DNA from: an uncultured Kordia sp.
Lineage (GTDB): Bacteria > Bacteroidota > Bacteroidia > Flavobacteriales > Flavobacteriaceae
Direction: 5' to 3'
DNA length: 64,000 nt
Assembly (NCBI RefSeq): GCF_947496985.1
Contig: NZ_CANMEZ010000005.1
Location: 310,001 to 374,000, forward strand
In this document: piece by piece, positions 1 to 64,000 of the stretch
How positions within the stretch are numbered: the stretch's first letter is position 1
How the letters are laid out: each line of letters opens with the position of its first letter
Position numbers and translations under genes: made by a program
Notes under the pieces: generated by a model
The model's database searches: none
What the model saw: the letters and a program-made list of their open reading frames with translations, nothing else
Told to the model about the DNA's origin: nothing

Positions 1-1191
1 TTTTGGGAAAGTTCGTTGCAATAACAAATTTTTTACCTGTATTGTATCTAGATTTAAATTGCTTTTTTCTGAACTATGATTTTGTAGTATTGGACAGTGT
101 AAAGAAGATTGAATAGTATCATTGCTAAGCTCGAAACATAACATTCCCAGTGACACTTCATCGTTACTATTTTTTATATGATCAAGAAATAGTGAACGTG
201 CTTTTTCTTTGTAACTATCTTTTTTTAATAGAATTCCAGCATAGTACAATGTGCTAATTTGTTCAAGAAATTCATCGTTGCTTCTATGAGTAGTAACTAC
301 TGTTTGTATTTTTTCAGCAACTGTAGCAATATTTGCTTTTAGTTGTGAATTGGAAGAATTTTGAGCGCTTGTGATGATTCCGTTACTTCCATGTTTCCAT
401 GAATAGTCGTTGTAGTTTGGCGAAAATACTTGAAGTTCCTTATTGTTATAAGCATTTATATAGTAATGTAGTTCTTCTTTTGAGGTTATTTTCTTTTTAT
501 AATTTGCCCAATTTAGATGTTGTTCATTCCATTGTGCATTTATATAATCCGTAGCCCAATCTGAAATAATGTTGAGTGCTTCATTATTGAAATATGTAGC
601 TAGTTCTCTAAAAACAAAAGCAATTCCGGCAGTTCCTTCAGCAAAGTCACATGATCCTTTTATTGTTTGATTGTTGTGATCCCAATATGCGCCTTCCTGC
701 GTAACGATCGTATCTTTAATAACTCGTTCTATATATGCTATAATGTTTTCTAAAATCCACTCTAACTGTCTAGCGTCATATAGATGTAGCAATGTTAGTA
801 AAGTTCCTGCTCTTCCTTTGTAAAGTCCATTAGTGATATCTGGAGAATGTAAAAAATCAGCATCACAACCTTTTGTAATTTCTAAAGCTTTGTTTAGATA
901 TGTATTGTTATTCGTTGCTTTTGAAACTTGTATGAGAATATATACAGTTTCCATTTGACCTTGATATAAACTATAGTCTTTAGGATTAATAGTATCGTTA
1001 TATTCTATTAATTTATCTGCTAAAGTATATAACGTTGGTAAGTATTTTTTTTGATCAGTAAATTCAAGTGCTTTGATAAGCAATTGAATGTTTTTTACTA
1101 TTTCAACGGTCTTAAAATTAGTTGTTGTACTGACCATATCTGCAATAGAAACGGCTTTGTTATATATTTCTGTTTGAGTAGTGCTATTCAT
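1..1191 (-). CDS. LanC-like protein (partial, runs off window)
   Basis: The frame is open from an ATG at 1191 to the window edge (397 codons, no stop), so the C-terminus is missing. I see repeated glycine motifs in the style of the LanC alpha/alpha toroid: GLYKGRAGTLLTLL, then CDFAEGTAGIAFVF, then SWKHGSNGI. In lanthionine cyclases the second motif normally has His-Gly and the third is W-C-x-G, with the Cys binding zinc. Here these read Glu-Gly and W-K-H-G, so the cyclase zinc site looks degenerate in the visible part. It is the last visible gene of a minus-strand RiPP tailoring run, 34 bp downstream of the DUF6734-like gene. It may be a non-zinc LanC relative or another toroid-fold protein; a catalytic role is not supported. 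Confidence 0.6.
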   Translation of the reverse strand, partial: MNSTTQTEIYNKAVSIADMVSTTTNFKTVEIVKNIQLLIKALEFTDQKKYLPTLYTLADKLIEYNDTINPKDYSLYQGQMETVYILIQVSKATNNNTYLNKALEITKGCDADFLHSPDITNGLYKGRAGTLLTLLHLYDARQLEWILENIIAYIERVIKDTIVTQEGAYWDHNNQTIKGSCDFAEGTAGIAFVFRELATYFNNEALNIISDWATDYINAQWNEQHLNWANYKKKITSKEELHYYINAYNNKELQVFSPNYNDYSWKHGSNGIITSAQNSSNSQLKANIATVAEKIQTVVTTHRSNDEFLEQISTLYYAGILLKKDSYKEKARSLFLDHIKNSNDEVSLGMLCFELSNDTIQSSLHCPILQNHSSEKSNLNLDTIQVKNLLLQRTFPK

Positions 1192-1225
1192 TACGAATAA
1201 GAGCTTTTGATTTGAAGTAAAGAGT

Positions 1226-2107
1226 TTAAAGAGCTAAGTTTTTTATCAATCCATCAATATGGAAGTAAGTTTCAGGATGTTCTAATAATAATTTATTAGC
1301 TATATTTTCGTTCACTTCTAATGATTTTTTGAATACACCAATTGGATGAATGTATTTTATCTTTCCGGGAATACCGCTGAATTGGACTAAGTCAAAATTG
1401 TTAGGAGAATCAAAGTATGATGTAATCTCTATTTGCTTATGTTTAGCCATGTAAAAGAACAAGAGTTGTTCATAAATCATATTAAACGGACCTTTGGTAA
1501 TAGTGTCCATGTTTTCAAGGTTATCATCTACAAATTTGAAAGCTTCTTTTGTGTATTCTTGAATGAAATCTAAGTTGTGTCCTCCAAACAATCCAGCATT
1601 GATTGCCGTAAGTATGTCTTTGTTTGGAGTTATGTTTTTTAATACATCAGGAATGTATTCGAAAGCATTTACTATTTCATTAAAATGTGTATGATATACA
1701 GGCATGTTTACTTCTAAACTTTGTACGTACAAAGGCGCATTTTTCACTTTGTTGTGAATATCTTCCCATATAAAAACATCACCGTCCGCATGAATGAATG
1801 GTTCCTTTTGAATGCTATATGCGTATATTTTTCCTAAAGCCCAAAGGTCTTGTGGATATTTGTCTAACTCATCTAGCGCAACTGTAACTTTAGTATATGG
1901 TAATTTTAAAACATCTATGAGGATTTTTTTTCCGTATGCGTCAGTGACCAATTCTACATTGTCAAAATATTTTCTAAATTGTAAACAACTTAATGCCCAA
2001 CTCATGTATAAATATTTTTTGTCTAACCAGCCTCCGCTGAATCTTCCTTCGATATCATTGCTTTGTGTTCGCATTGGTTTAGACCAAAAACTTTGAACTA
2101 TTTTCAT
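1226..2107 (-). CDS. DUF6734-like putative glycosyltransferase-fold protein
   Basis: This 293-residue soluble protein starts MKIVQSFW and contains the conserved-looking stretches MSWALSCLQ and FIHADGDVFIW. The latter carries D108-x-D110, which resembles the metal/nucleotide-sugar DXD motif of GT-A glycosyltransferases. I recognise the pattern as the DUF6734 family, which has no firmly known reaction. It lies 8 bp downstream of a GT1 glycosyltransferase gene in the same orientation, so a role in decorating the locus product with sugar is plausible but inferred. No signal peptide or membrane segment is seen. Confidence 0.65.
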   Translation of the reverse strand: MKIVQSFWSKPMRTQSNDIEGRFSGGWLDKKYLYMSWALSCLQFRKYFDNVELVTDAYGKKILIDVLKLPYTKVTVALDELDKYPQDLWALGKIYAYSIQKEPFIHADGDVFIWEDIHNKVKNAPLYVQSLEVNMPVYHTHFNEIVNAFEYIPDVLKNITPNKDILTAINAGLFGGHNLDFIQEYTKEAFKFVDDNLENMDTITKGPFNMIYEQLLFFYMAKHKQIEITSYFDSPNNFDLVQFSGIPGKIKYIHPIGVFKKSLEVNENIANKLLLEHPETYFHIDGLIKNLAL

Positions 2108-2115
2108 GTTGTTGT

Positions 2116-3498
2116 TTAATTAGTATGTGTAGTATCTAAAAATTGTTCTACAACAAGTGCGTGTTTTGTTGCATCTTGCGCATTTATATATACTTTTTGC
2201 ATTTTTAGAATGTTTTCTTTGAATGAAGAATCATTTAAAATTTGTTGAATTTTTTTAGATAATTCAGTTGTGGCTTCTTTTCTTATATTGGCACGTAGTC
2301 CCATACCGTGATACGCAACTCTTGCTGCATTTCCATTTTGATCGTATGGCAATCCTAAGGTGTCAACTAGCATGGGAACTCCATTAAAAATACATTCATT
2401 TACAGAGTTGAGTCCACCATGCGTAACCATTAATTTTACCTTTTTTAATACTTCTAATTGTGGTACTCTTTCGTAAATGTATACATGTGCTGGAATGGTT
2501 CCTAATGATTTTTGATCAAAGTTTTTTCCGACAGAAAGAATTAATATCGTGTCACTTAAGCTTCTCACGGCGTCAATTAATCTTTTGAAAAATGTAGTTC
2601 TATCATGAAACCATAAGGATGCGGAACTTCCTAGTGAACTGTATATGATATTTGGCGTGTTTTCAAGAGCATTTAATACTTCCGAAGTATTTATTTCTTC
2701 AGTTTGATCCACTTTTATAAATGTTCCGGTTCGTTGTTGATCTATAATTGGACACAAGTGATATTGATCAGGAATGTTTCTTCCAGGAAAATCAAATTCT
2801 TTTTCGCATAATACCAATTCTTTTACACCTTTAATTCCCACATAAAAAGCTCTAGATCGATCAATTTTATTTTTAGGGATTCCAGCTTTTTTAATCATCA
2901 TTTTGATGATAGAATTTGGATCATATCCTCTGAAAAGAATTTTATACCAAGTATTTAGTAACCATCTTTTAAAATAATATGTATTCCAATTGAGTGATAT
3001 TTTAAGGTTTCCTAAAAATGTATCTTCAGGCATTAGTGTAGAAAATACACCCGGATACTTTGGAGTTCTTACAGAACTTACGGTTGTTTCCAACATTACA
3101 ATTGGAATGCCAAATTTTTGAAGATTGAAATAATACTGAACGTATGAATAATCAATTATAAATAAATCAGGTTGTTCACGATCAATTAATTGTTGCGCTT
3201 CTGTTCCTTCAATAAAAATCTTTTTTAATTCTTTGGTTTGTGCAATAACTTCTTTTAAAATGGCAAGAGGTCGTCTGTAATCATTTTCATCAGCAACTGT
3301 TTGTCCTTCATGCTTATAATAACATTCTTTGAAAATTCTGTTTAACTTAAAACCTTGCTTTTCTACATATGCTTTTTGCGATTCATTATGACTTAAATAT
3401 GTAATTGAATGTCCTTTTGTTTCTAAGGCACGTGCAATAGCAAAAGTTGCATTGTAATGACTTGGTTGATTGAATATTATGAAACAAATGTTTGCCAT
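2116..3498 (-). CDS. GT1-family glycosyltransferase (UGT/MGT type)
   Basis: This 460-residue protein has an N-terminal GT-B start (ICFIIFNQPSHYNATFAIAR) with the early His used as base in this family. Its C-terminal donor-binding region reads YSSLGSSAS, then VTHGGLNSVNE, then FNGVPMLVDTLGLPYDQNGNAARV. That is the classic macrolide/UDP-glucuronosyl-transferase arrangement (HGG-x-N-S/T-x-x-E and D-Q-x-x-N-A), and the length fits. Such enzymes transfer a nucleotide-activated sugar to small molecules or peptides in the cytoplasm. Its place between oxygenases and a DUF6734 protein suggests it glycosylates the modified peptide. Acceptor and sugar cannot be read from sequence. Confidence 0.85.
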   Translation of the reverse strand: MANICFIIFNQPSHYNATFAIARALETKGHSITYLSHNESQKAYVEKQGFKLNRIFKECYYKHEGQTVADENDYRRPLAILKEVIAQTKELKKIFIEGTEAQQLIDREQPDLFIIDYSYVQYYFNLQKFGIPIVMLETTVSSVRTPKYPGVFSTLMPEDTFLGNLKISLNWNTYYFKRWLLNTWYKILFRGYDPNSIIKMMIKKAGIPKNKIDRSRAFYVGIKGVKELVLCEKEFDFPGRNIPDQYHLCPIIDQQRTGTFIKVDQTEEINTSEVLNALENTPNIIYSSLGSSASLWFHDRTTFFKRLIDAVRSLSDTILILSVGKNFDQKSLGTIPAHVYIYERVPQLEVLKKVKLMVTHGGLNSVNECIFNGVPMLVDTLGLPYDQNGNAARVAYHGMGLRANIRKEATTELSKKIQQILNDSSFKENILKMQKVYINAQDATKHALVVEQFLDTTHTN

Positions 3499-3536
3499 AT
3501 TACTATTTAGATATTTACAATTGTAACCATAAAAAC

Positions 3537-4193
3537 TTATTTACGGAATAGTCTTTTTATGTATAGCTTTACTATTTTCAACCCATTTTTGGAGAGCTGT
3601 GCTAATGACTTTGGTGTTCCCAATCGCTTACGGCCATCATACTTTGCTTCTTTGGCATAAGGTCCATCTGCGTCTGTGTAAAACATAAATACTTGTATTT
3701 GGAATTCTCCGGTAAATGGTTCACGCCAATGCGTCATTTCGTTTCCTTTGAAGACTAAAAAATCTCCTTGCCCCATTTCGGCTTCTTTGGTTACTCCGTT
3801 ATCATCAAGTAAAATATTCCAGCCAGTTTCTGGATTGCATCCAAGCGTTAATGTTGCGCTAATGGTTGAGCTAGGAGAATCTTTGTGTTTTCCAAGTTCG
3901 GCACCTTCTCTATATACGCATGATAGTGAAAACATAGGATGCAAATTGTATCCTGTAACCTTTTCTACTATTGGTTTTAAGGAGAGTAAAATACTATCTC
4001 CGAGTTCATTGCCATATTTTATTTTTCGTGCATTTAAGTTGTAAAAACGACTGTCTATTGTTTGTCTGTTTTCACTCATTAAAAAGTATTCTGAGAATGC
4101 TTTTATGGCTTCGTCGTCAAATACTTTTTCGACAACAGCGTATCTGTTTTCTTTAAAAAAAGCAGCTTTTTTTTCGAGATTTGTATCTAGCAT
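3537..4193 (-). CDS. 2OG-Fe(II) oxygenase family protein
   Basis: This 218-residue protein shows a jelly-roll oxygenase pattern: H103-K-D105 (LGKHKDSPSST) as the HxD arm and H155 (EMTHWREPF) as the distal His. Between them is ISATLTLGCNPETGW, and GDFLVFKGNEMTH forms the strand before the distal His. This is the layout of prolyl-4-hydroxylase/phytanoyl-type Fe(II)/2-oxoglutarate dioxygenases. The 2OG-binding basic residue is not obvious. It is 15 bp from an aspartyl beta-hydroxylase gene and follows the same strand, so peptide or amino-acid hydroxylation in the RiPP locus is the inferred role. Confidence 0.7.
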   Translation of the reverse strand: MLDTNLEKKAAFFKENRYAVVEKVFDDEAIKAFSEYFLMSENRQTIDSRFYNLNARKIKYGNELGDSILLSLKPIVEKVTGYNLHPMFSLSCVYREGAELGKHKDSPSSTISATLTLGCNPETGWNILLDDNGVTKEAEMGQGDFLVFKGNEMTHWREPFTGEFQIQVFMFYTDADGPYAKEAKYDGRKRLGTPKSLAQLSKNGLKIVKLYIKRLFRK

Positions 4194-4208
4194 ATTTTTT
4201 AGGATTAA

Positions 4209-5021
4209 CTATTTAAGTTCTTTTGCTTCCCAAGCTTCGTATAGTTTTTTAGGAATTTTTACTTGACTAGATTCTCTGATTTCTTTTACTACTGCTTTGT
4301 TTAATTGATCAATTTCTTCAGGAAGTGGTCTTAAAAATTCTATTAGTAGCACTACTCTTGTTTCGTCAGTATTATTGTGTACTTCATGAATATAACTGTC
4401 ATCAAAGATGAGTGTTTCATTCATTTTCCATTGGTGTTTAGTTCCATCAACTTTTAACCAATAATCATCACCATCTTGAGGAAGAATGATAGGTAAGTGA
4501 CATTTTATAACGCCACCATATGGACCTCTGTGTGGTTTGATATGTTTTCCTGGTGATAGAATAGAGAAGAAGCATGTAATTACATTGGGAATTTTAGAAA
4601 TAATTTCGAACGTTTTTGGCATGCGCTCGATGGTTTTTGTATTGGTTTCTCCATACGCCATTAATCCAATAATTCTCCAATCTTCATGACCTTCAGTTTT
4701 GTCTTCTGTTAGATCTCGAAGTGTTGGTAATTTTTCAATAGCTAATTCCTTTACGAACTTTTTATATTCATCAGTAATGACTGCGGTATTTTTTTGTAAT
4801 TCTTCAGTCCATGAGAAAGCATCATTGCTAAAAACAGGATGGTCTCCTATTAGAGAGTTTGCTTTTACAATGGTTTCCGCTTTAAGGAGCTTATTGTATT
4901 CATGTTTAACGTTTTCCATAATTTCTAATTGGTTTTTAAATTTTATTGGTGTTTTTTGCAGGTTATTGAGTGTAAAATGATCTAGAATGCTATCAAAAAC
5001 AATTAGTTTTCTGCATATCAT
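4209..5021 (-). CDS. Aspartyl/asparaginyl beta-hydroxylase domain protein
   Basis: The 270-residue protein carries the Asp/Asn beta-hydroxylase core: LSPGKHIKPHRGPYGG (H164-R-G166), a second conserved His (KCHLPIILP), then LIFDDSYIHEVHNNTDETRV with H215 as iron ligand and R222 near the 2OG carboxylate. The family hydroxylates Asp or Asn beta-carbons using Fe(II), O2 and 2-oxoglutarate, often through a two-histidine iron site as here. I keep the first ATG, 28 bp from the upstream stop; an internal ATG at 4919 would still leave the whole catalytic domain. Both precursors in this locus contain Asp, so peptide hydroxylation as in cinnamycin-type RiPPs is a plausible inference. Confidence 0.85.
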   Translation of the reverse strand: MICRKLIVFDSILDHFTLNNLQKTPIKFKNQLEIMENVKHEYNKLLKAETIVKANSLIGDHPVFSNDAFSWTEELQKNTAVITDEYKKFVKELAIEKLPTLRDLTEDKTEGHEDWRIIGLMAYGETNTKTIERMPKTFEIISKIPNVITCFFSILSPGKHIKPHRGPYGGVIKCHLPIILPQDGDDYWLKVDGTKHQWKMNETLIFDDSYIHEVHNNTDETRVVLLIEFLRPLPEEIDQLNKAVVKEIRESSQVKIPKKLYEAWEAKELK

Positions 5022-5049
5022 ATTGATAAAAGTCTCTTATTGAAAGTGA

Positions 5050-5877
5050 TTAGTGTACAGGTCCTTTTCTGATTAATAAATCGGTAACTTCTTGTACTCT
5101 TTTTTGAATCTTATAATTATTAGAAGAAGAAGCAATTTCATCTAGCCAGTTAAAAACAAGCTCGCTAGATACGTCTCTGTAGAAATGTATTTTAGAAAGG
5201 ATTGATAAGATATCATCAAAATTCATTTCATTAATAATTTTTGATAATCCTTTAATATAACTTAGCTCTTCTTCTTTTAACTGTTGTCGTTGATTAATTT
5301 TTGGCGTTAAATCTGGTTGGTAATTTTCTAAATTTTGAAATAACTCTTCAAATGGAATTTCTGGAGCAAAGTCAATTACTAAATTGATACGTTTCGTTTT
5401 AGAAAAATTTGCAGCGCTATGAATTTTTCGTCCTTCTATAAACCAAATTTCACCTTTTTGCATATTGTAAACAATATCTTCTTCAGAAGTCAATGCGTGT
5501 TCATTAATTTTTAATGGAATATGAATTCTTGTAAATCCTTTTTTAAACTCTAAATAATCTCGATGTGGAATAATTAAACCATTGATACACATAAAAAGAC
5601 GAATAGCTTTGATGTGTTCTTTTTTGAAAAGTTGATCAACAATATCATTAACATATGACAATTGTTTTCCGTATTCTGTGGGTTTTACATATTGATCATG
5701 CTCAATAGATAAATGATCATTTTTTAAACCAGAACGATTCCAGAGCATACATGTTTTCCAAATTCCTGATGCGTATTCACTATAAGAATCATTGAACTCA
5801 AAAGTATCTATAAGAGCCAACTCTTTGTTCAATAAGTCATCTTCAAAATTTACCTTGCCTATTATTTTTGATTCCAT
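5050..5877 (-). CDS. L-proline 3-hydroxylase-like 2OG oxygenase
   Basis: This 275-residue protein resembles Streptomyces L-proline cis-3-hydroxylase along its length: a start of form KIIGKVNFEDDLL, the segment YASGIWKTCMLWNRSG, IIPHRDYLEF with H105 and D107, and EIWFIEGRKIHSAANFSK with H153 followed by R163 (TKRINLVIDF). These correspond to the iron triad and 2OG-binding Arg of that family. The C-terminal helical part (FDDILSILSKIHFYRDV) also matches the family's characteristic extra domain. It sits between a type II thioesterase and an Asp beta-hydroxylase. The substrate could be free proline, a thioester-bound residue or a peptide prolyl; the sequence does not decide. Confidence 0.85.
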   Translation of the reverse strand: MESKIIGKVNFEDDLLNKELALIDTFEFNDSYSEYASGIWKTCMLWNRSGLKNDHLSIEHDQYVKPTEYGKQLSYVNDIVDQLFKKEHIKAIRLFMCINGLIIPHRDYLEFKKGFTRIHIPLKINEHALTSEEDIVYNMQKGEIWFIEGRKIHSAANFSKTKRINLVIDFAPEIPFEELFQNLENYQPDLTPKINQRQQLKEEELSYIKGLSKIINEMNFDDILSILSKIHFYRDVSSELVFNWLDEIASSSNNYKIQKRVQEVTDLLIRKGPVH

Positions 5878-5891
5878 TTTTTAAACCTTTG

Positions 5892-6593
5892 TTAAATTGT
5901 ATGAACTTCTAATACTTCGTTTATATAATTTATTAATTCTTCTTTTTTTTCATTGATAAAGAAATGTCCTCCATTAAAATATTTTATGGTGCATTTTTTA
6001 TTTGTTATGATTGCCCATTTCTCCAATTCTTCATTTGAGAAAATGTCATTAATTCCGCTCAAAACACTAACTTCTGTGTTTATACTTTGCAACATGTTTT
6101 TTCTAGGAATGTAGCGTTCTACCAATCTATAATCACTTCTAATGATGGGTAAAAATAGTTTTGATAGTGTAGGATTTTGAAATACTTCTTTCGGAGTTCC
6201 TTCTAAATTCATTAGTACTTCTTTAAACTCATCTTCAGGGAGTTCATGCTTGAAATCATTTTCTTTAATTTTTGGGAAGCCTCTTCCTGAAAGAAAAAGA
6301 TGATTAGCAATACGACCTTCTTCTTTACTAACTTTCAAGGCCAATTCATAAGCAATGATAGCGCCCATGCTATGTCCGAAAAACGCAAAATGTTCTCCTA
6401 AATCATTTTTAATTTTGTCATATAAATCATTAATAACAGCTTCCATTGTTGGGTATAATGATTCACCAATTCGAACACCTCTTCCTGTTAGTTCAATTAA
6501 TTTTAGGTTGACATTTTCTGTCAAACCTTTCTTCCATGAAGAATATGCATAAGCAGATCCGCCTGCATATGGAAAACAAAATAAATTGATCAT
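5892..6593 (-). CDS. Type II thioesterase (alpha/beta hydrolase)
   Basis: From the ATG at 6593 the product is 233 residues and opens MINLFCFPYAGGSA, the typical N-terminus of GrsT/TycF-type editing thioesterases. An in-frame ATG at 6635 would add 14 unlikely residues. The nucleophile elbow is FFGHSMGAI (S75), with a candidate acid Asp in SGINDIFS and the catalytic His in GGHFFI. These enzymes hydrolyse thioesters on carrier proteins of NRPS/PKS lines. No NRPS, PKS or carrier protein is visible here, so either one lies beyond the left edge or the enzyme works in a RiPP setting. It is 14 bp from the proline-hydroxylase-like gene. Confidence 0.85.
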   Translation of the reverse strand: MINLFCFPYAGGSAYAYSSWKKGLTENVNLKLIELTGRGVRIGESLYPTMEAVINDLYDKIKNDLGEHFAFFGHSMGAIIAYELALKVSKEEGRIANHLFLSGRGFPKIKENDFKHELPEDEFKEVLMNLEGTPKEVFQNPTLSKLFLPIIRSDYRLVERYIPRKNMLQSINTEVSVLSGINDIFSNEELEKWAIITNKKCTIKYFNGGHFFINEKKEELINYINEVLEVHTI

Positions 6594-6816
6594 GTATGTA
6601 TTATGTAAGTTTAGATAACTTGTTTTATTTTTCAATTACTGCAGAACCTTTGTAAGAAACTTTAATAAATTCTTTTTCTTAAAAGAGTTTAAGAATACAC
6701 AGTTTGAAAATGTTTAAAAACGCTATTTGTGTGATTTTTTATATGAAAAATCAGTAGTTGGATAACTGTTTCTTGATGTTGATATTTAAAATATAAAATG
6801 TACTAATTTAAGCTTT

Positions 6817-6858
6817 AAAAGCATAGCTTCGCTACTCCCAGTCACATGGGATGCTTTT
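6817..6858. other. Branched (three-way-like) inverted repeat
   Basis: Outer arms AAAAGCAT (6817-6824) and ATGCTTTT (6851-6858) are perfectly complementary. They enclose two smaller hairpins: AGC-TTC-GCT at 6825-6833 and CCCA/TGGG at 6837-6850 with loop GTCACA. Together they can fold as a three-way junction. It could be a bidirectional terminator, a leader element of the thioesterase operon, or a dispersed structured repeat. I find no second copy in this window. Confidence 0.45.
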
Positions 6859-7137
6859 ATTGAAAATAAATAGTAGGGGAGATTTTTTAGACGAGTGAAA
6901 GATGAAGGTTTTCATCTTGAATAACAAAAATAGGGCTTTTTTTTATAGTTAAGATACTGTGATGAAATTATTGCGAAAAAGACAATGATCTATGTAGTTC
7001 TTTTATTAATTTGTTAAAATTTGATGAATTTTCAATGAAATTATTGAGAATTTAATTAATAAAAAGTATTCAATTTTCCTTTTTTTGAGATAATTTCATA
7101 CTTACTAATTAAGTAATGTAAGTATATAATAAAGGAG

Positions 7138-7157
7138 AAGCGAACCGAAGTTCGCTT
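7138..7157 (-). terminator. UUCG-loop hairpin after precursor B
   Basis: On the minus strand the 8-bp stem AAGCGAAC/GTTCGCTT closes a TTCG tetraloop, a very stable loop. It begins 4 bp after the stop of the 45-residue precursor gene. The sequence following it is only moderately T-rich, so it may be a terminator or a 3' stabiliser that keeps the small precursor mRNA separate from the downstream operon. Confidence 0.6.
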
Positions 7158-7161
7158 TATA

Positions 7162-7299
7162 CTATCTTTCTCTTTGTTGGCAACATTCTGATAAATCTGT
7201 CCAATCGCTACGAAGTCTACCACCTCTAACTAATTCAGGATTCATGTCAGATACATTTAGTTTATTGATCTTTAAAGTTTTGATTTCCTTTTTTTTCAT
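7162..7299 (-). CDS. Short GG-leader RiPP-type precursor peptide (45 aa)
   Basis: I found this by reading the gap. ATG at 7299 opens a 45-codon frame ending TAG. The product begins MKKKEIKTLKINKLNVSDMN, then PELVRGG, then the core RLRSDWTDLSECCQQRER. The Lys-rich start, the L-x-I-x-K pattern and the double glycine match GG-type natural-product leaders common in Bacteroidota and the other GG peptides in this window. The 18-residue core holds two adjacent Cys, one Thr, two Ser, two Asp and one Trp, so lanthionine formation, Asp hydroxylation or glycosylation are all possible. It lies between four oxygenase genes and the thioesterase/hydroxylase/LanC-like run. That position, not homology, supports a precursor role. 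Confidence 0.7.
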   Translation of the reverse strand: MKKKEIKTLKINKLNVSDMNPELVRGGRLRSDWTDLSECCQQRER

Positions 7300-7395
7300 A
7301 ATGAGTATATTAAGTTAATAAAGAGTAAAAATTAGGAAAACAAATCCTTACTTAATTACGGGAAAACCATAATTAACATTTAAAGGATATAATTT

Positions 7396-8289
7396 TTAAT
7401 GTGTAAAATTCCCAAAATAGACCATATTGATATCTAATTTTGTATTTCCAAGCGTAGAACCATCATGAAAACAATTATCAGTTGGAGCAATATAATAGTG
7501 TCCAGGTTCTTGTGCCATTCTAATGACTGGATACTCTGGGAAATGTTTAAAGAAGGTTTCAGCTACATTATACACATCAACTTTACTGATATCTGTAACT
7601 TCTTTTAGCATATTGTATACCTGAATCATTGAGAGATTTATATATAAAAAGTAACGTGTTTCTTCTCCAAGATTGATGCAAATTCGGTTTCCGTGTTTGT
7701 ATGTTGTATGCAAAGTCATAAATTGAGTTCCATCGTTGTGCATGCCCATATATTTTTTCTCAGGAATTGTAAAGTTTGAGTGCAATCGTGTAATGTCGCA
7801 AGCAACCATTTCTACATTAGGTAAATTTGCTGTAATGCAATGTAAATGAAAGGATTTATCATTTGCAATGGTTTGTAAAAAATTGTGTAATTCAGTATTT
7901 AACGCCATTGTTAACTCTTTGTGTTCGCCAAAGCGTTGCATTACATCTTCTCTGCTTTTACACGAACTAAAATCAATTTCTCGAATCAATTGCTTTGCTT
8001 TTTCAGGTAATGTTCCCAAATAGATATTGTTATGATCTTTCAAACTTTCAGTTGGCGTGACAATACGTTTTTCCAATTTGTCCAACGGTCGCCAATCTCG
8101 TTTTGGAATGTACGCTTCATCAATATATAAAGGCATAAACGAAAAATGTTCGTAATTTACTTGCGAGCCTGTATGTTCTTTATGATGTACAACTCCCGAA
8201 TTGATTTGAATAGCATCAAATCCGTTTGGCAATCTGTTATGAATACCAATTCCTTTTTTCATCATTACTGTTGTTGCTATTGCTGTCAT
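7396..8289 (-). CDS. Candidate Fe(II)/2OG oxygenase, tandem paralogue 1
   Basis: This is one of four tandem homologues. From the ATG at 8289 it is 297 residues; the longer frame from 8334 would overlap the upstream gene and adds residues absent from the paralogues. Conserved among the four are INSG/INTG near residue 30, RDW or TWR, YLGxxP, GMHNDGTQ (H-x-D), GNRI-x-INL, R-Y-F-L, PxYPVIR, and a C-terminal APTDNCFHDGST. The H-x-D followed about 90 residues later by a His in a strand fits a facial triad of a 2OG oxygenase, although I do not recognise a named family and no 2OG-binding Arg follows the distal His. It is the last of the tandem genes downstream of the radical SAM gene. Confidence 0.6.
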   Translation of the reverse strand: MTAIATTVMMKKGIGIHNRLPNGFDAIQINSGVVHHKEHTGSQVNYEHFSFMPLYIDEAYIPKRDWRPLDKLEKRIVTPTESLKDHNNIYLGTLPEKAKQLIREIDFSSCKSREDVMQRFGEHKELTMALNTELHNFLQTIANDKSFHLHCITANLPNVEMVACDITRLHSNFTIPEKKYMGMHNDGTQFMTLHTTYKHGNRICINLGEETRYFLYINLSMIQVYNMLKEVTDISKVDVYNVAETFFKHFPEYPVIRMAQEPGHYYIAPTDNCFHDGSTLGNTKLDINMVYFGNFTH

Positions 8290-8300
8290 AATCCTAATTT

Positions 8301-9182
8301 TTAATATTGAAAGTTTCCAAAATATACAATACACACATCCAAGTGTTTTCCTCCTAAAGTTGATCCATCATGGAAACAGTTGTCCGTAGCGGCAATATAA
8401 TATTGATAGGGTTTTTGCTCAACGCGAATTACTGGATAATCAGGAAAATGTTTAAAAAAATACTCAGGAATGTTTGAGATATTTACTTGTATAAATTCGT
8501 CTGTGCTCAGTTTTTCTTCAAGCATTTTGCGAGCAACTTTTAAAGGCAAATTAACAAACAAAAAATACCTTGAATCTTTCCCTAAATTGATGCTAATTCT
8601 ATTTCCAAATTCATGTGCGGTTTCAATTGTCATCAATTGTGTTCCATCATTATGAATTCCTAAACATTTTTTGTCTGCTTGTTTATATCCTTCTGGCAAC
8701 ATTGTAGTGTTACAAGCAACCAATTCAATATTTGGAAAATTGATGCCAATACAATGAAAGTTAAACTTTTTATCGTTTGCATACGGTACTAAAAATTCAT
8801 GTAATAATTGTGTTGCTTTTTGCGTCAATTCAGGATTTGATTGAAAACGTACGTATACTTCTTTTCTGTCTGCACTTTCATCTAATTCCAATTCTTTAAA
8901 ACAAGCTTTCAATTCGTTTGGAATTTCACCTAAGTATATGGTATTATGATCATTTCGAGTTTCATCTGGCGTTAAGCAAGTCAATTCTTCAGCCGTTAAC
9001 TTTCGCCAATCTCTTTTATTCACATACGCATGCGCTACATATTCTGGAACAAATTCTTCATCCAAGTATTTTACAACTGGCGGTTGATGATGTGTATGAA
9101 AAACAGTTCCTGAGTTTATAGTCAACGCATTTGCTCCATCTGGAAGCGAATTGTGAACCATTATGTGTCTTTTAATTTTCAT
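8301..9182 (-). CDS. Candidate Fe(II)/2OG oxygenase, tandem paralogue 2
   Basis: This 293-residue paralogue starts MKIKRHIMVHNSLPDG and gives the clearest motif spacing of the set: H177-N-D179 in LGIHNDGTQ, R205 in GKDSRYFLFVNL, and H271 in ATDNCFHDGSTLG. No signal peptide or membrane segment is seen, so it should act in the cytoplasm. It is 11 bp from paralogue 1 and 26 bp from paralogue 3, so all are probably on one transcript with the radical SAM gene. An oxidative modification of the 85-residue precursor is inferred from context. A non-enzymatic role is possible because the family is assigned only from a motif. Confidence 0.6.
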   Translation of the reverse strand: MKIKRHIMVHNSLPDGANALTINSGTVFHTHHQPPVVKYLDEEFVPEYVAHAYVNKRDWRKLTAEELTCLTPDETRNDHNTIYLGEIPNELKACFKELELDESADRKEVYVRFQSNPELTQKATQLLHEFLVPYANDKKFNFHCIGINFPNIELVACNTTMLPEGYKQADKKCLGIHNDGTQLMTIETAHEFGNRISINLGKDSRYFLFVNLPLKVARKMLEEKLSTDEFIQVNISNIPEYFFKHFPDYPVIRVEQKPYQYYIAATDNCFHDGSTLGGKHLDVCIVYFGNFQY

Positions 9183-9208
9183 CTATAATTTGTGTTTAAT
9201 TATGAATG

Positions 9209-10090
9209 TTAATATTGAAATTTTCCAAAATAAATCATTAACACATCCAATGTTGTCATTCCATACGTTGAACCATCATGAAAACAATGATCTGTTGGTG
9301 CAATGTAGTATTGATATGGTTTTTGTGGAATTCTAATTACTGGATAGTCTGGAAAATGTTTGAAAAATAGTTTAGATATATTGTATAAATCAACATGTTC
9401 AACAGATATGCCTAATTTCTCTTTGAGCATATTAAAAGCTTGCGTTAGCGATAGATTTACATATAAAAAATAGCGTGTTTCATTCCCTAAATTTATCGTA
9501 AAACGATTGCCCGATTTGTATGTTGCGTGTACAGATGTTGGTTCGGCACCGTCATTATGAATTCCCATACATTTTTTATCTTCTTCTTGATGATCAGGAG
9601 GAAGCATTGTATTATCGGCCGCAACCATATCTATATTAGGAAGATTTGCGCCAATAAAGTGAAAGTGAAATGGTTTTTCATTTGCAAAATCATTCAAGTA
9701 TGTTTGCATGGTATTGCTTAATTTTAATGTCATGTCATGATCACGTTTCATGCATTCATGAACATCTTTTGGTTGTAGGCATTCTTTAAATTTTAAGGCG
9801 TCGAAGATTTCTTTTAATTCATCTGAAATATCGCCGACATATATGGTATTGTAATAATTTCTGTTTGAAGTTGCTCTTAATGATTTGATTTCTGTAGCTG
9901 ATAATTTTCGCCAATCACGATGTACAACATAGGCGTCATCTTCATATTGTGGCACAAAAGACCAATCTAAATAATTGACTTTACTTTTTTCTTGATTTGA
10001 ATGATGAGTTGTTCCAGAATTGATTTGAATTTCTTCAAAAAAATTCTCAATTGTACTGTGTAACCGTATGCCGTTTTGTATAATATTCAT
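9209..10090 (-). CDS. Candidate Fe(II)/2OG oxygenase, tandem paralogue 3
   Basis: Start chosen at ATG 10090 (MNIIQNGIRLHS), 10 bp after the stop of the preceding gene and aligned with the paralogue starts; the frame from 10135 runs into that gene. The 293 residues keep MGIHNDGAEPTSVH (H-x-D), GNRFTINLG, TRYFLYVNLSL, YPVIRIPQKPYQYYIAPTD and CFHDGSTYG. It is most similar by eye to paralogues 1 and 2. The retained triad in several diverged copies suggests catalysis is selected for, possibly at different positions of one substrate, which is an inference. Confidence 0.6.
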   Translation of the reverse strand: MNIIQNGIRLHSTIENFFEEIQINSGTTHHSNQEKSKVNYLDWSFVPQYEDDAYVVHRDWRKLSATEIKSLRATSNRNYYNTIYVGDISDELKEIFDALKFKECLQPKDVHECMKRDHDMTLKLSNTMQTYLNDFANEKPFHFHFIGANLPNIDMVAADNTMLPPDHQEEDKKCMGIHNDGAEPTSVHATYKSGNRFTINLGNETRYFLYVNLSLTQAFNMLKEKLGISVEHVDLYNISKLFFKHFPDYPVIRIPQKPYQYYIAPTDHCFHDGSTYGMTTLDVLMIYFGKFQY

Positions 10091-10100
10091 AGTTGACGAA

Positions 10101-10937
10101 TTAAGGAAGTTGATCAAATAAACCTGTGTATACAATAGTTACATCTATTTCTTTATTTCCTACAGTAGAAGCGTCGTGAAAAAAATTATCTGTGGGCGCT
10201 ACATAATATTGATATGGTTTTATGGCAACTTTTACAACCGGATAATCTGGATAATGTATGTAGAAGAGTTCTGCAATATTATCAGGATTGAGATCCGTTT
10301 TACTAAGATCAATTTTTTGACTTAATAGATTATAAATTTGAATCAGCGTTAAATTGGTAAATATCAGTGTCCGTGTTTCTTCACTTAAGTTGATAGAAAT
10401 TCTGTTTCCAGATTTGTATGCTGTATGAATTTTGAAACGTCTACTTTGATCAATGTGTAAACCTATATGTGTTTGAGTTTCGCCCATTAAATGGTATGAA
10501 ATCGTTTCTTTATTGGCGATTGCTCTAGTGACACGATGAAATTTGAAACTTCCTGTGGATGATAAGTCTTTTAGAAATGCATGTAATTCTTTGTTGATCT
10601 TTTTTACGATCTTTTTATTGTCGTGAAATTTTGGCAACACTTCATTCGGAATTGTACAACTTTTTAAATCTAAAGGTTGAAATGCATCTTTGAGTTTTGC
10701 TGGAATTTCACCTACATACACACTTTTACTATGATCGGAAAACTTAGCTCTTTTTGCTACTAACAATCTTGATTCAACATCTGTTAGCGACCTCCAAGTT
10801 TGTAATGGTACATAGGCATCTTTAAAATACGTTAGCCCGTTATATTCATGAACATTCTGTACGCCTGTGTTGATTAGGATTTGATCAGAAATATCTTTGA
10901 TACTTCCAAAAACGCGCATTCCTTTCTGTAGTTTCAT
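10101..10937 (-). CDS. Candidate Fe(II)/2OG oxygenase, tandem paralogue 4 (divergent)
   Basis: At 278 residues this is the shortest and most divergent copy. It keeps the family frame (LINTGV, TWRSL, VYVGEIP, GNRISINLSEETR, YPVVKVAIKPYQYYVAPTD) and the triad candidates in GLHIDQSRR and FFHDASTVG. It has H-I-D-Q where the others have H-N-D-G, and FFHDAST for CFHDGST. Its start codon overlaps the stop of the radical SAM gene by 4 bp, indicating translational coupling. As the copy nearest the maturase it may act on the same intermediate. Confidence 0.6.
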   Translation of the reverse strand: MKLQKGMRVFGSIKDISDQILINTGVQNVHEYNGLTYFKDAYVPLQTWRSLTDVESRLLVAKRAKFSDHSKSVYVGEIPAKLKDAFQPLDLKSCTIPNEVLPKFHDNKKIVKKINKELHAFLKDLSSTGSFKFHRVTRAIANKETISYHLMGETQTHIGLHIDQSRRFKIHTAYKSGNRISINLSEETRTLIFTNLTLIQIYNLLSQKIDLSKTDLNPDNIAELFYIHYPDYPVVKVAIKPYQYYVAPTDNFFHDASTVGNKEIDVTIVYTGLFDQLP

Positions 10938-12196
10938 ATCTGTAATTCTTTTTTAAATGAAGCTAATTCTTTCTGTACTTCAGGATCAATCTTCAATTCA
11001 TTTTCTTTTTCAAAACCATTGATAATTTCTTCATAGGTTATTCTTTCAATATTTAATTCAGCCACCGCTTCATCAGGTAATGATTCTAAAATATCATTTT
11101 GTATGTAAGCGATCAATCGAACCATATCCTGACAATACATTGTTGGATTGTCAAATCCATTTTCTTCCGAATAGCGATGTCCTAAAAAGCCACCGCCACA
11201 AATGTCATATACAGGACAGTTAAGGCATTGTTCAGCAACTTTATCATGCGCTTTGTAATAGAGTTGAAACGTATCGTTTTCAAATAAATCTTCAAGAGTA
11301 TTGTTATGAATATTGATTTCATTTCGGGTAATACCTTCAAAGCAAGCTCTTAATGAATCAACCACTTCAATACTTCCGTCAGATTCTAGTACAATAACAC
11401 CATTTGTGCGCCTTCCAACTAATTGATTTCCAATTCCTTCTTCGCCCATAATCATTTTGACTAAGGTTTCGAAAAAGTATATTCCTGGGCGTTCTTTATC
11501 TTTTTTCCATAGTTTGTATAAGCTTATAAACCAATCTGCAAACGGAGCATAATTTTTATTTTTCCATTGCGTTTCATCAATTCCAAAAGGCGGTTTATCA
11601 TGATGCCCGTCGGGTAATAATAAATTTAATCGGGCTACACCTAAATTTTTCATTTCTGTATATAATTCTTCTACAGGAATGCTAATATTTACCACTAACA
11701 ATACGCCAGCTAGTTGGTTTTTGTTTCCTAGTTTAATAGCTTCTGCTACTTGTGTATATGAGCCTTTTCCATTGTGGAATATGCGATACTCATCATGATA
11801 TTTCTCAGGACCATCAATACTAATTCCGATTGAAATATTTAACTTTTTGAATAAGGAATACCAGTTTTGATCTAGCGTTACACCATTGGTCTGTATGGTA
11901 AATGTAAATTCTAATTCTGGAGCCGTGTTTTTAAAAATTGCAACACATTTTTCATAATAATCTGGCTTCGCTAAAAGCGGTTCACCTCCATGAAATACAA
12001 TCTGTGCAAACTCAAGTTTCATGCTTTCACAATATTCTTTTAGTTTTTGCGCAAAAATTTCTATGGTCTCTAATGCCATAAATTTGGGTTGTTTCAAATA
12101 TGTTTGATCGCCCATATTGTACATATAACAATACGAACAGTTGAGATTACATCTACTAGCAATTTTTAAAACAAAAGAAGTGACTCTATACATCAT
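10934..12196 (-). CDS. Radical SAM/SPASM peptide maturase, cyclophane-enzyme-like
   Basis: The 420-residue protein has the radical SAM cluster C16-N-L-N-C20-S-Y-C23, then VFHGGEPLL and IQTNGV of the SAM-binding barrel. Its C-terminal SPASM region has C324-L-N-C327, C333 in ICGGGFLGHRYSEENGFDN and C355. The string CGGGxLxHRYSxENGFDNP is what I associate with GrrM/XyeB/FxsB-like enzymes that make three-residue cyclophanes between an aromatic ring and a nearby side chain. The precursor gene lies 71 bp upstream and the oxygenase genes follow directly. The likely role is cytosolic crosslinking of the precursor; Y59, F64 and H72 of that peptide are candidate ring residues. Confidence 0.85.
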   Translation of the reverse strand: MMYRVTSFVLKIASRCNLNCSYCYMYNMGDQTYLKQPKFMALETIEIFAQKLKEYCESMKLEFAQIVFHGGEPLLAKPDYYEKCVAIFKNTAPELEFTFTIQTNGVTLDQNWYSLFKKLNISIGISIDGPEKYHDEYRIFHNGKGSYTQVAEAIKLGNKNQLAGVLLVVNISIPVEELYTEMKNLGVARLNLLLPDGHHDKPPFGIDETQWKNKNYAPFADWFISLYKLWKKDKERPGIYFFETLVKMIMGEEGIGNQLVGRRTNGVIVLESDGSIEVVDSLRACFEGITRNEINIHNNTLEDLFENDTFQLYYKAHDKVAEQCLNCPVYDICGGGFLGHRYSEENGFDNPTMYCQDMVRLIAYIQNDILESLPDEAVAELNIERITYEEIINGFEKENELKIDPEVQKELASFKKELQI

Positions 12197-12217
12197 TAAA
12201 ATTTTTAATCAGATTGT

Positions 12218-12258
12218 TAAAAATCTAGATAATCTCTATTGCTAGAAATTATCTAGAT
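12218..12258 (-). terminator. Attenuator-like hairpin between precursor A and maturase
   Basis: The 11-bp arms ATCTAGATAAT (12223-12233) and ATTATCTAGAT (12248-12258) are perfect complements, with three more pairs inside the loop after one mismatch. On the minus strand the stem is followed by TTTTT. It lies between the precursor stop (12268) and the radical SAM start (12196). Partial termination here would give more precursor mRNA than enzyme mRNA, a common RiPP arrangement. Confidence 0.65.
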
Positions 12259-12267
12259 ACATTTTCA

Positions 12268-12525
12268 TTACTCAGCAGATGCTTCTGACGCATTCGTTGC
12301 AATTGGAGTATGAGGTGCTGGTGCAGCCTGTAAGAAAGTGTCTCTGTCATAAGCAGAAGCTCGTGCACTTTTTGCACTTACTGCTACTACTGGACAAGAA
12401 GCACTTAACTTTCCTCCAAAGATGGCCTTGTAAAGGTCTAACTGCTCTCCATTAGAGTCGTTCAACACTTTGTTAACAATTTCCTTTTCTTTTAAACTCG
12501 AAGTGATTTTTGATTTTTTCTTCAT
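12268..12525 (-). CDS. RiPP precursor peptide A (85 aa, GG leader)
   Basis: From the ATG at 12525 the peptide is 85 residues and starts MKKKSKITSSLKEKEIVNKV; the frame from 12588 adds 21 residues that look non-coding. The leader ends at G37-G38 (LYKAIFGGKL). The 47-residue remainder is Ala/Ser-rich, with one Cys (C44), Y59-D-R-D62-T-F64, prolines at 69, 71 and 74, H72, and an acidic end EASAE. It lies directly upstream of the radical SAM/SPASM maturase in the same orientation. Tyr, Phe or His are possible cyclophane sites, and Pro or Asp possible hydroxylation sites. The precursor call rests on size, leader and context; I do not recognise the core family. Confidence 0.8.
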   Translation of the reverse strand: MKKKSKITSSLKEKEIVNKVLNDSNGEQLDLYKAIFGGKLSASCPVVAVSAKSARASAYDRDTFLQAAPAPHTPIATNASEASAE

Positions 12526-12554
12526 CGTTAAAATATTTAAATGGTTAATAAAAA

Positions 12555-12576
12555 TGCCATTAGTAAGGACATGGCA
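12555..12576 (-). terminator. Weak hairpin upstream of precursor A
   Basis: TGCCAT/ATGGCA arms with a 10-nt loop are followed on the minus strand by TTTTTATT. It lies between the TonB receptor stop and the precursor start, so it could end the receptor transcript. The stem is only 6 bp. Confidence 0.35.
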
Positions 12577-12636
12577 ATTGCCCTTCATTTGTGGTTAAAT
12601 GAAATTTTTAAAATCGTTATATGTTCGTTTCAACTC

Positions 12637-15045
12637 TTAGAGACGTCGTTGAATATCACTATTCCCTGGGTCTCTATACCGTTGATTTTTTACTGTTGAT
12701 TTGCCGAAAGCATAGCGTATTGCAAAGGCAACACTTCTAGTATCATGATAGTTGGTGTCATTAATACGAATGTCGCCAACGCTGATATCATATCGGTCTT
12801 TGTTGCTCCTAAATAGATCTCTTCCAGATAGGGACAAACTAAAGTTTCCAATATTCTTTCGTAATGCAATTTCAGTTTCTAGTCGATTTCCGATTTCGGT
12901 ATTGACTAACGTAAAGGGGAAAGTGTTTTTTGCGAATATAGTTAAGGAGATTCCTCTTACTTTAGATAAAGTAAAAGTTTGATTCGCAGTTAAGCTTAAT
13001 AATAACGTATTACTATCAATCGTTATTGTATCATCTGCATAACTTCCTGTAGTTTGCACATGACCAAAAAGTGTAGTGGTATTTAATCGCCACCAAGATA
13101 ATATTCGGGTTGCAAGTGTGATACTTCCTGAATATGAATATTTATTTCCATAATTTGTTTTTCTATTAATAATGATGCCTTCATCTGAATTGAAAGGTAA
13201 TGCATAAAACTCATCAAAAAGTTGACTTGCAGCAATTTGTGCTATTATCTGAACTTTACCTTTATTTTTTGTGTAATTTAATTCTTGGCGATAATATCGA
13301 GAAGGATTCAAAAAAGGATTTCCTTCAAAAAAAGCTCTGTCAGTTGTGTATACTCTAAATGGATTTACATCCCAAAAACTTGGACGTGTAATTCTGCTTG
13401 ACACAGAAAACACAAAACTATGTTTATTGTTTGGTGCATATTTTAAGAATGCTGTTGGAAAGAAATTGGTATAGTTTTTATCTACAACTCGTTCGCCTTC
13501 TAGTTTTCCTTTCGCTATTGTGTTTTCCAAACGTGTTCCAAGTTGATATGACCATTTATCACTTAAGGTATGATTGATTACCGCATAAATAGCATTTATA
13601 TTTTCATCATATTCAAAGAAATTACTTTGCATTGAATTGTCAATCCAAATCATTCCAGTAGTATCTCTATTGTCAAAATCTAAATCATTATCAACTTTAG
13701 AAAATGATAATTTTACACCAGTTTCAATTGAGATATTATCATTTATTGGTAGCTCTAAATCTAGTTTAAAAGATGTATTATTTATATCTTGTACTGTAGC
13801 ATTTCGGAACCAATCGCGTATATATAAAACATCATTATTTTCTAGTGTTACAACATCGGTTTTACTAATTCCTGTATTGTCAGATGAAAATTCTATAAAA
13901 TCAACATCAACGGTAAGTAACGTGCCTTTTTCGCTTAATTTTCCTTGATAGTTTAAGTTGAGAGAATAATTTTGATCAGCTTCTTCATCTTTGTTTTTTG
14001 TGAAAGTAAGTGAATCGCTAAGTGCATACGAATCAAAACTTATGGCATCTCTATGTTGGTTTTCATCAGAACCTGAATATTCCAATAACATTCCGACAAT
14101 ATGGTTTGAATTGATTTCGTAATCAACACCTAAATTTACTCCTGAAAAGAGCGTTTTTGATGTATTTTCTCTATCTATGAAGCGTGTTTCTATATTAGAT
14201 GATTCGTCATAAAATATATCTTTCTCATAATTTGTCAAGCGTTCTCTATTACTCAAATAAGCGGTTCCGTATAAATTCCACTTTGTTTTTCTATAATTGA
14301 GATAGATACTTCCAGCTTCAGAAAAAAGTCTGGTTTGTCTTGTACTTACACTTGTATTTCCTTCTAAGCCTTCTTCTTTATTTTTTTTAGTAACAATATT
14401 GATGATTCCTGCGCCACCTTCCGCTTCAAACCGACTTGAAGGTGTCGTAATGACTTCAATTGCTTCTAAATTGTCAGCAGGTAAACTTTTAAGATAATTC
14501 ATCAGTACTTCTCCTGAAAGTCGCTTTTTCCGATTGTTTATATACACAATTACACCACTTGTTCCTGCAATTTCAATGCTTCCATTTTCATTCGTTGAAA
14601 CAAAAGGCGTTTTGTTTAAGGTTTCCCAAGTACTATTTCCAATAATCAAGTCTGAATTTGCAACATTAAAGCGCAATCGATCTGTTTTTCGCTCAATGAT
14701 ATTTTTCTCGGCAGTAATTACTACTGTTGAAAGTTCTGTACTTTTATTAAAACTAAAGCTTTGTATTGTATTTTTTTGCAGGTCAATGGTTATAATCGAA
14801 TCTGTATAACCAATATGATGATAATTAAGATTATAGTTTCCTCTTTTTAAGTTTTCAATTTTATAATACCCAATACTATCAGTAATGAGGTTTTTTACAA
14901 TTTCATTGTCTTTAAGCACACTTATAAACACATCAGGAAGTGGATTGTTTTTAGCATCTGTCACAACACCTTCAATAGTGTATTGACAATAAACAAACTC
15001 ATTGCTAATGATGATAAACATCAATGCTAATAGTACTTTTTTCAT
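12637..15045 (-). CDS. TonB-dependent receptor family outer-membrane beta-barrel
   Basis: The 802-residue protein has a signal peptide (MKKVLLALMFIIISNEFVYC), then a carboxypeptidase-regulatory-like domain (YTIEGVVTDAKNNPLPDVF, about residues 22-105). A plug domain follows (VVITAEKNII through IEVITTPSSRFEAEGGAGII, about 110-220), then a long aromatic-rich beta-barrel to the C-terminus. This is the outer-membrane beta-barrel type of TonB receptor common in Flavobacteriia. As the first gene of the minus-strand RiPP locus it could move the mature peptide, take up a metal or siderophore, or serve as self-recognition. No substrate can be read. Confidence 0.85.
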   Translation of the reverse strand: MKKVLLALMFIIISNEFVYCQYTIEGVVTDAKNNPLPDVFISVLKDNEIVKNLITDSIGYYKIENLKRGNYNLNYHHIGYTDSIITIDLQKNTIQSFSFNKSTELSTVVITAEKNIIERKTDRLRFNVANSDLIIGNSTWETLNKTPFVSTNENGSIEIAGTSGVIVYINNRKKRLSGEVLMNYLKSLPADNLEAIEVITTPSSRFEAEGGAGIINIVTKKNKEEGLEGNTSVSTRQTRLFSEAGSIYLNYRKTKWNLYGTAYLSNRERLTNYEKDIFYDESSNIETRFIDRENTSKTLFSGVNLGVDYEINSNHIVGMLLEYSGSDENQHRDAISFDSYALSDSLTFTKNKDEEADQNYSLNLNYQGKLSEKGTLLTVDVDFIEFSSDNTGISKTDVVTLENNDVLYIRDWFRNATVQDINNTSFKLDLELPINDNISIETGVKLSFSKVDNDLDFDNRDTTGMIWIDNSMQSNFFEYDENINAIYAVINHTLSDKWSYQLGTRLENTIAKGKLEGERVVDKNYTNFFPTAFLKYAPNNKHSFVFSVSSRITRPSFWDVNPFRVYTTDRAFFEGNPFLNPSRYYRQELNYTKNKGKVQIIAQIAASQLFDEFYALPFNSDEGIIINRKTNYGNKYSYSGSITLATRILSWWRLNTTTLFGHVQTTGSYADDTITIDSNTLLLSLTANQTFTLSKVRGISLTIFAKNTFPFTLVNTEIGNRLETEIALRKNIGNFSLSLSGRDLFRSNKDRYDISVGDIRINDTNYHDTRSVAFAIRYAFGKSTVKNQRYRDPGNSDIQRRL

Positions 15046-15460
15046 GTAATTCCCTCGATTATTGATGTGAAATAATTCTTTTTGTAAAAAATCTATATGG
15101 TTAGTATAGAAGTTAATTTTTACAAATTTAAAAGAGCTATTTCTTACTTATTACCATTACTAACTTACAAAAAAATATTTTCTGTTTTTAGATACTTTAT
15201 ATTTTAACACAAAGTTTATGAAATAAATAAGTGAAAAGAAGAGTTAAAAGCACCTATATAAATAGGGAAAACACTATCTTAAAATTATATCGTTTTCTAT
15301 TACTTGCATGGAGTATTGTTTATTTGCTATTTAAACAATAAGTTTTATAAACAAAGATATGAAGGAATTGGGTGTGATTTCAAAAATCATCAATTTCGAA
15401 CTTTTCGAATCAATTCAATTTTCGTTGCAATCGTAAGTATATCAAGTGATTTGAGTGGAA
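15046..15460. other. Intergenic region between TonB receptor and tmRNA terminator
   Basis: No gene is seen. A minus-strand TAAATTTG (15123-15130) is a reasonable -7 element for the receptor gene 78 bp away, without a clear -33 partner. A short plus-strand frame beginning near 15304 runs into the tmRNA and is not credible. Confidence 0.4.
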
Positions 15461-15501
15461 ACAAAAAAGAGAATTACCATAATTTCTATGATAATTCTCT
15501 T
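15461..15501 (-). terminator. Terminator of the tmRNA gene
   Basis: The stem AAGAGAATTA/TAATTCTCTT (10 bp, 15467-15476 with 15492-15501) is followed on the minus strand by a run of T. It starts 4 bp past the tmRNA 3' end. Confidence 0.8.
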
Positions 15502-15505
15502 AAAG

Positions 15506-15899
15506 TGGAGTCGGAGAGAATCGAACTCTCGTCCAAACAAGCAATTAAAATGCTTTCTACACGCTTAGTTCTTGTTTAATTTTCGACTAATAGCTGACCA
15601 AAAACCACCTACTATAAGCTTATCTTCTTAGTTGTAAAAACTACGGCGAAGTTACGCAGTTTCGATGTTGTCTTTTATGGTGTCCCAATTATGATCGCCG
15701 GCAACAAGGGCTATCACGAGACATTCAGCTTTTCCGTCTAACGGAAACTGGGCTTATCCTACTATAATTCAGATTAGGCAGCTAAAGCGTAGTTATTTTC
15801 GCCATTTAAAAAGTGTGAAATATGAGATTTACGAGCTGTTTCTCAGCGCTCGACGTGCTTACACTCCAATTCGACTCGCTGTCAAAACCAGTCGACCCC
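15506..15899 (-). ncRNA. ssrA: Transfer-messenger RNA (tmRNA)
   Basis: The minus strand begins GGGGTCGACTGG and ends with a TTCGATTC T-loop and CGACTCC-A. The 5' GGGGTCG pairs with CGACTCC as a 7-bp acceptor stem with one G-U pair. CCA is not encoded. The internal reading frame GGC GAA AAT AAC TAC GCT TTA GCT GCC TAA gives the tag GENNYALAA, of the type known from Bacteroidota, so the resume codon is a glycine codon. Length is 394 nt. It rescues stalled ribosomes with SmpB and marks products for proteolysis. Confidence 0.96.
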
Positions 15900-16065
15900 A
15901 ATATGTTTGAGAACTTTTACTCTTAATTTGTAAAAGGACAGCAAAAATAGCACAAATTTTAATAGTTTTGTGTTTTTTGTTCCAAATACTACTATTTTTA
16001 AAGCAAAAAATATACCAAATTTAACTGTGTCAGTCATAAACACTGATGTTAACCAAAAAAAGTCT

Positions 16066-17271
16066 ATGAAATTCGCAATCATAAAAGAACGTAAAAATCC
16101 GCCAGACAGACGTGTGGTATTCTCTCCAGAAAAATTAGCTGAAGCAAAAGCGCAATTTCCAGAAGCAATTTTTAAAATAGAATCTTCTGATATTCGCGTG
16201 TTTTCAGACAACGCTTACGCTGAAAAAGGATTTGAAGTAACTGATAATGTTTCAGATTGTGATGTAATGATTGGTGTAAAAGAAGTGCCAATTGATTATT
16301 TAATCCCAAATAAAAAATACTTTTACTTTTCACACACCATAAAAAAACAACCTTATAATCGTAAACTATTACAAGCAATGTTGGCAAAAAACATTGAAAT
16401 GTACGATCATGAAGTCATTACGAAAGCAAATGGCGGACGTTTGATTGGTTTCGGGCGTTATGCAGGTTTAGTAGGAACATACAATGGTTTTCGAGCATTA
16501 GGATTACGTGATGGATTATTTGAATTGCCAAAAGTAGAAGACCTTGCAGATTTAGATGCTGTCAAGAAAGAATTAGACAAAATTACCATTCCAAATATAA
16601 AAATAGTGCTCTCAGGAACTGGAAAAGTTGCCTATGGAGCAAAAGAAATTCTAGATCATTTAGGAATCAAAGAAGTGACAGACACTGTATATTTAACTGC
16701 TGACTTTACAGAGCCTGTGTATTGTATGATTGATGTCATGGAATACAACAAGCGTACTGATGGCAAAGCAGGTGATAAATACGAATTCTACAAAGATCCA
16801 AGTGGTTATGAAAGTAATTTTATGCCGTATGCAAAAGTGACAGATTTCTTTATTGCTGGACATTTTTATGGTGATGGCGCTCCGTATTTATTCACAAGAG
16901 AAGATGCCAAACATGCAGATTTTAAAATTAATTTGGTAGCTGATATTTCTTGTGATATTGACGGACCTGTAGCGAGTACTATTCGTCCATCTACAATTGC
17001 AGATCCTTTCTATGGATATGATCCTAAAACAGAAAAAGAAGTCGCTTTTGATGCAAAAAATGCTATTACAGTAATGGCAGTTGATAATCTTCCATGCGAG
17101 TTACCAAAAGATGCTAGTGAAGGATTTGGAGAGATGTTTTTGCAACATGTAATTCCAGCTTTTTACAACGATGATAAAGATGGCGTATTAGCAAGAGCTA
17201 GAATGACAACTTCTGATGGGAAGCTTACTGAACGTTATGCATATTTACAAGATTATGTAGATGGAAAATAA
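16066..17271 (+). CDS. Saccharopine-dehydrogenase-like NAD(P)-dependent oxidoreductase
   Basis: From the ATG at 16066 (MKFAIIKERKNPPDRRVVFS) the protein has 401 residues; the upstream ATG at 15970 lies in the tmRNA promoter region. The N-terminal half resembles the alanine dehydrogenase/transhydrogenase fold (VMIGVKEVP, YFYFSHTIKKQPYNRKLL). The nucleotide-binding strand-turn is VLSGTGKVAYGAKEIL near residue 185, followed by VADISCDIDGPVASTIRPS. This matches LYS1-type saccharopine dehydrogenase (L-lysine-forming) relatives common in Flavobacteriia. Exact substrate is uncertain. It is monocistronic, reading away from the divergent tmRNA. Confidence 0.75.
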   Translation: MKFAIIKERKNPPDRRVVFSPEKLAEAKAQFPEAIFKIESSDIRVFSDNAYAEKGFEVTDNVSDCDVMIGVKEVPIDYLIPNKKYFYFSHTIKKQPYNRKLLQAMLAKNIEMYDHEVITKANGGRLIGFGRYAGLVGTYNGFRALGLRDGLFELPKVEDLADLDAVKKELDKITIPNIKIVLSGTGKVAYGAKEILDHLGIKEVTDTVYLTADFTEPVYCMIDVMEYNKRTDGKAGDKYEFYKDPSGYESNFMPYAKVTDFFIAGHFYGDGAPYLFTREDAKHADFKINLVADISCDIDGPVASTIRPSTIADPFYGYDPKTEKEVAFDAKNAITVMAVDNLPCELPKDASEGFGEMFLQHVIPAFYNDDKDGVLARARMTTSDGKLTERYAYLQDYVDGK

Positions 17272-17305
17272 AACAAAATAAAAAATATTTGTAGGAGTTT
17301 CAATA

Positions 17306-17338
17306 GTTTGGTTGTTCTAATTACAAAGACAACCAAAC
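17306..17338 (+). other. Perfect 10-bp hairpin just before a lipoprotein start codon
   Basis: Arms GTTTGGTTGT (17306-17315) and ACAACCAAAC (17329-17338) are exact complements with a 13-nt loop, ending 9 nt before the ATG at 17348. There is no T-run, so a simple terminator for the upstream gene is less likely than a 5'-UTR structure affecting translation or mRNA stability. Confidence 0.5.
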
Positions 17339-17347
17339 CGATAACTC

Positions 17348-20272
17348 ATGAAAAAATTAGTTTCAATACTATTCTGTGTAAGTATGTTGAGTTTTTTCTC
17401 TTGCGAGAATGATGATAGTACAACAACTCCAGAAAATGAAAATCCAGAAGTAAATATCAATTTCGAAGAAAACTTCGGAACAACAATTACAGCACGCTTT
17501 TTAGGTCGTGTCGTAAACGAACAAAACGAACCAATACAAGGCGCAACTGTTCGTGTAGGAAACACAACAACAGCTACCGATCTTTTCGGAATATTCTCTG
17601 TAGATAATGCTTCGGCATATGAAAAATTTGCATACATCACTGCAGAAAAAGATGGATACATTATAGGATCTAGATCTTTAGCGCCTTCTGCAACTGAAGT
17701 AAATCGTGTAGAAATAATGCTTTTGAAAGAAGATGTAATCGCTACTATAAATACTGGATCTGAAGCAACTGTAAACTTATCAAACGGAACTGAAGTTACC
17801 TTTGAAGGGAATTTCACAAAATCTAATGGAACTACTTACAGCGGAGAAGTAAAAGTAATCTTAAAACACTTAAGCCCAGATGATGCTAACATGGAGGCAA
17901 TGATGCCAGGAATGTTATTTGCTCAAAACGCTAGTGGAGATGCCGTTGCTTTAGAAACCTACGGAATGCTAGCAGTGGAACTGAAAAGTGCTTCAGGAGA
18001 AGAATTACAATTAGCAGAAGGAAGTACATCGCAAATTTCTATGCCGCTAGCAGTAAATACTTCAAATCCGCCAGCTACAATTCCATTATGGCATTTTGAT
18101 GAAACTGAAGGATATTGGATAGAAGAAGGTGAAGCAACATTACAAGGAAACAAATATGTTGGAGATGTAAGTCACTTCTCATTTTGGAACTATGATTACC
18201 CATATGAATCAGTATATTTATGTATAGAATTACAGGATGAAAGTGGAAATCCAATGCCTTATACATCTGTAGATTTATATTCTTCACTACTAAACTCAAC
18301 AGGTACTTATGGAAATACAAATGCAAGCGGAGTTGAATGTGGATTAGCTCCAGCAGGAGAAGAGCTTACACTTACAATTCCTGGAACTTCATGCAATGGA
18401 GAATCATTTACAACAACAATAGGTCCTTTTACAAATGATACAACAATAACGGTAACTGTTAGTGATACAAATCAAAATACAACCATGTTAACAGGAACAT
18501 TTGTGACTTGTGATGGTGAGAATGTAACAGATGGTTATATGCAACTTTTCATTGGAGGTTCCACAACTGTAATTCCAGTAACAGATGGTACATTTGAATA
18601 TGCAGTTGTATACTGTGGAACAATAGATTATTCTATAAAAGGAATAGATATAGCAAATAATCAAGTGACAGAAGTAATTACAGGAACTTTAGATGGAGAC
18701 ACTACAATTGACTTAGGAACATTAAGTTCGTGTACAGGATTTGTTGATACAGATGGTGATGGTATTTTTGATGCTTTTGAAGATATAAACGGTGATAATG
18801 ATCTTACGAATGACGATACTGATCAAGATGGAACACCAAACTATTTAGATGAAGATGATGATGGCGATGGTATAAATACCGCAGATGAAGATTATGACGG
18901 TGATGACGATCCTACAAATGATGATACTGATGAAGATGGAATACCAAATTATTTAGATCCGCAAGATGTTATTGTATATGGTACTGAAATTGCTGGAACA
19001 GGTTGTGATCCTTTAGTTTATAATTTAGAAGATATTGTTACAGCTAATTATAATGGGCCTGGCACAGCTAACATGACATATGCATTCTATGAAAATGAAT
19101 CAGATGCTACTTCAGAAACAGACCCAATAACAACAGCTACATATGAAGTGCCGTTAACTAGTGTACTTACTGATCCGTCAATAATTTTTATAAAAGGAAC
19201 AAGTACAGTTACTGGTCAATCATCTATAGCAATGATATATTTATACTATGATTATCAGGATACTGATGGTGATGGACTAACAGATTGTGAAGAAACGACA
19301 GGAATAGATATACCAGGTAATAATCAAGTACCAACAGGAATAAGTGATCCAAATGATCCAAACGATCCAGTATCTACTGTTATAGTCTCTGCAGAAAGTA
19401 CAACAGTTAGTGAAGATAATGGAACGGCTTCTGTTGAAATCTTTTTAAGCTCAGCTATAAACGAAGATGTAGAATTATTAGTTTTTACAACAGCAGATAC
19501 AGCAGTTGCGCCTATGGATTATACAAGTGTTAATACTACGGTTACCATACCAAGTGGAAATACTTCTCTAGTAGTCCAAATTCCAATTGTAGATGATGCT
19601 GCTCCAGAATCAACGGAGTCATTTAAACTACAAGTAAATGTAACTAGTAATAATACTTCAAATACAGCATTAATTAGTATCGTAACCATTGTAGACAATG
19701 ATGGAGCATCATACCCAACAACTGGAGATTTAGGAGTATGTGCTAGTGAAGATGGAGTAGGTGTATTCGATCTTAATGCAATGGATCAATATTTCATGGA
19801 AGGCGGAATACCAGGAACAACCACAGTAAGCTATCATGAAACACAAGCAGATGCAGATGCAGGAACAAATGCCTTAACATCTCCATACATTTCAACTTCA
19901 TCAGATAGTTTTATATTGTTTGTACGTATTGTAGCTCCAACTGGAGATATACAAATATCAACATTAGTATGCCAAGTATATCCAATGCCAGCAACTGTTA
20001 CTGGTCTTAGTTTAACAGTTTGTGATGGAAATGGAGATGGAATGGGAAGTTTTGACTTATCTCAGTTGAATGATCAAATAGCGTTAGGAATAGCAGGTTT
20101 AGAAGTAACGTATTATGAGTCGCAAATTGATGCAGAAAACAATGTAAATCAATTGCCTACTACTTTTACAAATACTGTAAATCCGCAAACCATATTTTAT
20201 AGAATAGAAGATCTTAGTACAGGTTGTTTTGCAACAGGTGCTGTAGAACTAATAGTAGATACAGGTTGTTAG
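17348..20272 (+). CDS. Large surface lipoprotein with TSP3-like and Calx-beta domains
   Basis: The 974-residue protein has a lipoprotein signal (LSFFSCEN, Cys19). A carboxypeptidase-regulatory-like domain (about 50-125, RFLGRVVNEQNEPIQGATV) is followed by beta-rich modules. A calcium-binding thrombospondin type 3-like stretch at about 465-537 has repeated D-x-D-G-D-G and DEDGIPNYLD units, then comes a Calx-beta domain at about 678-784 (STTVSEDNGTASVEIFL). Two homologous repeats end the protein (CASEDGVGVFDLN and VCDGNGDGMGSFDLS). No type IX sorting domain is evident, so surface anchoring is by lipid. The likely role is adhesion or structure; function unknown. Confidence 0.75.
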   Translation: MKKLVSILFCVSMLSFFSCENDDSTTTPENENPEVNINFEENFGTTITARFLGRVVNEQNEPIQGATVRVGNTTTATDLFGIFSVDNASAYEKFAYITAEKDGYIIGSRSLAPSATEVNRVEIMLLKEDVIATINTGSEATVNLSNGTEVTFEGNFTKSNGTTYSGEVKVILKHLSPDDANMEAMMPGMLFAQNASGDAVALETYGMLAVELKSASGEELQLAEGSTSQISMPLAVNTSNPPATIPLWHFDETEGYWIEEGEATLQGNKYVGDVSHFSFWNYDYPYESVYLCIELQDESGNPMPYTSVDLYSSLLNSTGTYGNTNASGVECGLAPAGEELTLTIPGTSCNGESFTTTIGPFTNDTTITVTVSDTNQNTTMLTGTFVTCDGENVTDGYMQLFIGGSTTVIPVTDGTFEYAVVYCGTIDYSIKGIDIANNQVTEVITGTLDGDTTIDLGTLSSCTGFVDTDGDGIFDAFEDINGDNDLTNDDTDQDGTPNYLDEDDDGDGINTADEDYDGDDDPTNDDTDEDGIPNYLDPQDVIVYGTEIAGTGCDPLVYNLEDIVTANYNGPGTANMTYAFYENESDATSETDPITTATYEVPLTSVLTDPSIIFIKGTSTVTGQSSIAMIYLYYDYQDTDGDGLTDCEETTGIDIPGNNQVPTGISDPNDPNDPVSTVIVSAESTTVSEDNGTASVEIFLSSAINEDVELLVFTTADTAVAPMDYTSVNTTVTIPSGNTSLVVQIPIVDDAAPESTESFKLQVNVTSNNTSNTALISIVTIVDNDGASYPTTGDLGVCASEDGVGVFDLNAMDQYFMEGGIPGTTTVSYHETQADADAGTNALTSPYISTSSDSFILFVRIVAPTGDIQISTLVCQVYPMPATVTGLSLTVCDGNGDGMGSFDLSQLNDQIALGIAGLEVTYYESQIDAENNVNQLPTTFTNTVNPQTIFYRIEDLSTGCFATGAVELIVDTGC

Positions 20273-20295
20273 TTGAATATCAAAAACTTGAGTCT

Positions 20296-20329
20296 AAAAA
20301 AAGCATCTCATTATTGAGGTGCTTTTTTT
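20296..20329. terminator. Bidirectional terminator
   Basis: GCATCTCA/TGAGGTGC with loop TTAT is flanked by seven A on one side and seven T on the other. It serves the convergent lipoprotein (+) and DUF1361 (-) genes and overlaps the 3' end of the latter. Confidence 0.85.
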
Positions 20330-20970
20330 ATAGAGAAAAATGATGTTGTTGTTAAAAATAAGATCCATAAGAAAACTCCAAAACCTACGGTAATACCTAA
20401 TGTACGCGTTCTGTATATTGGATTGGAAATACTATCTAAACAATCTTTCAATAAAATAATAGGGTCACTAAATAATTCCCATGAATTCCAACGTTGAAAT
20501 CTTCCTAGGTAAATTCCAAAACCGCATAAGAATACCACGATAAACAATAAGCGTTTTGCAACAACGCTATTCCATTTATAGGTTAAGATTTGAAAAACGT
20601 GATGCATGGATAACAATCCTAAAATCAATCCGTTCCAAGCAAAAGCAAATAACATAAAAGGATCAAGCCAAGAAAGTGAAGATTTTGCATGCCGTAAATG
20701 CATTAAATCGGTGATGAGGTATGGTGCATTTGGTAAAAATAATAACCAAACTCCTAAAATAGCAAGCAAAATAAGTGTTTGTTTTTTCAACCAAATAGTT
20801 TTAGACAGTGCTAAAGAAATCCAATATGGAATTGCCGCTAAGAACAAATTCCAAATCAAAAAACTGTAAAATAAACTTCCGGTAACATATACACGAAATA
20901 GTAACAATAAAATGCAGAATAGACTATTTATGGCTAGAAAATGGCTCAATTTATAACTATGTAAATTCAT
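20311..20970 (-). CDS. DUF1361 membrane protein
   Basis: This 219-residue protein has about six hydrophobic segments and the DUF1361 signatures LFLPNAPYLITDLMHL and GIYLGRFQRWNSWELF. The function of the family is unknown; it is an integral inner-membrane protein. It lies 5 bp downstream of the MSEP-CTERM gene and is the last gene of the exosortase K operon, so a link with that sorting system is suggested by context only. Confidence 0.8.
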   Translation of the reverse strand: MNLHSYKLSHFLAINSLFCILLLLFRVYVTGSLFYSFLIWNLFLAAIPYWISLALSKTIWLKKQTLILLAILGVWLLFLPNAPYLITDLMHLRHAKSSLSWLDPFMLFAFAWNGLILGLLSMHHVFQILTYKWNSVVAKRLLFIVVFLCGFGIYLGRFQRWNSWELFSDPIILLKDCLDSISNPIYRTRTLGITVGFGVFLWILFLTTTSFFSIKKAPQ

Positions 20971-20975
20971 ATTAT

Positions 20976-23648
20976 TTATCGTTTTGTTTGTTGTTGTAAA
21001 AAATGTTGTCGTCCCATGTAAATGAAAAAGAGAATCAATAATATCCAGAAATACGGTTCACTCATGCGTTGTGTTTCGGTACTTGCTTTTGTAGTATAGG
21101 TAGCATTCATGATTTCTTCTTGCTTTCTCAATAACCATGCTTCTTGTTCTTTACTTTCTAAAGAAAGGTATGTAGTACTATGCGTTAAAATATTCTGAGA
21201 AAAACTCTGGCGTAAGCCATCCAGCCAACGTGTTCGTTTGCGTTTTGGATTCAAATCATTTACCTCATGATACTTACGCAATTGCAAGGCATTCAAATAC
21301 GAATTTGAAGTCAGTTGCATTGAAAAATCATCAATCTTATCAAGAGAAATTAAAGAAGGCAAGTTGTTATTTGGTGTATAACACGATTTTCCATTTCTGG
21401 AAAATTTTACAAATTCTAGTGTTGGAAATACTTGCTGATTCCAAGAGGTGTATGCTACATAATTATCATATGGAAACATACGTTTCAACTCCCATTGCGT
21501 ATACTTTCCGTAAAAACGATTTGTATTTGGAGCATATACAACTACAAACGGAATAGTTTTCTGATCTTGGTGAAGATATTGAATCTGAGAAACTGCTTTT
21601 AGTAAATTGAACCCTGACTTTTTTGGTGTTGTTTGCGTTTCCCAATTTACATCTGAATCTATGTACAAAACCTGCGCATTCTCTTTGATTGTGGGAGCTA
21701 AACTGTTATAATCTTCTTCAAATTGAGCACGTTGTGTTTCACCTTCCATCGTATTATCAACCAAAAAATAATAACGAATAGGTATTTCTACTTTTGGCAA
21801 TGTTTCCTTCACTTCACTTGGGATGTAAAAAGCATTTGTAGCAATTTCCGTTACATTCTGCGATAAAGGTTCTACATCAATATCAATAGGTGTTTCATTG
21901 ATGGAAAAATGAACGGGATTTCTATGATGTAATGTAAAACCAGTAGTTCGTGCTTCATTCTTTAAAAAAGGATAGACCTTTAGCGAAAGTACATCGCCAT
22001 ACACATATTGTAAAATTCCTGGATCACGACGCTGACTTGTAATTTGTTCATAAATCCAATTAGCGGCTTCTTTTTCAGCTAAAATTCCATAAACTCTTTC
22101 TTTTCCAATATCTAAATAATAATCACTGATAAAAACATCTTTCGGTAAGGAAAACTCAGAACGAAATTCGCGCATACCAACATTATCCAAATTCGTAATT
22201 TTAAAATCAACCTGTGTTTTATAAAAATCACTTTCAGCGATATATTCAGTTGTATACGTATATTTTACCGAAGCTGTTAAGGTTTCTGGTGGACGATAAC
22301 CAGAAAAAGTATAATTTTTATCTCCCAAAAATAAATGACCAATTTCTGCAGTTTTTTGTCGTGACAATTGCAAATTATCAAACACGTACCAATCATAATA
22401 AATAGATAATAAAGGCAATCGTTTTTCAAAATTATCAAATGAAAGTCTACGATGATTTTTTTCCATTTGCTGAAAAATGTAGGTTAATTTATCTACATCA
22501 AAATCTCTATACTCATGATTGCTAGCGTCAAAATAACTGGTTTCTGCAATGACTTCTTCAAGCAATACTTTATGATTATGACAAAAAAGAGCAAATGAAA
22601 CGGGTAAAATCAATACACATAAAATACCTAATGAAAGCACTTTTTCTTTCCCATATACTTTTACAATGTTGATATAATTTTTGGATAGTATTTGAAGCTG
22701 TATAAGTAATAAAACAGTTGGCGTTAACATTAAAATCCCAGCGCCTAATACAATTAACGCAACAAACGAAAGTGGAATATATGGTAAGAAAATAATAAAG
22801 AAATACAATACATACGGCAATCCAAAACAAGCTAATAGAAAGCCAATGAATTTATGAATAGCTGTATCACTTAATAATAAAAATAAACCAATTGCATTTC
22901 CGATAAGGGCAATATAAATTAAGATGAAATTGAAATCTCCAAAAATTGTAAATTCTAAATTTACTAGTAATCCAATAATAGGTAATAAGAGTCCGAATAG
23001 TAATATCATAAAGGTGTGATTACCTTTTAGGTTTCTTCCAATAATATTTCCTAAAATCATGCGTAAAAAGAAAAATAGAAAGGACGCAATAGAAATACAA
23101 ATAGAAATTTGTACTATAAAAGATTTCAAGCTAAAAGTAATGTATTGCTCACCTCTGAAAAGAGGAATAATGATTGTGATAATAAGATATGTGCAAATTG
23201 GAGCAGAAAGTGCGTACATGAAATTTTTTAAATTTGCAGAAAACTTTCCTGTTGGTTTAAAGTAGCTAAGAATAATGTCTATCATGGCGTGGAAAACTCC
23301 CGGAAATGTCAAATACAACGGAATCAATTCATAATTTACACTTGTCGATTTTATACGGGGAATACTTAAAAATAAATTAGAATTCAATAAGAAAATAATG
23401 AAAAGCAAATACCCCGAAATAATAATAATAGGTACAATCCAATGTTTTATTTTTTCTGTAATATCTGCATAAATAAGCCCAGCAATAGCAACTAATAATA
23501 CAAACCAATAGGTAGCAATTGCAGACCATTCAAAGGAATTTCCTGTTGGAGAATTAAAGGCATTATACAATATAAAACCCAAAATAATTTGTAATAAAAT
23601 AACGGTAATAAAATATCCTAACGATTTATGAAATTTGAACTTTGACAT
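20976..23648 (-). CDS. MSEP-CTERM sorting-domain protein with VIT-like domain
   Basis: This 890-residue protein begins with about ten transmembrane segments (residues 10-350). A large extracytoplasmic region follows with a VIT-like segment (YYLDIGKERVYGILAEKEAA, then IYEQITSQRRDPGIL). The C-terminus has M-S-E-P at about 862-865, a hydrophobic helix and a basic tail (GRQHFLQQQTKR), the tripartite signal of MSEP-CTERM proteins. These are the sole expected substrates of exosortase K, whose gene overlaps the 5' end of this one by 23 bp. Its biological role is not known. Confidence 0.88.
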   Translation of the reverse strand: MSKFKFHKSLGYFITVILLQIILGFILYNAFNSPTGNSFEWSAIATYWFVLLVAIAGLIYADITEKIKHWIVPIIIISGYLLFIIFLLNSNLFLSIPRIKSTSVNYELIPLYLTFPGVFHAMIDIILSYFKPTGKFSANLKNFMYALSAPICTYLIITIIIPLFRGEQYITFSLKSFIVQISICISIASFLFFFLRMILGNIIGRNLKGNHTFMILLFGLLLPIIGLLVNLEFTIFGDFNFILIYIALIGNAIGLFLLLSDTAIHKFIGFLLACFGLPYVLYFFIIFLPYIPLSFVALIVLGAGILMLTPTVLLLIQLQILSKNYINIVKVYGKEKVLSLGILCVLILPVSFALFCHNHKVLLEEVIAETSYFDASNHEYRDFDVDKLTYIFQQMEKNHRRLSFDNFEKRLPLLSIYYDWYVFDNLQLSRQKTAEIGHLFLGDKNYTFSGYRPPETLTASVKYTYTTEYIAESDFYKTQVDFKITNLDNVGMREFRSEFSLPKDVFISDYYLDIGKERVYGILAEKEAANWIYEQITSQRRDPGILQYVYGDVLSLKVYPFLKNEARTTGFTLHHRNPVHFSINETPIDIDVEPLSQNVTEIATNAFYIPSEVKETLPKVEIPIRYYFLVDNTMEGETQRAQFEEDYNSLAPTIKENAQVLYIDSDVNWETQTTPKKSGFNLLKAVSQIQYLHQDQKTIPFVVVYAPNTNRFYGKYTQWELKRMFPYDNYVAYTSWNQQVFPTLEFVKFSRNGKSCYTPNNNLPSLISLDKIDDFSMQLTSNSYLNALQLRKYHEVNDLNPKRKRTRWLDGLRQSFSQNILTHSTTYLSLESKEQEAWLLRKQEEIMNATYTTKASTETQRMSEPYFWILLILFFIYMGRQHFLQQQTKR

Positions 23649-24135
23649 ATTTTAACGTAATAAGGTGATTAATGAAAAGAAGTATAAGTACATATAGAAT
23701 ACTGCCAAGTGCTAAATGTGCAGTTTTTGGGTCGATAAACGTTGTTGTAGCATCCAATTGAGCAAGTTTAATTGCACTTACAATACGAGCTGTATTTGCT
23801 AAAATCATGATGAGGTAACTACAAATGCCAAGGAAAAAGATGCGTAATGAAAACTGTAGAAATGATTGAAACTTCCACAGTTTAAAACTTAAAAATGCAA
23901 AGCAGATAATGAAAAAATTGCCACCAGCACAGGATTTTTCTATGATGATATTTAGCGAAGAACTATAACCAACTTCTGGAATCCAATAGAAAGCTGTTTG
24001 CGAAAATAATTCAATAAAAGGAATCATAGGGTACATAAAATACCGCAATTGCTCTAATGTGCTTGCGCTGTAAATTGCTTTCAATGACAACATTAAAAGA
24101 AGTATGAAGCCGAATTTTACAATAGATTTTTTCAT
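23626..24135 (-). CDS. xrtK: Exosortase K
   Basis: This 169-residue multi-pass membrane protein has the exosortase catalytic set: Cys in IIIEKSCAGGNFF, Arg in LANTARIVSAIKLA and His in KTAHLALGSILY. Exosortases cleave and transfer C-terminally tagged proteins in the inner membrane. The small size and adjacency to an MSEP-CTERM protein identify the K subtype. It is translationally coupled with its substrate gene through overlap. Confidence 0.9.
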   Translation of the reverse strand: MKKSIVKFGFILLLMLSLKAIYSASTLEQLRYFMYPMIPFIELFSQTAFYWIPEVGYSSSLNIIIEKSCAGGNFFIICFAFLSFKLWKFQSFLQFSLRIFFLGICSYLIMILANTARIVSAIKLAQLDATTTFIDPKTAHLALGSILYVLILLFINHLITLKYVKVQIS

Positions 24136-24144
24136 GAATAAATT

Positions 24145-24453
24145 TTAAATAGGGTATGATAAAATTGCAGCTACATAACAACAACCAATTGGAATATTGA
24201 TAATCATAATGAATAATGACGTTAGAATTTTTTTACGCTTAATTTCACTATTCATGAATGTGATTATAAGTGTGAAAAACAGAATGCTATTCAACATTAA
24301 TGTGAACAATGTATAATAAATACCTAAGCTTAAAATTGTTTTAGATCCTGAAAAATAGAAATACAGTATCAATAAAAAAGTGCCACCTAAAAAGCTTAAA
24401 ATAGCTGTGATTTTAGCGGTTTGTAATAATTTGTATAAAAATGAAATATTCAT
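24145..24453 (-). CDS. Small four-helix membrane protein of the exosortase K operon
   Basis: This 102-residue, very hydrophobic protein has four predicted transmembrane segments (AILSFLGGTFLLILYFYF, then IYYTLFTLMLNSILFFTLII, then two near the C-terminus). It lies 9 bp upstream of exosortase K in the same orientation and is probably the first gene of that operon. I recognise no motif that gives a function. Confidence 0.65.
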   Translation of the reverse strand: MNISFLYKLLQTAKITAILSFLGGTFLLILYFYFSGSKTILSLGIYYTLFTLMLNSILFFTLIITFMNSEIKRKKILTSLFIMIINIPIGCCYVAAILSYPI

Positions 24454-24619
24454 GTGTGTGTAATTGAATGTGAAATAGAATCTTTAGAAGCGAAACCTAA
24501 ACTTCCCAATTCTCAAGTAATTGAGAAGCTAGGAATCGCATTCACCAAACTAACTGACTAACTAATCGGTTTTAATGTTAATTTACTTATGAGTTATTAT
24601 GCTATTAAATACAGGTAAA

Positions 24620-26077
24620 CTAATCTGTAACAACAGGCTGGTTTTCATTTGAATCTTTTGATTGATATGGATCGAATGGTTGCTGAGTGGAATCGAAGTA
24701 CCAATCTATCTTTCTTGATACAAACATCACCAATCCTAAAATCAAGAATAATCCAACACTTCCTACTAATAATGCGTAGCTTTCTAATTGAATAATCACA
24801 AAAATAAATCCGTATAAAGCGGTTAAGGAAACTCCAATAAATACTGGAAACTTCCAATTCTTTAAAATAGATTTAGAATAAAGTGTAATCATAACAATTA
24901 CGGCAGCGCCTGCGATGAGATATGCTTTTAAGAAACTACTATGTTCAGAAATTGAAATCAACAAAGTGTAAAACATTACTAACGCAATTCCGATCATTAA
25001 ATATTGAAAAGGATGAATATTTATTTTACTTAATGTCTGAATAAGGAAGAACACCAAAAACGTTAAGCCAATAACTAAAAAACCATACTTTGCAGCACGA
25101 TCACTCTTTTGATATTCGTCAAGTTGAATAATGAATTTTGTTCCAAAAGCAAATTCTGATAATGTTGGTAAAGCCGAAAAAAACTGTTGTGAAAACGGAC
25201 GATTTGTATTAAGAATACGCCAATTTGCTTCAAAACCACCATCTTCAGTTGCGTTTTCATCTTGTGTGATAAAGTTTCCAATATGACTTGGATCTTTCCA
25301 ATCAGAAGTCATTTTTACATTGGTAATCTTTCCAATAGGAATAAATTGAATACTTTGACTTCCATTGTATAACAATGAAAAACTAAACGATTGTTCACTA
25401 GTTTTTGGAATATCTTTTAAAGCTAAAAATGAGCTTTCCAATTCGTCTAAATTATTACTATGTGAATTTGTACTACTAAAATTAGTTTCAAATCCATACA
25501 TGTTTCCATTTAGTTTTAGCGCGACTTCACTTTTTAAACCTTTTAAATTGGTAGTTTTAATTAATAATGTTGCTTTTTCCCAAACGATGTCTTCATCAGG
25601 AATGGATTTTGAAGAAAAATCAGGAATTTCAAAACTTCCTGTAGCGGCAATGTTTGCGGTTAATACAGCTGATTCAAAATTGTTACGTTTCTTTGGGGAA
25701 GCTTTTACATCAGCATCAAAATTCAAATTCTTAGGAAAAAAAAAGGCATGTTTTAAAATAGTACGTTTCTCTTTAAATGTACTATTTGTATCTGCGTTAT
25801 ATTTTACAGTTTCCTCATAAGTTTTGTACGGAACTTTTAAAATAGGTCCGTAAAGTAAAATTGAATTTCCCCAACCATCATTAATATCATTTACAACGCT
25901 TTGCTGTCTGTATTCACGTTCCTTAATCAATTTTTGAATCAAGTTTAATGGAATCATTAATAATAAAACTAATGCGCCCATCATTACCATACGTGCGGTA
26001 ATAGAAGTTTTTAGCCAAGTACTAAATTTATTTTTTTCGTTTTTGTGTGTAATCTTGTTTGCTGTTTGGTGTTCCAT
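24620..26077 (-). CDS. creD: Cell envelope integrity protein CreD
   Basis: The 485-residue protein has an N-terminal membrane helix (ITARMVMMGALVLLLMIPL), a periplasmic beta domain of about 290 residues (ILLYGPILKVPYKT, FSQQFFSALPTLSEFAFGTK) and about five C-terminal transmembrane segments beginning AKYGFLVIGLTFLVFFL. This is the CreD family layout, an inner-membrane protein whose molecular role is poorly known. It is transcribed alone, 18 bp downstream of a palindromic operator shared with the neighbouring winged-helix regulator operon. Confidence 0.9.
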   Translation of the reverse strand: MEHQTANKITHKNEKNKFSTWLKTSITARMVMMGALVLLLMIPLNLIQKLIKEREYRQQSVVNDINDGWGNSILLYGPILKVPYKTYEETVKYNADTNSTFKEKRTILKHAFFFPKNLNFDADVKASPKKRNNFESAVLTANIAATGSFEIPDFSSKSIPDEDIVWEKATLLIKTTNLKGLKSEVALKLNGNMYGFETNFSSTNSHSNNLDELESSFLALKDIPKTSEQSFSFSLLYNGSQSIQFIPIGKITNVKMTSDWKDPSHIGNFITQDENATEDGGFEANWRILNTNRPFSQQFFSALPTLSEFAFGTKFIIQLDEYQKSDRAAKYGFLVIGLTFLVFFLIQTLSKINIHPFQYLMIGIALVMFYTLLISISEHSSFLKAYLIAGAAVIVMITLYSKSILKNWKFPVFIGVSLTALYGFIFVIIQLESYALLVGSVGLFLILGLVMFVSRKIDWYFDSTQQPFDPYQSKDSNENQPVVTD

Positions 26078-26094
26078 GATTTTAGTTTTTAAAG

Positions 26095-26113
26095 TACTTT
26101 GGATTTCAAAGTA
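26095..26113 (-). promoter_or_regulatory. Palindromic operator upstream of creD
   Basis: TACTTTG-gattt-CAAAGTA is a perfect 7-bp inverted repeat with a 5-bp spacer, ending 18 bp before the creD start. The same palindrome occurs at 27208-27226. The minus-strand half TACTTTG overlaps what could be the -7 element, suggesting repression. Confidence 0.7.
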
Positions 26114-26258
26114 AATGTGTAAAAAAATAGTATATTTTATTTGCTAGGAGTGAAGCTTAGCTTTTTATAGTTGTACAAAGTACCGTGTTTTTTATGTGAT
26201 ACATAGTGTTCATATAGTAAGTGTTTGTATTGAATTAGTATGTGTTATCAATATATAA

Positions 26259-26555
26259 TTATTCGCTTTTTTTAATTAAATTTTCAAGAGCTTCAATATG
26301 TTTTTTAAACTCCATTCTCCCTAAAGGAGTAGCGCTATATCGTGTGTTGGGTTTTCGTCCTATAAACTGTTTCTCCACTTTGATATATTCCACTTTTTCT
26401 AATGCTTTTGCATGACTTGCTAAGTTTCCGTCCGTAATAGACAACAACTCTTTCAGCATTTTAAAATCGGCAAATTCATTCACCATCAAAATGGACATAA
26501 TACCCAAACGAATTCGGTGATCAAAAGCTTTATTTATGTTTGTAATAATACTCAC
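26259..26555 (-). CDS. Winged-helix transcriptional regulator
   Basis: This 98-residue protein consists of a single winged helix-turn-helix domain: HRIRLGIMSILMVNEFADF, then LLSITDGNLASHAKALEKV as recognition region, then a wing with RKPNTRYSATPLG. It resembles the ArsR/MarR-like winged-helix proteins often encoded next to CreD. It lies 5 bp downstream of a membrane protein gene. The two identical palindromes before that operon and before creD are its probable binding sites, which would make it an autorepressor; this is inferred. Confidence 0.85.
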   Translation of the reverse strand: MSIITNINKAFDHRIRLGIMSILMVNEFADFKMLKELLSITDGNLASHAKALEKVEYIKVEKQFIGRKPNTRYSATPLGRMEFKKHIEALENLIKKSE

Positions 26556-26560
26556 GTTGT

Positions 26561-27199
26561 CTATTTTGCAGTTCTTTCAACAAGGATATACATCAATCCT
26601 CCATAAATAATGTGAAACAATCCAAATCCTATTGCCCAAAAATACAAACCATATCCTATATACTGTGTTGCAATTAAGCCTAAAGTAATATTTGCAAAAC
26701 CTAAAAACTTTACATGTCCAAGTGTAAACTTACTCGCGTTTACACAGGCAAGTCCGTAAAAGATAAGTGTAACAGGAGCAATTAATCCAACATATCCTTT
26801 TTGTAAAATTATCAAAGCAAACACACCACCAGTAGCTAACGGAATCAAAAAATTTATTAATAATTTAATCGCTGACTTATCAAATATCTTTTCACCGTTT
26901 CTCCTAGCTTTTCGTTGTGTCAAAATAATTCCAGTCACAATAGCTAAAATAATGACGATGGCTGCAATGGCTAACAATTTAATGGTGATATCATTTGAAC
27001 CAGCATAACTTCCTCCTTCATACAAATATCGTTTTGTTGCATATAATTTTCCTAATTCTTGACGTGCAAACCAAGCGCCAATCAAAGCATACACACCTGC
27101 CATAATGCCCGAAAGTCCACTCAAGGAAATAAATCGTGAAGATTTATTCATGAGGTTTTTAATCTCTTTAATGTCGTTTAAGTAGTCTGATGAAGTCAT
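26561..27199 (-). CDS. Membrane protein paired with winged-helix regulator
   Basis: This 212-residue protein has six likely transmembrane segments (FISLSGLSGIMAGVYALIGA, ... AIAAIVIILAIVTGIIL, ... GGVFALIILQKGYVG and others) and a soluble N-terminus with NDIKEIKNLMNKSSRFISL. It resembles uncharacterised flavobacterial membrane proteins encoded just before small winged-helix regulators. It may transmit a membrane signal to the regulator. No enzymatic motif is visible. Confidence 0.7.
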   Translation of the reverse strand: MTSSDYLNDIKEIKNLMNKSSRFISLSGLSGIMAGVYALIGAWFARQELGKLYATKRYLYEGGSYAGSNDITIKLLAIAAIVIILAIVTGIILTQRKARRNGEKIFDKSAIKLLINFLIPLATGGVFALIILQKGYVGLIAPVTLIFYGLACVNASKFTLGHVKFLGFANITLGLIATQYIGYGLYFWAIGFGLFHIIYGGLMYILVERTAK

Positions 27200-27207
27200 A
27201 TTTAAAG

Positions 27208-27226
27208 TACTTTGAAATACAAAGTA
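27208..27226 (-). promoter_or_regulatory. Palindromic operator upstream of the winged-helix operon
   Basis: TACTTTG-aaata-CAAAGTA is the same 7-5-7 palindrome as the creD operator, ending 9 bp before the start of the membrane-protein/regulator operon. Both arms are identical at the two sites; only the spacer differs. Confidence 0.75.
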
Positions 27227-27326
27227 AAATAAAAAAACTTAGCTATGCAAACAAAAATCATTTTTAATACGCTTGTTAATTACAATGATTTCCATAACTT
27301 TAAATGCTTAATTAAAAAAGTATTGC

Positions 27327-28610
27327 TTGAATAAAATTTTCAAATATCTCTCTGATATTGGAAGATTAGAACCTTTCGAAATAAAGAATAGTAGTTTTAC
27401 ATTCTGTTTAGCTTCTCCTAGCACATATGTATATGTGTTGATTATGCTATATTATAACCCTGGTTTAATCATTCCGTATCAAGGACAAGAAGTGTTTACA
27501 ATATTGTTTATGCTTGTTGGATTAGTGCCGTTTGCGAAAAGTAAATTTCTAAATGAAATTTATGGGTGGATTGTGTTTGTCACGCTCATCATATTTCAAT
27601 ATTATCTTACCTATACAACCGCATTAAACAATTTCTCACTCGACTATTTATTAGTTACCTATGTATTTATATTTGGTTCAGTACTGTTGCTGAGTAATCG
27701 ATTATTGGTTATTTTATTCAGTGCTTCGCAATTGATACACCTTTCATATCGTGTGTATTATTCTGAATTAGACAGCATGTCTGAAAGTGCTATTTTAGTT
27801 TCCATGAGTACAATATTTATCTTCTCTTTTTTGGTGATGAATGGTTTAATTCGATATAGAAAAAAACTAGAATCTGTCAATGCAGATTTAGAAGATCGTA
27901 TCAAGCAACGTACGATTGATCTTGAAAATAGAGCGAAAGAATTATTGCGAAAAAATAAAGACCTAGAAGAGTTTGCCTATGTAGTTTCGCACGATTTAAA
28001 ACGTCCGTTACGAAATATTTACACTTTAACTGATTGGCTTACAGAAGATGCAGCACATGATTTTGATCAGGAAGCAAATCAAAGTTTACGATTGATCAAA
28101 GAGCAAGTGACACAAATGGATTTACTTGTAGCAGGAATTCTAGACTATTCACTTCAAATGAAAACAGATCAAGAGATGAAAGTAGTTGATGCACAGGTGC
28201 TTTTAGAACGTATAATCACAGTAAACTCTAGTGAAAACGTACAAATAATACTAAAGAAAGAATTGCCGAAAGTATCATTTAATGAATCACAATTATTACA
28301 AGTATTTCAAAATCTGATTCAAAACGCCATCAAGCATAATGACAAAGAAAAAGTAGAAATTCACATTGATTATGCTGTAGTAAATGATAAGCATCAATTC
28401 ACGGTAAGCGATAATGGACCTGGAATTGAAGAAAAATATTTTGAGAAAATCTTTGAACTTTTCCAAAAACTTCAAATAGAAACCGAAGTAGATTCTGTTG
28501 GGATTGGTTTGGCTTTAGTCAAAAAAATAATAGAACGAAATGGTGGAGAAATATATGTTGAAAGTGAAGTAGGAAAAGGAACGAGCTTCTTTTTTACCAT
28601 TAAACAATAG
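27327..28610 (+). CDS. Membrane sensor histidine kinase (tandem copy 1)
   Basis: The protein (427 residues) starts at TTG, supported by alignment of its first residues with the ATG-started tandem copy (both then read LEPFEIKNSS). Residues 25-175 contain about six transmembrane helices. A coiled linker leads to the H-box FAYVVSHDLKRPLRN (H222), followed by the N-box (LIQNAIKHND), G1 (DNGPGIEEKYF) and G2 (GIGLALVKKII). No receiver domain or neighbouring response regulator is present. It is 30 bp from copy 2, so both are probably co-transcribed. The sensed signal is unknown. Confidence 0.88.
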   Translation: MNKIFKYLSDIGRLEPFEIKNSSFTFCLASPSTYVYVLIMLYYNPGLIIPYQGQEVFTILFMLVGLVPFAKSKFLNEIYGWIVFVTLIIFQYYLTYTTALNNFSLDYLLVTYVFIFGSVLLLSNRLLVILFSASQLIHLSYRVYYSELDSMSESAILVSMSTIFIFSFLVMNGLIRYRKKLESVNADLEDRIKQRTIDLENRAKELLRKNKDLEEFAYVVSHDLKRPLRNIYTLTDWLTEDAAHDFDQEANQSLRLIKEQVTQMDLLVAGILDYSLQMKTDQEMKVVDAQVLLERIITVNSSENVQIILKKELPKVSFNESQLLQVFQNLIQNAIKHNDKEKVEIHIDYAVVNDKHQFTVSDNGPGIEEKYFEKIFELFQKLQIETEVDSVGIGLALVKKIIERNGGEIYVESEVGKGTSFFFTIKQ

Positions 28611-28640
28611 TGCAAACAGCGCATTACCTTATCATAGTAT

Positions 28641-29921
28641 ATGATCATACAATTCCTTAAAAAACTAGGAAAATTGGAGCCTTTTGAAATCAAGAATAGC
28701 AGTATAACGCTTATTCTTGGTGCACCAAGTACGTTTGTGTACTTGGAAGTCATGAAACATTACAATCCAGATTTGATCATACCTTTTTATGGAAATATCA
28801 TCTTTGCTAGTCTCTTTTTACTTATTGGATTATTACCATATTTAAAAAATAAATCAATACTTAGTCAATATGGTTGGTTTGTATTTGTTGCAACCTTATT
28901 ATTTCAACATTATTTAGCCTATGGAACAAGCGTTAATAATTTTTCTTTAGATTTTTTACTAGTAACCTATGTGTTCATATTTGGATCTGTATTATTATTG
29001 AGTAACCGAATATTAGTTTTGCTATATAGTGCTTCCGAATTATTGCATTTATCATATCATGTATTTAATTCAGGTTTAGATAGCATGTCTGAAAGTGCTA
29101 TTTTACTATCGTTAGGGACTATATTTATATTTTCTTTTTTGGTAATGAATGGTTTAATTCGATATAGAAAAAAACTTGAAATAATCAATTTAAATTTAGA
29201 AGAAACCGTAAAAAAACGTACGCTTGATATTGAAAATAGAGCCAAAGAGTTATTACGAAAAAACAAGGACTTAGAAGAATTTGCTTATGTAGTTTCGCAC
29301 GATTTAAAACGTCCTTTGCGAAATATGTATACATTGTCAGATTGGCTTACGGATGATGATGAAAATAACTTTGATGAAGAAACTACCAAAAGTTTAGGGT
29401 TGATAAAAGAACAAATTACTCAAATGGATTTATTGGTAGAAGGAATTCTGAACTATTCTTTACAAATGGATACGCAACAAGTAACGAAAATGGTAGATGT
29501 ACAGCACTTAGTGGAACGCATCGTTTTAGTAAATTCTCAGGAAAATGTTCAAATACAGATTCAAAAAGTATTACCAAAACTAGAATTTAGTGAATCGCAG
29601 TTATTGCAAATCTTTCAGAATCTCATTCAAAATGCGATTAAGCATACAGATAAAGAAAAGGTAGAAATCCATATTGATTATGAACTCACAAACAGAGGGC
29701 ATCAATTTTCAATACAAGACAATGGTCCAGGAATAAAAGTACAATATCACGAAAAAATATTTCAACTATTCCAAAGACTTGATGCGGAAACCAAAGGGAA
29801 TTCTATCGGAATAGGATTGGCATTGGTGAAAAAAATATTAGAACGTAATGATGGCGAAATTTATGTCAAAAGTTCTGAAGGAAATGGAACAACTTTTATA
29901 ATTACAATTCCTAATAAATAA
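28641..29921 (+). CDS. Membrane sensor histidine kinase (tandem copy 2)
   Basis: This 426-residue near-duplicate of the preceding kinase has the same six-helix N-terminal domain (DFLLVTYVFIFGSVLLLSNR is common to both). The H-box is FAYVVSHDLKRPLRNMY, with N-box LIQNAIKHTD, G1 DNGPGIKVQY and G2 GIGLALVKKILERND. The sensor regions differ mainly near the N-terminus and in the segment after the first two helices. It is followed 61 bp later by the first TPR-AraC regulator gene, which may be a functional partner, but phosphotransfer to an AraC protein without a receiver domain is not expected. Confidence 0.88.
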   Translation: MIIQFLKKLGKLEPFEIKNSSITLILGAPSTFVYLEVMKHYNPDLIIPFYGNIIFASLFLLIGLLPYLKNKSILSQYGWFVFVATLLFQHYLAYGTSVNNFSLDFLLVTYVFIFGSVLLLSNRILVLLYSASELLHLSYHVFNSGLDSMSESAILLSLGTIFIFSFLVMNGLIRYRKKLEIINLNLEETVKKRTLDIENRAKELLRKNKDLEEFAYVVSHDLKRPLRNMYTLSDWLTDDDENNFDEETTKSLGLIKEQITQMDLLVEGILNYSLQMDTQQVTKMVDVQHLVERIVLVNSQENVQIQIQKVLPKLEFSESQLLQIFQNLIQNAIKHTDKEKVEIHIDYELTNRGHQFSIQDNGPGIKVQYHEKIFQLFQRLDAETKGNSIGIGLALVKKILERNDGEIYVKSSEGNGTTFIITIPNK

Positions 29922-29942
29922 TGATTTAGTCACAAAATTCGT

Positions 29943-29950
29943 TACATTTG
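29943..29950 (+). promoter_or_regulatory. Candidate -7 element for TPR-AraC gene 1
   Basis: TACATTTG matches the Bacteroidota TAnnTTTG -7 consensus, 32 bp before the start codon. A -33 element is not obvious. Confidence 0.5.
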
Positions 29951-29982
29951 AATATACCTAAAATAGAACTACAACAAAATAT

Positions 29983-31791
29983 ATGTCAATATCCCTCTTT
30001 AAAAAGTACAATGTACTCTTTTTATGTGCGCTTATGAGTTGCGTTACATGTATTGTACAAGCTCAAAATGACAACACAATATCTTCTTCATTAGATACAA
30101 TAACGTTTAAAAAGTCATTAGAAAATAAATCGTTGGGTACACTGACTTCTATATTGTATCGTGTATATGATGTCGATTCTCTAAAAGCGAGCATTATATC
30201 AGATCACATTAAAAGTATATATATAGCTTCAGGAACACCGAAAGAAGTTGCTAGAGCATCTATAACAGTATCGATTTGGGAAGAAGCAAAAGGAAATATT
30301 GAAGAATCATTATCATTATTAGAAAAAGGAATTAGAATATCCAGAGAAATAAAGAACGACAGTATATTATATTTGGGATTACTAAGTAAAGGTGTTACTC
30401 ACTATTATCAGGCAGATCATGAACCTGCTTTAAAATTGTATTATGAAGCATTAAATATTGCAAAAAAAGAAAAAAATAGAAGATGGCAAATCGCTGTTAA
30501 AAGTAATATTGCTTTGGTAAGAATGCAGGCAGATGATACAAAAGGAGCAATTGAATTGCTGCTTGAAAATTTGGAAAAGATAAAAAAGCAACCAGATATC
30601 ATTAATGAAAAAAGTAGATTAAACTTATATCTGAACATATGTGGTGCTTATATATACATTGAAGATTATGATGCTGCCCGTCATTACTGCGAAGAAGGTA
30701 CAAAACTCAATATAGATATAAATGATGAACTTGCTATGGCACATTTTTTATCAGCTTTTGCAGAAATAGCCAGAAGTAACAAAGAATATGAAAAATGTCA
30801 TCGTTTTTTGGATGAAGCAGATGAAATAATGGAAAAGCAATTCATTCGTAAAAACCTGCGATTGTTTTTGAAATTTTATAGGGCGAAAGCTTATTTTGAT
30901 GAAAAAAAATATCAGTTAGCTGTTGATGAGCTTCATAAAATTGAAGCAATGAAAGCAGACTATGATGTTGAAATTTTGAGTATTCAACAAATGTATTACT
31001 GTTTTGCAAAATCATACAAAGAGCTTGGAAATAGTGAACAAGCTATAAAATACTATGAAAAAGCGAAACAAATAAGTACTGAAAATAATAAAATAAGAGA
31101 TAAAATAAATACGAATCTTATCAAACAATATGATCTCGTAAAACTGAAAGAGGAAATAAAAGAATTACAGCAAAATTCAAAACGTATTAAAACATTCTAT
31201 ACAATTGGAGTTGTACTATTGGTAATTATCATTATTGGGTTATTAATATTCAATAAAAAACAACAACGTAAAAACAAACAACGTTTTGAAAATCTAATGA
31301 ATCAATTAGAAAAAAAACGACAGAAAATTAAACTTCACAAAGATGAAAAACAGACAGCTTCAGAAGAAAAAATAGTCGAAAAATCTCAAAAAATTTCGAA
31401 AGAGCAACCCGCTAAAATTGATCCGAAAATTGAAGCAATTTTAACTAAGTTGGAAGAATTTGAAGACAAAGAATTATTTTTAGATAACGATAGTACTTTG
31501 GTAGAAGTAGCGAAAAAAATTCAAACGAATACAACGTATCTTTCCAAAGTGATTAATACATATAAAGAAAAATCATTTACAGCTTACATTACAGATTTAC
31601 GAGTTGATTATGCTATTGAACGATTATCACATGATCGTAAATTTAGATCATTTACCATAGGTGCTATAGCACAGGAAATTGGTTTCAAAAGGTCAGAATC
31701 ATTCTCAAAAGCGTTTAAAGTAAAAACAGGTTTGTACCCTTCGTACTTTGTGAAAGAGCTTGAAAAACAGGCAGGCAGTAATTCCGAATAG
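29983..31791 (+). CDS. Transmembrane TPR-AraC regulator 1
   Basis: The 602-residue protein has a signal-like N-terminus ending VTCIVQAQND, a periplasmic region of TPR repeats (about 90-390, for example SEQAIKYYEKAKQIS), and one transmembrane helix (about 406-424, IGVVLLVIIIIGLLIF). A charged coiled coil and a C-terminal AraC-type double HTH follow (about 500-595, AQEIGFKRSESFSKAFKVKT with TGLYPSYF). It can thus couple an extracytoplasmic ligand directly to DNA binding. The GG-leader peptide gene starts 90 bp after its stop. The stop codon lies within a 26-bp palindrome that probably belongs to the peptide promoter. Confidence 0.88.
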   Translation: MSISLFKKYNVLFLCALMSCVTCIVQAQNDNTISSSLDTITFKKSLENKSLGTLTSILYRVYDVDSLKASIISDHIKSIYIASGTPKEVARASITVSIWEEAKGNIEESLSLLEKGIRISREIKNDSILYLGLLSKGVTHYYQADHEPALKLYYEALNIAKKEKNRRWQIAVKSNIALVRMQADDTKGAIELLLENLEKIKKQPDIINEKSRLNLYLNICGAYIYIEDYDAARHYCEEGTKLNIDINDELAMAHFLSAFAEIARSNKEYEKCHRFLDEADEIMEKQFIRKNLRLFLKFYRAKAYFDEKKYQLAVDELHKIEAMKADYDVEILSIQQMYYCFAKSYKELGNSEQAIKYYEKAKQISTENNKIRDKINTNLIKQYDLVKLKEEIKELQQNSKRIKTFYTIGVVLLVIIIIGLLIFNKKQQRKNKQRFENLMNQLEKKRQKIKLHKDEKQTASEEKIVEKSQKISKEQPAKIDPKIEAILTKLEEFEDKELFLDNDSTLVEVAKKIQTNTTYLSKVINTYKEKSFTAYITDLRVDYAIERLSHDRKFRSFTIGAIAQEIGFKRSESFSKAFKVKTGLYPSYFVKELEKQAGSNSE

Positions 31792-31814
31792 TCGTTATTT
31801 ATAAATAACGACTA
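31789..31814 (+). promoter_or_regulatory. 26-bp perfect palindrome upstream of GG peptide 1
   Basis: Arms TAGTCGTTATTTA and TAAATAACGACTA are exact reverse complements, centred at 31801.5 and overlapping the stop codon of the upstream regulator. The core GTTATTTATAAATAAC shares the consensus GwwATTTATAAATwwC with the site at 34306-34321. The centre is 43.5 bp before the TATATTTG element, exactly as at the second site. It could also fold as an RNA hairpin. Confidence 0.75.
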
Positions 31815-31844
31815 ACTATGTAAAGCGTCAATTTCATTTTCTAC

Positions 31845-31852
31845 TATATTTG
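31845..31852 (+). promoter_or_regulatory. -7 element of GG peptide 1
   Basis: TATATTTG, a full TAnnTTTG match, lies 29 bp before the ATG at 31882. No TTTG -33 element is seen, consistent with activator dependence. Confidence 0.65.
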
Positions 31853-31881
31853 GAAGAACATTCATTAATAAAATATGCAAT

Positions 31882-32103
31882 ATGAAAAGAGAAATAAAAT
31901 TGAAGTTGGAAGTAAACAAAATAAACGTATCTAAATTGAATAACATTGTTGGAGCGGGAGATGATAATGTACCTTCTGTTAATTCTCCATGTGTTATTAC
32001 TACTGAACCGAAAACAATAGAATATGATAATTGTAAAACAGGAGATACAAAAACTGATAGAAGTTTAGACTGTGTCATTTTAGCATCAGGGGATAGATGT
32101 TAA
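31882..32103 (+). CDS. Short GG/GAG-leader cysteine peptide 1 (73 aa)
   Basis: The peptide starts MKREIKLKLEVNKINVSKLN, followed by NIVGAG and a polar core with four Cys (NSPC, YDNC, SLDC, GDRC, the last being C-terminal). The L-x-V/F-x-K-x-x-V-x-x-L leader resembles other double-glycine leaders in this window, with GAG in place of GG. It has its own promoter and terminator and follows the TPR-AraC gene. The likely fate is leader cleavage and export by a peptidase-containing ABC transporter, perhaps with disulfides or other modification. Whether it is a signal, a bacteriocin or a lanthipeptide is not decided by the sequence. Confidence 0.75.
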   Translation: MKREIKLKLEVNKINVSKLNNIVGAGDDNVPSVNSPCVITTEPKTIEYDNCKTGDTKTDRSLDCVILASGDRC

Positions 32104-32521
32104 GAACACAAAATAATAATCTATTAAAAACTCTCTAAATCATATTTAGGGAGTTTTTTTATTCAATTTCTTAAAAATGGGTTCGTTCCTAAGAAAAAAT
32201 CTTCATAATGATGTATACGATGAACTGCATGTATGATGTGTTTTTTAAATTCTACTTTCTTTCGTACTTATTACAGTATTTAAAGGCAAAGCTATTGTTA
32301 TCATGGCACAAACAAAAAAATATAAATGGTAACTTTATAAAAGCATCTCTGAATTCATAAAATCCGAGTCCAGTTATTAAAATTATCAATTTGATTACTA
32401 ACAAACTAATGGCATTTGTTAAAAATTGCTGGGAAAACTGTAGTAAAAATAATGTAAAACCCTTATTTTTGATATACTGCCGACTTAACAATACATTAAA
32501 ACCTAAGAAAACCTATTTCAT
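32104..32521. other. Intergenic region between GG peptide 1 and TPR-AraC gene 2
   Basis: It contains the terminator of the peptide gene. A minus-strand frame of 79 codons (32252-32491) is hydrophobic and very Phe/Ile/Lys-rich, as random AT-rich sequence would be. I see no family match and do not call it a gene. Confidence 0.4.
32129..32160 (+). terminator. Terminator of GG peptide 1
   Basis: The 12-bp stem AACTCTCTAAAT/ATTTAGGGAGTT has one G-U pair and a CAT loop and runs into seven T. Confidence 0.85.
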
Positions 32522-34291
32522 ATGCACCTCCAAAAACATATGGTACTTCTAGTATTGATTATATCTTTTGGCTATAATCAGCAATCTTTTGCAAATAACA
32601 GTTTGCAAGACACAATTCAAAGCTTTAACAAAGAAGAATTCAAAGCATCTTTAAAAGAGTTAGCGCCTAAAGAATTTGCGCGTTTGTTTGCACAAAAATA
32701 TGAGAAAGATTCTTTGAAAACTACTATATGTATAATGCATGTAAAAAATAGTATGTTAACTTCAGAGGATTCAATAGAACAATATTGGGGATACCTTTGT
32801 TTATCAAATTGGCAGAATAATATAATGAATCATGAAGAATCTGTAGTTAACCTTAATAAATCTCTACAAATAGCAAAATCTTTAAATGATGATAACTTAA
32901 TTATGACTTCTTTACAAGATAGAGGAAATAGTTATTTTGATTTTGGAGAATATGAAAAAGCTATGGAGGATTATCTTCAAGTATTAGATTTAGCTAAAAA
33001 GACTAATGACCAAGTTAGAGAACAAGTAATATCATTAACTATTTCTTTAATAAAAATGCAAACTAATGATTTTCCAGGTGCAATAGAATTGTTAAACGGG
33101 TTATTAAAAACAATTAAGGATGATGAACCTAAAACATTACATATAAATGTTTATATAGCATTAACTAAAGGATATATTGGGATTGGAGATTACAATCAAG
33201 CAAAACGCTACTGTGAGAAAGGATTAGAGTTAAGCGAAAAGTTAAATGATAATGAGGCAAAATTTTACTTTTTTTCATTTTTAGGAAGAATAGCCTCTTT
33301 AAATCAAGATTTTGAAGAAGCACATGAGTTTATACAGAAATCATTGAACATTGCAGAAAATTTAAAAACCATAGATCATGAAATTCCTGTATTATATATA
33401 GAAAAAGGAGAAGTTTTCTATAAAGAAAAAAGATATAAAGTAGCTATAGAGTTTTTGCTAAAAGCAGATACTTTGATGCAAAAGCATAAACTTGATTTCA
33501 TAAAATTAGAAGAAGCATATGCTTTATTAGCAAAGTCATACAAAGAGGTTAATGATATTGAAAATAGTTTAAAGTATTATGAAAAAGCAAACGAGGTCTA
33601 TAAGAAAAATGATAAACGACAAGATAACATAAGTGTAGATATTGTAAAAAAATATGATTTACAATCGTTAAAAGAAGAGTTGATTGCAGCAGAAGAATCT
33701 TCCGAAAAAACAAAGAATATATTAATAGTAAGTGTTTTTGTAGCTTCATTTACGGTAATTGGAATAGTTTTCTTTTTCCGAAAACGAGAAAAAAATAATC
33801 AACGTAAATTTGAAGAGTTATTAAGGAGTATAGAGGAGAAAGAAAAAGAAGAAAAGTTGGAAGCAGTTGTTGAAAAAGGTAAAGTCAAGAAAATTGCTAA
33901 AGCTGAGATTAAAGAAGTCGAAATTATTGATGAAACCAAAGCGAAACTCCTCAAAAAACTGAATAATTTTGAAGCAAAAGAATCGTACTTAAGCAAACAT
34001 TGTAGTTTAAATGAAGTGGCGAAAAAATTAAAGACAAATACCTCTTATTTATCAAAGTTAGTCAATGCGCATAAAGGGAAATCGTTTACTGCATATATTA
34101 CAGAATTACGAGTTAATTATGCAATTAAACGGTTAAAAAACGATAAAAAATTCCGTTCTTATACTATTGATTCTATAGCGCAAGAAATAGGTTTTAATCG
34201 TTCAGAATCGTTCTCCAGAGCCTTTAAAAACAAAACAGGTTTGTATCCGTCATATTACATTAAGAGTCTTGATAATAAGGGTGTTATGTGA
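32522..34291 (+). CDS. Transmembrane TPR-AraC regulator 2
   Basis: The 589-residue paralogue of the regulator at 29983 has a signal peptide (LLVLIISFGYNQQSFA), TPR repeats (for example YEKAMEDYLQVLDLAKK and IENSLKYYEKANEVYKK) and a transmembrane helix (about 400-417, ILIVSVFVASFTVIGIVFFF). A Lys/Glu-rich linker leads to an AraC-type DNA-binding domain (about 488-585, AQEIGFNRSESFSRAFKNKT). The DNA-binding domains of the two copies are much more alike than their TPR regions, suggesting similar operators but different ligands. The second GG peptide gene begins 100 bp after its stop. Confidence 0.88.
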   Translation: MHLQKHMVLLVLIISFGYNQQSFANNSLQDTIQSFNKEEFKASLKELAPKEFARLFAQKYEKDSLKTTICIMHVKNSMLTSEDSIEQYWGYLCLSNWQNNIMNHEESVVNLNKSLQIAKSLNDDNLIMTSLQDRGNSYFDFGEYEKAMEDYLQVLDLAKKTNDQVREQVISLTISLIKMQTNDFPGAIELLNGLLKTIKDDEPKTLHINVYIALTKGYIGIGDYNQAKRYCEKGLELSEKLNDNEAKFYFFSFLGRIASLNQDFEEAHEFIQKSLNIAENLKTIDHEIPVLYIEKGEVFYKEKRYKVAIEFLLKADTLMQKHKLDFIKLEEAYALLAKSYKEVNDIENSLKYYEKANEVYKKNDKRQDNISVDIVKKYDLQSLKEELIAAEESSEKTKNILIVSVFVASFTVIGIVFFFRKREKNNQRKFEELLRSIEEKEKEEKLEAVVEKGKVKKIAKAEIKEVEIIDETKAKLLKKLNNFEAKESYLSKHCSLNEVAKKLKTNTSYLSKLVNAHKGKSFTAYITELRVNYAIKRLKNDKKFRSYTIDSIAQEIGFNRSESFSRAFKNKTGLYPSYYIKSLDNKGVM

Positions 34292-34305
34292 TTTTTTTTG
34301 CTCTC

Positions 34306-34321
34306 GAAATTTATAAATTTC
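34306..34321 (+). promoter_or_regulatory. 16-bp palindrome upstream of GG peptide 2
   Basis: GAAATTTATAAATTTC is a perfect palindrome centred at 34313.5. It shares GwwATTTATAAATwwC with the palindrome before GG peptide 1, and its centre is again exactly 43.5 bp before a TATATTTG element. Confidence 0.75.
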
Positions 34322-34356
34322 TAGATGTATTTTATGTAAAATTACACTTCTGGTTT

Positions 34357-34364
34357 TATATTTG
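34357..34364 (+). promoter_or_regulatory. -7 element of GG peptide 2
   Basis: TATATTTG lies 27 bp before the ATG at 34392, identical to the element before GG peptide 1 and without a clear -33 box. Confidence 0.65.
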
Positions 34365-34391
34365 AGGATAACTTAGTAAAACCACAGTATA

Positions 34392-34703
34392 ATGAAAAAG
34401 AAAGATTTCCTCTCTAAATTACAATTCCAAAAAATAACTGTTGCTACTTTTAGTTCATTAAAAAGCTTAAAAGGTGGGACTTTACAAGGACCAGGAACAG
34501 AAATAGTATCTAGAAATGGATTTACATGCCCTTCTGGTGTATGTGTGCCCATTGAAACACAGGATGATAGATGTATATCCATAGTGCCTACAATGTGTTC
34601 ACGCCCTACAAATACTAGAACAACTGATGATTCAAAATTTTGTGGAGCAACTCAAGGTGATGAGTCTAAAATTATATGTACAGAAACACAAGTTATCTGT
34701 TAG
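34392..34703 (+). CDS. GG-leader cysteine-rich peptide 2 (103 aa)
   Basis: The leader MKKKDFLSKLQFQKITVATF is followed by SSLKSLKGG and then a 74-residue polar core with seven Cys (TCPSGVCVP, DDRC, TMCS, KFCG, IICT and a terminal C). Thr and Ser are frequent. The leader has the L-x-F-x-K-x-x-V/I pattern of the other GG peptides here. It has its own promoter, palindrome and terminator and follows TPR-AraC regulator 2. Export by a GG-peptidase transporter is likely from the leader type; the transporter is not in this window. Odd Cys count would leave one Cys unpaired unless modified or intermolecular. Confidence 0.75.
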   Translation: MKKKDFLSKLQFQKITVATFSSLKSLKGGTLQGPGTEIVSRNGFTCPSGVCVPIETQDDRCISIVPTMCSRPTNTRTTDDSKFCGATQGDESKIICTETQVIC

Positions 34704-34723
34704 TAGATTTAGGAAAGTAATAT

Positions 34724-34754
34724 AAAAGGACTTCTTGTAGAAGTCCTTTTATTG
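34724..34754 (+). terminator. Terminator of GG peptide 2
   Basis: A perfect 12-bp stem AAAAGGACTTCT/AGAAGTCCTTTT has a TGT loop and ends in T-rich sequence. Confidence 0.85.
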
Positions 34755-34805
34755 TATATACTAATTTCAAAATAAAAAGTATCTTGGGTTTTTATATATT
34801 GAAAT

Positions 34806-35153
34806 ATGAATCCTGCAGAAAATTACATCTTACAACAACCGGAACCGTATAAATCTATCTTATTACAATTACAGGTATTAATAGAATATTCATTTCCTGA
34901 TATAGAGCTAAAATACAAATACAGAATTCCTTTCTACTATATAAAGGGAAAGCCATTCTGCTATCTAAATGCAAGTCACAAAAGACAATATGTTGATATA
35001 GGAATTGTAAAAGGCGGAGAAATACAAATTCATAAAGAACATTTAGTGACTGAAAAACGGAAGGTCATGGCTTCGTTACGCTACAAAAAAGTTGAAGGTA
35101 TCAATGACAAAGTATTAATAGAAGTACTAAAAAAAGCCGCTAGCTTCTACTAA
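34806..35153 (+). CDS. DUF1801 domain protein
   Basis: This 115-residue soluble protein matches the DUF1801/YdhG-like fold: PEPYKSILLQLQVLIEYSFP, then ELKYKYRIPFYYIKGKPFCY, then VDIGIVKGG. The family shares a fold with iron-chaperone-like proteins but its function in Bacteroidota is not established. It is monocistronic and convergent with kdsA. Confidence 0.8.
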   Translation: MNPAENYILQQPEPYKSILLQLQVLIEYSFPDIELKYKYRIPFYYIKGKPFCYLNASHKRQYVDIGIVKGGEIQIHKEHLVTEKRKVMASLRYKKVEGINDKVLIEVLKKAASFY

Positions 35154-35184
35154 CGACTTTATATATATTAAATTCTAAGCAGTC

Positions 35185-36003
35185 TTATAAGCTATTTATT
35201 GTTTTACGAATCTTAACTAAATTGGTTAATAAACCTTCCAAGTGATCTAAATGAAGCATATTAGCACCATCACTCTTTGCATTTGCAGGATCAAAATGTG
35301 TTTCAATAAACAATCCATCTACATTATTTACAACACCAGCACGTGCAATAGTTTCAATCATATCAGGTCGTCCGCCAGTAACTCCAGTCGATTGATTTGG
35401 TTGTTGTAATGAATGTGTAACATCTAAAACAGTTGGAGCAAACTGTTTCATGGTTGGAATTCCACGAAAATCAACAATCATATCTTGGTAACCAAACATA
35501 GTTCCTCTATCTGTAATCCATGCATTTTCATTTCCAGAGTCATGTACTTTTCTAACGGCATGTTGCATACTTTCAGGACTCATAAATTGCCCTTTCTTCA
35601 AATTTACAACTTTTCCTGTTTTCGCAGCAGCGACAACTAAATCTGTTTGACGAACCAAAAATGCAGGTATTTGTAACACATCTACATATTCGGCAGCTTT
35701 TGCAGCATCAGAAGCTTCATGAATATCTGTAACCGTTGGTACATCAAAAGTCTCAGAAACCTTTCTAAGGATCTTTAAAGCGCTTTCATCACCAATTCCA
35801 GTAAAACTATCTATTCTACTACGATTCGCTTTCTTAAAGCTTCCTTTAAAGACATATGGAATTTCTAAAGCATCCGTAATTTTAATTACTTTTTCGGCAA
35901 TACGCAAAGCCATTTCTTCACCTTCAATAGCACATGGACCAGCAAGTAAAAAGAAGTTATTAGAATCAGTATGTTTTATTTTTGGAATAGAACTCAGTTG
36001 CAT
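35185..36003 (-). CDS. kdsA: 3-deoxy-8-phosphooctulonate synthase
   Basis: The 272-residue protein condenses phosphoenolpyruvate and arabinose 5-phosphate to KDO 8-phosphate for lipopolysaccharide inner core. Visible motifs are LLAGPCAIEGEE, FKGSFKKANRSR, DRGTMFGYQDMIVDFR, DVTHSLQQPN and the metal-site segment FIETHFDPANAKSDG. Cys in AGPC, where the metal-independent enteric enzymes have Asn, indicates the metal-dependent class. It stands alone, convergent with the DUF1801 gene. Confidence 0.95.
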   Translation of the reverse strand: MQLSSIPKIKHTDSNNFFLLAGPCAIEGEEMALRIAEKVIKITDALEIPYVFKGSFKKANRSRIDSFTGIGDESALKILRKVSETFDVPTVTDIHEASDAAKAAEYVDVLQIPAFLVRQTDLVVAAAKTGKVVNLKKGQFMSPESMQHAVRKVHDSGNENAWITDRGTMFGYQDMIVDFRGIPTMKQFAPTVLDVTHSLQQPNQSTGVTGGRPDMIETIARAGVVNNVDGLFIETHFDPANAKSDGANMLHLDHLEGLLTNLVKIRKTINSL

Positions 36004-36108
36004 AAATTATAAATTTTGCACAAAGATACTGTAAATTTCAAAAGCAAAAAGGAAATCTACCTCTTGTAGCAAAAGTAGTTGAAAAACACGCAAAAGTTCG
36101 TTTATTTT

Positions 36109-36333
36109 TTATATTGGATCAAACTCTTCACAGCTAATGTGAACCAAAGCACATGCTTGATATTCAATAGGTAAAGAGTTATAATGAGCGCAGCTTCCAC
36201 AACCTTGGACTGGACCAAAGCAAACTGGACCATTATAGCTAGAACAATTTCCAATGAAACCTCCTAAAGTGTTTTGTTGTTGAGTTTTATTCAACTCTTT
36301 TATTCCGTTTATTTTTAAAATATTCTTTAACAT
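36109..36333 (-). CDS. Orphan GG-leader cysteine-rich peptide (74 aa)
   Basis: The peptide begins MLKNILKINGIKELNKTQQQ and the leader ends NTLGG. The 48-residue core contains six Cys (GNCS, PVCFG, GCGSC, YQACA, ISCEE), several Gly and few charges, and ends EFDPI. It differs from the Lys-rich leaders elsewhere in the window but has the double-glycine cleavage site and a Cys-rich core. It stands alone between kdsA and typA with no maturation or export genes beside it. Bacteriocin-like or signal peptide roles are both possible. Confidence 0.65.
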   Translation of the reverse strand: MLKNILKINGIKELNKTQQQNTLGGFIGNCSSYNGPVCFGPVQGCGSCAHYNSLPIEYQACALVHISCEEFDPI

Positions 36334-36556
36334 GGTAGGTGTTTTTATGATTAAAAATAGAATACTTAAAAGTAAAAAATCTGAAAACTAACGTCTTACG
36401 GGAATGCAATAAACATAGTATGATGAAAACGTAGATACATAAAATATGATGTAAATCTGCTAAAAAAAGGATTGTAAATAAATGTTCTAAAAGATTAATT
36501 AACAGAAAGATAACTTAAAAAATTGAAGAAAGTTACATTCTCTAACAAATAAACAG

Positions 36557-36564
36557 TACATTTG
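36557..36564 (+). promoter_or_regulatory. Candidate -7 element for typA
   Basis: TACATTTG matches TAnnTTTG, 24 bp before the typA start codon. A TTG-type -33 box at the usual spacing is not clear. Confidence 0.5.
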
Positions 36565-36588
36565 CACGCTTAAAAATAAGAGGTAACA

Positions 36589-38388
36589 ATGGCTTCAATA
36601 AAAAATATTGCAATTATTGCACACGTAGATCACGGGAAAACAACGTTAGTAGACAAGATTATGTATCACTGTCAACTATTTCGTGAAAATGAAAATACAG
36701 GAGATTTAATTCTTGATAACAACGATTTAGAACGTGAGCGTGGAATTACGATTACCTCTAAAAACGTTTCTGTAAACTACAAAGGAACTAAAATCAACAT
36801 TATTGATACACCAGGTCACGCCGATTTCGGAGGAGAAGTAGAACGTGTATTAAACATGGCTGACGGAGTTTTATTATTAGTAGATGCCTTTGAAGGACCA
36901 ATGCCGCAAACGCGTTTTGTTCTTCAAAAAGCTATTGACTTAGGATTAAAACCTTGTGTAGTTGTAAACAAAGTAGACAAAGAAAACTGTACGCCAGATG
37001 AAGTACACGAAAAAGTATTCGATTTAATGTTCGAATTAGGTGCAGAAGAATGGCAATTAGATTTTCCAACAGTATACGGTTCGGCTAAAAATAACTGGAT
37101 GTCTGACGATTGGAAAAATGAAACAGAAAATATAGAGCCTTTATTAGATATGGTAATGGAACACATTCCATCACCAGAATTTGAAGAAGGTAGCACACAA
37201 ATGTTAATTACTTCATTAGATTACTCTTCATTCACAGGACGTATCGCTATCGGACGTTTACAAAGAGGATCATTAAAAGAAGGAATGCAAGTAGCATTGG
37301 TAAAACGTGATAAAACGATTGTTAAATCTAGAATCAAAGAATTACACACATTTGAAGGTCTTGGACGTAAGAAAGTTTCTGAAATTCAAGTTGGAGATAT
37401 CTGTGCAATTGTTGGTTTAGAAGGATTTGACATTGGAGATACGATTGCAGATTTAGAAAATCCTGAAGGATTAAAAACTATTGCAATTGACGAGCCAACA
37501 ATGAGTATGTTATTTACAATTAACGATTCACCTTTCTTTGGAAAAGATGGAAAGTTTGTAACATCACGTCATATCAAAGATCGTTTAATGAAAGAGCTAG
37601 AAAAGAACTTAGCTTTACGTGTAAACGAAACAGATAGCGCAGATAAATTCATCGTATTTGGTAGAGGTGTACTTCACTTATCAGTATTGATTGAAACAAT
37701 GCGTAGAGAAGGATACGAATTGCAAATTGGTCAGCCACAGGTAATTATCAAGGAAATTGATGGTAAAAAATGTGAGCCAATTGAAGAATTAACAATCGAT
37801 TTACCAGAGCATGTTTCTGGAAAAGCGATAGAAATGGTTACCCTTCGTAAAGGTGAAATGTTAAGTATGGAAGCAAAAGGAGATCGTATGGTATGCGAAT
37901 TCTTAATTCCATCAAGAGGAATCATCGGATTACGTAATCAATTGTTAACAGCTACAGCTGGAGAAGCAATCATGGCACACAGGTACAAAGAATACCAACC
38001 ATTACGTGGTGGAATTCCAGAACGTCAAAATGGTTCATTAGTATCTATGGAAAAAGGAACAGCAATTCCATATTCAATTGATAAATTACAAGACAGAGGA
38101 AAATTCTTTGTTGATCCAGGAGAAGATATCTATGAAGGACAAGTAATTGGAGAAAACTCTCGTAGAGACGACATGACAGTTAACGTTACTAAAACGAAAA
38201 AACTATCAAACGTACGTTCTTCAGGAGCAGATGACAAAGCAAAAATTGTTCCTGCAATCAAATTTTCTTTGGAAGAAGCATTAGAATACATCCAGAAAGA
38301 TGAATATGTAGAAGTAACACCAAACTTCTTACGTTTACGAAAAGTACACTTAACAGAAGTGGAAAGAAAACGTAACAAGATCATCTAA
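36589..38388 (+). CDS. typA: Ribosome-associated GTPase TypA/BipA
   Basis: The 599-residue translational GTPase has G1 [10 protein letters not shown] (residues 11-20), the switch I threonine in [13 protein letters not shown]3 [15 protein letters not shown]4 NKVDKEN, and the family-specific C-terminal domain ([20 protein letters not shown]). TypA/BipA binds the ribosome and aids 50S assembly and stress adaptation. Length and domain order are complete. It is followed by a strong terminator. Confidence 0.97.
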
Positions 38389-38406
38389 AAAATACGATTC
38401 ACATCG

Positions 38407-38446
38407 AAAAAAAGGTTTCATTGTTACGCAGTGAAACCTTTTTTAT
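38407..38446 (+). terminator. Terminator after typA
   Basis: Arms AAAAAAGGTTTCA and TGAAACCTTTTTT, with extra pairs in the loop (TTG/CAG), flank a TTACG loop and end in T. Confidence 0.85.
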
Positions 38447-38510
38447 GTAGTGTACATAGCGAATACCAATTTTTGAATCTTTTAATTTTTCAATCTTTAA
38501 ATTAAATAAC

Positions 38511-38759
38511 ATGGAAATACTAGGAATCACAGGAACAGAATTAATAGGATATTTAGCATCACTGGCAGTATTGATATCATTCACAATGAAAGACTTAAAA
38601 AATCTTCGAATGATCAATGCAGTTGGATGTCTACTATTTGTACTGTATGGATTTTTAATGCCTACATTACGTGTTGGTTTGCCAATTATTATCACAAATT
38701 TTGCCATCTTAGGAATCAATATCTACCATTTGACAGCGCGTAAAAAAGAGGGAATATGA
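38511..38759 (+). CDS. Small YgjV/SemiSWEET-like membrane protein
   Basis: This 82-residue protein has three transmembrane segments (LIGYLASLAVLISFTM, INAVGCLLFVLYGFLM, IIITNFAILGINIYHL). The pattern of a three-helix half-barrel with KDLKNLRMINAVGCLLF resembles YgjV-like or SemiSWEET proteins. Transport of a small sugar-like solute is possible but unproven. It is free-standing between typA and the polysaccharide locus. Confidence 0.65.
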   Translation: MEILGITGTELIGYLASLAVLISFTMKDLKNLRMINAVGCLLFVLYGFLMPTLRVGLPIIITNFAILGINIYHLTARKKEGI

Positions 38760-38820
38760 TATTTAAAATATATTAAATTATTAAAATTCTATTTTCTATC
38801 TTTACCGAAATATCAAAAAT

Positions 38821-39033
38821 ATGCACTTTCTTTATTTTGACGCAGGATTAGGAGCTATGCTGGTTCAGGCACTTGTAGCTATTGTTGCTGGTGTTGTATT
38901 ATTTTCTAAAAATGTAATGTTTAAAATAAAAACCATTTTTGGTTTGCATAAAAATACGTCTGATCAAGATGTATTTGATGATATTAATATAGATGATTCT
39001 CAGATAGAAAACCCATCGAAAGATGACAAATAA
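38821..39033 (+). CDS. Small membrane protein at the head of the polysaccharide locus
   Basis: The 70-residue protein has one hydrophobic segment (AMLVQALVAIVAGVVLFS) followed by an acidic Asp-rich tail (DVFDDINIDDSQIENPSKDD). A TATCTTTA element lies at 38797-38804, close before the start. It overlaps the methyltransferase gene by 11 bp, which implies translational coupling and a link with surface polysaccharide assembly. Function unknown. Confidence 0.7.
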   Translation: MHFLYFDAGLGAMLVQALVAIVAGVVLFSKNVMFKIKTIFGLHKNTSDQDVFDDINIDDSQIENPSKDDK

Positions 39034-40408
39034 TTTGCGACATGATTCTTCATATCGTGATCCTAGCGGGCATGTATTTGTAGAAAATAATACAATCAAA
39101 CGCGTTATATTTCCGAGTTATTTTCCACAATATAACAAACTTAAAAATTCTGGTTTCTTTGAAAAAGCATTTCAGCACAAGCTGTTAATTTCGCATGAAG
39201 AACTCCAAAATACAGAAACTGAAATATATATTCAGCCTGAGCAAATTCCGTTCATAACCTATCCGTACGAATGGAGTTTTCAGCAATATAAAGAAGCAGC
39301 TTTATTAACTTTAAAACTGCAAAAATATGCATTACAAAATGGTTTTTCTTTAAAAGACGCAACAGCATATAATGTTGCTTTTTACAAAGGAAATGCCATC
39401 TTTATAGATACGCTTTCGCTAGACTTTTATCAAGAAAATACACCTTGGCGAGCGTACAAACAATTCATTACACACTTTTTAGGACCTTTACTATTATCAA
39501 AATATCACGGTGCAGAATTCCTAAAAACAATGTCGAATTTCATAGATGGAATTCCATTAAAAATGATAGCTTCCTTGTTGCCAAAAAGCACAAAACTCAA
39601 TCCGTTTTTATATACCAATATTCACTTATTGGCAAAATATGAAAACAAGCATCAAGAAGAAGATGTAAAAGCTACAAAACAAGCTTCTTTATCCCAAAAA
39701 GGCTTGTTTAATATTATTGATAGTTTATATAATTACATAAAAAAACTACAACTTAAAGAACAATCGGAATGGGGAAATTATTACCAAAAAACGAACTATT
39801 CAGATAAAGCATTTACGCAAAAATCTAAGATAATAAATAATTGGATTCAACAACTAAATGCAAAAACTGTAATTGATGTTGGTGGAAATGATGGAACATT
39901 TGTACGTGAAATTAATTCCAAAATTGACCTTGCCTTGGTAGGTGATATTGATAACAATGCGGTAGATCAAAATTACTATGCGGTTAAGAAAAACAAGGAA
40001 ACAAACATGTTGCCTTTTGTCATAGATTTACTAAATCCATCAGCAAGTATCGGTTTTCAAAATACAGAACGTTTCTCGTTTGTAAAACGAGTAAAAGAAT
40101 TCAAACCAGATGCAACATTGGCATTAGCGTTAATTCATCACTTATCTTTAACTGGAAACGTACCTTTTGAAAACTCAGCAGCATTCTTTGCTTCTTTTTC
40201 AGGACATTTAATCATTGAATTTCCAAAACGAAACGATTCGTACGCAACACGTTTGCTAAACGCAAAAGCTGAATTCAAGGATCAATTTGGACATTACAAT
40301 CTGGAGAATTTTGAAAAAACCTATACAAACCATTTTCAACTAGTAGACAAAAAAGAAATTCCAGATTCGGAACGTGTATTATACTTATTAAAAAATAAAA
40401 ATGCTTAA
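39023..40408 (+). CDS. SAM-dependent methyltransferase, NoeA-like
   Basis: This 461-residue protein has a large N-terminal region with SFQQYKEAALLTLKLQKYAL and a Rossmann methyltransferase domain near residue 283 (TVIDVGGNDGTFVREI, then LALVGDIDNNAVDQNYY). The acidic residue after the glycine motif fits SAM binding. It resembles the NoeA-type proteins of polysaccharide or nodulation loci. It overlaps the next gene by 8 bp, and probably methylates a sugar or lipid carrier intermediate. Confidence 0.75.
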   Translation: MTNNLRHDSSYRDPSGHVFVENNTIKRVIFPSYFPQYNKLKNSGFFEKAFQHKLLISHEELQNTETEIYIQPEQIPFITYPYEWSFQQYKEAALLTLKLQKYALQNGFSLKDATAYNVAFYKGNAIFIDTLSLDFYQENTPWRAYKQFITHFLGPLLLSKYHGAEFLKTMSNFIDGIPLKMIASLLPKSTKLNPFLYTNIHLLAKYENKHQEEDVKATKQASLSQKGLFNIIDSLYNYIKKLQLKEQSEWGNYYQKTNYSDKAFTQKSKIINNWIQQLNAKTVIDVGGNDGTFVREINSKIDLALVGDIDNNAVDQNYYAVKKNKETNMLPFVIDLLNPSASIGFQNTERFSFVKRVKEFKPDATLALALIHHLSLTGNVPFENSAAFFASFSGHLIIEFPKRNDSYATRLLNAKAEFKDQFGHYNLENFEKTYTNHFQLVDKKEIPDSERVLYLLKNKNA

Positions 40409-41897
40409 TCGTCTAAGAAATTCAATCCAAGAATATATAAGTAATAACAAGCAATATCCTATCATTGCAGCCATTGCTTCCGGATTGTATTCTTTAATTT
40501 ACACCTACGATTCTAATTTTAACTTAGTCAATTCATTATTCCAATTCTGTCTCATTGTTGGTTTGTATATAGTATTACCGGTTGTAGTATTTATAATCTC
40601 AAAAAAAATAGTAGACAAAATCAAAGGATTAAAAAAGTATCAAGTTTTTTTAATTCCGATCTTAAATGCTTCCTTCTTTACTCTTTTCCTTGCGGGAAGA
40701 ATTTTTGGATTTCATCATCGTAAAAGAATACTACTTTGTATTATCATTTTTGTATTAATTGCGATGCTTCTTCGTAAGCATTACAAAAAAATAATTGTCG
40801 TACAATACCTTGCTGCCTTAGTGGCTTTTATAAATCTAGCGCCATTACTACTCAACTATATTACGCATTCCAATGCATGGTTGGAACAGCCAGATAATAT
40901 AACAGAAACGACTTTTACAAAACATCCGAACATATACATCATTCAACCCGATGGATATTTGAATTTCTCTGAGTTAGGTAAAGGATATTATAAATTTGAC
41001 AACTCAGATTTTGACAGATATTTAGCTGAGAAAAACTTTAAAGTATACAATAATTATAGAAGTAATTACGCATCTACAGTATTATCAAACAGTTCTATGT
41101 TTGCGATGAAACATCATTACATAAAAAATGGAGAAAGCAAAAATGGAATCTTTGGTGCTAGAAAAATTGTAGCGGGAGATAATCCTGTAATTTCTACCTT
41201 AAAAATGAATGAGTACAAAACATTCTTTTTTATGGAATATCCATATTTGCTTTTAAATAGACCGCAATTATTATATGATGAATGTAACATAAAAGACAGT
41301 GAAATTCCGTTGTTAGGAATGGGCGCTTTTAATAAAAGTTACGAATTAATAGAGCCGTTAAAAGAAGCAATTAAAACGAATAAAAAAACACATAATTTTT
41401 ACTTTATAGAAAAAATTGCGCCAGGTCATATTGTTACTAAAAAAACATTTTCTTCGGGCATAGAAGGAGAAAAAGAAAAATACATAACCAAGCTTAAAAT
41501 GGCAAATGAATGGCTAGTTGAAACTATAGAAGTAATCACTCAAAATGACCCGAATAGTTTAATTGTCATTACTGCAGATCACGGTGGTTATGTAGGAATG
41601 GAATACACGAAACAGATAGAAACCAAACTAACAGATAGAGATTTAATTTACTCGGCATTTTCATCTGCATTGGCAATAAAATGGCCGAATAATAATGCTC
41701 CTTCATATGATTCAAAATTAAAAACACCTGTCAATCTATTTAGAACATTGTTTGCTTATTTAGGAGAGAATGAAGATTTACTGCAACATTTACAAGAAGA
41801 TACAAGCTATTCTAAAATAATTGACAAAGCCCCAAAAGGAATATATCAATACATTGATAACGAAGGAAATATTGTTTTTAAGAAAGTAGAGAAGTAG
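40401..41897 (+). CDS. Membrane sulfatase/phosphatase-superfamily protein
   Basis: The 498-residue protein has about five N-terminal transmembrane helices (residues 15-150) and an extracytoplasmic alkaline-phosphatase-superfamily domain. Metal-site signatures are NIYIIQPDGYLNFSELGKG (near 175) and VITADHGGYVGMEYT (near 390). The position where a catalytic Thr/Ser would lie reads NYASTVLSNSSMF. The family includes lipoteichoic-acid-synthase-like and phosphoglycerol transferases. In this locus it probably modifies surface polysaccharide. Confidence 0.75.
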   Translation: MLNRLRNSIQEYISNNKQYPIIAAIASGLYSLIYTYDSNFNLVNSLFQFCLIVGLYIVLPVVVFIISKKIVDKIKGLKKYQVFLIPILNASFFTLFLAGRIFGFHHRKRILLCIIIFVLIAMLLRKHYKKIIVVQYLAALVAFINLAPLLLNYITHSNAWLEQPDNITETTFTKHPNIYIIQPDGYLNFSELGKGYYKFDNSDFDRYLAEKNFKVYNNYRSNYASTVLSNSSMFAMKHHYIKNGESKNGIFGARKIVAGDNPVISTLKMNEYKTFFFMEYPYLLLNRPQLLYDECNIKDSEIPLLGMGAFNKSYELIEPLKEAIKTNKKTHNFYFIEKIAPGHIVTKKTFSSGIEGEKEKYITKLKMANEWLVETIEVITQNDPNSLIVITADHGGYVGMEYTKQIETKLTDRDLIYSAFSSALAIKWPNNNAPSYDSKLKTPVNLFRTLFAYLGENEDLLQHLQEDTSYSKIIDKAPKGIYQYIDNEGNIVFKKVEK

Positions 41898-42065
41898 TTT
41901 TTTCTTTTAATTTATCAATTTCATAATGCTTGTATTATATTCAATATAATTTACTAGGATAGAGGTAGAAAACTGAGAACTGTAACTGAAAATCAACTTT
42001 TTCATACTACAACTACCAAACTCCCGTTAAAATTAGTAAATTCACTTTTTCTAAACACAACCTGA

Positions 42066-43007
42066 ATTTACACACTAACTAAATATACAGCCGAACACAA
42101 AACGCTTTGGGATACCTTTGTCACAACAGCAAAAAATAGTTCATTTTTATTCTATCGTGACTTTATGGAATATCATAAAGATCGATTTGAAGATCATTCT
42201 TTGGTACTTTTTAAAAAAGAAAAGCCAATTGCTTTGTTTCCAGCAAACCTTCGTGAAAAGATATTGTACTCGCATCAAGGATTAACATTTGGTGGTTTGA
42301 TTCTATCTAAAAAAAGTGGCGCGCATGAAGTGAATGAATTGTTACAAACTGTGATCAATTATGCGAAAGTGAATAACTTTTTAGAAATCATACTCAAGTC
42401 AATTCCAGGAATCTATTATGAAAAAAATGGAGACGAATTGAATTATTTTACTTCAAAGCAAGGAGATTTAATCGATCGAAATCTGGTATTAGCAATAGAT
42501 TATGGGAAACCTGTAAACATTCATAAAACAAAGCGTAAGCATTACGAAAAAAATTATAGTTTGGGCTTTGAAATTGAAGAAACTTCAAGTCTTTCTGAAT
42601 TTTGGAATGATGTTTTAATGCCAAAACTAGATGAAAAATATAGCGCAAAACCTGTGCATTCGTTAGCCGAAATCATCAAATTGCAAACACATTTTCCATC
42701 AAATATCATACAATACAACCTAAAGCTAGATGGAGAAATCTTAGCAGGAATCACGATATTCACACATAAAAAAGTAGTAAAATCGCAATATGGTGCAACT
42801 ACTGAAAAGGGAGAATCGCTACGTGCGTTGGAATATCTATTTATGTATTTGATAGAAAAGTTCAAAGAAGAAGAAATGCACTATTTTAGCATGGGAACGG
42901 TGGATGCAAACAATGAACATGGTTACAATGTAGGTTTGTTGAAACAAAAAGAAGAACTTGGTTGTGTATGTTTTACACAAGACATTTATAAAATTCCGAT
43001 TGCATGA
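42066..43007 (+). CDS. GNAT/FemAB-like acetyltransferase, probable ATT start
   Basis: The ATG at 42165 gives 280 residues, but the frame is open for 33 more codons back to a TGA at 42063-42065. The first codon after it is ATT, giving [18 protein letters not shown] and then [19 protein letters not shown], which is what I expect as the N-terminus of this family. I infer start at a non-standard ATT (42066), or an ATG lost by mutation. The rest has [20 protein letters not shown] and a GNAT-like C-terminal fold ending in [16 protein letters not shown]. It lies directly before an FdtB-type aminotransferase gene (4-bp overlap), so it may N-acylate the amino sugar. Confidence 0.65.
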
Positions 43008-44107
43008 TAAAATTTCTCGATTTACATACACTCAACGCACGATTTGAAACTGAGTTTCAAGAAGTATTCAAGAAGTTTTTAGATTCTGGTTATTACGTGT
43101 TGGGAAACAATGTAAGATCATTTGAAAAGTCATATGCTGAGTATTGTGACACCAACTATTGTGTTGGAGTTAGCAATGGATTGGATGCGTTAATTTTAAT
43201 TTTAGAAGCATATAAAGTCTTAGGTAAACTACAAGAAGGAGATGAAGTAATCGTGCCTGCAAATACATACATTGCGAGTATCTTAGGAATCACTAAAGCA
43301 GGATTGAAACCTGTATTAGTAGAGCCTGATTTGAACACGTTCAATATTGATCCAACAAAAATAGAAGCAGCGATTACACCAAAAACGAAAGCAATTTTGG
43401 TAGTTCATTTATATGGACAACTGGTTGAAATGACTACGATTTATGAGATTGCAAAAAAGCATAATTTATTGTTGATGGAAGATGCTGCACAAGCACATGG
43501 AGCTAAAAATGCAAACGATAAAAAAGCAGGAAACTTAAGTGATGCGGCAGGTTTTAGTTTTTATCCAACCAAAAATTTAGGTGCGTTAGGTGAAGCTGGA
43601 GCAGTAACTACAAATGATGAGAAACTAGCTGAAATCATTACGAAACTGCGGAATTATGGTAGTTCTTCAAAATATGTAAACCAATATAAAGGAGTTAACA
43701 ATCGATTGGATGAAATTCAGGCTGCTTTTTTAAATGTAAAATTGCCACACGTAGATGCGGATAATGAAATCAGAAGGCAGATTGCAAAGCGTTATATAAA
43801 CGAAATCAACAATCCGATACTCATCTTGCCAAACTATAAAAATGACGACTCACATGTGTTTCATCAATTTGTGGTACGAACCGAAAATCGAAATAAATTA
43901 CAAGTATATCTAACTGAAAACAACATAGGAACTTTAATTCATTACGAAACGCCACCACACAAGCAGGAAGCTTATAAAGAGTGGAATCAACGTAGTTTTC
44001 CGATTACTGAAAAAATTCATGTAGAATGTTTGAGTTTACCAATCAATCCAATTTTGAAAACTGCTGAAATTGATGAAATTATTACTGTTTTAAACAAATA
44101 TTCTTGA
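43004..44107 (+). CDS. DegT/DnrJ/EryC1 aminotransferase, FdtB/QdtB-like
   Basis: This 367-residue PLP enzyme has [46 protein letters not shown], the Schiff-base Lys in [15 protein letters not shown], and [12 protein letters not shown]. The combination matches dTDP-3-oxo-6-deoxyhexose 3-aminotransferases (FdtB/QdtB). A FdtA-type isomerase is encoded at 49794, so the pair would make a dTDP-3-amino-3,6-dideoxyhexose for the polysaccharide. It overlaps both flanking genes by 4 bp. Confidence 0.88.
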
Positions 44108-45405
44108 ACAAGTTAAAAAAGCATATTGCAAATAATTTACTATTGAAAATCACTTCCTTCAATAGCATTGCAATATTAATTAATGTACTTGTTGGTGTAT
44201 TAACTTCTAAAGCGTTAGCCGAATTTGTGGGAACAAAAGGAATGGCTTCCGTAGGAAATATGCGCGATTTTCTAAAAACAATTTATGCATTGGCAACTTT
44301 CGGAATCAGTGCGGGAATCATAAAATATACAGCCGAACATAAAAATGATCAATCGGAACTTCAAAAAGTATTATCTACGGCTTTATGTATCATTTTTGTT
44401 GCAACACTAATCGTGTCAACATTACTATTTTTTGGAGCAAACTATTGGAATGAACTTATTTTTAAAGGAAAAGAATTTAGTTACATCTTTAAAATTCTTG
44501 CGCTCGTTTTACCATTATACGCGATAAATGTATTGTGTTTAGGAATCATTAATGGATTTAAAAAGTACAAGAAATTCATCATCTTGAATATTGTTGGATA
44601 TCTAGTAAATTTAGTGTTTACGGTATGTTTAATGTGGAAATTTGCATTAGATGGAGCATTAATTTCGTTAAGTATTGTGCCTTCTATTTTGCTAGTTTTT
44701 AGCTTGATATTACTATACAGAGAACGAATTTTATTACCAACAACATTTACGGTAAATGCATTTTCAAAAGCATATGTAAAAAAATACCTGTCGTATACAT
44801 TAATGGCAGTTATTTCAGCGTTTATTTTTCCAATTATATATGTATTTGTTCGAAATCATATTATTGAAACTATAGGCGAAGATGCAGCGGGTTATTGGGA
44901 AGCAATGCAGCGAATTTCTAATCAATACTTGATATTTGTTACGTCTTTGTTGACATTGTATGTATTGCCAAAACTTTCTGAAAACAAAACGATTACAGGT
45001 TTTAGAACTATTGTTTTTAATTTCTATAAAACCATTTTGCCAATTTTCACCATTGGACTTATTGTCATTTATTTCTTACGAATTTGGGTCATTCAATTTA
45101 TTTATAATGAAGACTTTTTACCAACTGAAAGTTTATTCTTTTGGCAACTATTAGGTGATTTTTTTAAAGTAATATCACTCGTAATAGCGTATCAATTATA
45201 TGCTAAAAAAATGCTCGGATATTATCTTTTTGTGGAAATCAGTTCATTAGTTTTATTCTATTCATTAAGTATTTATTTTACCAATCAAGTTGGTATAGAA
45301 GGTGTTGTGATGGCGCATTGTGCACGAAGTTTTGTTGCATTACTATTATTAGTACTCATTTTTAGAAAATCGTTATTTGGCAAACTTCCTGTGTCCAAAT
45401 CTTAA
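44104..45405 (+). CDS. O-antigen translocase (Wzx-type flippase)
   Basis: The 433-residue protein has about twelve hydrophobic helices and begins at TTG, overlapping the TGA of the aminotransferase gene. The N-terminus includes [19 protein letters not shown] and [16 protein letters not shown], typical of the Wzx/RfbX O-antigen translocase subgroup in Bacteroidota. It flips lipid-linked repeat units across the inner membrane. No polymerase (Wzy) is obvious nearby. Confidence 0.88.
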
Positions 45406-45466
45406 TTATTGAGTAAAATTCATCAAGAAAAAGTATAGCTAAACGAAAAAGTGTATTTTTGGAACA

Positions 45467-46030
45467 ATGAAGCAATTGCTAAAACATATTTTATTGCGTT
45501 GGAGAGTGCGGAAATATAAATTTCTAAGTACAATTTCCAACAAAAAAGGAAAACCCATATATGTACAACCTCTATTGTTAGAAGGAAATGGAACGATATA
45601 TTTTGGGCATAATGCATGTTTCGGAATCTATAGATCGCCTTATTTAATGAGTGGATACGGATATGTAGAGGCGCGAGGAAAGCAAGCTGAAATTCACTTT
45701 GGTGAATATGTCGCAATCAACAATTCATGTGTGATAACAGCTGAAAAGAAAATTACGATTTCAAAAAATACAGTTATTGGTTATAATTGTCATATTAGTG
45801 ATAGCTCTTTTCATAACTTAGCTATAGATAAACGTCATGAAACTGATCCTGATCCACAAGAAGTTTTTATTGATGAAAATGTATTTATAGGAAATAATGT
45901 TACGATTCTAAAAGGTGTTACACTTGGAAAAAATGTTGTTGTTGGAAGCGCGGCCGTAGTGACAAAAAGTTTTCCTGATAATGTTATTATTGCTGGAGTT
46001 CCTGCTAAAATAGTTAGTGAAATCTCATAA
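45467..46030 (+). CDS. Left-handed beta-helix acyltransferase
   Basis: This 187-residue protein has hexapeptide repeats through residues 60-175 (for example ITISKNTVIGYNCHISDSSF and VFIGNNVTILKGVTLGKNV) and the catalytic-type His in the DSSFHNL segment. The C-terminal IIAGVPAKIV signature fits maltose/galactoside O-acetyltransferase (WcaF-like) enzymes. It follows the flippase gene and probably O- or N-acetylates a sugar of the polysaccharide. Confidence 0.85.
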   Translation: MKQLLKHILLRWRVRKYKFLSTISNKKGKPIYVQPLLLEGNGTIYFGHNACFGIYRSPYLMSGYGYVEARGKQAEIHFGEYVAINNSCVITAEKKITISKNTVIGYNCHISDSSFHNLAIDKRHETDPDPQEVFIDENVFIGNNVTILKGVTLGKNVVVGSAAVVTKSFPDNVIIAGVPAKIVSEIS

Positions 46031-46070
46031 AACCTTTTTCAAATCTTTGTATATTTAAACTAAAAAAGCA

Positions 46071-46619
46071 ATGAAAAGAATTTTACTAGTCTCTTTATTA
46101 ATCTTCGCGCAAGTTACCATAGCTCAAAAATTGAAAGTTGATTTCGGATCTGATTTAGACGGCGAACGCTGGCAAATCATAAATGATGGTGTTATGGGCG
46201 GACTTTCCAAAGGGAAGACGTTTATGTTTGATGATTGTGTCGTGTTTAGTGGAACAGTTTCGTTGCGAAATAATGGCGGTTTTTCATCATACAAGGGTCC
46301 ATTTAAAAAAATGGATTTATCTAAATACACAAAAATTGTTGTCAAATATCGCTCTAAAGGATATGCAATGGCAATGACGATGGAAATGGATAAACGCTGG
46401 TTTTTGCCATACTACAAACGCGATTTGCCAAATACAGATTGGAAATGGGTAAAACAAGAAATTTTATTTTCTGAATTTATCAAATATAGTGTTGGAAGAA
46501 AAAAGCCTGGAGCACCTACAGAAGAAGAACTAACAAACATACTTCGTTTAGGTTTCGTAACAAATGAAAAAAGAGCAGGTGATTTTAAAATGGAAATTGA
46601 TTACATAGACTTTAAATAA
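46071..46619 (+). CDS. CIA30-family secreted protein
   Basis: The 182-residue protein has a signal peptide (LLVSLLIFAQVTIAQ) and a CIA30/galactose-binding-like beta-sandwich: WQIINDGVMGGLSKGKTF, then FSGTVSLRNNGGFSSYKGP, then the C-terminal FKMEIDYIDF. In bacteria its role is unknown, possibly carbohydrate binding in the periplasm. Its TAA stop overlaps the trmL ATG, so the two are coupled. Confidence 0.8.
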   Translation: MKRILLVSLLIFAQVTIAQKLKVDFGSDLDGERWQIINDGVMGGLSKGKTFMFDDCVVFSGTVSLRNNGGFSSYKGPFKKMDLSKYTKIVVKYRSKGYAMAMTMEMDKRWFLPYYKRDLPNTDWKWVKQEILFSEFIKYSVGRKKPGAPTEEELTNILRLGFVTNEKRAGDFKMEIDYIDFK

Positions 46620-47071
46620 TGGCATACAATATTGTACTTATAGAACCTGAAATTCCAACAAATACAGGAAATATAGGTAGACTCAGTTTGGCTTCAGGAT
46701 CAAACTTACACTTAGTAAAACCTTTCGGATTTGAAATAACAGATGCACGACTCAAACGTGCTGGATTGGATTATTGGCAGCATTTATCAGTTCATATCTA
46801 TGAAAATATAGAAGAATTCTACGAGAAAAATTCAACTAAAAAAATGGTATACTTGTCCAGTCATGGAACAAAAACCTATGATGAAATTCCATATGAAGAT
46901 GACTTATATTTAGTTTTTGGAAAAGAATCGGTTGGTTTGCCAAAAGAAATTACAGAAAAATTCCCAGATCAATTATATACCATTCCAATGTTTAGTGAGC
47001 ATATAAGAAGTTTAAACTTAGCAAATGCTGTAAGTATCGTTGTCTTTGAAGGAATTAGAAGATTGAAATAA
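46619..47071 (+). CDS. trmL: tRNA (cytidine(34)-2'-O)-methyltransferase
   Basis: This 150-residue SPOUT enzyme methylates the wobble ribose of certain tRNAs. Visible motifs are LIEPEIPTNTGNIGRLSLA (motif 1), LVFGKESVGLP (motif 2) and the trefoil-knot C-terminus IPMFSEHIRSLNLANAVSIV (motif 3). Length matches TrmL/YibK without extra domains. It is a housekeeping gene sitting inside the polysaccharide locus. Confidence 0.93.
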   Translation: MAYNIVLIEPEIPTNTGNIGRLSLASGSNLHLVKPFGFEITDARLKRAGLDYWQHLSVHIYENIEEFYEKNSTKKMVYLSSHGTKTYDEIPYEDDLYLVFGKESVGLPKEITEKFPDQLYTIPMFSEHIRSLNLANAVSIVVFEGIRRLK

Positions 47072-47163
47072 ATGATTTGTTTTTATATTGTGAAAAAATG
47101 TATATTTGAATTCTTCCCTCAATCAATTTGTATTTTTAACCGATTGTAATAAAATTAAAGTAT

Positions 47164-47433
47164 ATGAATACATTTAGAGGGTTTTTAATCTTAGTAGCTT
47201 TAATTTGCGGAATTGCTTCTGCCTATTTCGGAAGCTTGAAAATCAATGAAAAAGTAAATCAAATAGTTGCTAACCCTTCTCCAGCTATTAGTGAAAATAT
47301 ATCTTATTATACAACTAGTAGTTATGTAACTACGCATTCAGGAATGAATGGCGGCGCTATCGGTTTAGGTTTAATAAGTGGAATGAGTCTTATTGCAGTT
47401 GCAATAACTTATATTGGAAGAGAAGAAAAGTAA
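47164..47433 (+). CDS. Small two-helix membrane protein
   Basis: The 89-residue protein has transmembrane segments at the N-terminus (GFLILVALICGIASAYF) and C-terminus (GAIGLGLISGMSLIAVAITY), separated by a short polar loop with YYTTSSYVTTHSGMNGG. I recognise no family. It stands alone after trmL and before the convergent glycosyltransferase gene. Confidence 0.6.
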   Translation: MNTFRGFLILVALICGIASAYFGSLKINEKVNQIVANPSPAISENISYYTTSSYVTTHSGMNGGAIGLGLISGMSLIAVAITYIGREEK

Positions 47434-47444
47434 TTTAAAAGAAT

Positions 47445-47496
47445 CGTTTCTAAGTATTTCTCGATAAAATTTTTATTGAAAATCACTCGAAAAGAC
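47445..47496. repeat. Dispersed intergenic repeat, copy 1
   Basis: The sequence CGTTTCTAAGTATTTCTCGA, then a variable AT stretch, then GAAAATCACTCGAAAAGACG. Copy 2, in the opposite orientation at 58961-59020, shares the TTCTCGATA and GAAAATCACTCGAA blocks with a longer middle. Confidence 0.5.
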
Positions 47497-47526
47497 GATA
47501 GTTTGATTTAAACTTCAATCTCTACA

Positions 47527-48663
47527 TCACATTTTCCAGCGTTTCACATACTCATTAGCAATACTTTCGTATTCATGATGCGTTTCAATAAAAGCACGTG
47601 CGTTTTTTCCAATCTGAATTAATTCTGCTGGATTTTCAATCAAAAAGCTAAGTTTTTCAACCAAATCTTCCACATTTGGAGTTGCATTAATCACAACAGT
47701 ATTATCCAGTTTATAGTATTCTTGGAAAGCAGTTTCGGCTCCTGAAAACACTACTTTTCCTTTTGCCATGGCTTCCAAAGCATTATATCCTTGATCGTAT
47801 CCATATACCTGATCCATGATAATATGTGCTTCATCATAGGTTTTAATGTATTCATTATATGGCAAACTATAAGCAGTTTTTACAACAACTTTTTCCGGAT
47901 ACTTCTCAGCAATAATTACCAAGGCTTTTTCAATAATATCATTTCCTTTTTTTAAATAATTTACCTTATTCACACCATGAAAAATGATTACTTTCTCAGT
48001 ATTCGTAAGCTTATTAAACGGTAATGAATCAACATTTATAGGGAAAGGAACTAATGGCAAAGCTTTTGGGTGCGTTTTGTATGCCATATCATAATCAAAA
48101 TTAGCAGGAATGATTCCTTTTACATTATCAATTACAAAATGATGAAGTTTTTTATGTGACTTGCATAAATATTGTAATGAATATATAAATTGTTTCTTAA
48201 CTGCTTTATTTTGAACGCAAGGTGTTAAAATATGATAAGGAAGATCTGCATGTAAAATATAATTCAAATAATGAAAATCATCTCCACAAGAAGATAAGAA
48301 CACATTCTTATTATGTTTAAAAATGTATTTCAATAATTTGCGCTCTATAAATGGAATAGTAGCAAATGGAAACTCGTTAATCAATTGTACGGCATCATAA
48401 TTTTGAAATGCTTTTCTATGTTTGTAAAAACGATATGCAGTTTCCAAAAAGGCAATATCTTTTTTGCATATACGATAAAAAAATTGACGAAAAAGATTGG
48501 GTAATTTTTTGTTGAAAAAAGTAACATCTAACGAAATATCAATAGGGAAATTTTTAAAACTATCAGCATTGCCGACTAACGTGACATCGTGATGTAATTT
48601 TTGTAGACCTTCTTTCAGTGAGTTATGAAATCTACTGTATTCTCCAATCAATAATATTCGCAT
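47527..48663 (-). CDS. Glycosyltransferase family 4-like
   Basis: The 378-residue GT-B protein opens MRILLIGEYSRFHNSLKEGL, with a glycine-type loop before the donor domain (IIFHGVNKVNYLKKGNDII) and the family E-x7-E-like stretch DQGYNALEAMAKGKVVFSG. It ends in RAFIETHHEYESIANEYV. It transfers a sugar from a nucleotide donor in repeat-unit assembly. It is the only gene on this strand in the middle of the locus, divergent from the next GT4 gene. Confidence 0.82.
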   Translation of the reverse strand: MRILLIGEYSRFHNSLKEGLQKLHHDVTLVGNADSFKNFPIDISLDVTFFNKKLPNLFRQFFYRICKKDIAFLETAYRFYKHRKAFQNYDAVQLINEFPFATIPFIERKLLKYIFKHNKNVFLSSCGDDFHYLNYILHADLPYHILTPCVQNKAVKKQFIYSLQYLCKSHKKLHHFVIDNVKGIIPANFDYDMAYKTHPKALPLVPFPINVDSLPFNKLTNTEKVIIFHGVNKVNYLKKGNDIIEKALVIIAEKYPEKVVVKTAYSLPYNEYIKTYDEAHIIMDQVYGYDQGYNALEAMAKGKVVFSGAETAFQEYYKLDNTVVINATPNVEDLVEKLSFLIENPAELIQIGKNARAFIETHHEYESIANEYVKRWKM

Positions 48664-48672
48664 AAATAACAG

Positions 48673-48680
48673 TATATTTG
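48673..48680 (+). promoter_or_regulatory. Candidate -7 element for the GT4 gene
   Basis: TATATTTG, a full match to TAnnTTTG, lies 24 bp before the ATG at 48705 in the divergent gap. Confidence 0.5.
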
Positions 48681-48704
48681 CGTGAAAGATAGTAGGAAAA
48701 CTTT

Positions 48705-49790
48705 ATGCAGCAAAATTCTAAAAAGAAAATATGTATAATTGTCGATAGTTTAAGTGTAGGTGGTTCAGAAAAGCAAGCAGCTAGCTTTTCAAAATCATTA
48801 CACAAGCAAGGATTTGACGTTTCTATTATCGCTCTAAAAGATCAAATTACCTATTCATACGATGGAAAATTATATAACCTTGGTCTTCAGGAATCTTCGA
48901 TGAAAATTATCAAACAGGTCCGTAAATTTTTTGCATTTAAAAAAGCATACAACGATTGTAATGCAAATGTATATATTGATTTCAGAATACGAAGTAGAGT
49001 TTGGATGGAGCGCTTACTACATCGATTTATATTTCGTTCTGAAAAAATGATCATGATGGTACATAGTTATGAAATAGCATGGCATATTCCTAAAAGTGAT
49101 TTTTTTAAGAAAATTTACAATAAAACAAAAGCAATTGTTGCTGTTTCCAAAGGAATAGAAGAAAAACTAATTGCAGATTACGGATTTACAAATACGATTC
49201 ATATTCCTAATTATATTATTGAAACAGAAAAAGTTCAGGAAACTCAAACCATTTTTCCAGAAAATTACATTGTAGCTGTTGGACGCTTACAAAACGACAT
49301 CAAACAATTTGATCGTTTGATAGAAACTTACAAAGCTACTAACTTAGCCCAAAAAAATATTCAACTATTAATTTTAGGTGATGGAGATGATAAAGAATCT
49401 TTGCAAAATTTAATTGAAAAATTAGCACTTACAAACCATGTAAAATTGATGGGATTTGTTGAAAATGTAGCTGAATATATAAAAAATGCAAAATATTTAG
49501 TGTTATCAAGTAGGGTAGAAGGCTTTCCAATGGTTATAATAGAAGCATTGAAACAACAAACGCCTGTAATTTCATTTGATTGTAAGTCTGGACCAAATGA
49601 AATTATTCAAGAAAAAAGCAATGGTTTGCTCGTTGAAGATCAAAACTTTGTGAAGTTAAAAGATGCTATGATACTGTTGGTCGAAAATATAGACTTGTAT
49701 GGGAAATGTAAACAAAATACAGTATCTTCCATAAAAAAATTCACTGAAAAACTAGTAATCCAGCAATGGATTCACCTCTTAAACAACTAA
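48705..49790 (+). CDS. Glycosyltransferase family 4
   Basis: This 361-residue protein has the N-terminal acceptor-domain motif DSLSVGGSEKQAASFSKSL, a linker reading YIVAVGRLQNDIKQFDRLIE, and the donor-site signature SSRVEGFPMVIIEALKQQTP with the E-x7-E pair. It ends with FTEKLVIQQW. This is the standard retaining GT-B layout. It is 3 bp from the FdtA-type gene and divergent from another GT4. Confidence 0.88.
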   Translation: MQQNSKKKICIIVDSLSVGGSEKQAASFSKSLHKQGFDVSIIALKDQITYSYDGKLYNLGLQESSMKIIKQVRKFFAFKKAYNDCNANVYIDFRIRSRVWMERLLHRFIFRSEKMIMMVHSYEIAWHIPKSDFFKKIYNKTKAIVAVSKGIEEKLIADYGFTNTIHIPNYIIETEKVQETQTIFPENYIVAVGRLQNDIKQFDRLIETYKATNLAQKNIQLLILGDGDDKESLQNLIEKLALTNHVKLMGFVENVAEYIKNAKYLVLSSRVEGFPMVIIEALKQQTPVISFDCKSGPNEIIQEKSNGLLVEDQNFVKLKDAMILLVENIDLYGKCKQNTVSSIKKFTEKLVIQQWIHLLNN

Positions 49791-49793
49791 AAT

Positions 49794-50219
49794 ATGTCTA
49801 CTACTGTAGCTGATATACAACTTATAACCATCCCCAAAATAGAAGATTTTAGAGGGAATATTTCTGTTATTGAAGGAGAAACTATTCCTTTTAAGTGTAA
49901 ACGCGTATACTATTTATATGACATCCCTAGTGGTGCAAAAAGAGGCGGACACGCGCATGTAGAACAGCATGAAGTACTCATTGCATTGAGTGGAAGTTTT
50001 GAGGTAATATTTAAAGATGGAACAGAAAAAAGACGCGTATTATTAAATAAACCCAATCAAGGTTGTTTAATTCCACATGGAATTTGGCGCGAATTGGAAA
50101 ACTTTTCTTCAGGTGCAGTTTGTTTAGTATTAGCTTCTGATGAATTTGATGAGTCTGATTATATTCGTGATTATCAGGATTTTGTGATAACAAAAGAGAA
50201 TGTAAAACTTTCTAAGTAG
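49794..50219 (+). CDS. FdtA/QdtA-family sugar 3,4-ketoisomerase (cupin)
   Basis: This 141-residue cupin has PKIEDFRGNISVIE, YYLYDIPSGAKRGGHAHVEQ and LIPHGIWRELENFSSGA, the signature of dTDP-4-oxo-6-deoxyglucose 3,4-ketoisomerases (FdtA/QdtA), with the conserved His pair in GGHAHVEQHE. It would supply the substrate of the aminotransferase encoded at 43004, although the genes are 5.7 kb apart. The product would be a dTDP-3-keto-6-deoxyhexose for 3-amino sugar synthesis. Confidence 0.88.
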   Translation: MSTTVADIQLITIPKIEDFRGNISVIEGETIPFKCKRVYYLYDIPSGAKRGGHAHVEQHEVLIALSGSFEVIFKDGTEKRRVLLNKPNQGCLIPHGIWRELENFSSGAVCLVLASDEFDESDYIRDYQDFVITKENVKLSK

Positions 50220-50287
50220 TATACATGCTATTGAATATAGAGAATGTTTTGTGTTTTTAATCTAACATTTTTATCAAACAGCCTAAC

Positions 50288-51229
50288 TTAAAACGAAGTA
50301 ACTTTAATATTATACTTCAATAAAATACCTTTTAGCTTCTTAAGTAAAATTGAAATAAATCGTGGACTTTTTAAAAGTAAGCGTTGTTTTAATGTCAAAT
50401 TAGCATAATCTATTTGTTGTAACATTTTCTTTTTTTGCAGCTTAGCATTTTCTAAATGATACAAGGACGCATAAATATATCGATACAAATCCAAAAACTT
50501 TTTTAATGAAACATTATTCTTAGCTAAAGTTTCATAGCGATCTAAATCGGGAAGTGTTTTTTTGCTAATAGCACTTCTAGTCATTTGATTAGGAACATCA
50601 AAATGCATTTTTACCAACGATTCATAGTGATATGCTACTTTATGTTTTGAACCATATTTTATATAAAAATCAATATCTTCTGAAAATGTAATTGCAGAAT
50701 CAAAAACGTTTGAATCTTCACAAATAATTTTTTTAAAAGCCAAACAACTTGGATTGAAAATAGGTTGAAACATATTTGCAATAAAAAAATCATTCACCAC
50801 AAAAGAAGTACCTTTTAATGAAATAGGAATATTTTTTTTAGATTCAATTGCTTTATGAGTAGTGTAAATTTCACTGTAATCAGTTCCGTAGATAGCTGCT
50901 TCAGGAAATGAATCGTGTAAATTTTTAATTGTATCTAAAAAGTTAGGAAGCCACATGTCATCAGCATCTAATAGTGCGATAATGTTTCCTTTTGCTTTGG
51001 AAATTCCAACATTTCGAGTAGCTGATAATCCTAAATTTTTAGGATTATCAATAATTGAAATTCTAGGATCTGAAATTGTAGAGACAATTTGTAAACTGTC
51101 ATCTGTACTAGCGTCGTTTACAACAATGATTTCATAATCTGAAAAATGCTGTTGCAATACACTTTCAATGGTTTCTTGAATGTACATTGCTTTGTTGTAA
51201 AGCGGAATAATAACAGAAAATAAAGGCAT
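50288..51229 (-). CDS. Glycosyltransferase family 2
   Basis: Start is set at the ATG at 51229 (MPLFSVIIPLYNKAMYIQET), overlapping the upstream stop as TAATG; the frame from 51253 adds eight poor residues. The 313-residue GT-A enzyme has VVNDASTDDS and the DXD-type ALLDADDMWLPNF, with FSEDIDFYIKYG as the downstream acidic motif. The C-terminus is Lys/Leu-rich. It is an inverting transferase of polysaccharide assembly in a minus-strand four-gene run. Confidence 0.9.
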   Translation of the reverse strand: MPLFSVIIPLYNKAMYIQETIESVLQQHFSDYEIIVVNDASTDDSLQIVSTISDPRISIIDNPKNLGLSATRNVGISKAKGNIIALLDADDMWLPNFLDTIKNLHDSFPEAAIYGTDYSEIYTTHKAIESKKNIPISLKGTSFVVNDFFIANMFQPIFNPSCLAFKKIICEDSNVFDSAITFSEDIDFYIKYGSKHKVAYHYESLVKMHFDVPNQMTRSAISKKTLPDLDRYETLAKNNVSLKKFLDLYRYIYASLYHLENAKLQKKKMLQQIDYANLTLKQRLLLKSPRFISILLKKLKGILLKYNIKVTSF

Positions 51230-52125
51230 TATTGGCGTTTGTCTAAGTAACAAAGATACGTTAATCGATACAAGTCAAAAATAAACATTGAAGGATTTTT
51301 AGACAATAGGTTTTTTTCAAATAATTTTCCAAACCAAGTATACATTATTGATAACAAATGATTTAGTCCAAACTTTTTAACGCGTGAAAATACTTTCGTT
51401 ATTAAAATGTCATTGGGTTCAATTAAGTTATTCTTCATGAATAAAATTAGCACTTCTACTGACTCCATTGATTTTTGAATAAACCCTTTGCTTGTGTCTA
51501 AACCTAGGTGATATACAGGATTGTGAATATGTGTCATATGCACTTCCTTATGCTTTAAGTCATTTGCAAATAAGGTGTCTTCATGTCGTGCATTTGGAAT
51601 TTCTTCATTAAATTTTACACGTTCAAAAACATCTTTTCGGATTAAAAAACTCAAGGTTAAAAAACGTAAATATGAAGCTTGTTGACGTTGAGAAACGCTC
51701 AATGCTTCACGTTCTTTTCCATAAATCCAACGCAATACATTTTCCTCTTTTGGTTTTTCTTGTTGGTATAAAATACCTCCATAAATTACTTCTTTTTCAT
51801 CAGAAATTGATGCTACATACTTGGTGATATAATCTTCGGCAACAGGCAATACATCTGCATCTAAAAATAACAACCATTTATAAATTGCCTTTTGAGCTAA
51901 CAAATTCCGAATTCGGCTGCGACCGATATTCTCAGGTAAAATTGTGTACGAAGCATTCGCTAATGAATTAATATTTTCGTTTTGCTTTATGGAATCTACA
52001 TCTTTTGAATGATCATCTAAGCATAAAATTTCAAAAATATAATCCGTTTTAGATAGCTGTGCGTGTAGTTGTTTTACCAATGGGTAAATGTCATAATTAT
52101 AGGTAGGAATTAAGATTGACAACAT
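51229..52125 (-). CDS. Glycosyltransferase family 2
   Basis: The 298-residue GT-A protein starts MLSILIPTYNYDIYPLVKQL, with LCLDDHSKDVDS, the DXD segment WLLFLDADVLPV, and the later acidic motif NARHEDTLFANDLKHKEV. It overlaps the downstream GT2 gene by 1 bp and the upstream methyltransferase gene by 16 bp, so it is tightly coupled within the operon. Confidence 0.9.
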   Translation of the reverse strand: MLSILIPTYNYDIYPLVKQLHAQLSKTDYIFEILCLDDHSKDVDSIKQNENINSLANASYTILPENIGRSRIRNLLAQKAIYKWLLFLDADVLPVAEDYITKYVASISDEKEVIYGGILYQQEKPKEENVLRWIYGKEREALSVSQRQQASYLRFLTLSFLIRKDVFERVKFNEEIPNARHEDTLFANDLKHKEVHMTHIHNPVYHLGLDTSKGFIQKSMESVEVLILFMKNNLIEPNDILITKVFSRVKKFGLNHLLSIMYTWFGKLFEKNLLSKNPSMFIFDLYRLTYLCYLDKRQ

Positions 52126-52862
52126 TGTTTGGTAGCAATTAAAATAGTTTCAGGAGAAATATATCCATAATATTTATCATGTTCTGTTGGTTCAAAAGTA
52201 AGCGTTTTTACCTGAAAACCAACATTTGTCAATCTTTCTTTCAGTCCTTTAGGTGAATAAATTCGAACGTGGTCTTCCTGACCAAAATGTTTCAAACGAT
52301 CTTCGGGACTTGTAATAGCTTCATTTTCATAAATAATTCCTTCTTTGAAAGGTGTCTGAATAAAAACAATTCCATCAGGTTTGGTAACTCTGTATAATTC
52401 TTGCATTGCTTTTGTGTCTTCTGAAATATGTTCCAATACATGGAAACAAATAATGCGATCAAAAGAAGCGTCTTTTTGATCAATATTTGTAATGTCAAAA
52501 TGATGATCAGCAATAAATTCATCTTCATAATCGGAAGTGATATATGAAATGTCTGTGCGTTTTTTTAGTTTTCTGTAGATATTTCTTGAAGGTGAAAAAT
52601 GCAGCACATTTCCTTGCAAAGAATATTCAGTATGTAATACATTCCAAAGACGACGATTTCGAGCTAAACTTCCACAAAAAGGACACAAGAAATCATTTCT
52701 TTTTAGTTTGATAAAAGAACCTAGTTTTTTATCACATACAGTACATTGATGTGATTTTCCTAAATAAAAAATACCATAAAAAAACCTGAAAAATGGTTCA
52801 TTATTAAAGATAAAACGCTTTGGTAGTATCTTTTTAAGGGTGTTTTTGAGTGTATTATACAT
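52110..52862 (-). CDS. SAM-dependent methyltransferase with N-terminal zinc-ribbon-like region
   Basis: This 250-residue protein has two CxxC pairs (QCTVCDKK and FLCPFCGSLARNRRLW) forming a likely zinc ribbon at about residues 37-66, then a class I methyltransferase domain (NVLHFSPSRNIYRKL, FDRIICFHVLEHISED). The family resembles methyltransferases found among glycosyltransferases. It overlaps the ftsE gene by 8 bp. Confidence 0.85.
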   Translation of the reverse strand: MYNTLKNTLKKILPKRFIFNNEPFFRFFYGIFYLGKSHQCTVCDKKLGSFIKLKRNDFLCPFCGSLARNRRLWNVLHTEYSLQGNVLHFSPSRNIYRKLKKRTDISYITSDYEDEFIADHHFDITNIDQKDASFDRIICFHVLEHISEDTKAMQELYRVTKPDGIVFIQTPFKEGIIYENEAITSPEDRLKHFGQEDHVRIYSPKGLKERLTNVGFQVKTLTFEPTEHDKYYGYISPETILIATKQCCQS

Positions 52863-53535
52863 TCTTCTGAACCACTTCGAAGACTTTGCCTCCGTCGCAT
52901 TTAAGAGTTTTAGAAGGATATTTTAAAATCAAAGCATAATCGTGAGTCGCCATTAAAATGGTACGTCCGTTTTTATTGATTTCTTGTAGTACTTGCATTA
53001 CTTCCATACTGGTTTGCGGATCTAAATTTCCAGTAGGCTCATCAGCAATAATAAGTTCCGGATCATTTAAAAGTGCACGCGCAATTGCAATACGTTGTTG
53101 TTCTCCTCCAGAAAGTTGATGTGGATATTTGAAGTTTTTCGTCTTCATACCTACTTTGTCCAAAACTTCATCAATTTTAGCTTCCATTTTTTCTTTATCT
53201 TTCCAGCCGGTAGCTTTCAATACAAATAATAAATTAGCTGCTATAGTTCTATCATTGAGTAGTTGGAAATCCTGAAAAACAATCCCTAACTTTCTACGTA
53301 AAAAAGGAATTTCTTTTTCTTTCAATGTTTTCAAATCAAAATCAACAATACTTCCTTCTCCTTCTGTCAAAGGTAAATCGCCATACAAAGTTTTAATAAA
53401 ACTACTTTTCCCTGAACCAGTTTTTCCTATCAAGTATACAAAATCACCTTTATTAATAGCAAGGTTGATATCTGATAGAATAAGATTTTCTCTTTGAAAA
53501 ATAGAAACGCCTCTAAGGTTGAGAATTTGCTCCAT
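52855..53535 (-). CDS. ftsE: Cell-division ABC transporter ATPase FtsE
   Basis: This 226-residue ABC ATPase has Walker A IGKTGSGKSSFIK, Q-loop VFQDFQLL, signature LSGGEQQRIAIARAL, Walker B LIIADEPTGNLDP and the switch His in LMATHDYAL. Size and wording fit FtsE, the partner of FtsX that activates peptidoglycan hydrolases at the septum. ftsX is not adjacent. It is first in a minus-strand operon with a methyltransferase and two GT2 genes. Confidence 0.82.
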   Translation of the reverse strand: MEQILNLRGVSIFQRENLILSDINLAINKGDFVYLIGKTGSGKSSFIKTLYGDLPLTEGEGSIVDFDLKTLKEKEIPFLRRKLGIVFQDFQLLNDRTIAANLLFVLKATGWKDKEKMEAKIDEVLDKVGMKTKNFKYPHQLSGGEQQRIAIARALLNDPELIIADEPTGNLDPQTSMEVMQVLQEINKNGRTILMATHDYALILKYPSKTLKCDGGKVFEVVQKNV

Positions 53536-53981
53536 GTATAGTGAATGATTTTAAATCGAATACACAAAGTAAACAAATATAATTCATAATCTGGTTTTTC
53601 ACTATCGCAAAATTAATATTGAGCGATTTTTACCTGTTTGTTGAGTTGTTTCTTTAGATGATTCAACTTAATACTCACAATACTAAATTTCGAATTCAGG
53701 ACTAAAAAATATGTATTAGGTAATACTAATATCTCAATTCTTACTGAAAAATATAATTATCCTAAAAAACACACGTTATGTGATTAAGACAATTGTGTTT
53801 TTCTTAACAAAAAGCAAGTACGGAAAGTTAGCGAAACAGATATATTTGCGTTAAGTTTGTAAGTAATAAAAAACCAATCTTTATGATGTGTTAGAACTTT
53901 ATTATGAAAGTTTGAAATACCAATATATCATCAAGATTTTTAATCGCAATTCATTGCAAAACTCATAAAATAACAAGATTC
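53536..53981. other. Divergent promoter region between ftsE and TPR protein
   Basis: A 446-bp AT-rich gap with no coding frame. TATATTTG at 53841-53848 is a good -7 element for the plus-strand TPR gene, which would have a 130-nt leader. I see no matching -33 box and no stable hairpin. Confidence 0.45.
53841..53848 (+). promoter_or_regulatory. Candidate -7 element for the TPR/beta-barrel operon
   Basis: TATATTTG followed by CG is a full TAnnTTTG match, 134 bp before the start codon. Confidence 0.5.
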
Positions 53982-56900
53982 ATGAGCAAAAAACATCTTC
54001 AATTTATGCTATGCTTCATGTTCGTATGTTTTCAACTATCATACGCACAAAAAACCAAAGTGTACACACATGATTTAAAAGATTATAATGAAGCATTACA
54101 TTTGTATAACAGTAAACAATATCAAGCTTCACAAGCACTTTTTGATCGTGTAAAAGGCGATACTAAAGATTATGAAACAGAAGCCAATTGTGCATATTAT
54201 ATAGCCAATTGTGCTGTTCGATTAAATCAATTAGGCGCAGATCGTATGATGGAGGATTTTGTAAAAAGATATCCAACAAGTACCAAACGAAATTCAGCGT
54301 ACATTGATGTAGCAGATTACTATTTTGAAAATGGAAGATATTCACGTGCGTTAAAATGGTATGACAAATCAGGTGAAAACAATTTGACAAATTCACAACG
54401 AGAAGACTATAACTTCAAAAAAGGATACGCCTATTTTACATCCAAAAAATATGATGAAGCTAAAAAGTATTTTCAAAAACTATTAGATTCTCAAAAATAC
54501 GGTTCACAAGCAAAATATTATACAGGATACATTGCGTATCAAGAAGATAAATATGAAGAAGCAAACGAGTATTTTGAAGGCGTTTCTCAAGAAGATGAAT
54601 TCAATGAAAAACTATCATATTTCAAAGCAGATATGAATTTTAAGCTTGGAAACTTTCAAAAAGCAATTGATTTATCTAAAAAGGAATTGCCAAATGCTGA
54701 TAGAAAAGAAATTTCTGAACTCAATAAAATTATAGGAGAAAGTTATTTCAATCTAAAAAAATATGACGAAGCTATTCCATATTTAAAAGCATATAAAGGT
54801 AAAAAAGGAAAATGGAACAACACAGATTTCTACCAATTAGGATATGCATATTATAAGCAACAAGATTATGAAAACGCTATCAAACAATTCAATAAAATTG
54901 TAAGCGGAAGCAACTTTGTAGCACAAAATGCTTACTATCACTTAGGTGAATGTTACTTAAATACAGATAAAAAACAACAAGCATTGAATGCATTTCGTAA
55001 TGCTTCACAAATGGATTTTGATGTAAAAATTCAAGAAGATGCCGGATTAAACTATGCGCGTTTGAGTTACGAAATAGGGAATCCGTACGAAAGTGTTCCT
55101 TCTGTATTAACTTCATACCTTAAAAAATATCCAGAAACAGAACACCAAGCCGAATTGGAAGAGTTATTAGTAAGTTCATACATTACGTCAAAAGATTACG
55201 AAGCGGCGTTAAGCTTATTAGAAGCAAGTAAAAAATACAGTGACAAAGCAACATATCAAAAAGTAGCATTTTACAGAGCAATTGAATTATTCAATGATGG
55301 AAAATATCAAGATGCATTAACATACTTTGAAAAATCATTGAAAGAAAACGAAGCGCCAGAATATACAGCACGAGCTACTTTTTGGAAAGCGGAAACTAAT
55401 TATTTATTAGATAATTATGACATTGCATTAGCTGGTTTCAAGTCGTTTGTAAATGCAAATATTACAGATACGGAAGAATCAGAAACCATTGATTATAATT
55501 TAGCATATACGTACTTTAAACAAAAAGATTACTCAAATGCAATTGTAAACTTTGAAAAGTTTATTGCAAATAACGGGGATGATAAAGGCCGTGTAAATGA
55601 TAGTTATTTGCGATTAGGAGACAGTCATTTTGTAACAAGTAAATATGCTGATGCTATTAAAGCATATGATAAAGCAATTGCAATGAAAGGTGTGGATGAA
55701 GATTACGCATACTTTCAAAAAGCAATTAGTTATGGCTTTACAGGAAAAACAAATACAAAAATTAGTGAATTAGATAAGTTTACCAAAAAGTATAAAAAAT
55801 CATCATTACGTGATGATGCATTGTACGAATTAGGAAATACATACATTAGCGAAGAAAAAATTGAAGATGGATTAAATACGTATGAAGAGATGGTGCAAGA
55901 CTATGCAAAAAGTTCATATGTACCCAAAGCAATTTTAAAACAAGGATTGATTAATTATAATTCAGGAAAAAATCAAGTCGCATTGACGAAGTTTAGAGCA
56001 GTTGTTGCTAAATTTCCAAATACAGAAGAATCGGTTCAAGCTGTGGAAACTGCAAAATTGATTTACATTGAATTAGGTCAAGTGGAAGTATATGCAAACT
56101 GGGTGAAAAATCTAGATTTTGTAGATGTTACAGATGCAGAATTGGATAACGCAACGTATGAAGCTGCTGAAAAACAATTCATCCAAAACAATACAAAGAA
56201 AGCTATAGAAGGATTTGAAAAATATATACAGCAATTTCCAAATGGATTGCATGCTACCAATGCAAACTTCTACTTAGCACAATCATACTTTAGTCAAGGA
56301 GAAACGCAAAAAACAATTCCGTATTACGAATTTGTATTACAGACAGAGCGTAACGAATATACAGAGCAAGCCTTGGCGCGTTTAGCACAAGTATTCTTAG
56401 AGACAGATAGTTATACCAAAGCAATTCCAGTATTAAAACGATTGGAAGAAAGCGCTGATTTCCCACAGAATATCACGTTTGCACAATCAAACTTAATGAA
56501 AGCGAATTACGAGCTTAACAGTTATGAACAAGCTGTAAGTTATGCTGAAAAAGTATTGGCAAACGAAAAAATAGATGATCGAATCAAAAGTGATGCGCAC
56601 GTAATTATTGCACGCTCTGCAATTGCTACGAATAATGAAGATAAAGCGAAATTAGCATACCAAGAGGTACAAAAAATTGCCAATGGAAAACTAGCGGCAG
56701 AAGCATTATACTATGATGCGTATTTCAAAAACAAAGAAGGAAGTCATGATGCATCTAATACGGCGGTTCAAAAATTGGTAAAAGACTATTCGAGTTATAA
56801 GCAATTTGGCGCAAAAGGATTAATTCTAATGGCGAAAAACTTTTATGCCTTAGAAGATGCATTCCAAGCAACATATATTTTAGAAAGTGTTATTAAAAAC

Positions 56901-57017
56901 TTTACGGATTATCCTGAAGAAGTTGTAGAAGCAGAAAAGGAATTAGCTAAAATCAAAAAAGAGGAAGCTAAACGTAATTCATCTGTAACGCCAGCTGAAG
57001 ATAATGATGGAAACTAA
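53982..57017 (+). CDS. Large periplasmic TPR protein
   Basis: The 1011-residue protein has a signal peptide (LQFMLCFMFVCFQLSYAQ) and then TPR or TPR-like repeats over almost its whole length, with recurrent units such as SKKYDEAKKYFQKLLDSQ, DYENAIKQFNKIVSG and KYQDALTYFEKSLKEN. The last residues (EEAKRNSSVTPAEDNDGN) are polar. It probably scaffolds envelope proteins. It overlaps the following beta-barrel frame and is surely co-transcribed with it. Confidence 0.85.
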   Translation: MSKKHLQFMLCFMFVCFQLSYAQKTKVYTHDLKDYNEALHLYNSKQYQASQALFDRVKGDTKDYETEANCAYYIANCAVRLNQLGADRMMEDFVKRYPTSTKRNSAYIDVADYYFENGRYSRALKWYDKSGENNLTNSQREDYNFKKGYAYFTSKKYDEAKKYFQKLLDSQKYGSQAKYYTGYIAYQEDKYEEANEYFEGVSQEDEFNEKLSYFKADMNFKLGNFQKAIDLSKKELPNADRKEISELNKIIGESYFNLKKYDEAIPYLKAYKGKKGKWNNTDFYQLGYAYYKQQDYENAIKQFNKIVSGSNFVAQNAYYHLGECYLNTDKKQQALNAFRNASQMDFDVKIQEDAGLNYARLSYEIGNPYESVPSVLTSYLKKYPETEHQAELEELLVSSYITSKDYEAALSLLEASKKYSDKATYQKVAFYRAIELFNDGKYQDALTYFEKSLKENEAPEYTARATFWKAETNYLLDNYDIALAGFKSFVNANITDTEESETIDYNLAYTYFKQKDYSNAIVNFEKFIANNGDDKGRVNDSYLRLGDSHFVTSKYADAIKAYDKAIAMKGVDEDYAYFQKAISYGFTGKTNTKISELDKFTKKYKKSSLRDDALYELGNTYISEEKIEDGLNTYEEMVQDYAKSSYVPKAILKQGLINYNSGKNQVALTKFRAVVAKFPNTEESVQAVETAKLIYIELGQVEVYANWVKNLDFVDVTDAELDNATYEAAEKQFIQNNTKKAIEGFEKYIQQFPNGLHATNANFYLAQSYFSQGETQKTIPYYEFVLQTERNEYTEQALARLAQVFLETDSYTKAIPVLKRLEESADFPQNITFAQSNLMKANYELNSYEQAVSYAEKVLANEKIDDRIKSDAHVIIARSAIATNNEDKAKLAYQEVQKIANGKLAAEALYYDAYFKNKEGSHDASNTAVQKLVKDYSSYKQFGAKGLILMAKNFYALEDAFQATYILESVIKNFTDYPEEVVEAEKELAKIKKEEAKRNSSVTPAEDNDGN

Positions 57018-57069
57018 TCCTAAAGACGACATTTTGAAATCAAACATAAACATACAAAGCAAGCAATTT

Positions 57070-58830
57070 ATGCGAAACCAAATATTAAAATCAAGTTTTA
57101 TTCTAGCGATATTCTTTATGGCTAATTTGGCGAATGCTCAGAAAACAGAAGACGAAAAAGAGAAGGAGAAGGAAAAAAACATCGGAACGGAAGTTGTAAA
57201 CGTAGTACGATCGTATACACCTACAATTTCGGATGCTTTCAAAATAAAACAAACACCTTCATTAAACGATAAAGAAACAAACAAAAAGAAGGAAATTAAA
57301 TATTCTATTTTTTCGTTTCCAGTAGCGTCAACATTTACGCCTGCAAAAGGAAAAGCAGAAGGGTTGAAGAAAGCAAAAAAAGTAAAACTATACAATACGT
57401 ATCTATCACTTGGTTTAGGAAATTACAATACAGCTGCACTTGATTTTTACACAAGTAGAGCGATTAGTAGAGACGAAACATTTGACATCTCTTTAAATCA
57501 TCATTCTTCGCAAGGCGGAATTGACAATGTACAATTAGATGATAAATTCTTTGATACAAAACTAGACTTAGCATATATCAATCGTGGACGTGATTTATCA
57601 TGGAAAGGAAAATTAGGATATCAACATCAGGTTTATAATTGGTATGGATTGCCAGAAGGTTTCTTAACGCCTGATCAAATAGGAACAATAAGTGAACAAC
57701 AAACATATCATAACGTGTATGTTGGTGCGGATGTAAAAATGGAAGACTCGTTTTTTAATGGAGGAACTGTATTATACAGAAGAATGTTTGATGCGTTTAG
57801 TTCAGGAGAAAATAGATTAATACTTCAGCCTGAATTTGAAGTAGCAATTGCTGGTGAATTGATCAAAACAGTTGTAGATATAGACTATGTTGGGGGAACG
57901 TTCAAAAACAATATCGTAGGTACAGGTGGAATTGATTATAGTAATTTAAAAGCTGGAATCTCACCAAGTTTAGTGATTCTTAGAGATGACCTAACGGTAA
58001 ACTTTGGAGCAGGAATTTATTATGGTTTAGATGCTGAAAACAGTAAAAATGATATTTACATCTACCCAAGAATTACAGCGCAATACAAATTAAGTGGTGA
58101 TAATGTAATCGCTTACGCAGGAATAGAAGGTGATTTAAAACAAAATTCATATTACGACTTTGTACAAGAAAATAACTTTGTGTCACCAACGTTAGCAATT
58201 GCTCCAACTGATCAGCAATATAATGGATATTTAGGAATCAAAGGAAAGCTAACATCAAGTGTGAGTTATAATGCACGCGCTTCATATATTGCTGAAAACG
58301 GAAAAGCATTGTTTCAAGTAAATGAATTCAATCCTTCTGCAACTTCAGATAATGGATATACCTACGGAAATTCATTCAATGTGCTATATGACGATGTAAA
58401 TACAATATCAGTATTTGGAGAAGTAAACGTAGATATTACAAGTAACTTTAAATTTGGAGCAAAAGCAGAATACTTCAATTATAGCATGGACCAACAAGCA
58501 GAAGCTTGGAACTTGCCAGAATTGGAAGCTTCTATCTTTGCAGATTATCAAATCACTGAAAACTGGTTTGCTGGTGCAAATATTTTCTTCATTGGAGAAC
58601 GCAAAGATTTAGTAACGAGTGCAGGTGGAATTATTGCGCCAACATCAACAATTGTTACATTAGATAGCTTTATTGATGTGAACGCACATTTAGGATATCG
58701 TTTCAATGATAGGTTAACGGCGTTTGTAAAAGCAAACAATATTGCCAATCAAGATTACCAACGTTGGGTAAATTTCCCAGTGCAGCAATTTCAAATCATG
58801 GCAGGAGCAACATATAAGTTTGACTTCTAA
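57070..58830 (+). CDS. Outer-membrane beta-barrel (TonB-receptor-like) protein
   Basis: I choose ATG 57070 because it places the signal peptide at the N-terminus (MRNQILKSSFILAIFFMANL, then ANAQ); an ATG at 57004 would add 22 polar residues. The 586-residue protein then has an acidic/Lys-rich stretch (EDEKEKEKEKN), VVNVVRSYTPTISDAFKI, and beta-strands with aromatic ends down to GATYKFDF. The terminal Phe and the segment VKANNIANQDYQRW are typical of TonB-dependent receptor barrels, but there is no clear plug domain. The partner TPR gene precedes it. Confidence 0.78.
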   Translation: MRNQILKSSFILAIFFMANLANAQKTEDEKEKEKEKNIGTEVVNVVRSYTPTISDAFKIKQTPSLNDKETNKKKEIKYSIFSFPVASTFTPAKGKAEGLKKAKKVKLYNTYLSLGLGNYNTAALDFYTSRAISRDETFDISLNHHSSQGGIDNVQLDDKFFDTKLDLAYINRGRDLSWKGKLGYQHQVYNWYGLPEGFLTPDQIGTISEQQTYHNVYVGADVKMEDSFFNGGTVLYRRMFDAFSSGENRLILQPEFEVAIAGELIKTVVDIDYVGGTFKNNIVGTGGIDYSNLKAGISPSLVILRDDLTVNFGAGIYYGLDAENSKNDIYIYPRITAQYKLSGDNVIAYAGIEGDLKQNSYYDFVQENNFVSPTLAIAPTDQQYNGYLGIKGKLTSSVSYNARASYIAENGKALFQVNEFNPSATSDNGYTYGNSFNVLYDDVNTISVFGEVNVDITSNFKFGAKAEYFNYSMDQQAEAWNLPELEASIFADYQITENWFAGANIFFIGERKDLVTSAGGIIAPTSTIVTLDSFIDVNAHLGYRFNDRLTAFVKANNIANQDYQRWVNFPVQQFQIMAGATYKFDF

Positions 58831-58851
58831 AAGATAAAATAGAGTATAAAT

Positions 58852-58885
58852 AAAAGCGTTCAATTCACATTGGACGCTTTTTTTG
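58852..58885 (+). terminator. Terminator after the beta-barrel gene
   Basis: The 12-bp stem AAAAGCGTTCAA/TTGGACGCTTTT has one G-U pair and a TTCACA loop and runs into T. Confidence 0.85.
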
Positions 58886-58960
58886 TGAATTTTATTCAAT
58901 CAAACTCAAAACATCTACGAACAATTTTAAAAAATTGTATTTTTAATTCCTTAAAAAGTC

Positions 58961-59020
58961 TCTTCGAGTGATTTTCGCAAAGAAATAAAGAAAGTTATAT
59001 CGAGAAGTGCTAGAAATACG
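58961..59020. repeat. Dispersed intergenic repeat, copy 2
   Basis: Read on the minus strand: CGTATTTCTAGCACTTCTCG, ATATAACTTTC, then GCGAAAATCACTCGAAGAGA. It matches copy 1 (47445-47496) in the TTCTCGATA and GAAAATCACTCGAA blocks. Confidence 0.5.
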
Positions 59021-59051
59021 TTTTAATTTTCAAACACCAAATCAACTCAAA

Positions 59052-60677
59052 ATGCATAAACTAACCATTTTCATTGCAATCACATTGCTGTTCACATCTT
59101 GTACGGAAAAAGAACAAGTAGATATGATTGTTACCAACGCAAAAATTTATACAGTAGATTCAGAATTTTCAAAAGCTGAAGCATTTGCAATAAAAGATGG
59201 AAGATTTATTGCTGTTGGAGATAAAAGTGAAATCTTAGAAAAATACAAAGCAGCAGAAACGATAGATGTAAATGGAAGAACTGTTTTTCCAGGATTTATA
59301 GATGCGCATTGTCATTTTTATGGTTTAGGAATGAACATGCAAAGTGTAAATTTAGTAGGAACAAAAAGTTACAAAGAAGTACTTGCAAAAGTTGTAGCGT
59401 TTCAAAAAGAAAAAAAAGTATCATTTATAACAGGACGTGGTTGGGATCAAAATGATTGGGAAGTACAAGAATTTCCAACAAAAGATAAATTAGATGAGTT
59501 GTTTCCAGATACACCAGTTGCATTAACGCGTGTAGATGGACATGCATATTTGGTAAATCAGAAAGCATTGGATTTGGCAGGAATAAATCCTGAAACAAAA
59601 ATAGCTGGTGGCGAAATACAATTGAAAGATGGAAAGTTAACAGGGATTTTAGTAGACAATCCAATGGATCTAATTGATAAAATCATTCCAAAGCCATCTA
59701 AAAAGCAACAAATTGAAGCTTTAAAAGACGCAGAAAAGGCATGTTTTGATTATGGTCTAACAACCGTTAATGATGCTGGATTGGACAAAAGCGTCATCAA
59801 TTTAATTGATAGTTTGCAGAAAGCAGGCGCGTTACGCATGCGTATGTATGCAATGATTAGCAATACACCCGAAAACGTAGCACATTACATTAACAAAGAA
59901 CCGTACAAAACGGATTATTTAAACGTCGGATCATTCAAAGTATATGGAGATGGCGCATTAGGTTCGCGTGGAGCTGTTTTAAAAGATTCATATACAGACA
60001 AGGAAAATCATTTTGGTGCAATGGTTATAAGTCCAGAAGAATTGTCAAAACTAGCAGCACGAATTGCTAAGACGAAATACCAAATGAATACACATGCTAT
60101 TGGCGATTCGGCAAATTATCAAGTGCTAAAAACCTATGCAAACGTACTTAAAGGGCAAATAGACCGTCGCTGGAAAGTAGAACACGCACAAGTAATTGAT
60201 GAAACCGATTTTGTACAATTTGAAAACAAAAACATCATTCCGTCAGTACAACCTACGCACGCTACAAGTGATATGTATTGGGCAGGCGATCGTTTGGGAG
60301 AAAAACGTTTAAAAGATGCGTACGCATATAAAAAACTATTAGATATTTCAGGTCAAGTTGCTTTAGGAACGGACTTTCCAGTAGAAGATGTAAGTACGTT
60401 TAAAACATTTTATGCGGCTGTAGCCAGAAAAGACTCAGATAACTATCCAAAAGATGGTTTCCAAAAAGAGAATGCCTTATCTCGCGAAGAAACACTAAAA
60501 GGGATGACCATTTGGGCAGCATATAGCAATTTTGAAGAAAACGAAAAGGGGAGTATTGAAGTTGGGAAATTTGCAGACTTTATCATTTTAGACAAAAACA
60601 TCATGGAAATTCCAGAAAACGAAATTCTAAAAACAACGGTTCAATCTACATATGTAGCTGGGAAAAAAGTAAAATAG
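59052..60677 (+). CDS. Lipoprotein amidohydrolase (YtcJ-like)
   Basis: From ATG 59052 (MHKLTIFIAITLLFTSCTEK) the protein is 541 residues with a lipobox Cys; the frame from 59007 adds 15 residues in front of the signal peptide. The metal-dependent hydrolase core shows GFIDAHCHFYGLG (HxH), a later YGDGALGSRGA, NTHAIGDSANYQV (His), RRWKVEHAQVI (His) and ALGTDFPVEDVSTF (Asp). This is the amidohydrolase/YtcJ type, acting on an amide substrate that cannot be named. The dispersed repeat lies just upstream. Confidence 0.88.
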   Translation: MHKLTIFIAITLLFTSCTEKEQVDMIVTNAKIYTVDSEFSKAEAFAIKDGRFIAVGDKSEILEKYKAAETIDVNGRTVFPGFIDAHCHFYGLGMNMQSVNLVGTKSYKEVLAKVVAFQKEKKVSFITGRGWDQNDWEVQEFPTKDKLDELFPDTPVALTRVDGHAYLVNQKALDLAGINPETKIAGGEIQLKDGKLTGILVDNPMDLIDKIIPKPSKKQQIEALKDAEKACFDYGLTTVNDAGLDKSVINLIDSLQKAGALRMRMYAMISNTPENVAHYINKEPYKTDYLNVGSFKVYGDGALGSRGAVLKDSYTDKENHFGAMVISPEELSKLAARIAKTKYQMNTHAIGDSANYQVLKTYANVLKGQIDRRWKVEHAQVIDETDFVQFENKNIIPSVQPTHATSDMYWAGDRLGEKRLKDAYAYKKLLDISGQVALGTDFPVEDVSTFKTFYAAVARKDSDNYPKDGFQKENALSREETLKGMTIWAAYSNFEENEKGSIEVGKFADFIILDKNIMEIPENEILKTTVQSTYVAGKKVK

Positions 60678-60706
60678 ATTATTTTCAAAATCACAGCAAT
60701 TCAAAA

Positions 60707-61531
60707 TTATAAAATCCAATACTCAGCTATTTGAAATGCGCAATATATAATAGTTATATAGGTAGCTATAAATGCCCAGAAAAAAGAGTTGAGTCCCATA
60801 ACTAATGCATTCATCAAATGAAAAGCAAATCCCCATCCTAAAAATACGATCATTCCAGGATATCCAGTAATTAAAACCAACGGAAAAGTGCACTCAATAA
60901 CTACGGTAGACCATGTTAATAATTTAGTCATTGGTGCATTATCTTTTAATACGGAAGCGATAGGTTTAGAACCGTATGTTGAAGTATTAAATATTAAAAA
61001 AACGGCATTCGGTTTGGTTGTCCATTTTTCACCTTTAGCTTTATAAAAACCTGCTGTGAAATACGATAAAATTGCTTGTAAGCAAATAAACCAAATTCCT
61101 GCATTAGCTATCATGTAGTTGCTCGGGTCAATACTATAAATAAACAACGTAACTAAAATAATAGACGACATTTGATCGGAACCATCTTGCCCATAAATAC
61201 TTCTATAATTTATTAACAATGTCGTGATTATGATGATAGCGATCAGGAGAGTTTCAAGCGTGTTTCCTAATATAAAAGTTAATAGGACAGCAATAACCTG
61301 AACAGATAGTATACCTAGAAAATTAGGATATTTTAAAAAGAAACTTAAAAAATCATGAATTCCTTTGTGTTGCGATGTCTTCGTAGAAGAAATAATTTTC
61401 CAACTAAAAAGAGCATCATCTTTATACGTTTTCCAATTGTATAATAACTCTAAAGATGAGATTAAAATTCCAATAAGTGCAACGTATTTAACGCACAAAT
61501 ACACAAAAGTGATATCCGTAAACTGCTCCAT
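60707..61531 (-). CDS. HTTM/SdpB-like membrane protein
   Basis: This 274-residue protein has about seven to eight transmembrane helices and the HTTM-type motifs FLIFNTSTYGSKPIASVL, LTWSTVVIECTFPLVLITG and a C-terminal ALVMGLNSFFWAFIATY. HTTM is the fold shared by SdpB and vitamin K-dependent gamma-carboxylase. It lies 3 bp downstream of a small SdpA-like gene, as in sdpAB of Bacillus, where the pair matures the secreted toxin SdpC. Function here is inferred from fold and order. Confidence 0.78.
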   Translation of the reverse strand: MEQFTDITFVYLCVKYVALIGILISSLELLYNWKTYKDDALFSWKIISSTKTSQHKGIHDFLSFFLKYPNFLGILSVQVIAVLLTFILGNTLETLLIAIIIITTLLINYRSIYGQDGSDQMSSIILVTLFIYSIDPSNYMIANAGIWFICLQAILSYFTAGFYKAKGEKWTTKPNAVFLIFNTSTYGSKPIASVLKDNAPMTKLLTWSTVVIECTFPLVLITGYPGMIVFLGWGFAFHLMNALVMGLNSFFWAFIATYITIIYCAFQIAEYWIL

Positions 61532-61534
61532 AAT

Positions 61535-62053
61535 TTAAATCTTATGAAATTCTGACCTGAAAATTACTACAGGTTTACTTTCTGTAAAGTGTCCGTAAGA
61601 TTCCATGATGATAAATTGTGTAGCTGTAGCTGAATTTTCTCTTGGAATAGAAGCAATAAAATTTAACAAAGCAATATAAGGAAGCGTTGTTTTATATTCA
61701 TTATCCTTCATATCCTTTGATAAAGTGATCAAGGAAGATACTGCATCCGACAATACTTTTTTAGTTCTTTTTTTAGGATTCCATAGAGCTCCAATAAGCG
61801 ATCTGTTGCTACTGAGTTTATATTCTTTCCAATAACTGCCAGTACTAGAATTGACCTTGTCTCTATATAACAAATGATAATCTGTTGTGCCTGGATTGGG
61901 CGCAAAAAATGACCAAAATGGAATTAAAGAGAAAAGGTCTAACTGTCTTAAAAAAGTGCTAATTTTAGTTTTATTAAATTGACAAAATATAGAGATGAGT
62001 AACCAAACACCAAAAAATGTAAGTATACTAAAAGTATATATTTGAGATGTCAT
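61535..62053 (-). CDS. SdpA-like membrane-anchored protein
   Basis: The 172-residue protein has one N-terminal transmembrane helix (FSILTFFGVWLLISIFC), then LIPFWSFFAPNPGTTDYHLL and YRDKVNSSTGSYWKEY, then a helical C-terminal half (SLITLSKDMKDNEYKTTLPY). The F-F-A-P-N-P segment after the helix resembles SdpA proteins. It is 3 bp from the HTTM/SdpB-like gene and 3 bp from the upstream gene, which indicates one operon. Confidence 0.6.
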   Translation of the reverse strand: MTSQIYTFSILTFFGVWLLISIFCQFNKTKISTFLRQLDLFSLIPFWSFFAPNPGTTDYHLLYRDKVNSSTGSYWKEYKLSSNRSLIGALWNPKKRTKKVLSDAVSSLITLSKDMKDNEYKTTLPYIALLNFIASIPRENSATATQFIIMESYGHFTESKPVVIFRSEFHKI

Positions 62054-62056
62054 TCA

Positions 62057-62959
62057 TTACGATTTTAGAAGTTTATTTCTCAAATTAAGTAATTCGCTAA
62101 CCGAAGCTTCTGAGTCCGTACTGTGCAACATGGAAACCTCTTTTTTAGAAACCTTATTTTGAGCATCTTTTGCAACATTTCTTAATCGTAAAAGTGCTTC
62201 CTCGCCACCATCACCACCAACACCTTGTCCAACTCCTTCAGTAAGTTCAGCTGTGTCAACAGCAGTTTTTGCTGTAACATTAGTTGCTCTAGCAGTTTCT
62301 TTAGCTGTTTCCGCTGCTGTGTGTACGATATTTTTAAAGAAACTAGCTTGAGGACTAAAATTTACCGTGACAGAATTGTCATGTGTAGGGCATTCTACTA
62401 AAGCAGCAAGTTCAATAGCTGAAAGTTGCGGAGGAAAAACACCAATGACAGCTGTGTAGTTTGTTTCATTAGCTTCTTTTGAAAGGATAGTTGTAGTAAG
62501 TTTTTCCAAATTAATATTTCCACCGTAAAAATCAATAGCAATAAAATTAAATCCAAGTTGTGGATCTAAAATCATATCAGTTAGAATCATTTCATTTTCG
62601 TAAGAAATAGAAAAAACAGACGAAACATCATTTTCAAGAATGCTATTTTCTTTTCCTTCTTGTGTTGCTATTTTATTTGAAAGTGTTTCAAAAACAGTAA
62701 TCATATCACTATCACGTTTATAATGCAACGCATTCGTAAAATTATTTACTAAGTTTTCATCTTTTGTAACAAGCGCAACCATTGTACCTCTTTTAATCAT
62801 TTTCAAACAGTCTTGGTCTTCCACTTTAACAACATTCGTAGGTAAAGCATCTTTTTTCCAAGAGGTGAAGCTACCTGTAATGTTTAAATAATCATTCATA
62901 AAAAGATGTCTTTCTCGAAGTGATTCAGCAATGTTTTTAATACTAATTGAAGTTTCCAT
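62057..62959 (-). CDS. Unknown protein of the SdpA/B-like cassette
   Basis: The start is set at ATG 62959; a TTG at 62977 would add six residues. The product has 300 residues with no signal peptide. The N-terminal two thirds look globular. The C-terminal third carries an Ala/Thr-rich segment (HTAAETAKETARATNVTAKT) and a Gly-rich linker (GVGQGVGGDGG), then a charged helix ending NLRNKLLKS. I recognise no family. As first gene of the three-gene operon it may be the substrate or precursor processed by the SdpA/B-like pair, although it has neither SdpC-like signal nor hydrophobic toxin core. Confidence 0.6.
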   Translation of the reverse strand: METSISIKNIAESLRERHLFMNDYLNITGSFTSWKKDALPTNVVKVEDQDCLKMIKRGTMVALVTKDENLVNNFTNALHYKRDSDMITVFETLSNKIATQEGKENSILENDVSSVFSISYENEMILTDMILDPQLGFNFIAIDFYGGNINLEKLTTTILSKEANETNYTAVIGVFPPQLSAIELAALVECPTHDNSVTVNFSPQASFFKNIVHTAAETAKETARATNVTAKTAVDTAELTEGVGQGVGGDGGEEALLRLRNVAKDAQNKVSKKEVSMLHSTDSEASVSELLNLRNKLLKS

Positions 62960-63092
62960 AAATGTTTGGTTAATCAAATTAAATTAATAGAATAGGGTTT
63001 AACTTGGTAGGGATTCTATAAATATAACACTTTGTATGTTAATAATTAACAATAGAAAGTACTTTTAGTATTCAGAAGTTCAATATATAGAA

Positions 63093-63127
63093 CAAAAAAA
63101 ACTCAGAAGTCTTACGACCTCTGAGTT
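63093..63127 (-). terminator. Terminator of the DUF2911 gene
   Basis: On the minus strand, stem AACTCAGA/TCTGAGTT with extra pairs GTC/GAC in the loop is followed by eight T. Confidence 0.85.
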
Positions 63128-63164
63128 CTTCAAATAACCAATAATAACAATAAATAAAGAATAA

Positions 63165-63704
63165 TTAAAAACTAAACGGTACAGCAACGCTGATATTGTC
63201 CCATGCTAATACCATGTTGGTACCATCAGTTTCTTTTTTGAATGCAATTGAAAAATATTCAACTGTATCAATATTTTTAACAGGAACATCTAATCGGGCA
63301 ACGTCTTTATCTTCGTCATAATAATAAGAACCCCAAATGTCCGTGTCTGAATTTAAAATAATTGTCCAAGATTTTTTTCCAGGAATCGTAAATAATGAAT
63401 ACGTTCCAGCCTTGATTTCTTTTTCGCCTAATTTTACATCTTGAAAAAACGTAACCTCAGTAGCTTCATTTGCGCCAGTTCTCCATACTTTACTATACGG
63501 AACTAAATTTCCAAAAATAGATCTTCCTTTCTTTTGAGGTCTTCCATAGACAACCTTAATCACAGGAGGCGCATTTCTTTTTGCTTTAAAATAACTAATA
63601 TCATGAGGGCTTTTGTCAATATCGCTAAATTTTTGAGCAGAAGCATCAACACTACAAAGTAGTAGTGCAATAAAAAAAACGGTAGCTAAAAAGCTTTTTT
63701 TCAT
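63165..63704 (-). CDS. DUF2911 secreted protein
   Basis: This 179-residue protein has a signal peptide (FLATVFFIALLLCSVDASAQ) and the DUF2911 signature VVYGRPQKKGRSIFG, then YSKVWRTGANEATEVTF, GTYSLFTIPGKKSW and VLAWDNISVAVPF. The family is common in Bacteroidota periplasm or outside the cell; no reaction is known. It is monocistronic with its own terminator. Confidence 0.9.
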   Translation of the reverse strand: MKKSFLATVFFIALLLCSVDASAQKFSDIDKSPHDISYFKAKRNAPPVIKVVYGRPQKKGRSIFGNLVPYSKVWRTGANEATEVTFFQDVKLGEKEIKAGTYSLFTIPGKKSWTIILNSDTDIWGSYYYDEDKDVARLDVPVKNIDTVEYFSIAFKKETDGTNMVLAWDNISVAVPFSF

Positions 63705-63902
63705 GATGAATTATTTATGATATAAAACTACTAAAACTTATTCTTAGAATAATGTTAAACTTTTACTAGAGATGTTAAAATTCTGCTGATCTTCAAAAAC
63801 TATCATGTAAACATATATATTATCTTAATAAGTACGGTGAAGCCATACAGACCTTTCATGGAAATGCAATAAGTTTAAGTAATAATTTAAAAACCAATCT
63901 CA

Positions 63903-64000
63903 TGAAAAAAAGAAAACAAATTCAACGCTTACAATTCAAAAGAAACACTATTGTAAATCTTTTCAATAGAAAGAATATCAAAGGAGGATTTAAAGACTTT
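63903..64000 (+). CDS. GG-leader peptide (partial at window end)
   Basis: The ATG at 63903 gives MKKRKQIQRLQFKRNTIVNL, then FNRKNIKGGFKDF to the window edge. The Lys/Arg-rich start, the L-x-F-x-R-x-x-I-V pattern and GG match the leaders at 34392 and 7162. The core begins beyond the window, so Cys content and family cannot be judged. Confidence 0.6.

What the first reader, a model, noticed from the sequence alone, without database searches (positions are those of the whole stretch)
31789..34364. Two GG-peptide genes share a palindromic operator at identical distance from identical -7 boxes
Before the GG peptide at 31882 there is a 26-bp perfect palindrome (centre 31801.5), and before the one at 34392 a 16-bp perfect palindrome (centre 34313.5). 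Both fit GwwATTTATAAATwwC. Each centre lies exactly 43.5 bp upstream of the first base of TATATTTG, and neither promoter has a -33 box. The rest of the two upstream regions looks unrelated, so the shared core and spacing point to an operator for the same activator, most likely the TPR-AraC proteins encoded just upstream. An upstream element near -55 with no -33 box fits activation.
Basis: partly seen in the sequence, partly recalled or inferred. Interest (0 to 1): 0.85.

Follow-up and report, generated by a model that had tools for sequence, protein, structure and literature searches.

The report
Operators of paired peptide-gene switches
Two small secreted-peptide genes in a marine bacterium each carry a mirror-image DNA switch at exactly the same distance from their start signal, and this proves to be one case of a repeated regulator-switch-peptide cassette, which makes it testable whether these bacteria run many parallel peptide-controlled circuits.

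Summary
In the window's own genome, 11 of 12 ATTTATAAAT...TAnnTTTG pairs found with gaps of 33-43 have the same 38-base gap. Of 20 exact sites at that gap (TAnnTTTR), 18 precede a GG-type peptide or a lipoprotein-like gene plus GG peptides. Operators differ between paralogs and track the DNA-binding domain of the upstream TPR-AraC. So the two window genes most likely have two activators, each with its own operator, not one shared activator. I infer a membrane-anchored TPR-AraC dimer that activates the adjacent peptide promoter; sensing of that peptide by the TPR domain is plausible but unproven. The rule did not carry over to 29 further TPR-AraC loci of the order (1 of 29 at 43.5, 7 of 29 beside a GG-type ORF).

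The parts
29983..31791 (+). TPR-AraC regulator 1 (602 aa): N-terminal signal-like helix, TPR superhelix about residues 47-371, hydrophobic stretch about 404-424 inside a long helix, C-terminal AraC-type HTH
   Evidence: Pfam TPR_12 3e-13 and HTH_18 45.0 bits over cut-off 33.6; AlphaFold2 model mean pLDDT 84.3; signal-like and hydrophobic segments read from the sequence, no topology predictor run
31789..31814 (.). operator 1, 26-bp perfect palindrome TAGTCGTTATTTATAAATAACGACTA, overlapping the stop codon of regulator 1
   Evidence: variants of it stand behind the relatives of regulator 1 in ten other genomes of the genus
31845..31852 (+). -7 box TATATTTG of peptide 1, first base 43.5 bp from the operator centre
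   Evidence: TAnnTTT[GA] at the same place (gap 38 or 39) behind 8 of 10 relatives
31882..32103 (+). peptide gene 1 (73 aa, ...LNNIVGAGDD...; GG-type leader with GAG at the site)
   Evidence: no Pfam or NCBIfam match; several relatives have GG here
32130..32161 (+). hairpin plus T run after peptide 1, probable terminator
   Evidence: by eye
32522..34291 (+). TPR-AraC regulator 2 (589 aa), 36% identical to regulator 1
   Evidence: Pfam HTH_18 59.9 bits, TPR_12 71.3 bits; identity
34303..34324 (.). operator 2, CTCGAAATTTATAAATTTCTAG (16-bp perfect core 34306-34321)
   Evidence: CTCGnnATTTATGAATTTCTAG behind 9 of 10 relatives of regulator 2, one change in the tenth
34357..34364 (+). -7 box TATATTTG of GG peptide 2, first base 43.5 bp from the operator centre
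34392..34703 (+). GG peptide gene 2 (103 aa, ...SLKSLKGGTLQ...)
   Evidence: NF038153 class I lanthipeptide leader 19.6 bits, below the cut-off of 22
34726..34753 (+). hairpin plus T run after GG peptide 2, probable terminator
   Evidence: by eye

Best explanation
Each palindrome is the operator of the TPR-AraC protein encoded just upstream. Shown by sequence: the cassette TPR-AraC gene - palindrome (about 22-26 bp) - 43.5 bp - TAnnTTT - GG-type peptide gene recurs as paralogs within one genome, in other Kordia and in Aquimarina and Dokdonia, with a spacing fixed to the base while operator sequences diverge with the DNA-binding domain. Inferred: the protein sits in the inner membrane with its TPR domain in the periplasm and its HTH domain in the cytoplasm; a two-fold dimer binds the palindrome beside the -33 region (centre about -55) and recruits RNA polymerase to a promoter with a weak or missing -33 box, so the peptide is made only when the TPR domain has met its signal. 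A minority class places the palindrome one helical turn further away (53.5-55 bp), which fits face-of-helix-dependent activation. Related palindromes at unlinked peptide promoters suggest that some regulators also act in trans.
For: Spacing lock in the own genome: 11 of 12. Genus: gaps 38 (23) and 39 (16) among 44 fetched sites of 45 found in 10 other genomes. Motif-free test: 36 of 170 TPR-AraC 3' ends at 43.5 (own genome 6 of 40, other Kordia 17 of 75, outside Kordia 13 of 55) against a mean of 1.07 at the other distances; 22 of 120 after dropping loci with ATTTATAAAT, ATTTATGAAT or ATTCATAAAT. Controls: 4 of 422 other ORF 3' ends (mean per distance 1.7), 2 of 152 TPR-AraC 5' flanks (mean 2.0). 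Two distinct footprints behind the two regulators in 10 other genomes. In the own genome 33 of 40 TPR-AraC 3' ends have a short ORF starting within 170 nt, 28 of the 33 with a literal GG in the first 34 residues; 30 of 36 non-Kordia loci have a GG-type ORF within 500 nt. 18 of 20 exact sites precede a GG-type peptide or a lipoprotein-like gene plus GG peptides. Operator distance correlates with HTH distance r=0.65, partial r=0.39 given TPR distance, against 0.16 for TPR given HTH (51 loci). The same core at the same spacing lies at peptide promoters with no TPR-AraC next door, so it is not a by-product of the regulator's 3' end.
Against: No binding, expression or start-site data. Palindromes alone are only modestly enriched (56 of 170 loci with at least 8 of 9 arm pairs, against 70 of 429 other 3' ends), and only 10 of 33 own-genome regions and 9 of 31 other Kordia regions beat dinucleotide shuffles at p<=0.05. 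About four fifths of the 170 loci (134) show no strict palindrome-box pair at 43.5. The 36 are not corrected for relatedness; under a looser arm threshold 46 sites reduce to 35 nonredundant ones. In 29 further TPR-AraC loci of the order only 1 is at 43.5 and 7 are beside a GG-type ORF. Vertical descent inflates the correlations: for HTH distances over 0.35, r falls to 0.17. AraC proteins usually bind direct, asymmetric sites (recalled), so a two-fold site needs explaining. Repression instead of activation is not excluded.
Confidence: 0.8

Rival explanations
1. The palindromes are intrinsic terminators of the TPR-AraC genes and only happen to lie before the peptide promoters.
For: Operator 1 begins in the stop codon, and palindromes are common at other gene ends too (70 of 429).
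Against: No T run follows either window palindrome, the stems are A+T-rich, and the same core at the same 38-base gap stands before peptide genes with no TPR-AraC directly upstream (C3:137054, C3:360123, C8:199201 and 199577). Other gene ends show no clear excess at 43.5 (4 of 422, largest at any distance 5).
Confidence: 0.05
2. One global factor, not the adjacent TPR-AraC, binds ATTTATAAAT at all these promoters.
For: ATTTATAAAT at this spacing is shared by many promoters in the genome, and most of the 20 exact sites are not directly behind a TPR-AraC gene.
Against: The same spacing is kept with quite different operators (CCTGTAATTATCGAATTACAGG, GTCGTATTTTCATAAATACGAC, CCGTATTTTAGACAAAATACGG); arms go with the adjacent relative and track the HTH domain.
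Confidence: 0.1
3. The TPR-AraC proteins bind these sites as repressors that block RNA polymerase until relieved.
For: Operator and promoter are close, and 11 of 35 relatives have a TTG in the -33 zone.
Against: The proximal arm ends about 32 bp before the -7 box, leaving the core promoter free; both window promoters lack a -33 TTG, and spacing fixed to the base or shifted by one turn is typical of activators (general knowledge).
Confidence: 0.15
4. One TPR-AraC activates both window peptides.
For: The 16-bp consensus GwwATTTATAAATwwC and the spacing are shared.
Against: Two paralogs at 36% identity, each with its own operator type across the genus. Cross-binding through the common core is not excluded.
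Confidence: 0.12

Closest known systems
AraC/XylS-family activators (E. coli AraC at araBAD, MelR; recalled)
   Same: AraC-type HTH (Pfam HTH_18 over cut-off); site just upstream of the promoter with fixed phase and a weak or missing -35 equivalent
   Different: Fused to an N-terminal TPR superhelix and a predicted membrane segment; the site is an inverted repeat, not direct half-sites; tens of paralogs in one genome, many with their own operator and peptide
RRNPP peptide quorum-sensing receptors (Rap, NprR, PlcR, PrgX, Rgg) of Bacillota
TPR sensor histidine kinase FimS (NCBIfam NF053520)
   Same: Similarity of the N-terminal TPR region, far below the cut-off (39.0 and 27.7 bits, cut-off 600)
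   Different: No kinase domain; output is an AraC HTH in the same chain
GG-leader RiPP and bacteriocin loci of Bacteroidota (PMC8939145, PMC10352776; passages seen)
   Same: GG-type precursor peptides with TPR or HTH genes nearby; the first leaves the TPR role unclear, the second suggests regulation
   Different: The passages seen describe no operator, no fixed spacing and no regulator-peptide pairing

Membership tests
AraC/XylS family | AraC-type helix-turn-helix domain | tested here: met
   HTH_18 45.0 and 59.9 bits against cut-off 33.6 for regulators 1 and 2
AraC/XylS family | binds DNA at the target promoter and activates it | not testable with these tools
   only spacing and covariation evidence
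RRNPP receptors | peptide-binding TPR domain | tested here: inconclusive
   fold match to Rap and NprR, but at least as good to LGN and other TPR proteins; no ligand known
RRNPP receptors | small propeptide gene adjacent to the receptor gene | tested here: met
   33 of 40 TPR-AraC 3' ends in the own genome; 30 of 36 non-Kordia loci; that the peptide is a signal is not shown
RRNPP receptors | cytoplasmic receptor with XRE-type HTH or phosphatase output | tested here: not met
   output is AraC HTH; N-terminal signal-like and internal hydrophobic segments read from the sequence
class I lanthipeptide leader (NF038153) | score over the curated cut-off of 22 bits | tested here: inconclusive
   peptide 2: 19.6 bits as a protein but 22.1 with its neighbours in the frame in the genome search; peptide 1: no match in either
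intrinsic terminator | G+C-rich hairpin followed by a T run | tested here: not met
   no T run directly after 31814 or 34324; A+T-rich stems (by eye)

The most novel reading that the evidence does not exclude
A Gram-negative analogue of RRNPP signalling: tens of parallel, mutually insulated peptide circuits per genome, in which each exported GG peptide (cut after GG, perhaps modified) is the ligand of the periplasmic TPR domain of the membrane-bound AraC regulator that switches on its own gene and a trans regulon of further peptides through a private palindrome at fixed phase.
Probability: 0.3. Interest if true: 0.92.

Novelty: new variant of a known kind. Interest (0 to 1): 0.76.

Why it matters
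The window's genome and its relatives carry very many GG-type peptide genes of unknown role. This gives many of them a candidate regulator, an operator that can be read off the sequence and a strict spacing rule, so regulons can be predicted genome-wide. It offers a natural set of tens of paralogous activators with divergent operators in one cell, useful for working out DNA recognition and insulation in AraC proteins. It also makes directly testable whether Bacteroidota use peptide pheromones sensed by TPR domains.

Tried and rejected
Terminator reading: rejected (see rivals). A strict TAnnTTTG search upstream of 144 GG hits found boxes within 160 nt for only 22 and, on the 15 usable ones, a weak peak at 43.5, because boxes vary (TTTG, TTTA, TTTC) and many peptides lie in tandem. 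Palindrome enrichment by itself is modest. An operator-box pair upstream of the TPR-AraC genes themselves (autoregulation through the same site): 2 of 152 at 43.5, mean 2.0, no sign of it. Extension to the order: 29 loci, 7 beside a GG-type ORF by the script's filter (L402 looks like an eighth), 1 at 43.5; the rule is therefore claimed only for the GG-peptide-linked TPR-AraC genes of Kordia, Aquimarina, Dokdonia and a few relatives. Peptide-TPR coevolution: core against TPR r=0.38, partial given HTH 0.16; too confounded by common descent to show sensing. A plasmid tblastn of the neighbouring TypA gene did not help to name the host. Literature searches listed no paper that I recognised as describing this cassette; that covers only the held open-access library, and listings were capped.

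Dropped rows: of 75 rows I used the first 40 and left 35 lower-scoring ones; 2 of the 40 are short fragments. Of 147 matches, 144 were typed into the script; the three left out lie in long open frames (181, 236 and 537 aa). Of 45 genus sites outside the own genome, 44 were fetched; the one left out has gap 36. Of the order search, only the loci returned (29 besides the own genome) were examined.
Full report
WHAT IS THERE. Both palindromes, their centres and their distance to TATATTTG are exactly as reported. The first, 31789-31814, starts inside the stop codon of a 602-aa TPR-AraC gene; the second, 34303-34324 in its 22-bp form, lies 11 nt behind the stop codon of a 589-aa paralog. Each is followed by TATATTTG 43.5 bp from the centre and, 29 and 27 nt after the end of that box, by a small GG-type peptide gene with its own terminator-like hairpin (by eye). 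No TTG lies between palindrome and box.

IS IT CHANCE? In the window's genome (5.48 Mb, 61 contigs) ATTTATAAAT followed by TAnnTTTG with any gap from 33 to 43 occurs 12 times, and 11 of the 12 have the same gap of 38; the backward pattern occurs once. Allowing TAnnTTTR gives 20 exact sites at gap 38, and one mismatch gives 52 against 10 for the backward control. Of the 20, 16 stand directly before a GG-type small ORF, 2 before a lipoprotein-like gene followed by GG peptides, 1 before a large secreted-type protein and 1 before another ORF. In ten other genomes of the genus, the 44 fetched sites of 45 have gaps 38 (23), 39 (16), 40 (2), 37, 35 and 33 (one each).

THE RULE IS WIDER THAN THE MOTIF. 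The own genome holds 38 full-length TPR-AraC paralogs among the first 40 rows. Of 40 examined 3' ends, 33 have a short basic-start ORF beginning within 170 nt of the stop, and 28 of those 33 show a literal GG in the first 34 residues. Many of the gaps contain different palindromes, for example GTCGTATTTTCATAAATACGAC, CCTGTAATTATCGAATTACAGG, CCCTATTTTATCTAAAATCGGG and TCGAAATCTAACAATTTCGA, these four centred 43.5 bp from a -7-like box. In Aquimarina and Dokdonia the operators change again (CCGCATTTTGTTCAAAATGCGG, CCGTATTTTAGACAAAATACGG and others) and TATATTTC starts at the same 43.5 bp.

FORMAL TEST. I collected 170 TPR-AraC 3' ends (40 own genome, 75 other Kordia, 55 outside Kordia) and, without using the motif, counted loci with an even palindrome (at least 7 of 9 arm pairs) at each distance from TAnnTTT. 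At 43.5: 36 loci (6 of 40, 17 of 75, 13 of 55); the other 84 distances average 1.07; the next highest are 54.5 (7) and 44.5 (6). Without ATTTATAAAT-like cores: 22 of 120. Controls with the same script: 4 of 422 other ORF 3' ends (mean per distance 1.7, largest 5) and 2 of 152 TPR-AraC 5' flanks (mean 2.0, largest 5). The loci are not independent: with a looser threshold (6 of 9) 46 sites at 43.5 reduce to 35 that are less than 75% identical. Palindromes alone are not special: 56 of 170 against 70 of 429; it is the phase that is. A minority class sits one helical turn out: CCTCAAATTAAGTAATTTGAGG-type operators at 53.5-54.5 and the odd-centred AATTCACGGAATT type at 54-55; some of the 54.5 counts are shadows of 43.5 sites.

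WHO BINDS? Relatives of both window regulators, side by side or nearly so in most cases, were found in all ten other genomes (assigned by best match and place, no tree). Behind them stand two distinct footprints with otherwise diverged spacers: for regulator 1 variants of GTCGTWATTTATAAATnACGAC (5 of 10 exact; a TAnnTTT[GA] box at gap 38 or 39 in 8 of 10), for regulator 2 CTCGnnATTTATGAATTTCTAG (9 of 10 exact, the tenth one change). A further regulator-2-like copy in one genome, L114, has no such site. The two window proteins are 36% identical. So the window pair is best read as two activators with two operators of one architecture; the identical core in this genome reflects an A in operator 2 where the ten others have G. 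Across 51 loci, operator distance follows HTH distance (r 0.65; partial given TPR 0.39) more than TPR distance (partial given HTH 0.16). Vertical descent contributes: for distant pairs r is only 0.17. Unlinked peptide promoters fall into arm classes that resemble a particular regulator's operator (...CGAC/CGAT like operator 1...GGCAC like the C12 cassette...CATCAA like the C5:7453 cassette), which suggests regulation in trans (inference by eye).

WHERE IT STOPS. In 29 further TPR-AraC loci returned from a search of 148 genomes of the order, 7 are followed by a GG-type ORF and 1 has the 43.5-bp pair (mean of other distances 0.40); good palindromes occur beside some of the GG-linked ones (GTCGATATTTATAAATATCGAC at 53.5, GTTTAGATTTATAAATCTAAAC at 43.5). 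The rule belongs to the GG-peptide-linked branch, not to all TPR-AraC proteins.

HOST. The genus is Kordia by inference: relatives G001, G002 and G010 have contigs of exactly the lengths of K. aestuariivivens, K. algicida OT-1 and K. zhangzhouensis records. The species of the window was not determined.

LITERATURE. Passages were seen in PMC8939145 (TPR proteins in graspetide loci, role 'unclear'), PMC10352776 (TPR and HTH genes in Bacteroidales RiPP loci), PMC7477175 (Kordia genomes; the terms AraC, TPR and tetratricopeptide do not occur in its main text) and PMC10734526 (Kordia and Aquimarina rich in biosynthetic clusters; AraC and tetratricopeptide do not occur). None of these passages describes the cassette. 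RRNPP papers were seen as search listings only. Promoter consensus, AraC site geometry and RRNPP architecture are otherwise recalled.

Noticed in passing
G000 loci upstream of GG peptides, e.g. C2:320152, C3:40260, C5:246247, C2:48291: A second operator-like element, GGTnnn(n)(n)CCGTA, lies 65-72 nt upstream of the start of 10 GG hits (12 of 144 have the pattern within 200 nt; reversed control 1). Possibly another regulator class.
   Followed up: partly
L189, L221, L215, L228, L347, L353, L386: The Rfam DUF805b RNA motif (RF02914) occurs in 7 of 9 loci given (not in L229, L258): before GG peptides in Kordia and, downstream of operator and -7 box, of GG peptides next to TPR-AraC genes in Aquimarina and Dokdonia.
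   Followed up: partly
window 1-1191 (-): A LanC-like domain (PF05147, 54 bits) lies at the window edge, G000:C5:310319-311083; the own genome has four LanC-like matches in all.
   Followed up: no
window 27327-28610 and 28641-29921 (+): Two tandem, similar sensor histidine kinases directly upstream of TPR-AraC 1; relation to the cassettes unknown.
   Followed up: no
window 36109-36333 (-): A third GG-type small ORF (74 aa...QQQNTLGGFIGNCSS...); no ATTTATAAAT match lies near it.
   Followed up: no
own genome G000: 147 matches to the class I lanthipeptide leader profile in one genome (E up to 10, most below the cut-off), which looks like an unusual number of GG-leader peptides.
   Followed up: partly
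L122, L131, L135, L136, L141, L142, L157: A promoter family in the genus with gap 39 and an extra similar stretch (like TGATTATAAGTGTTTTG) right of ATTTATAAAT, near a conserved membrane-protein gene on the other strand, before GG peptides in four cases.
   Followed up: no
L131, L158: Gap-38 sites before a small gene without GG, MSFLIAIEEAPAKSKKK..., in two Kordia genomes.
   Followed up: no
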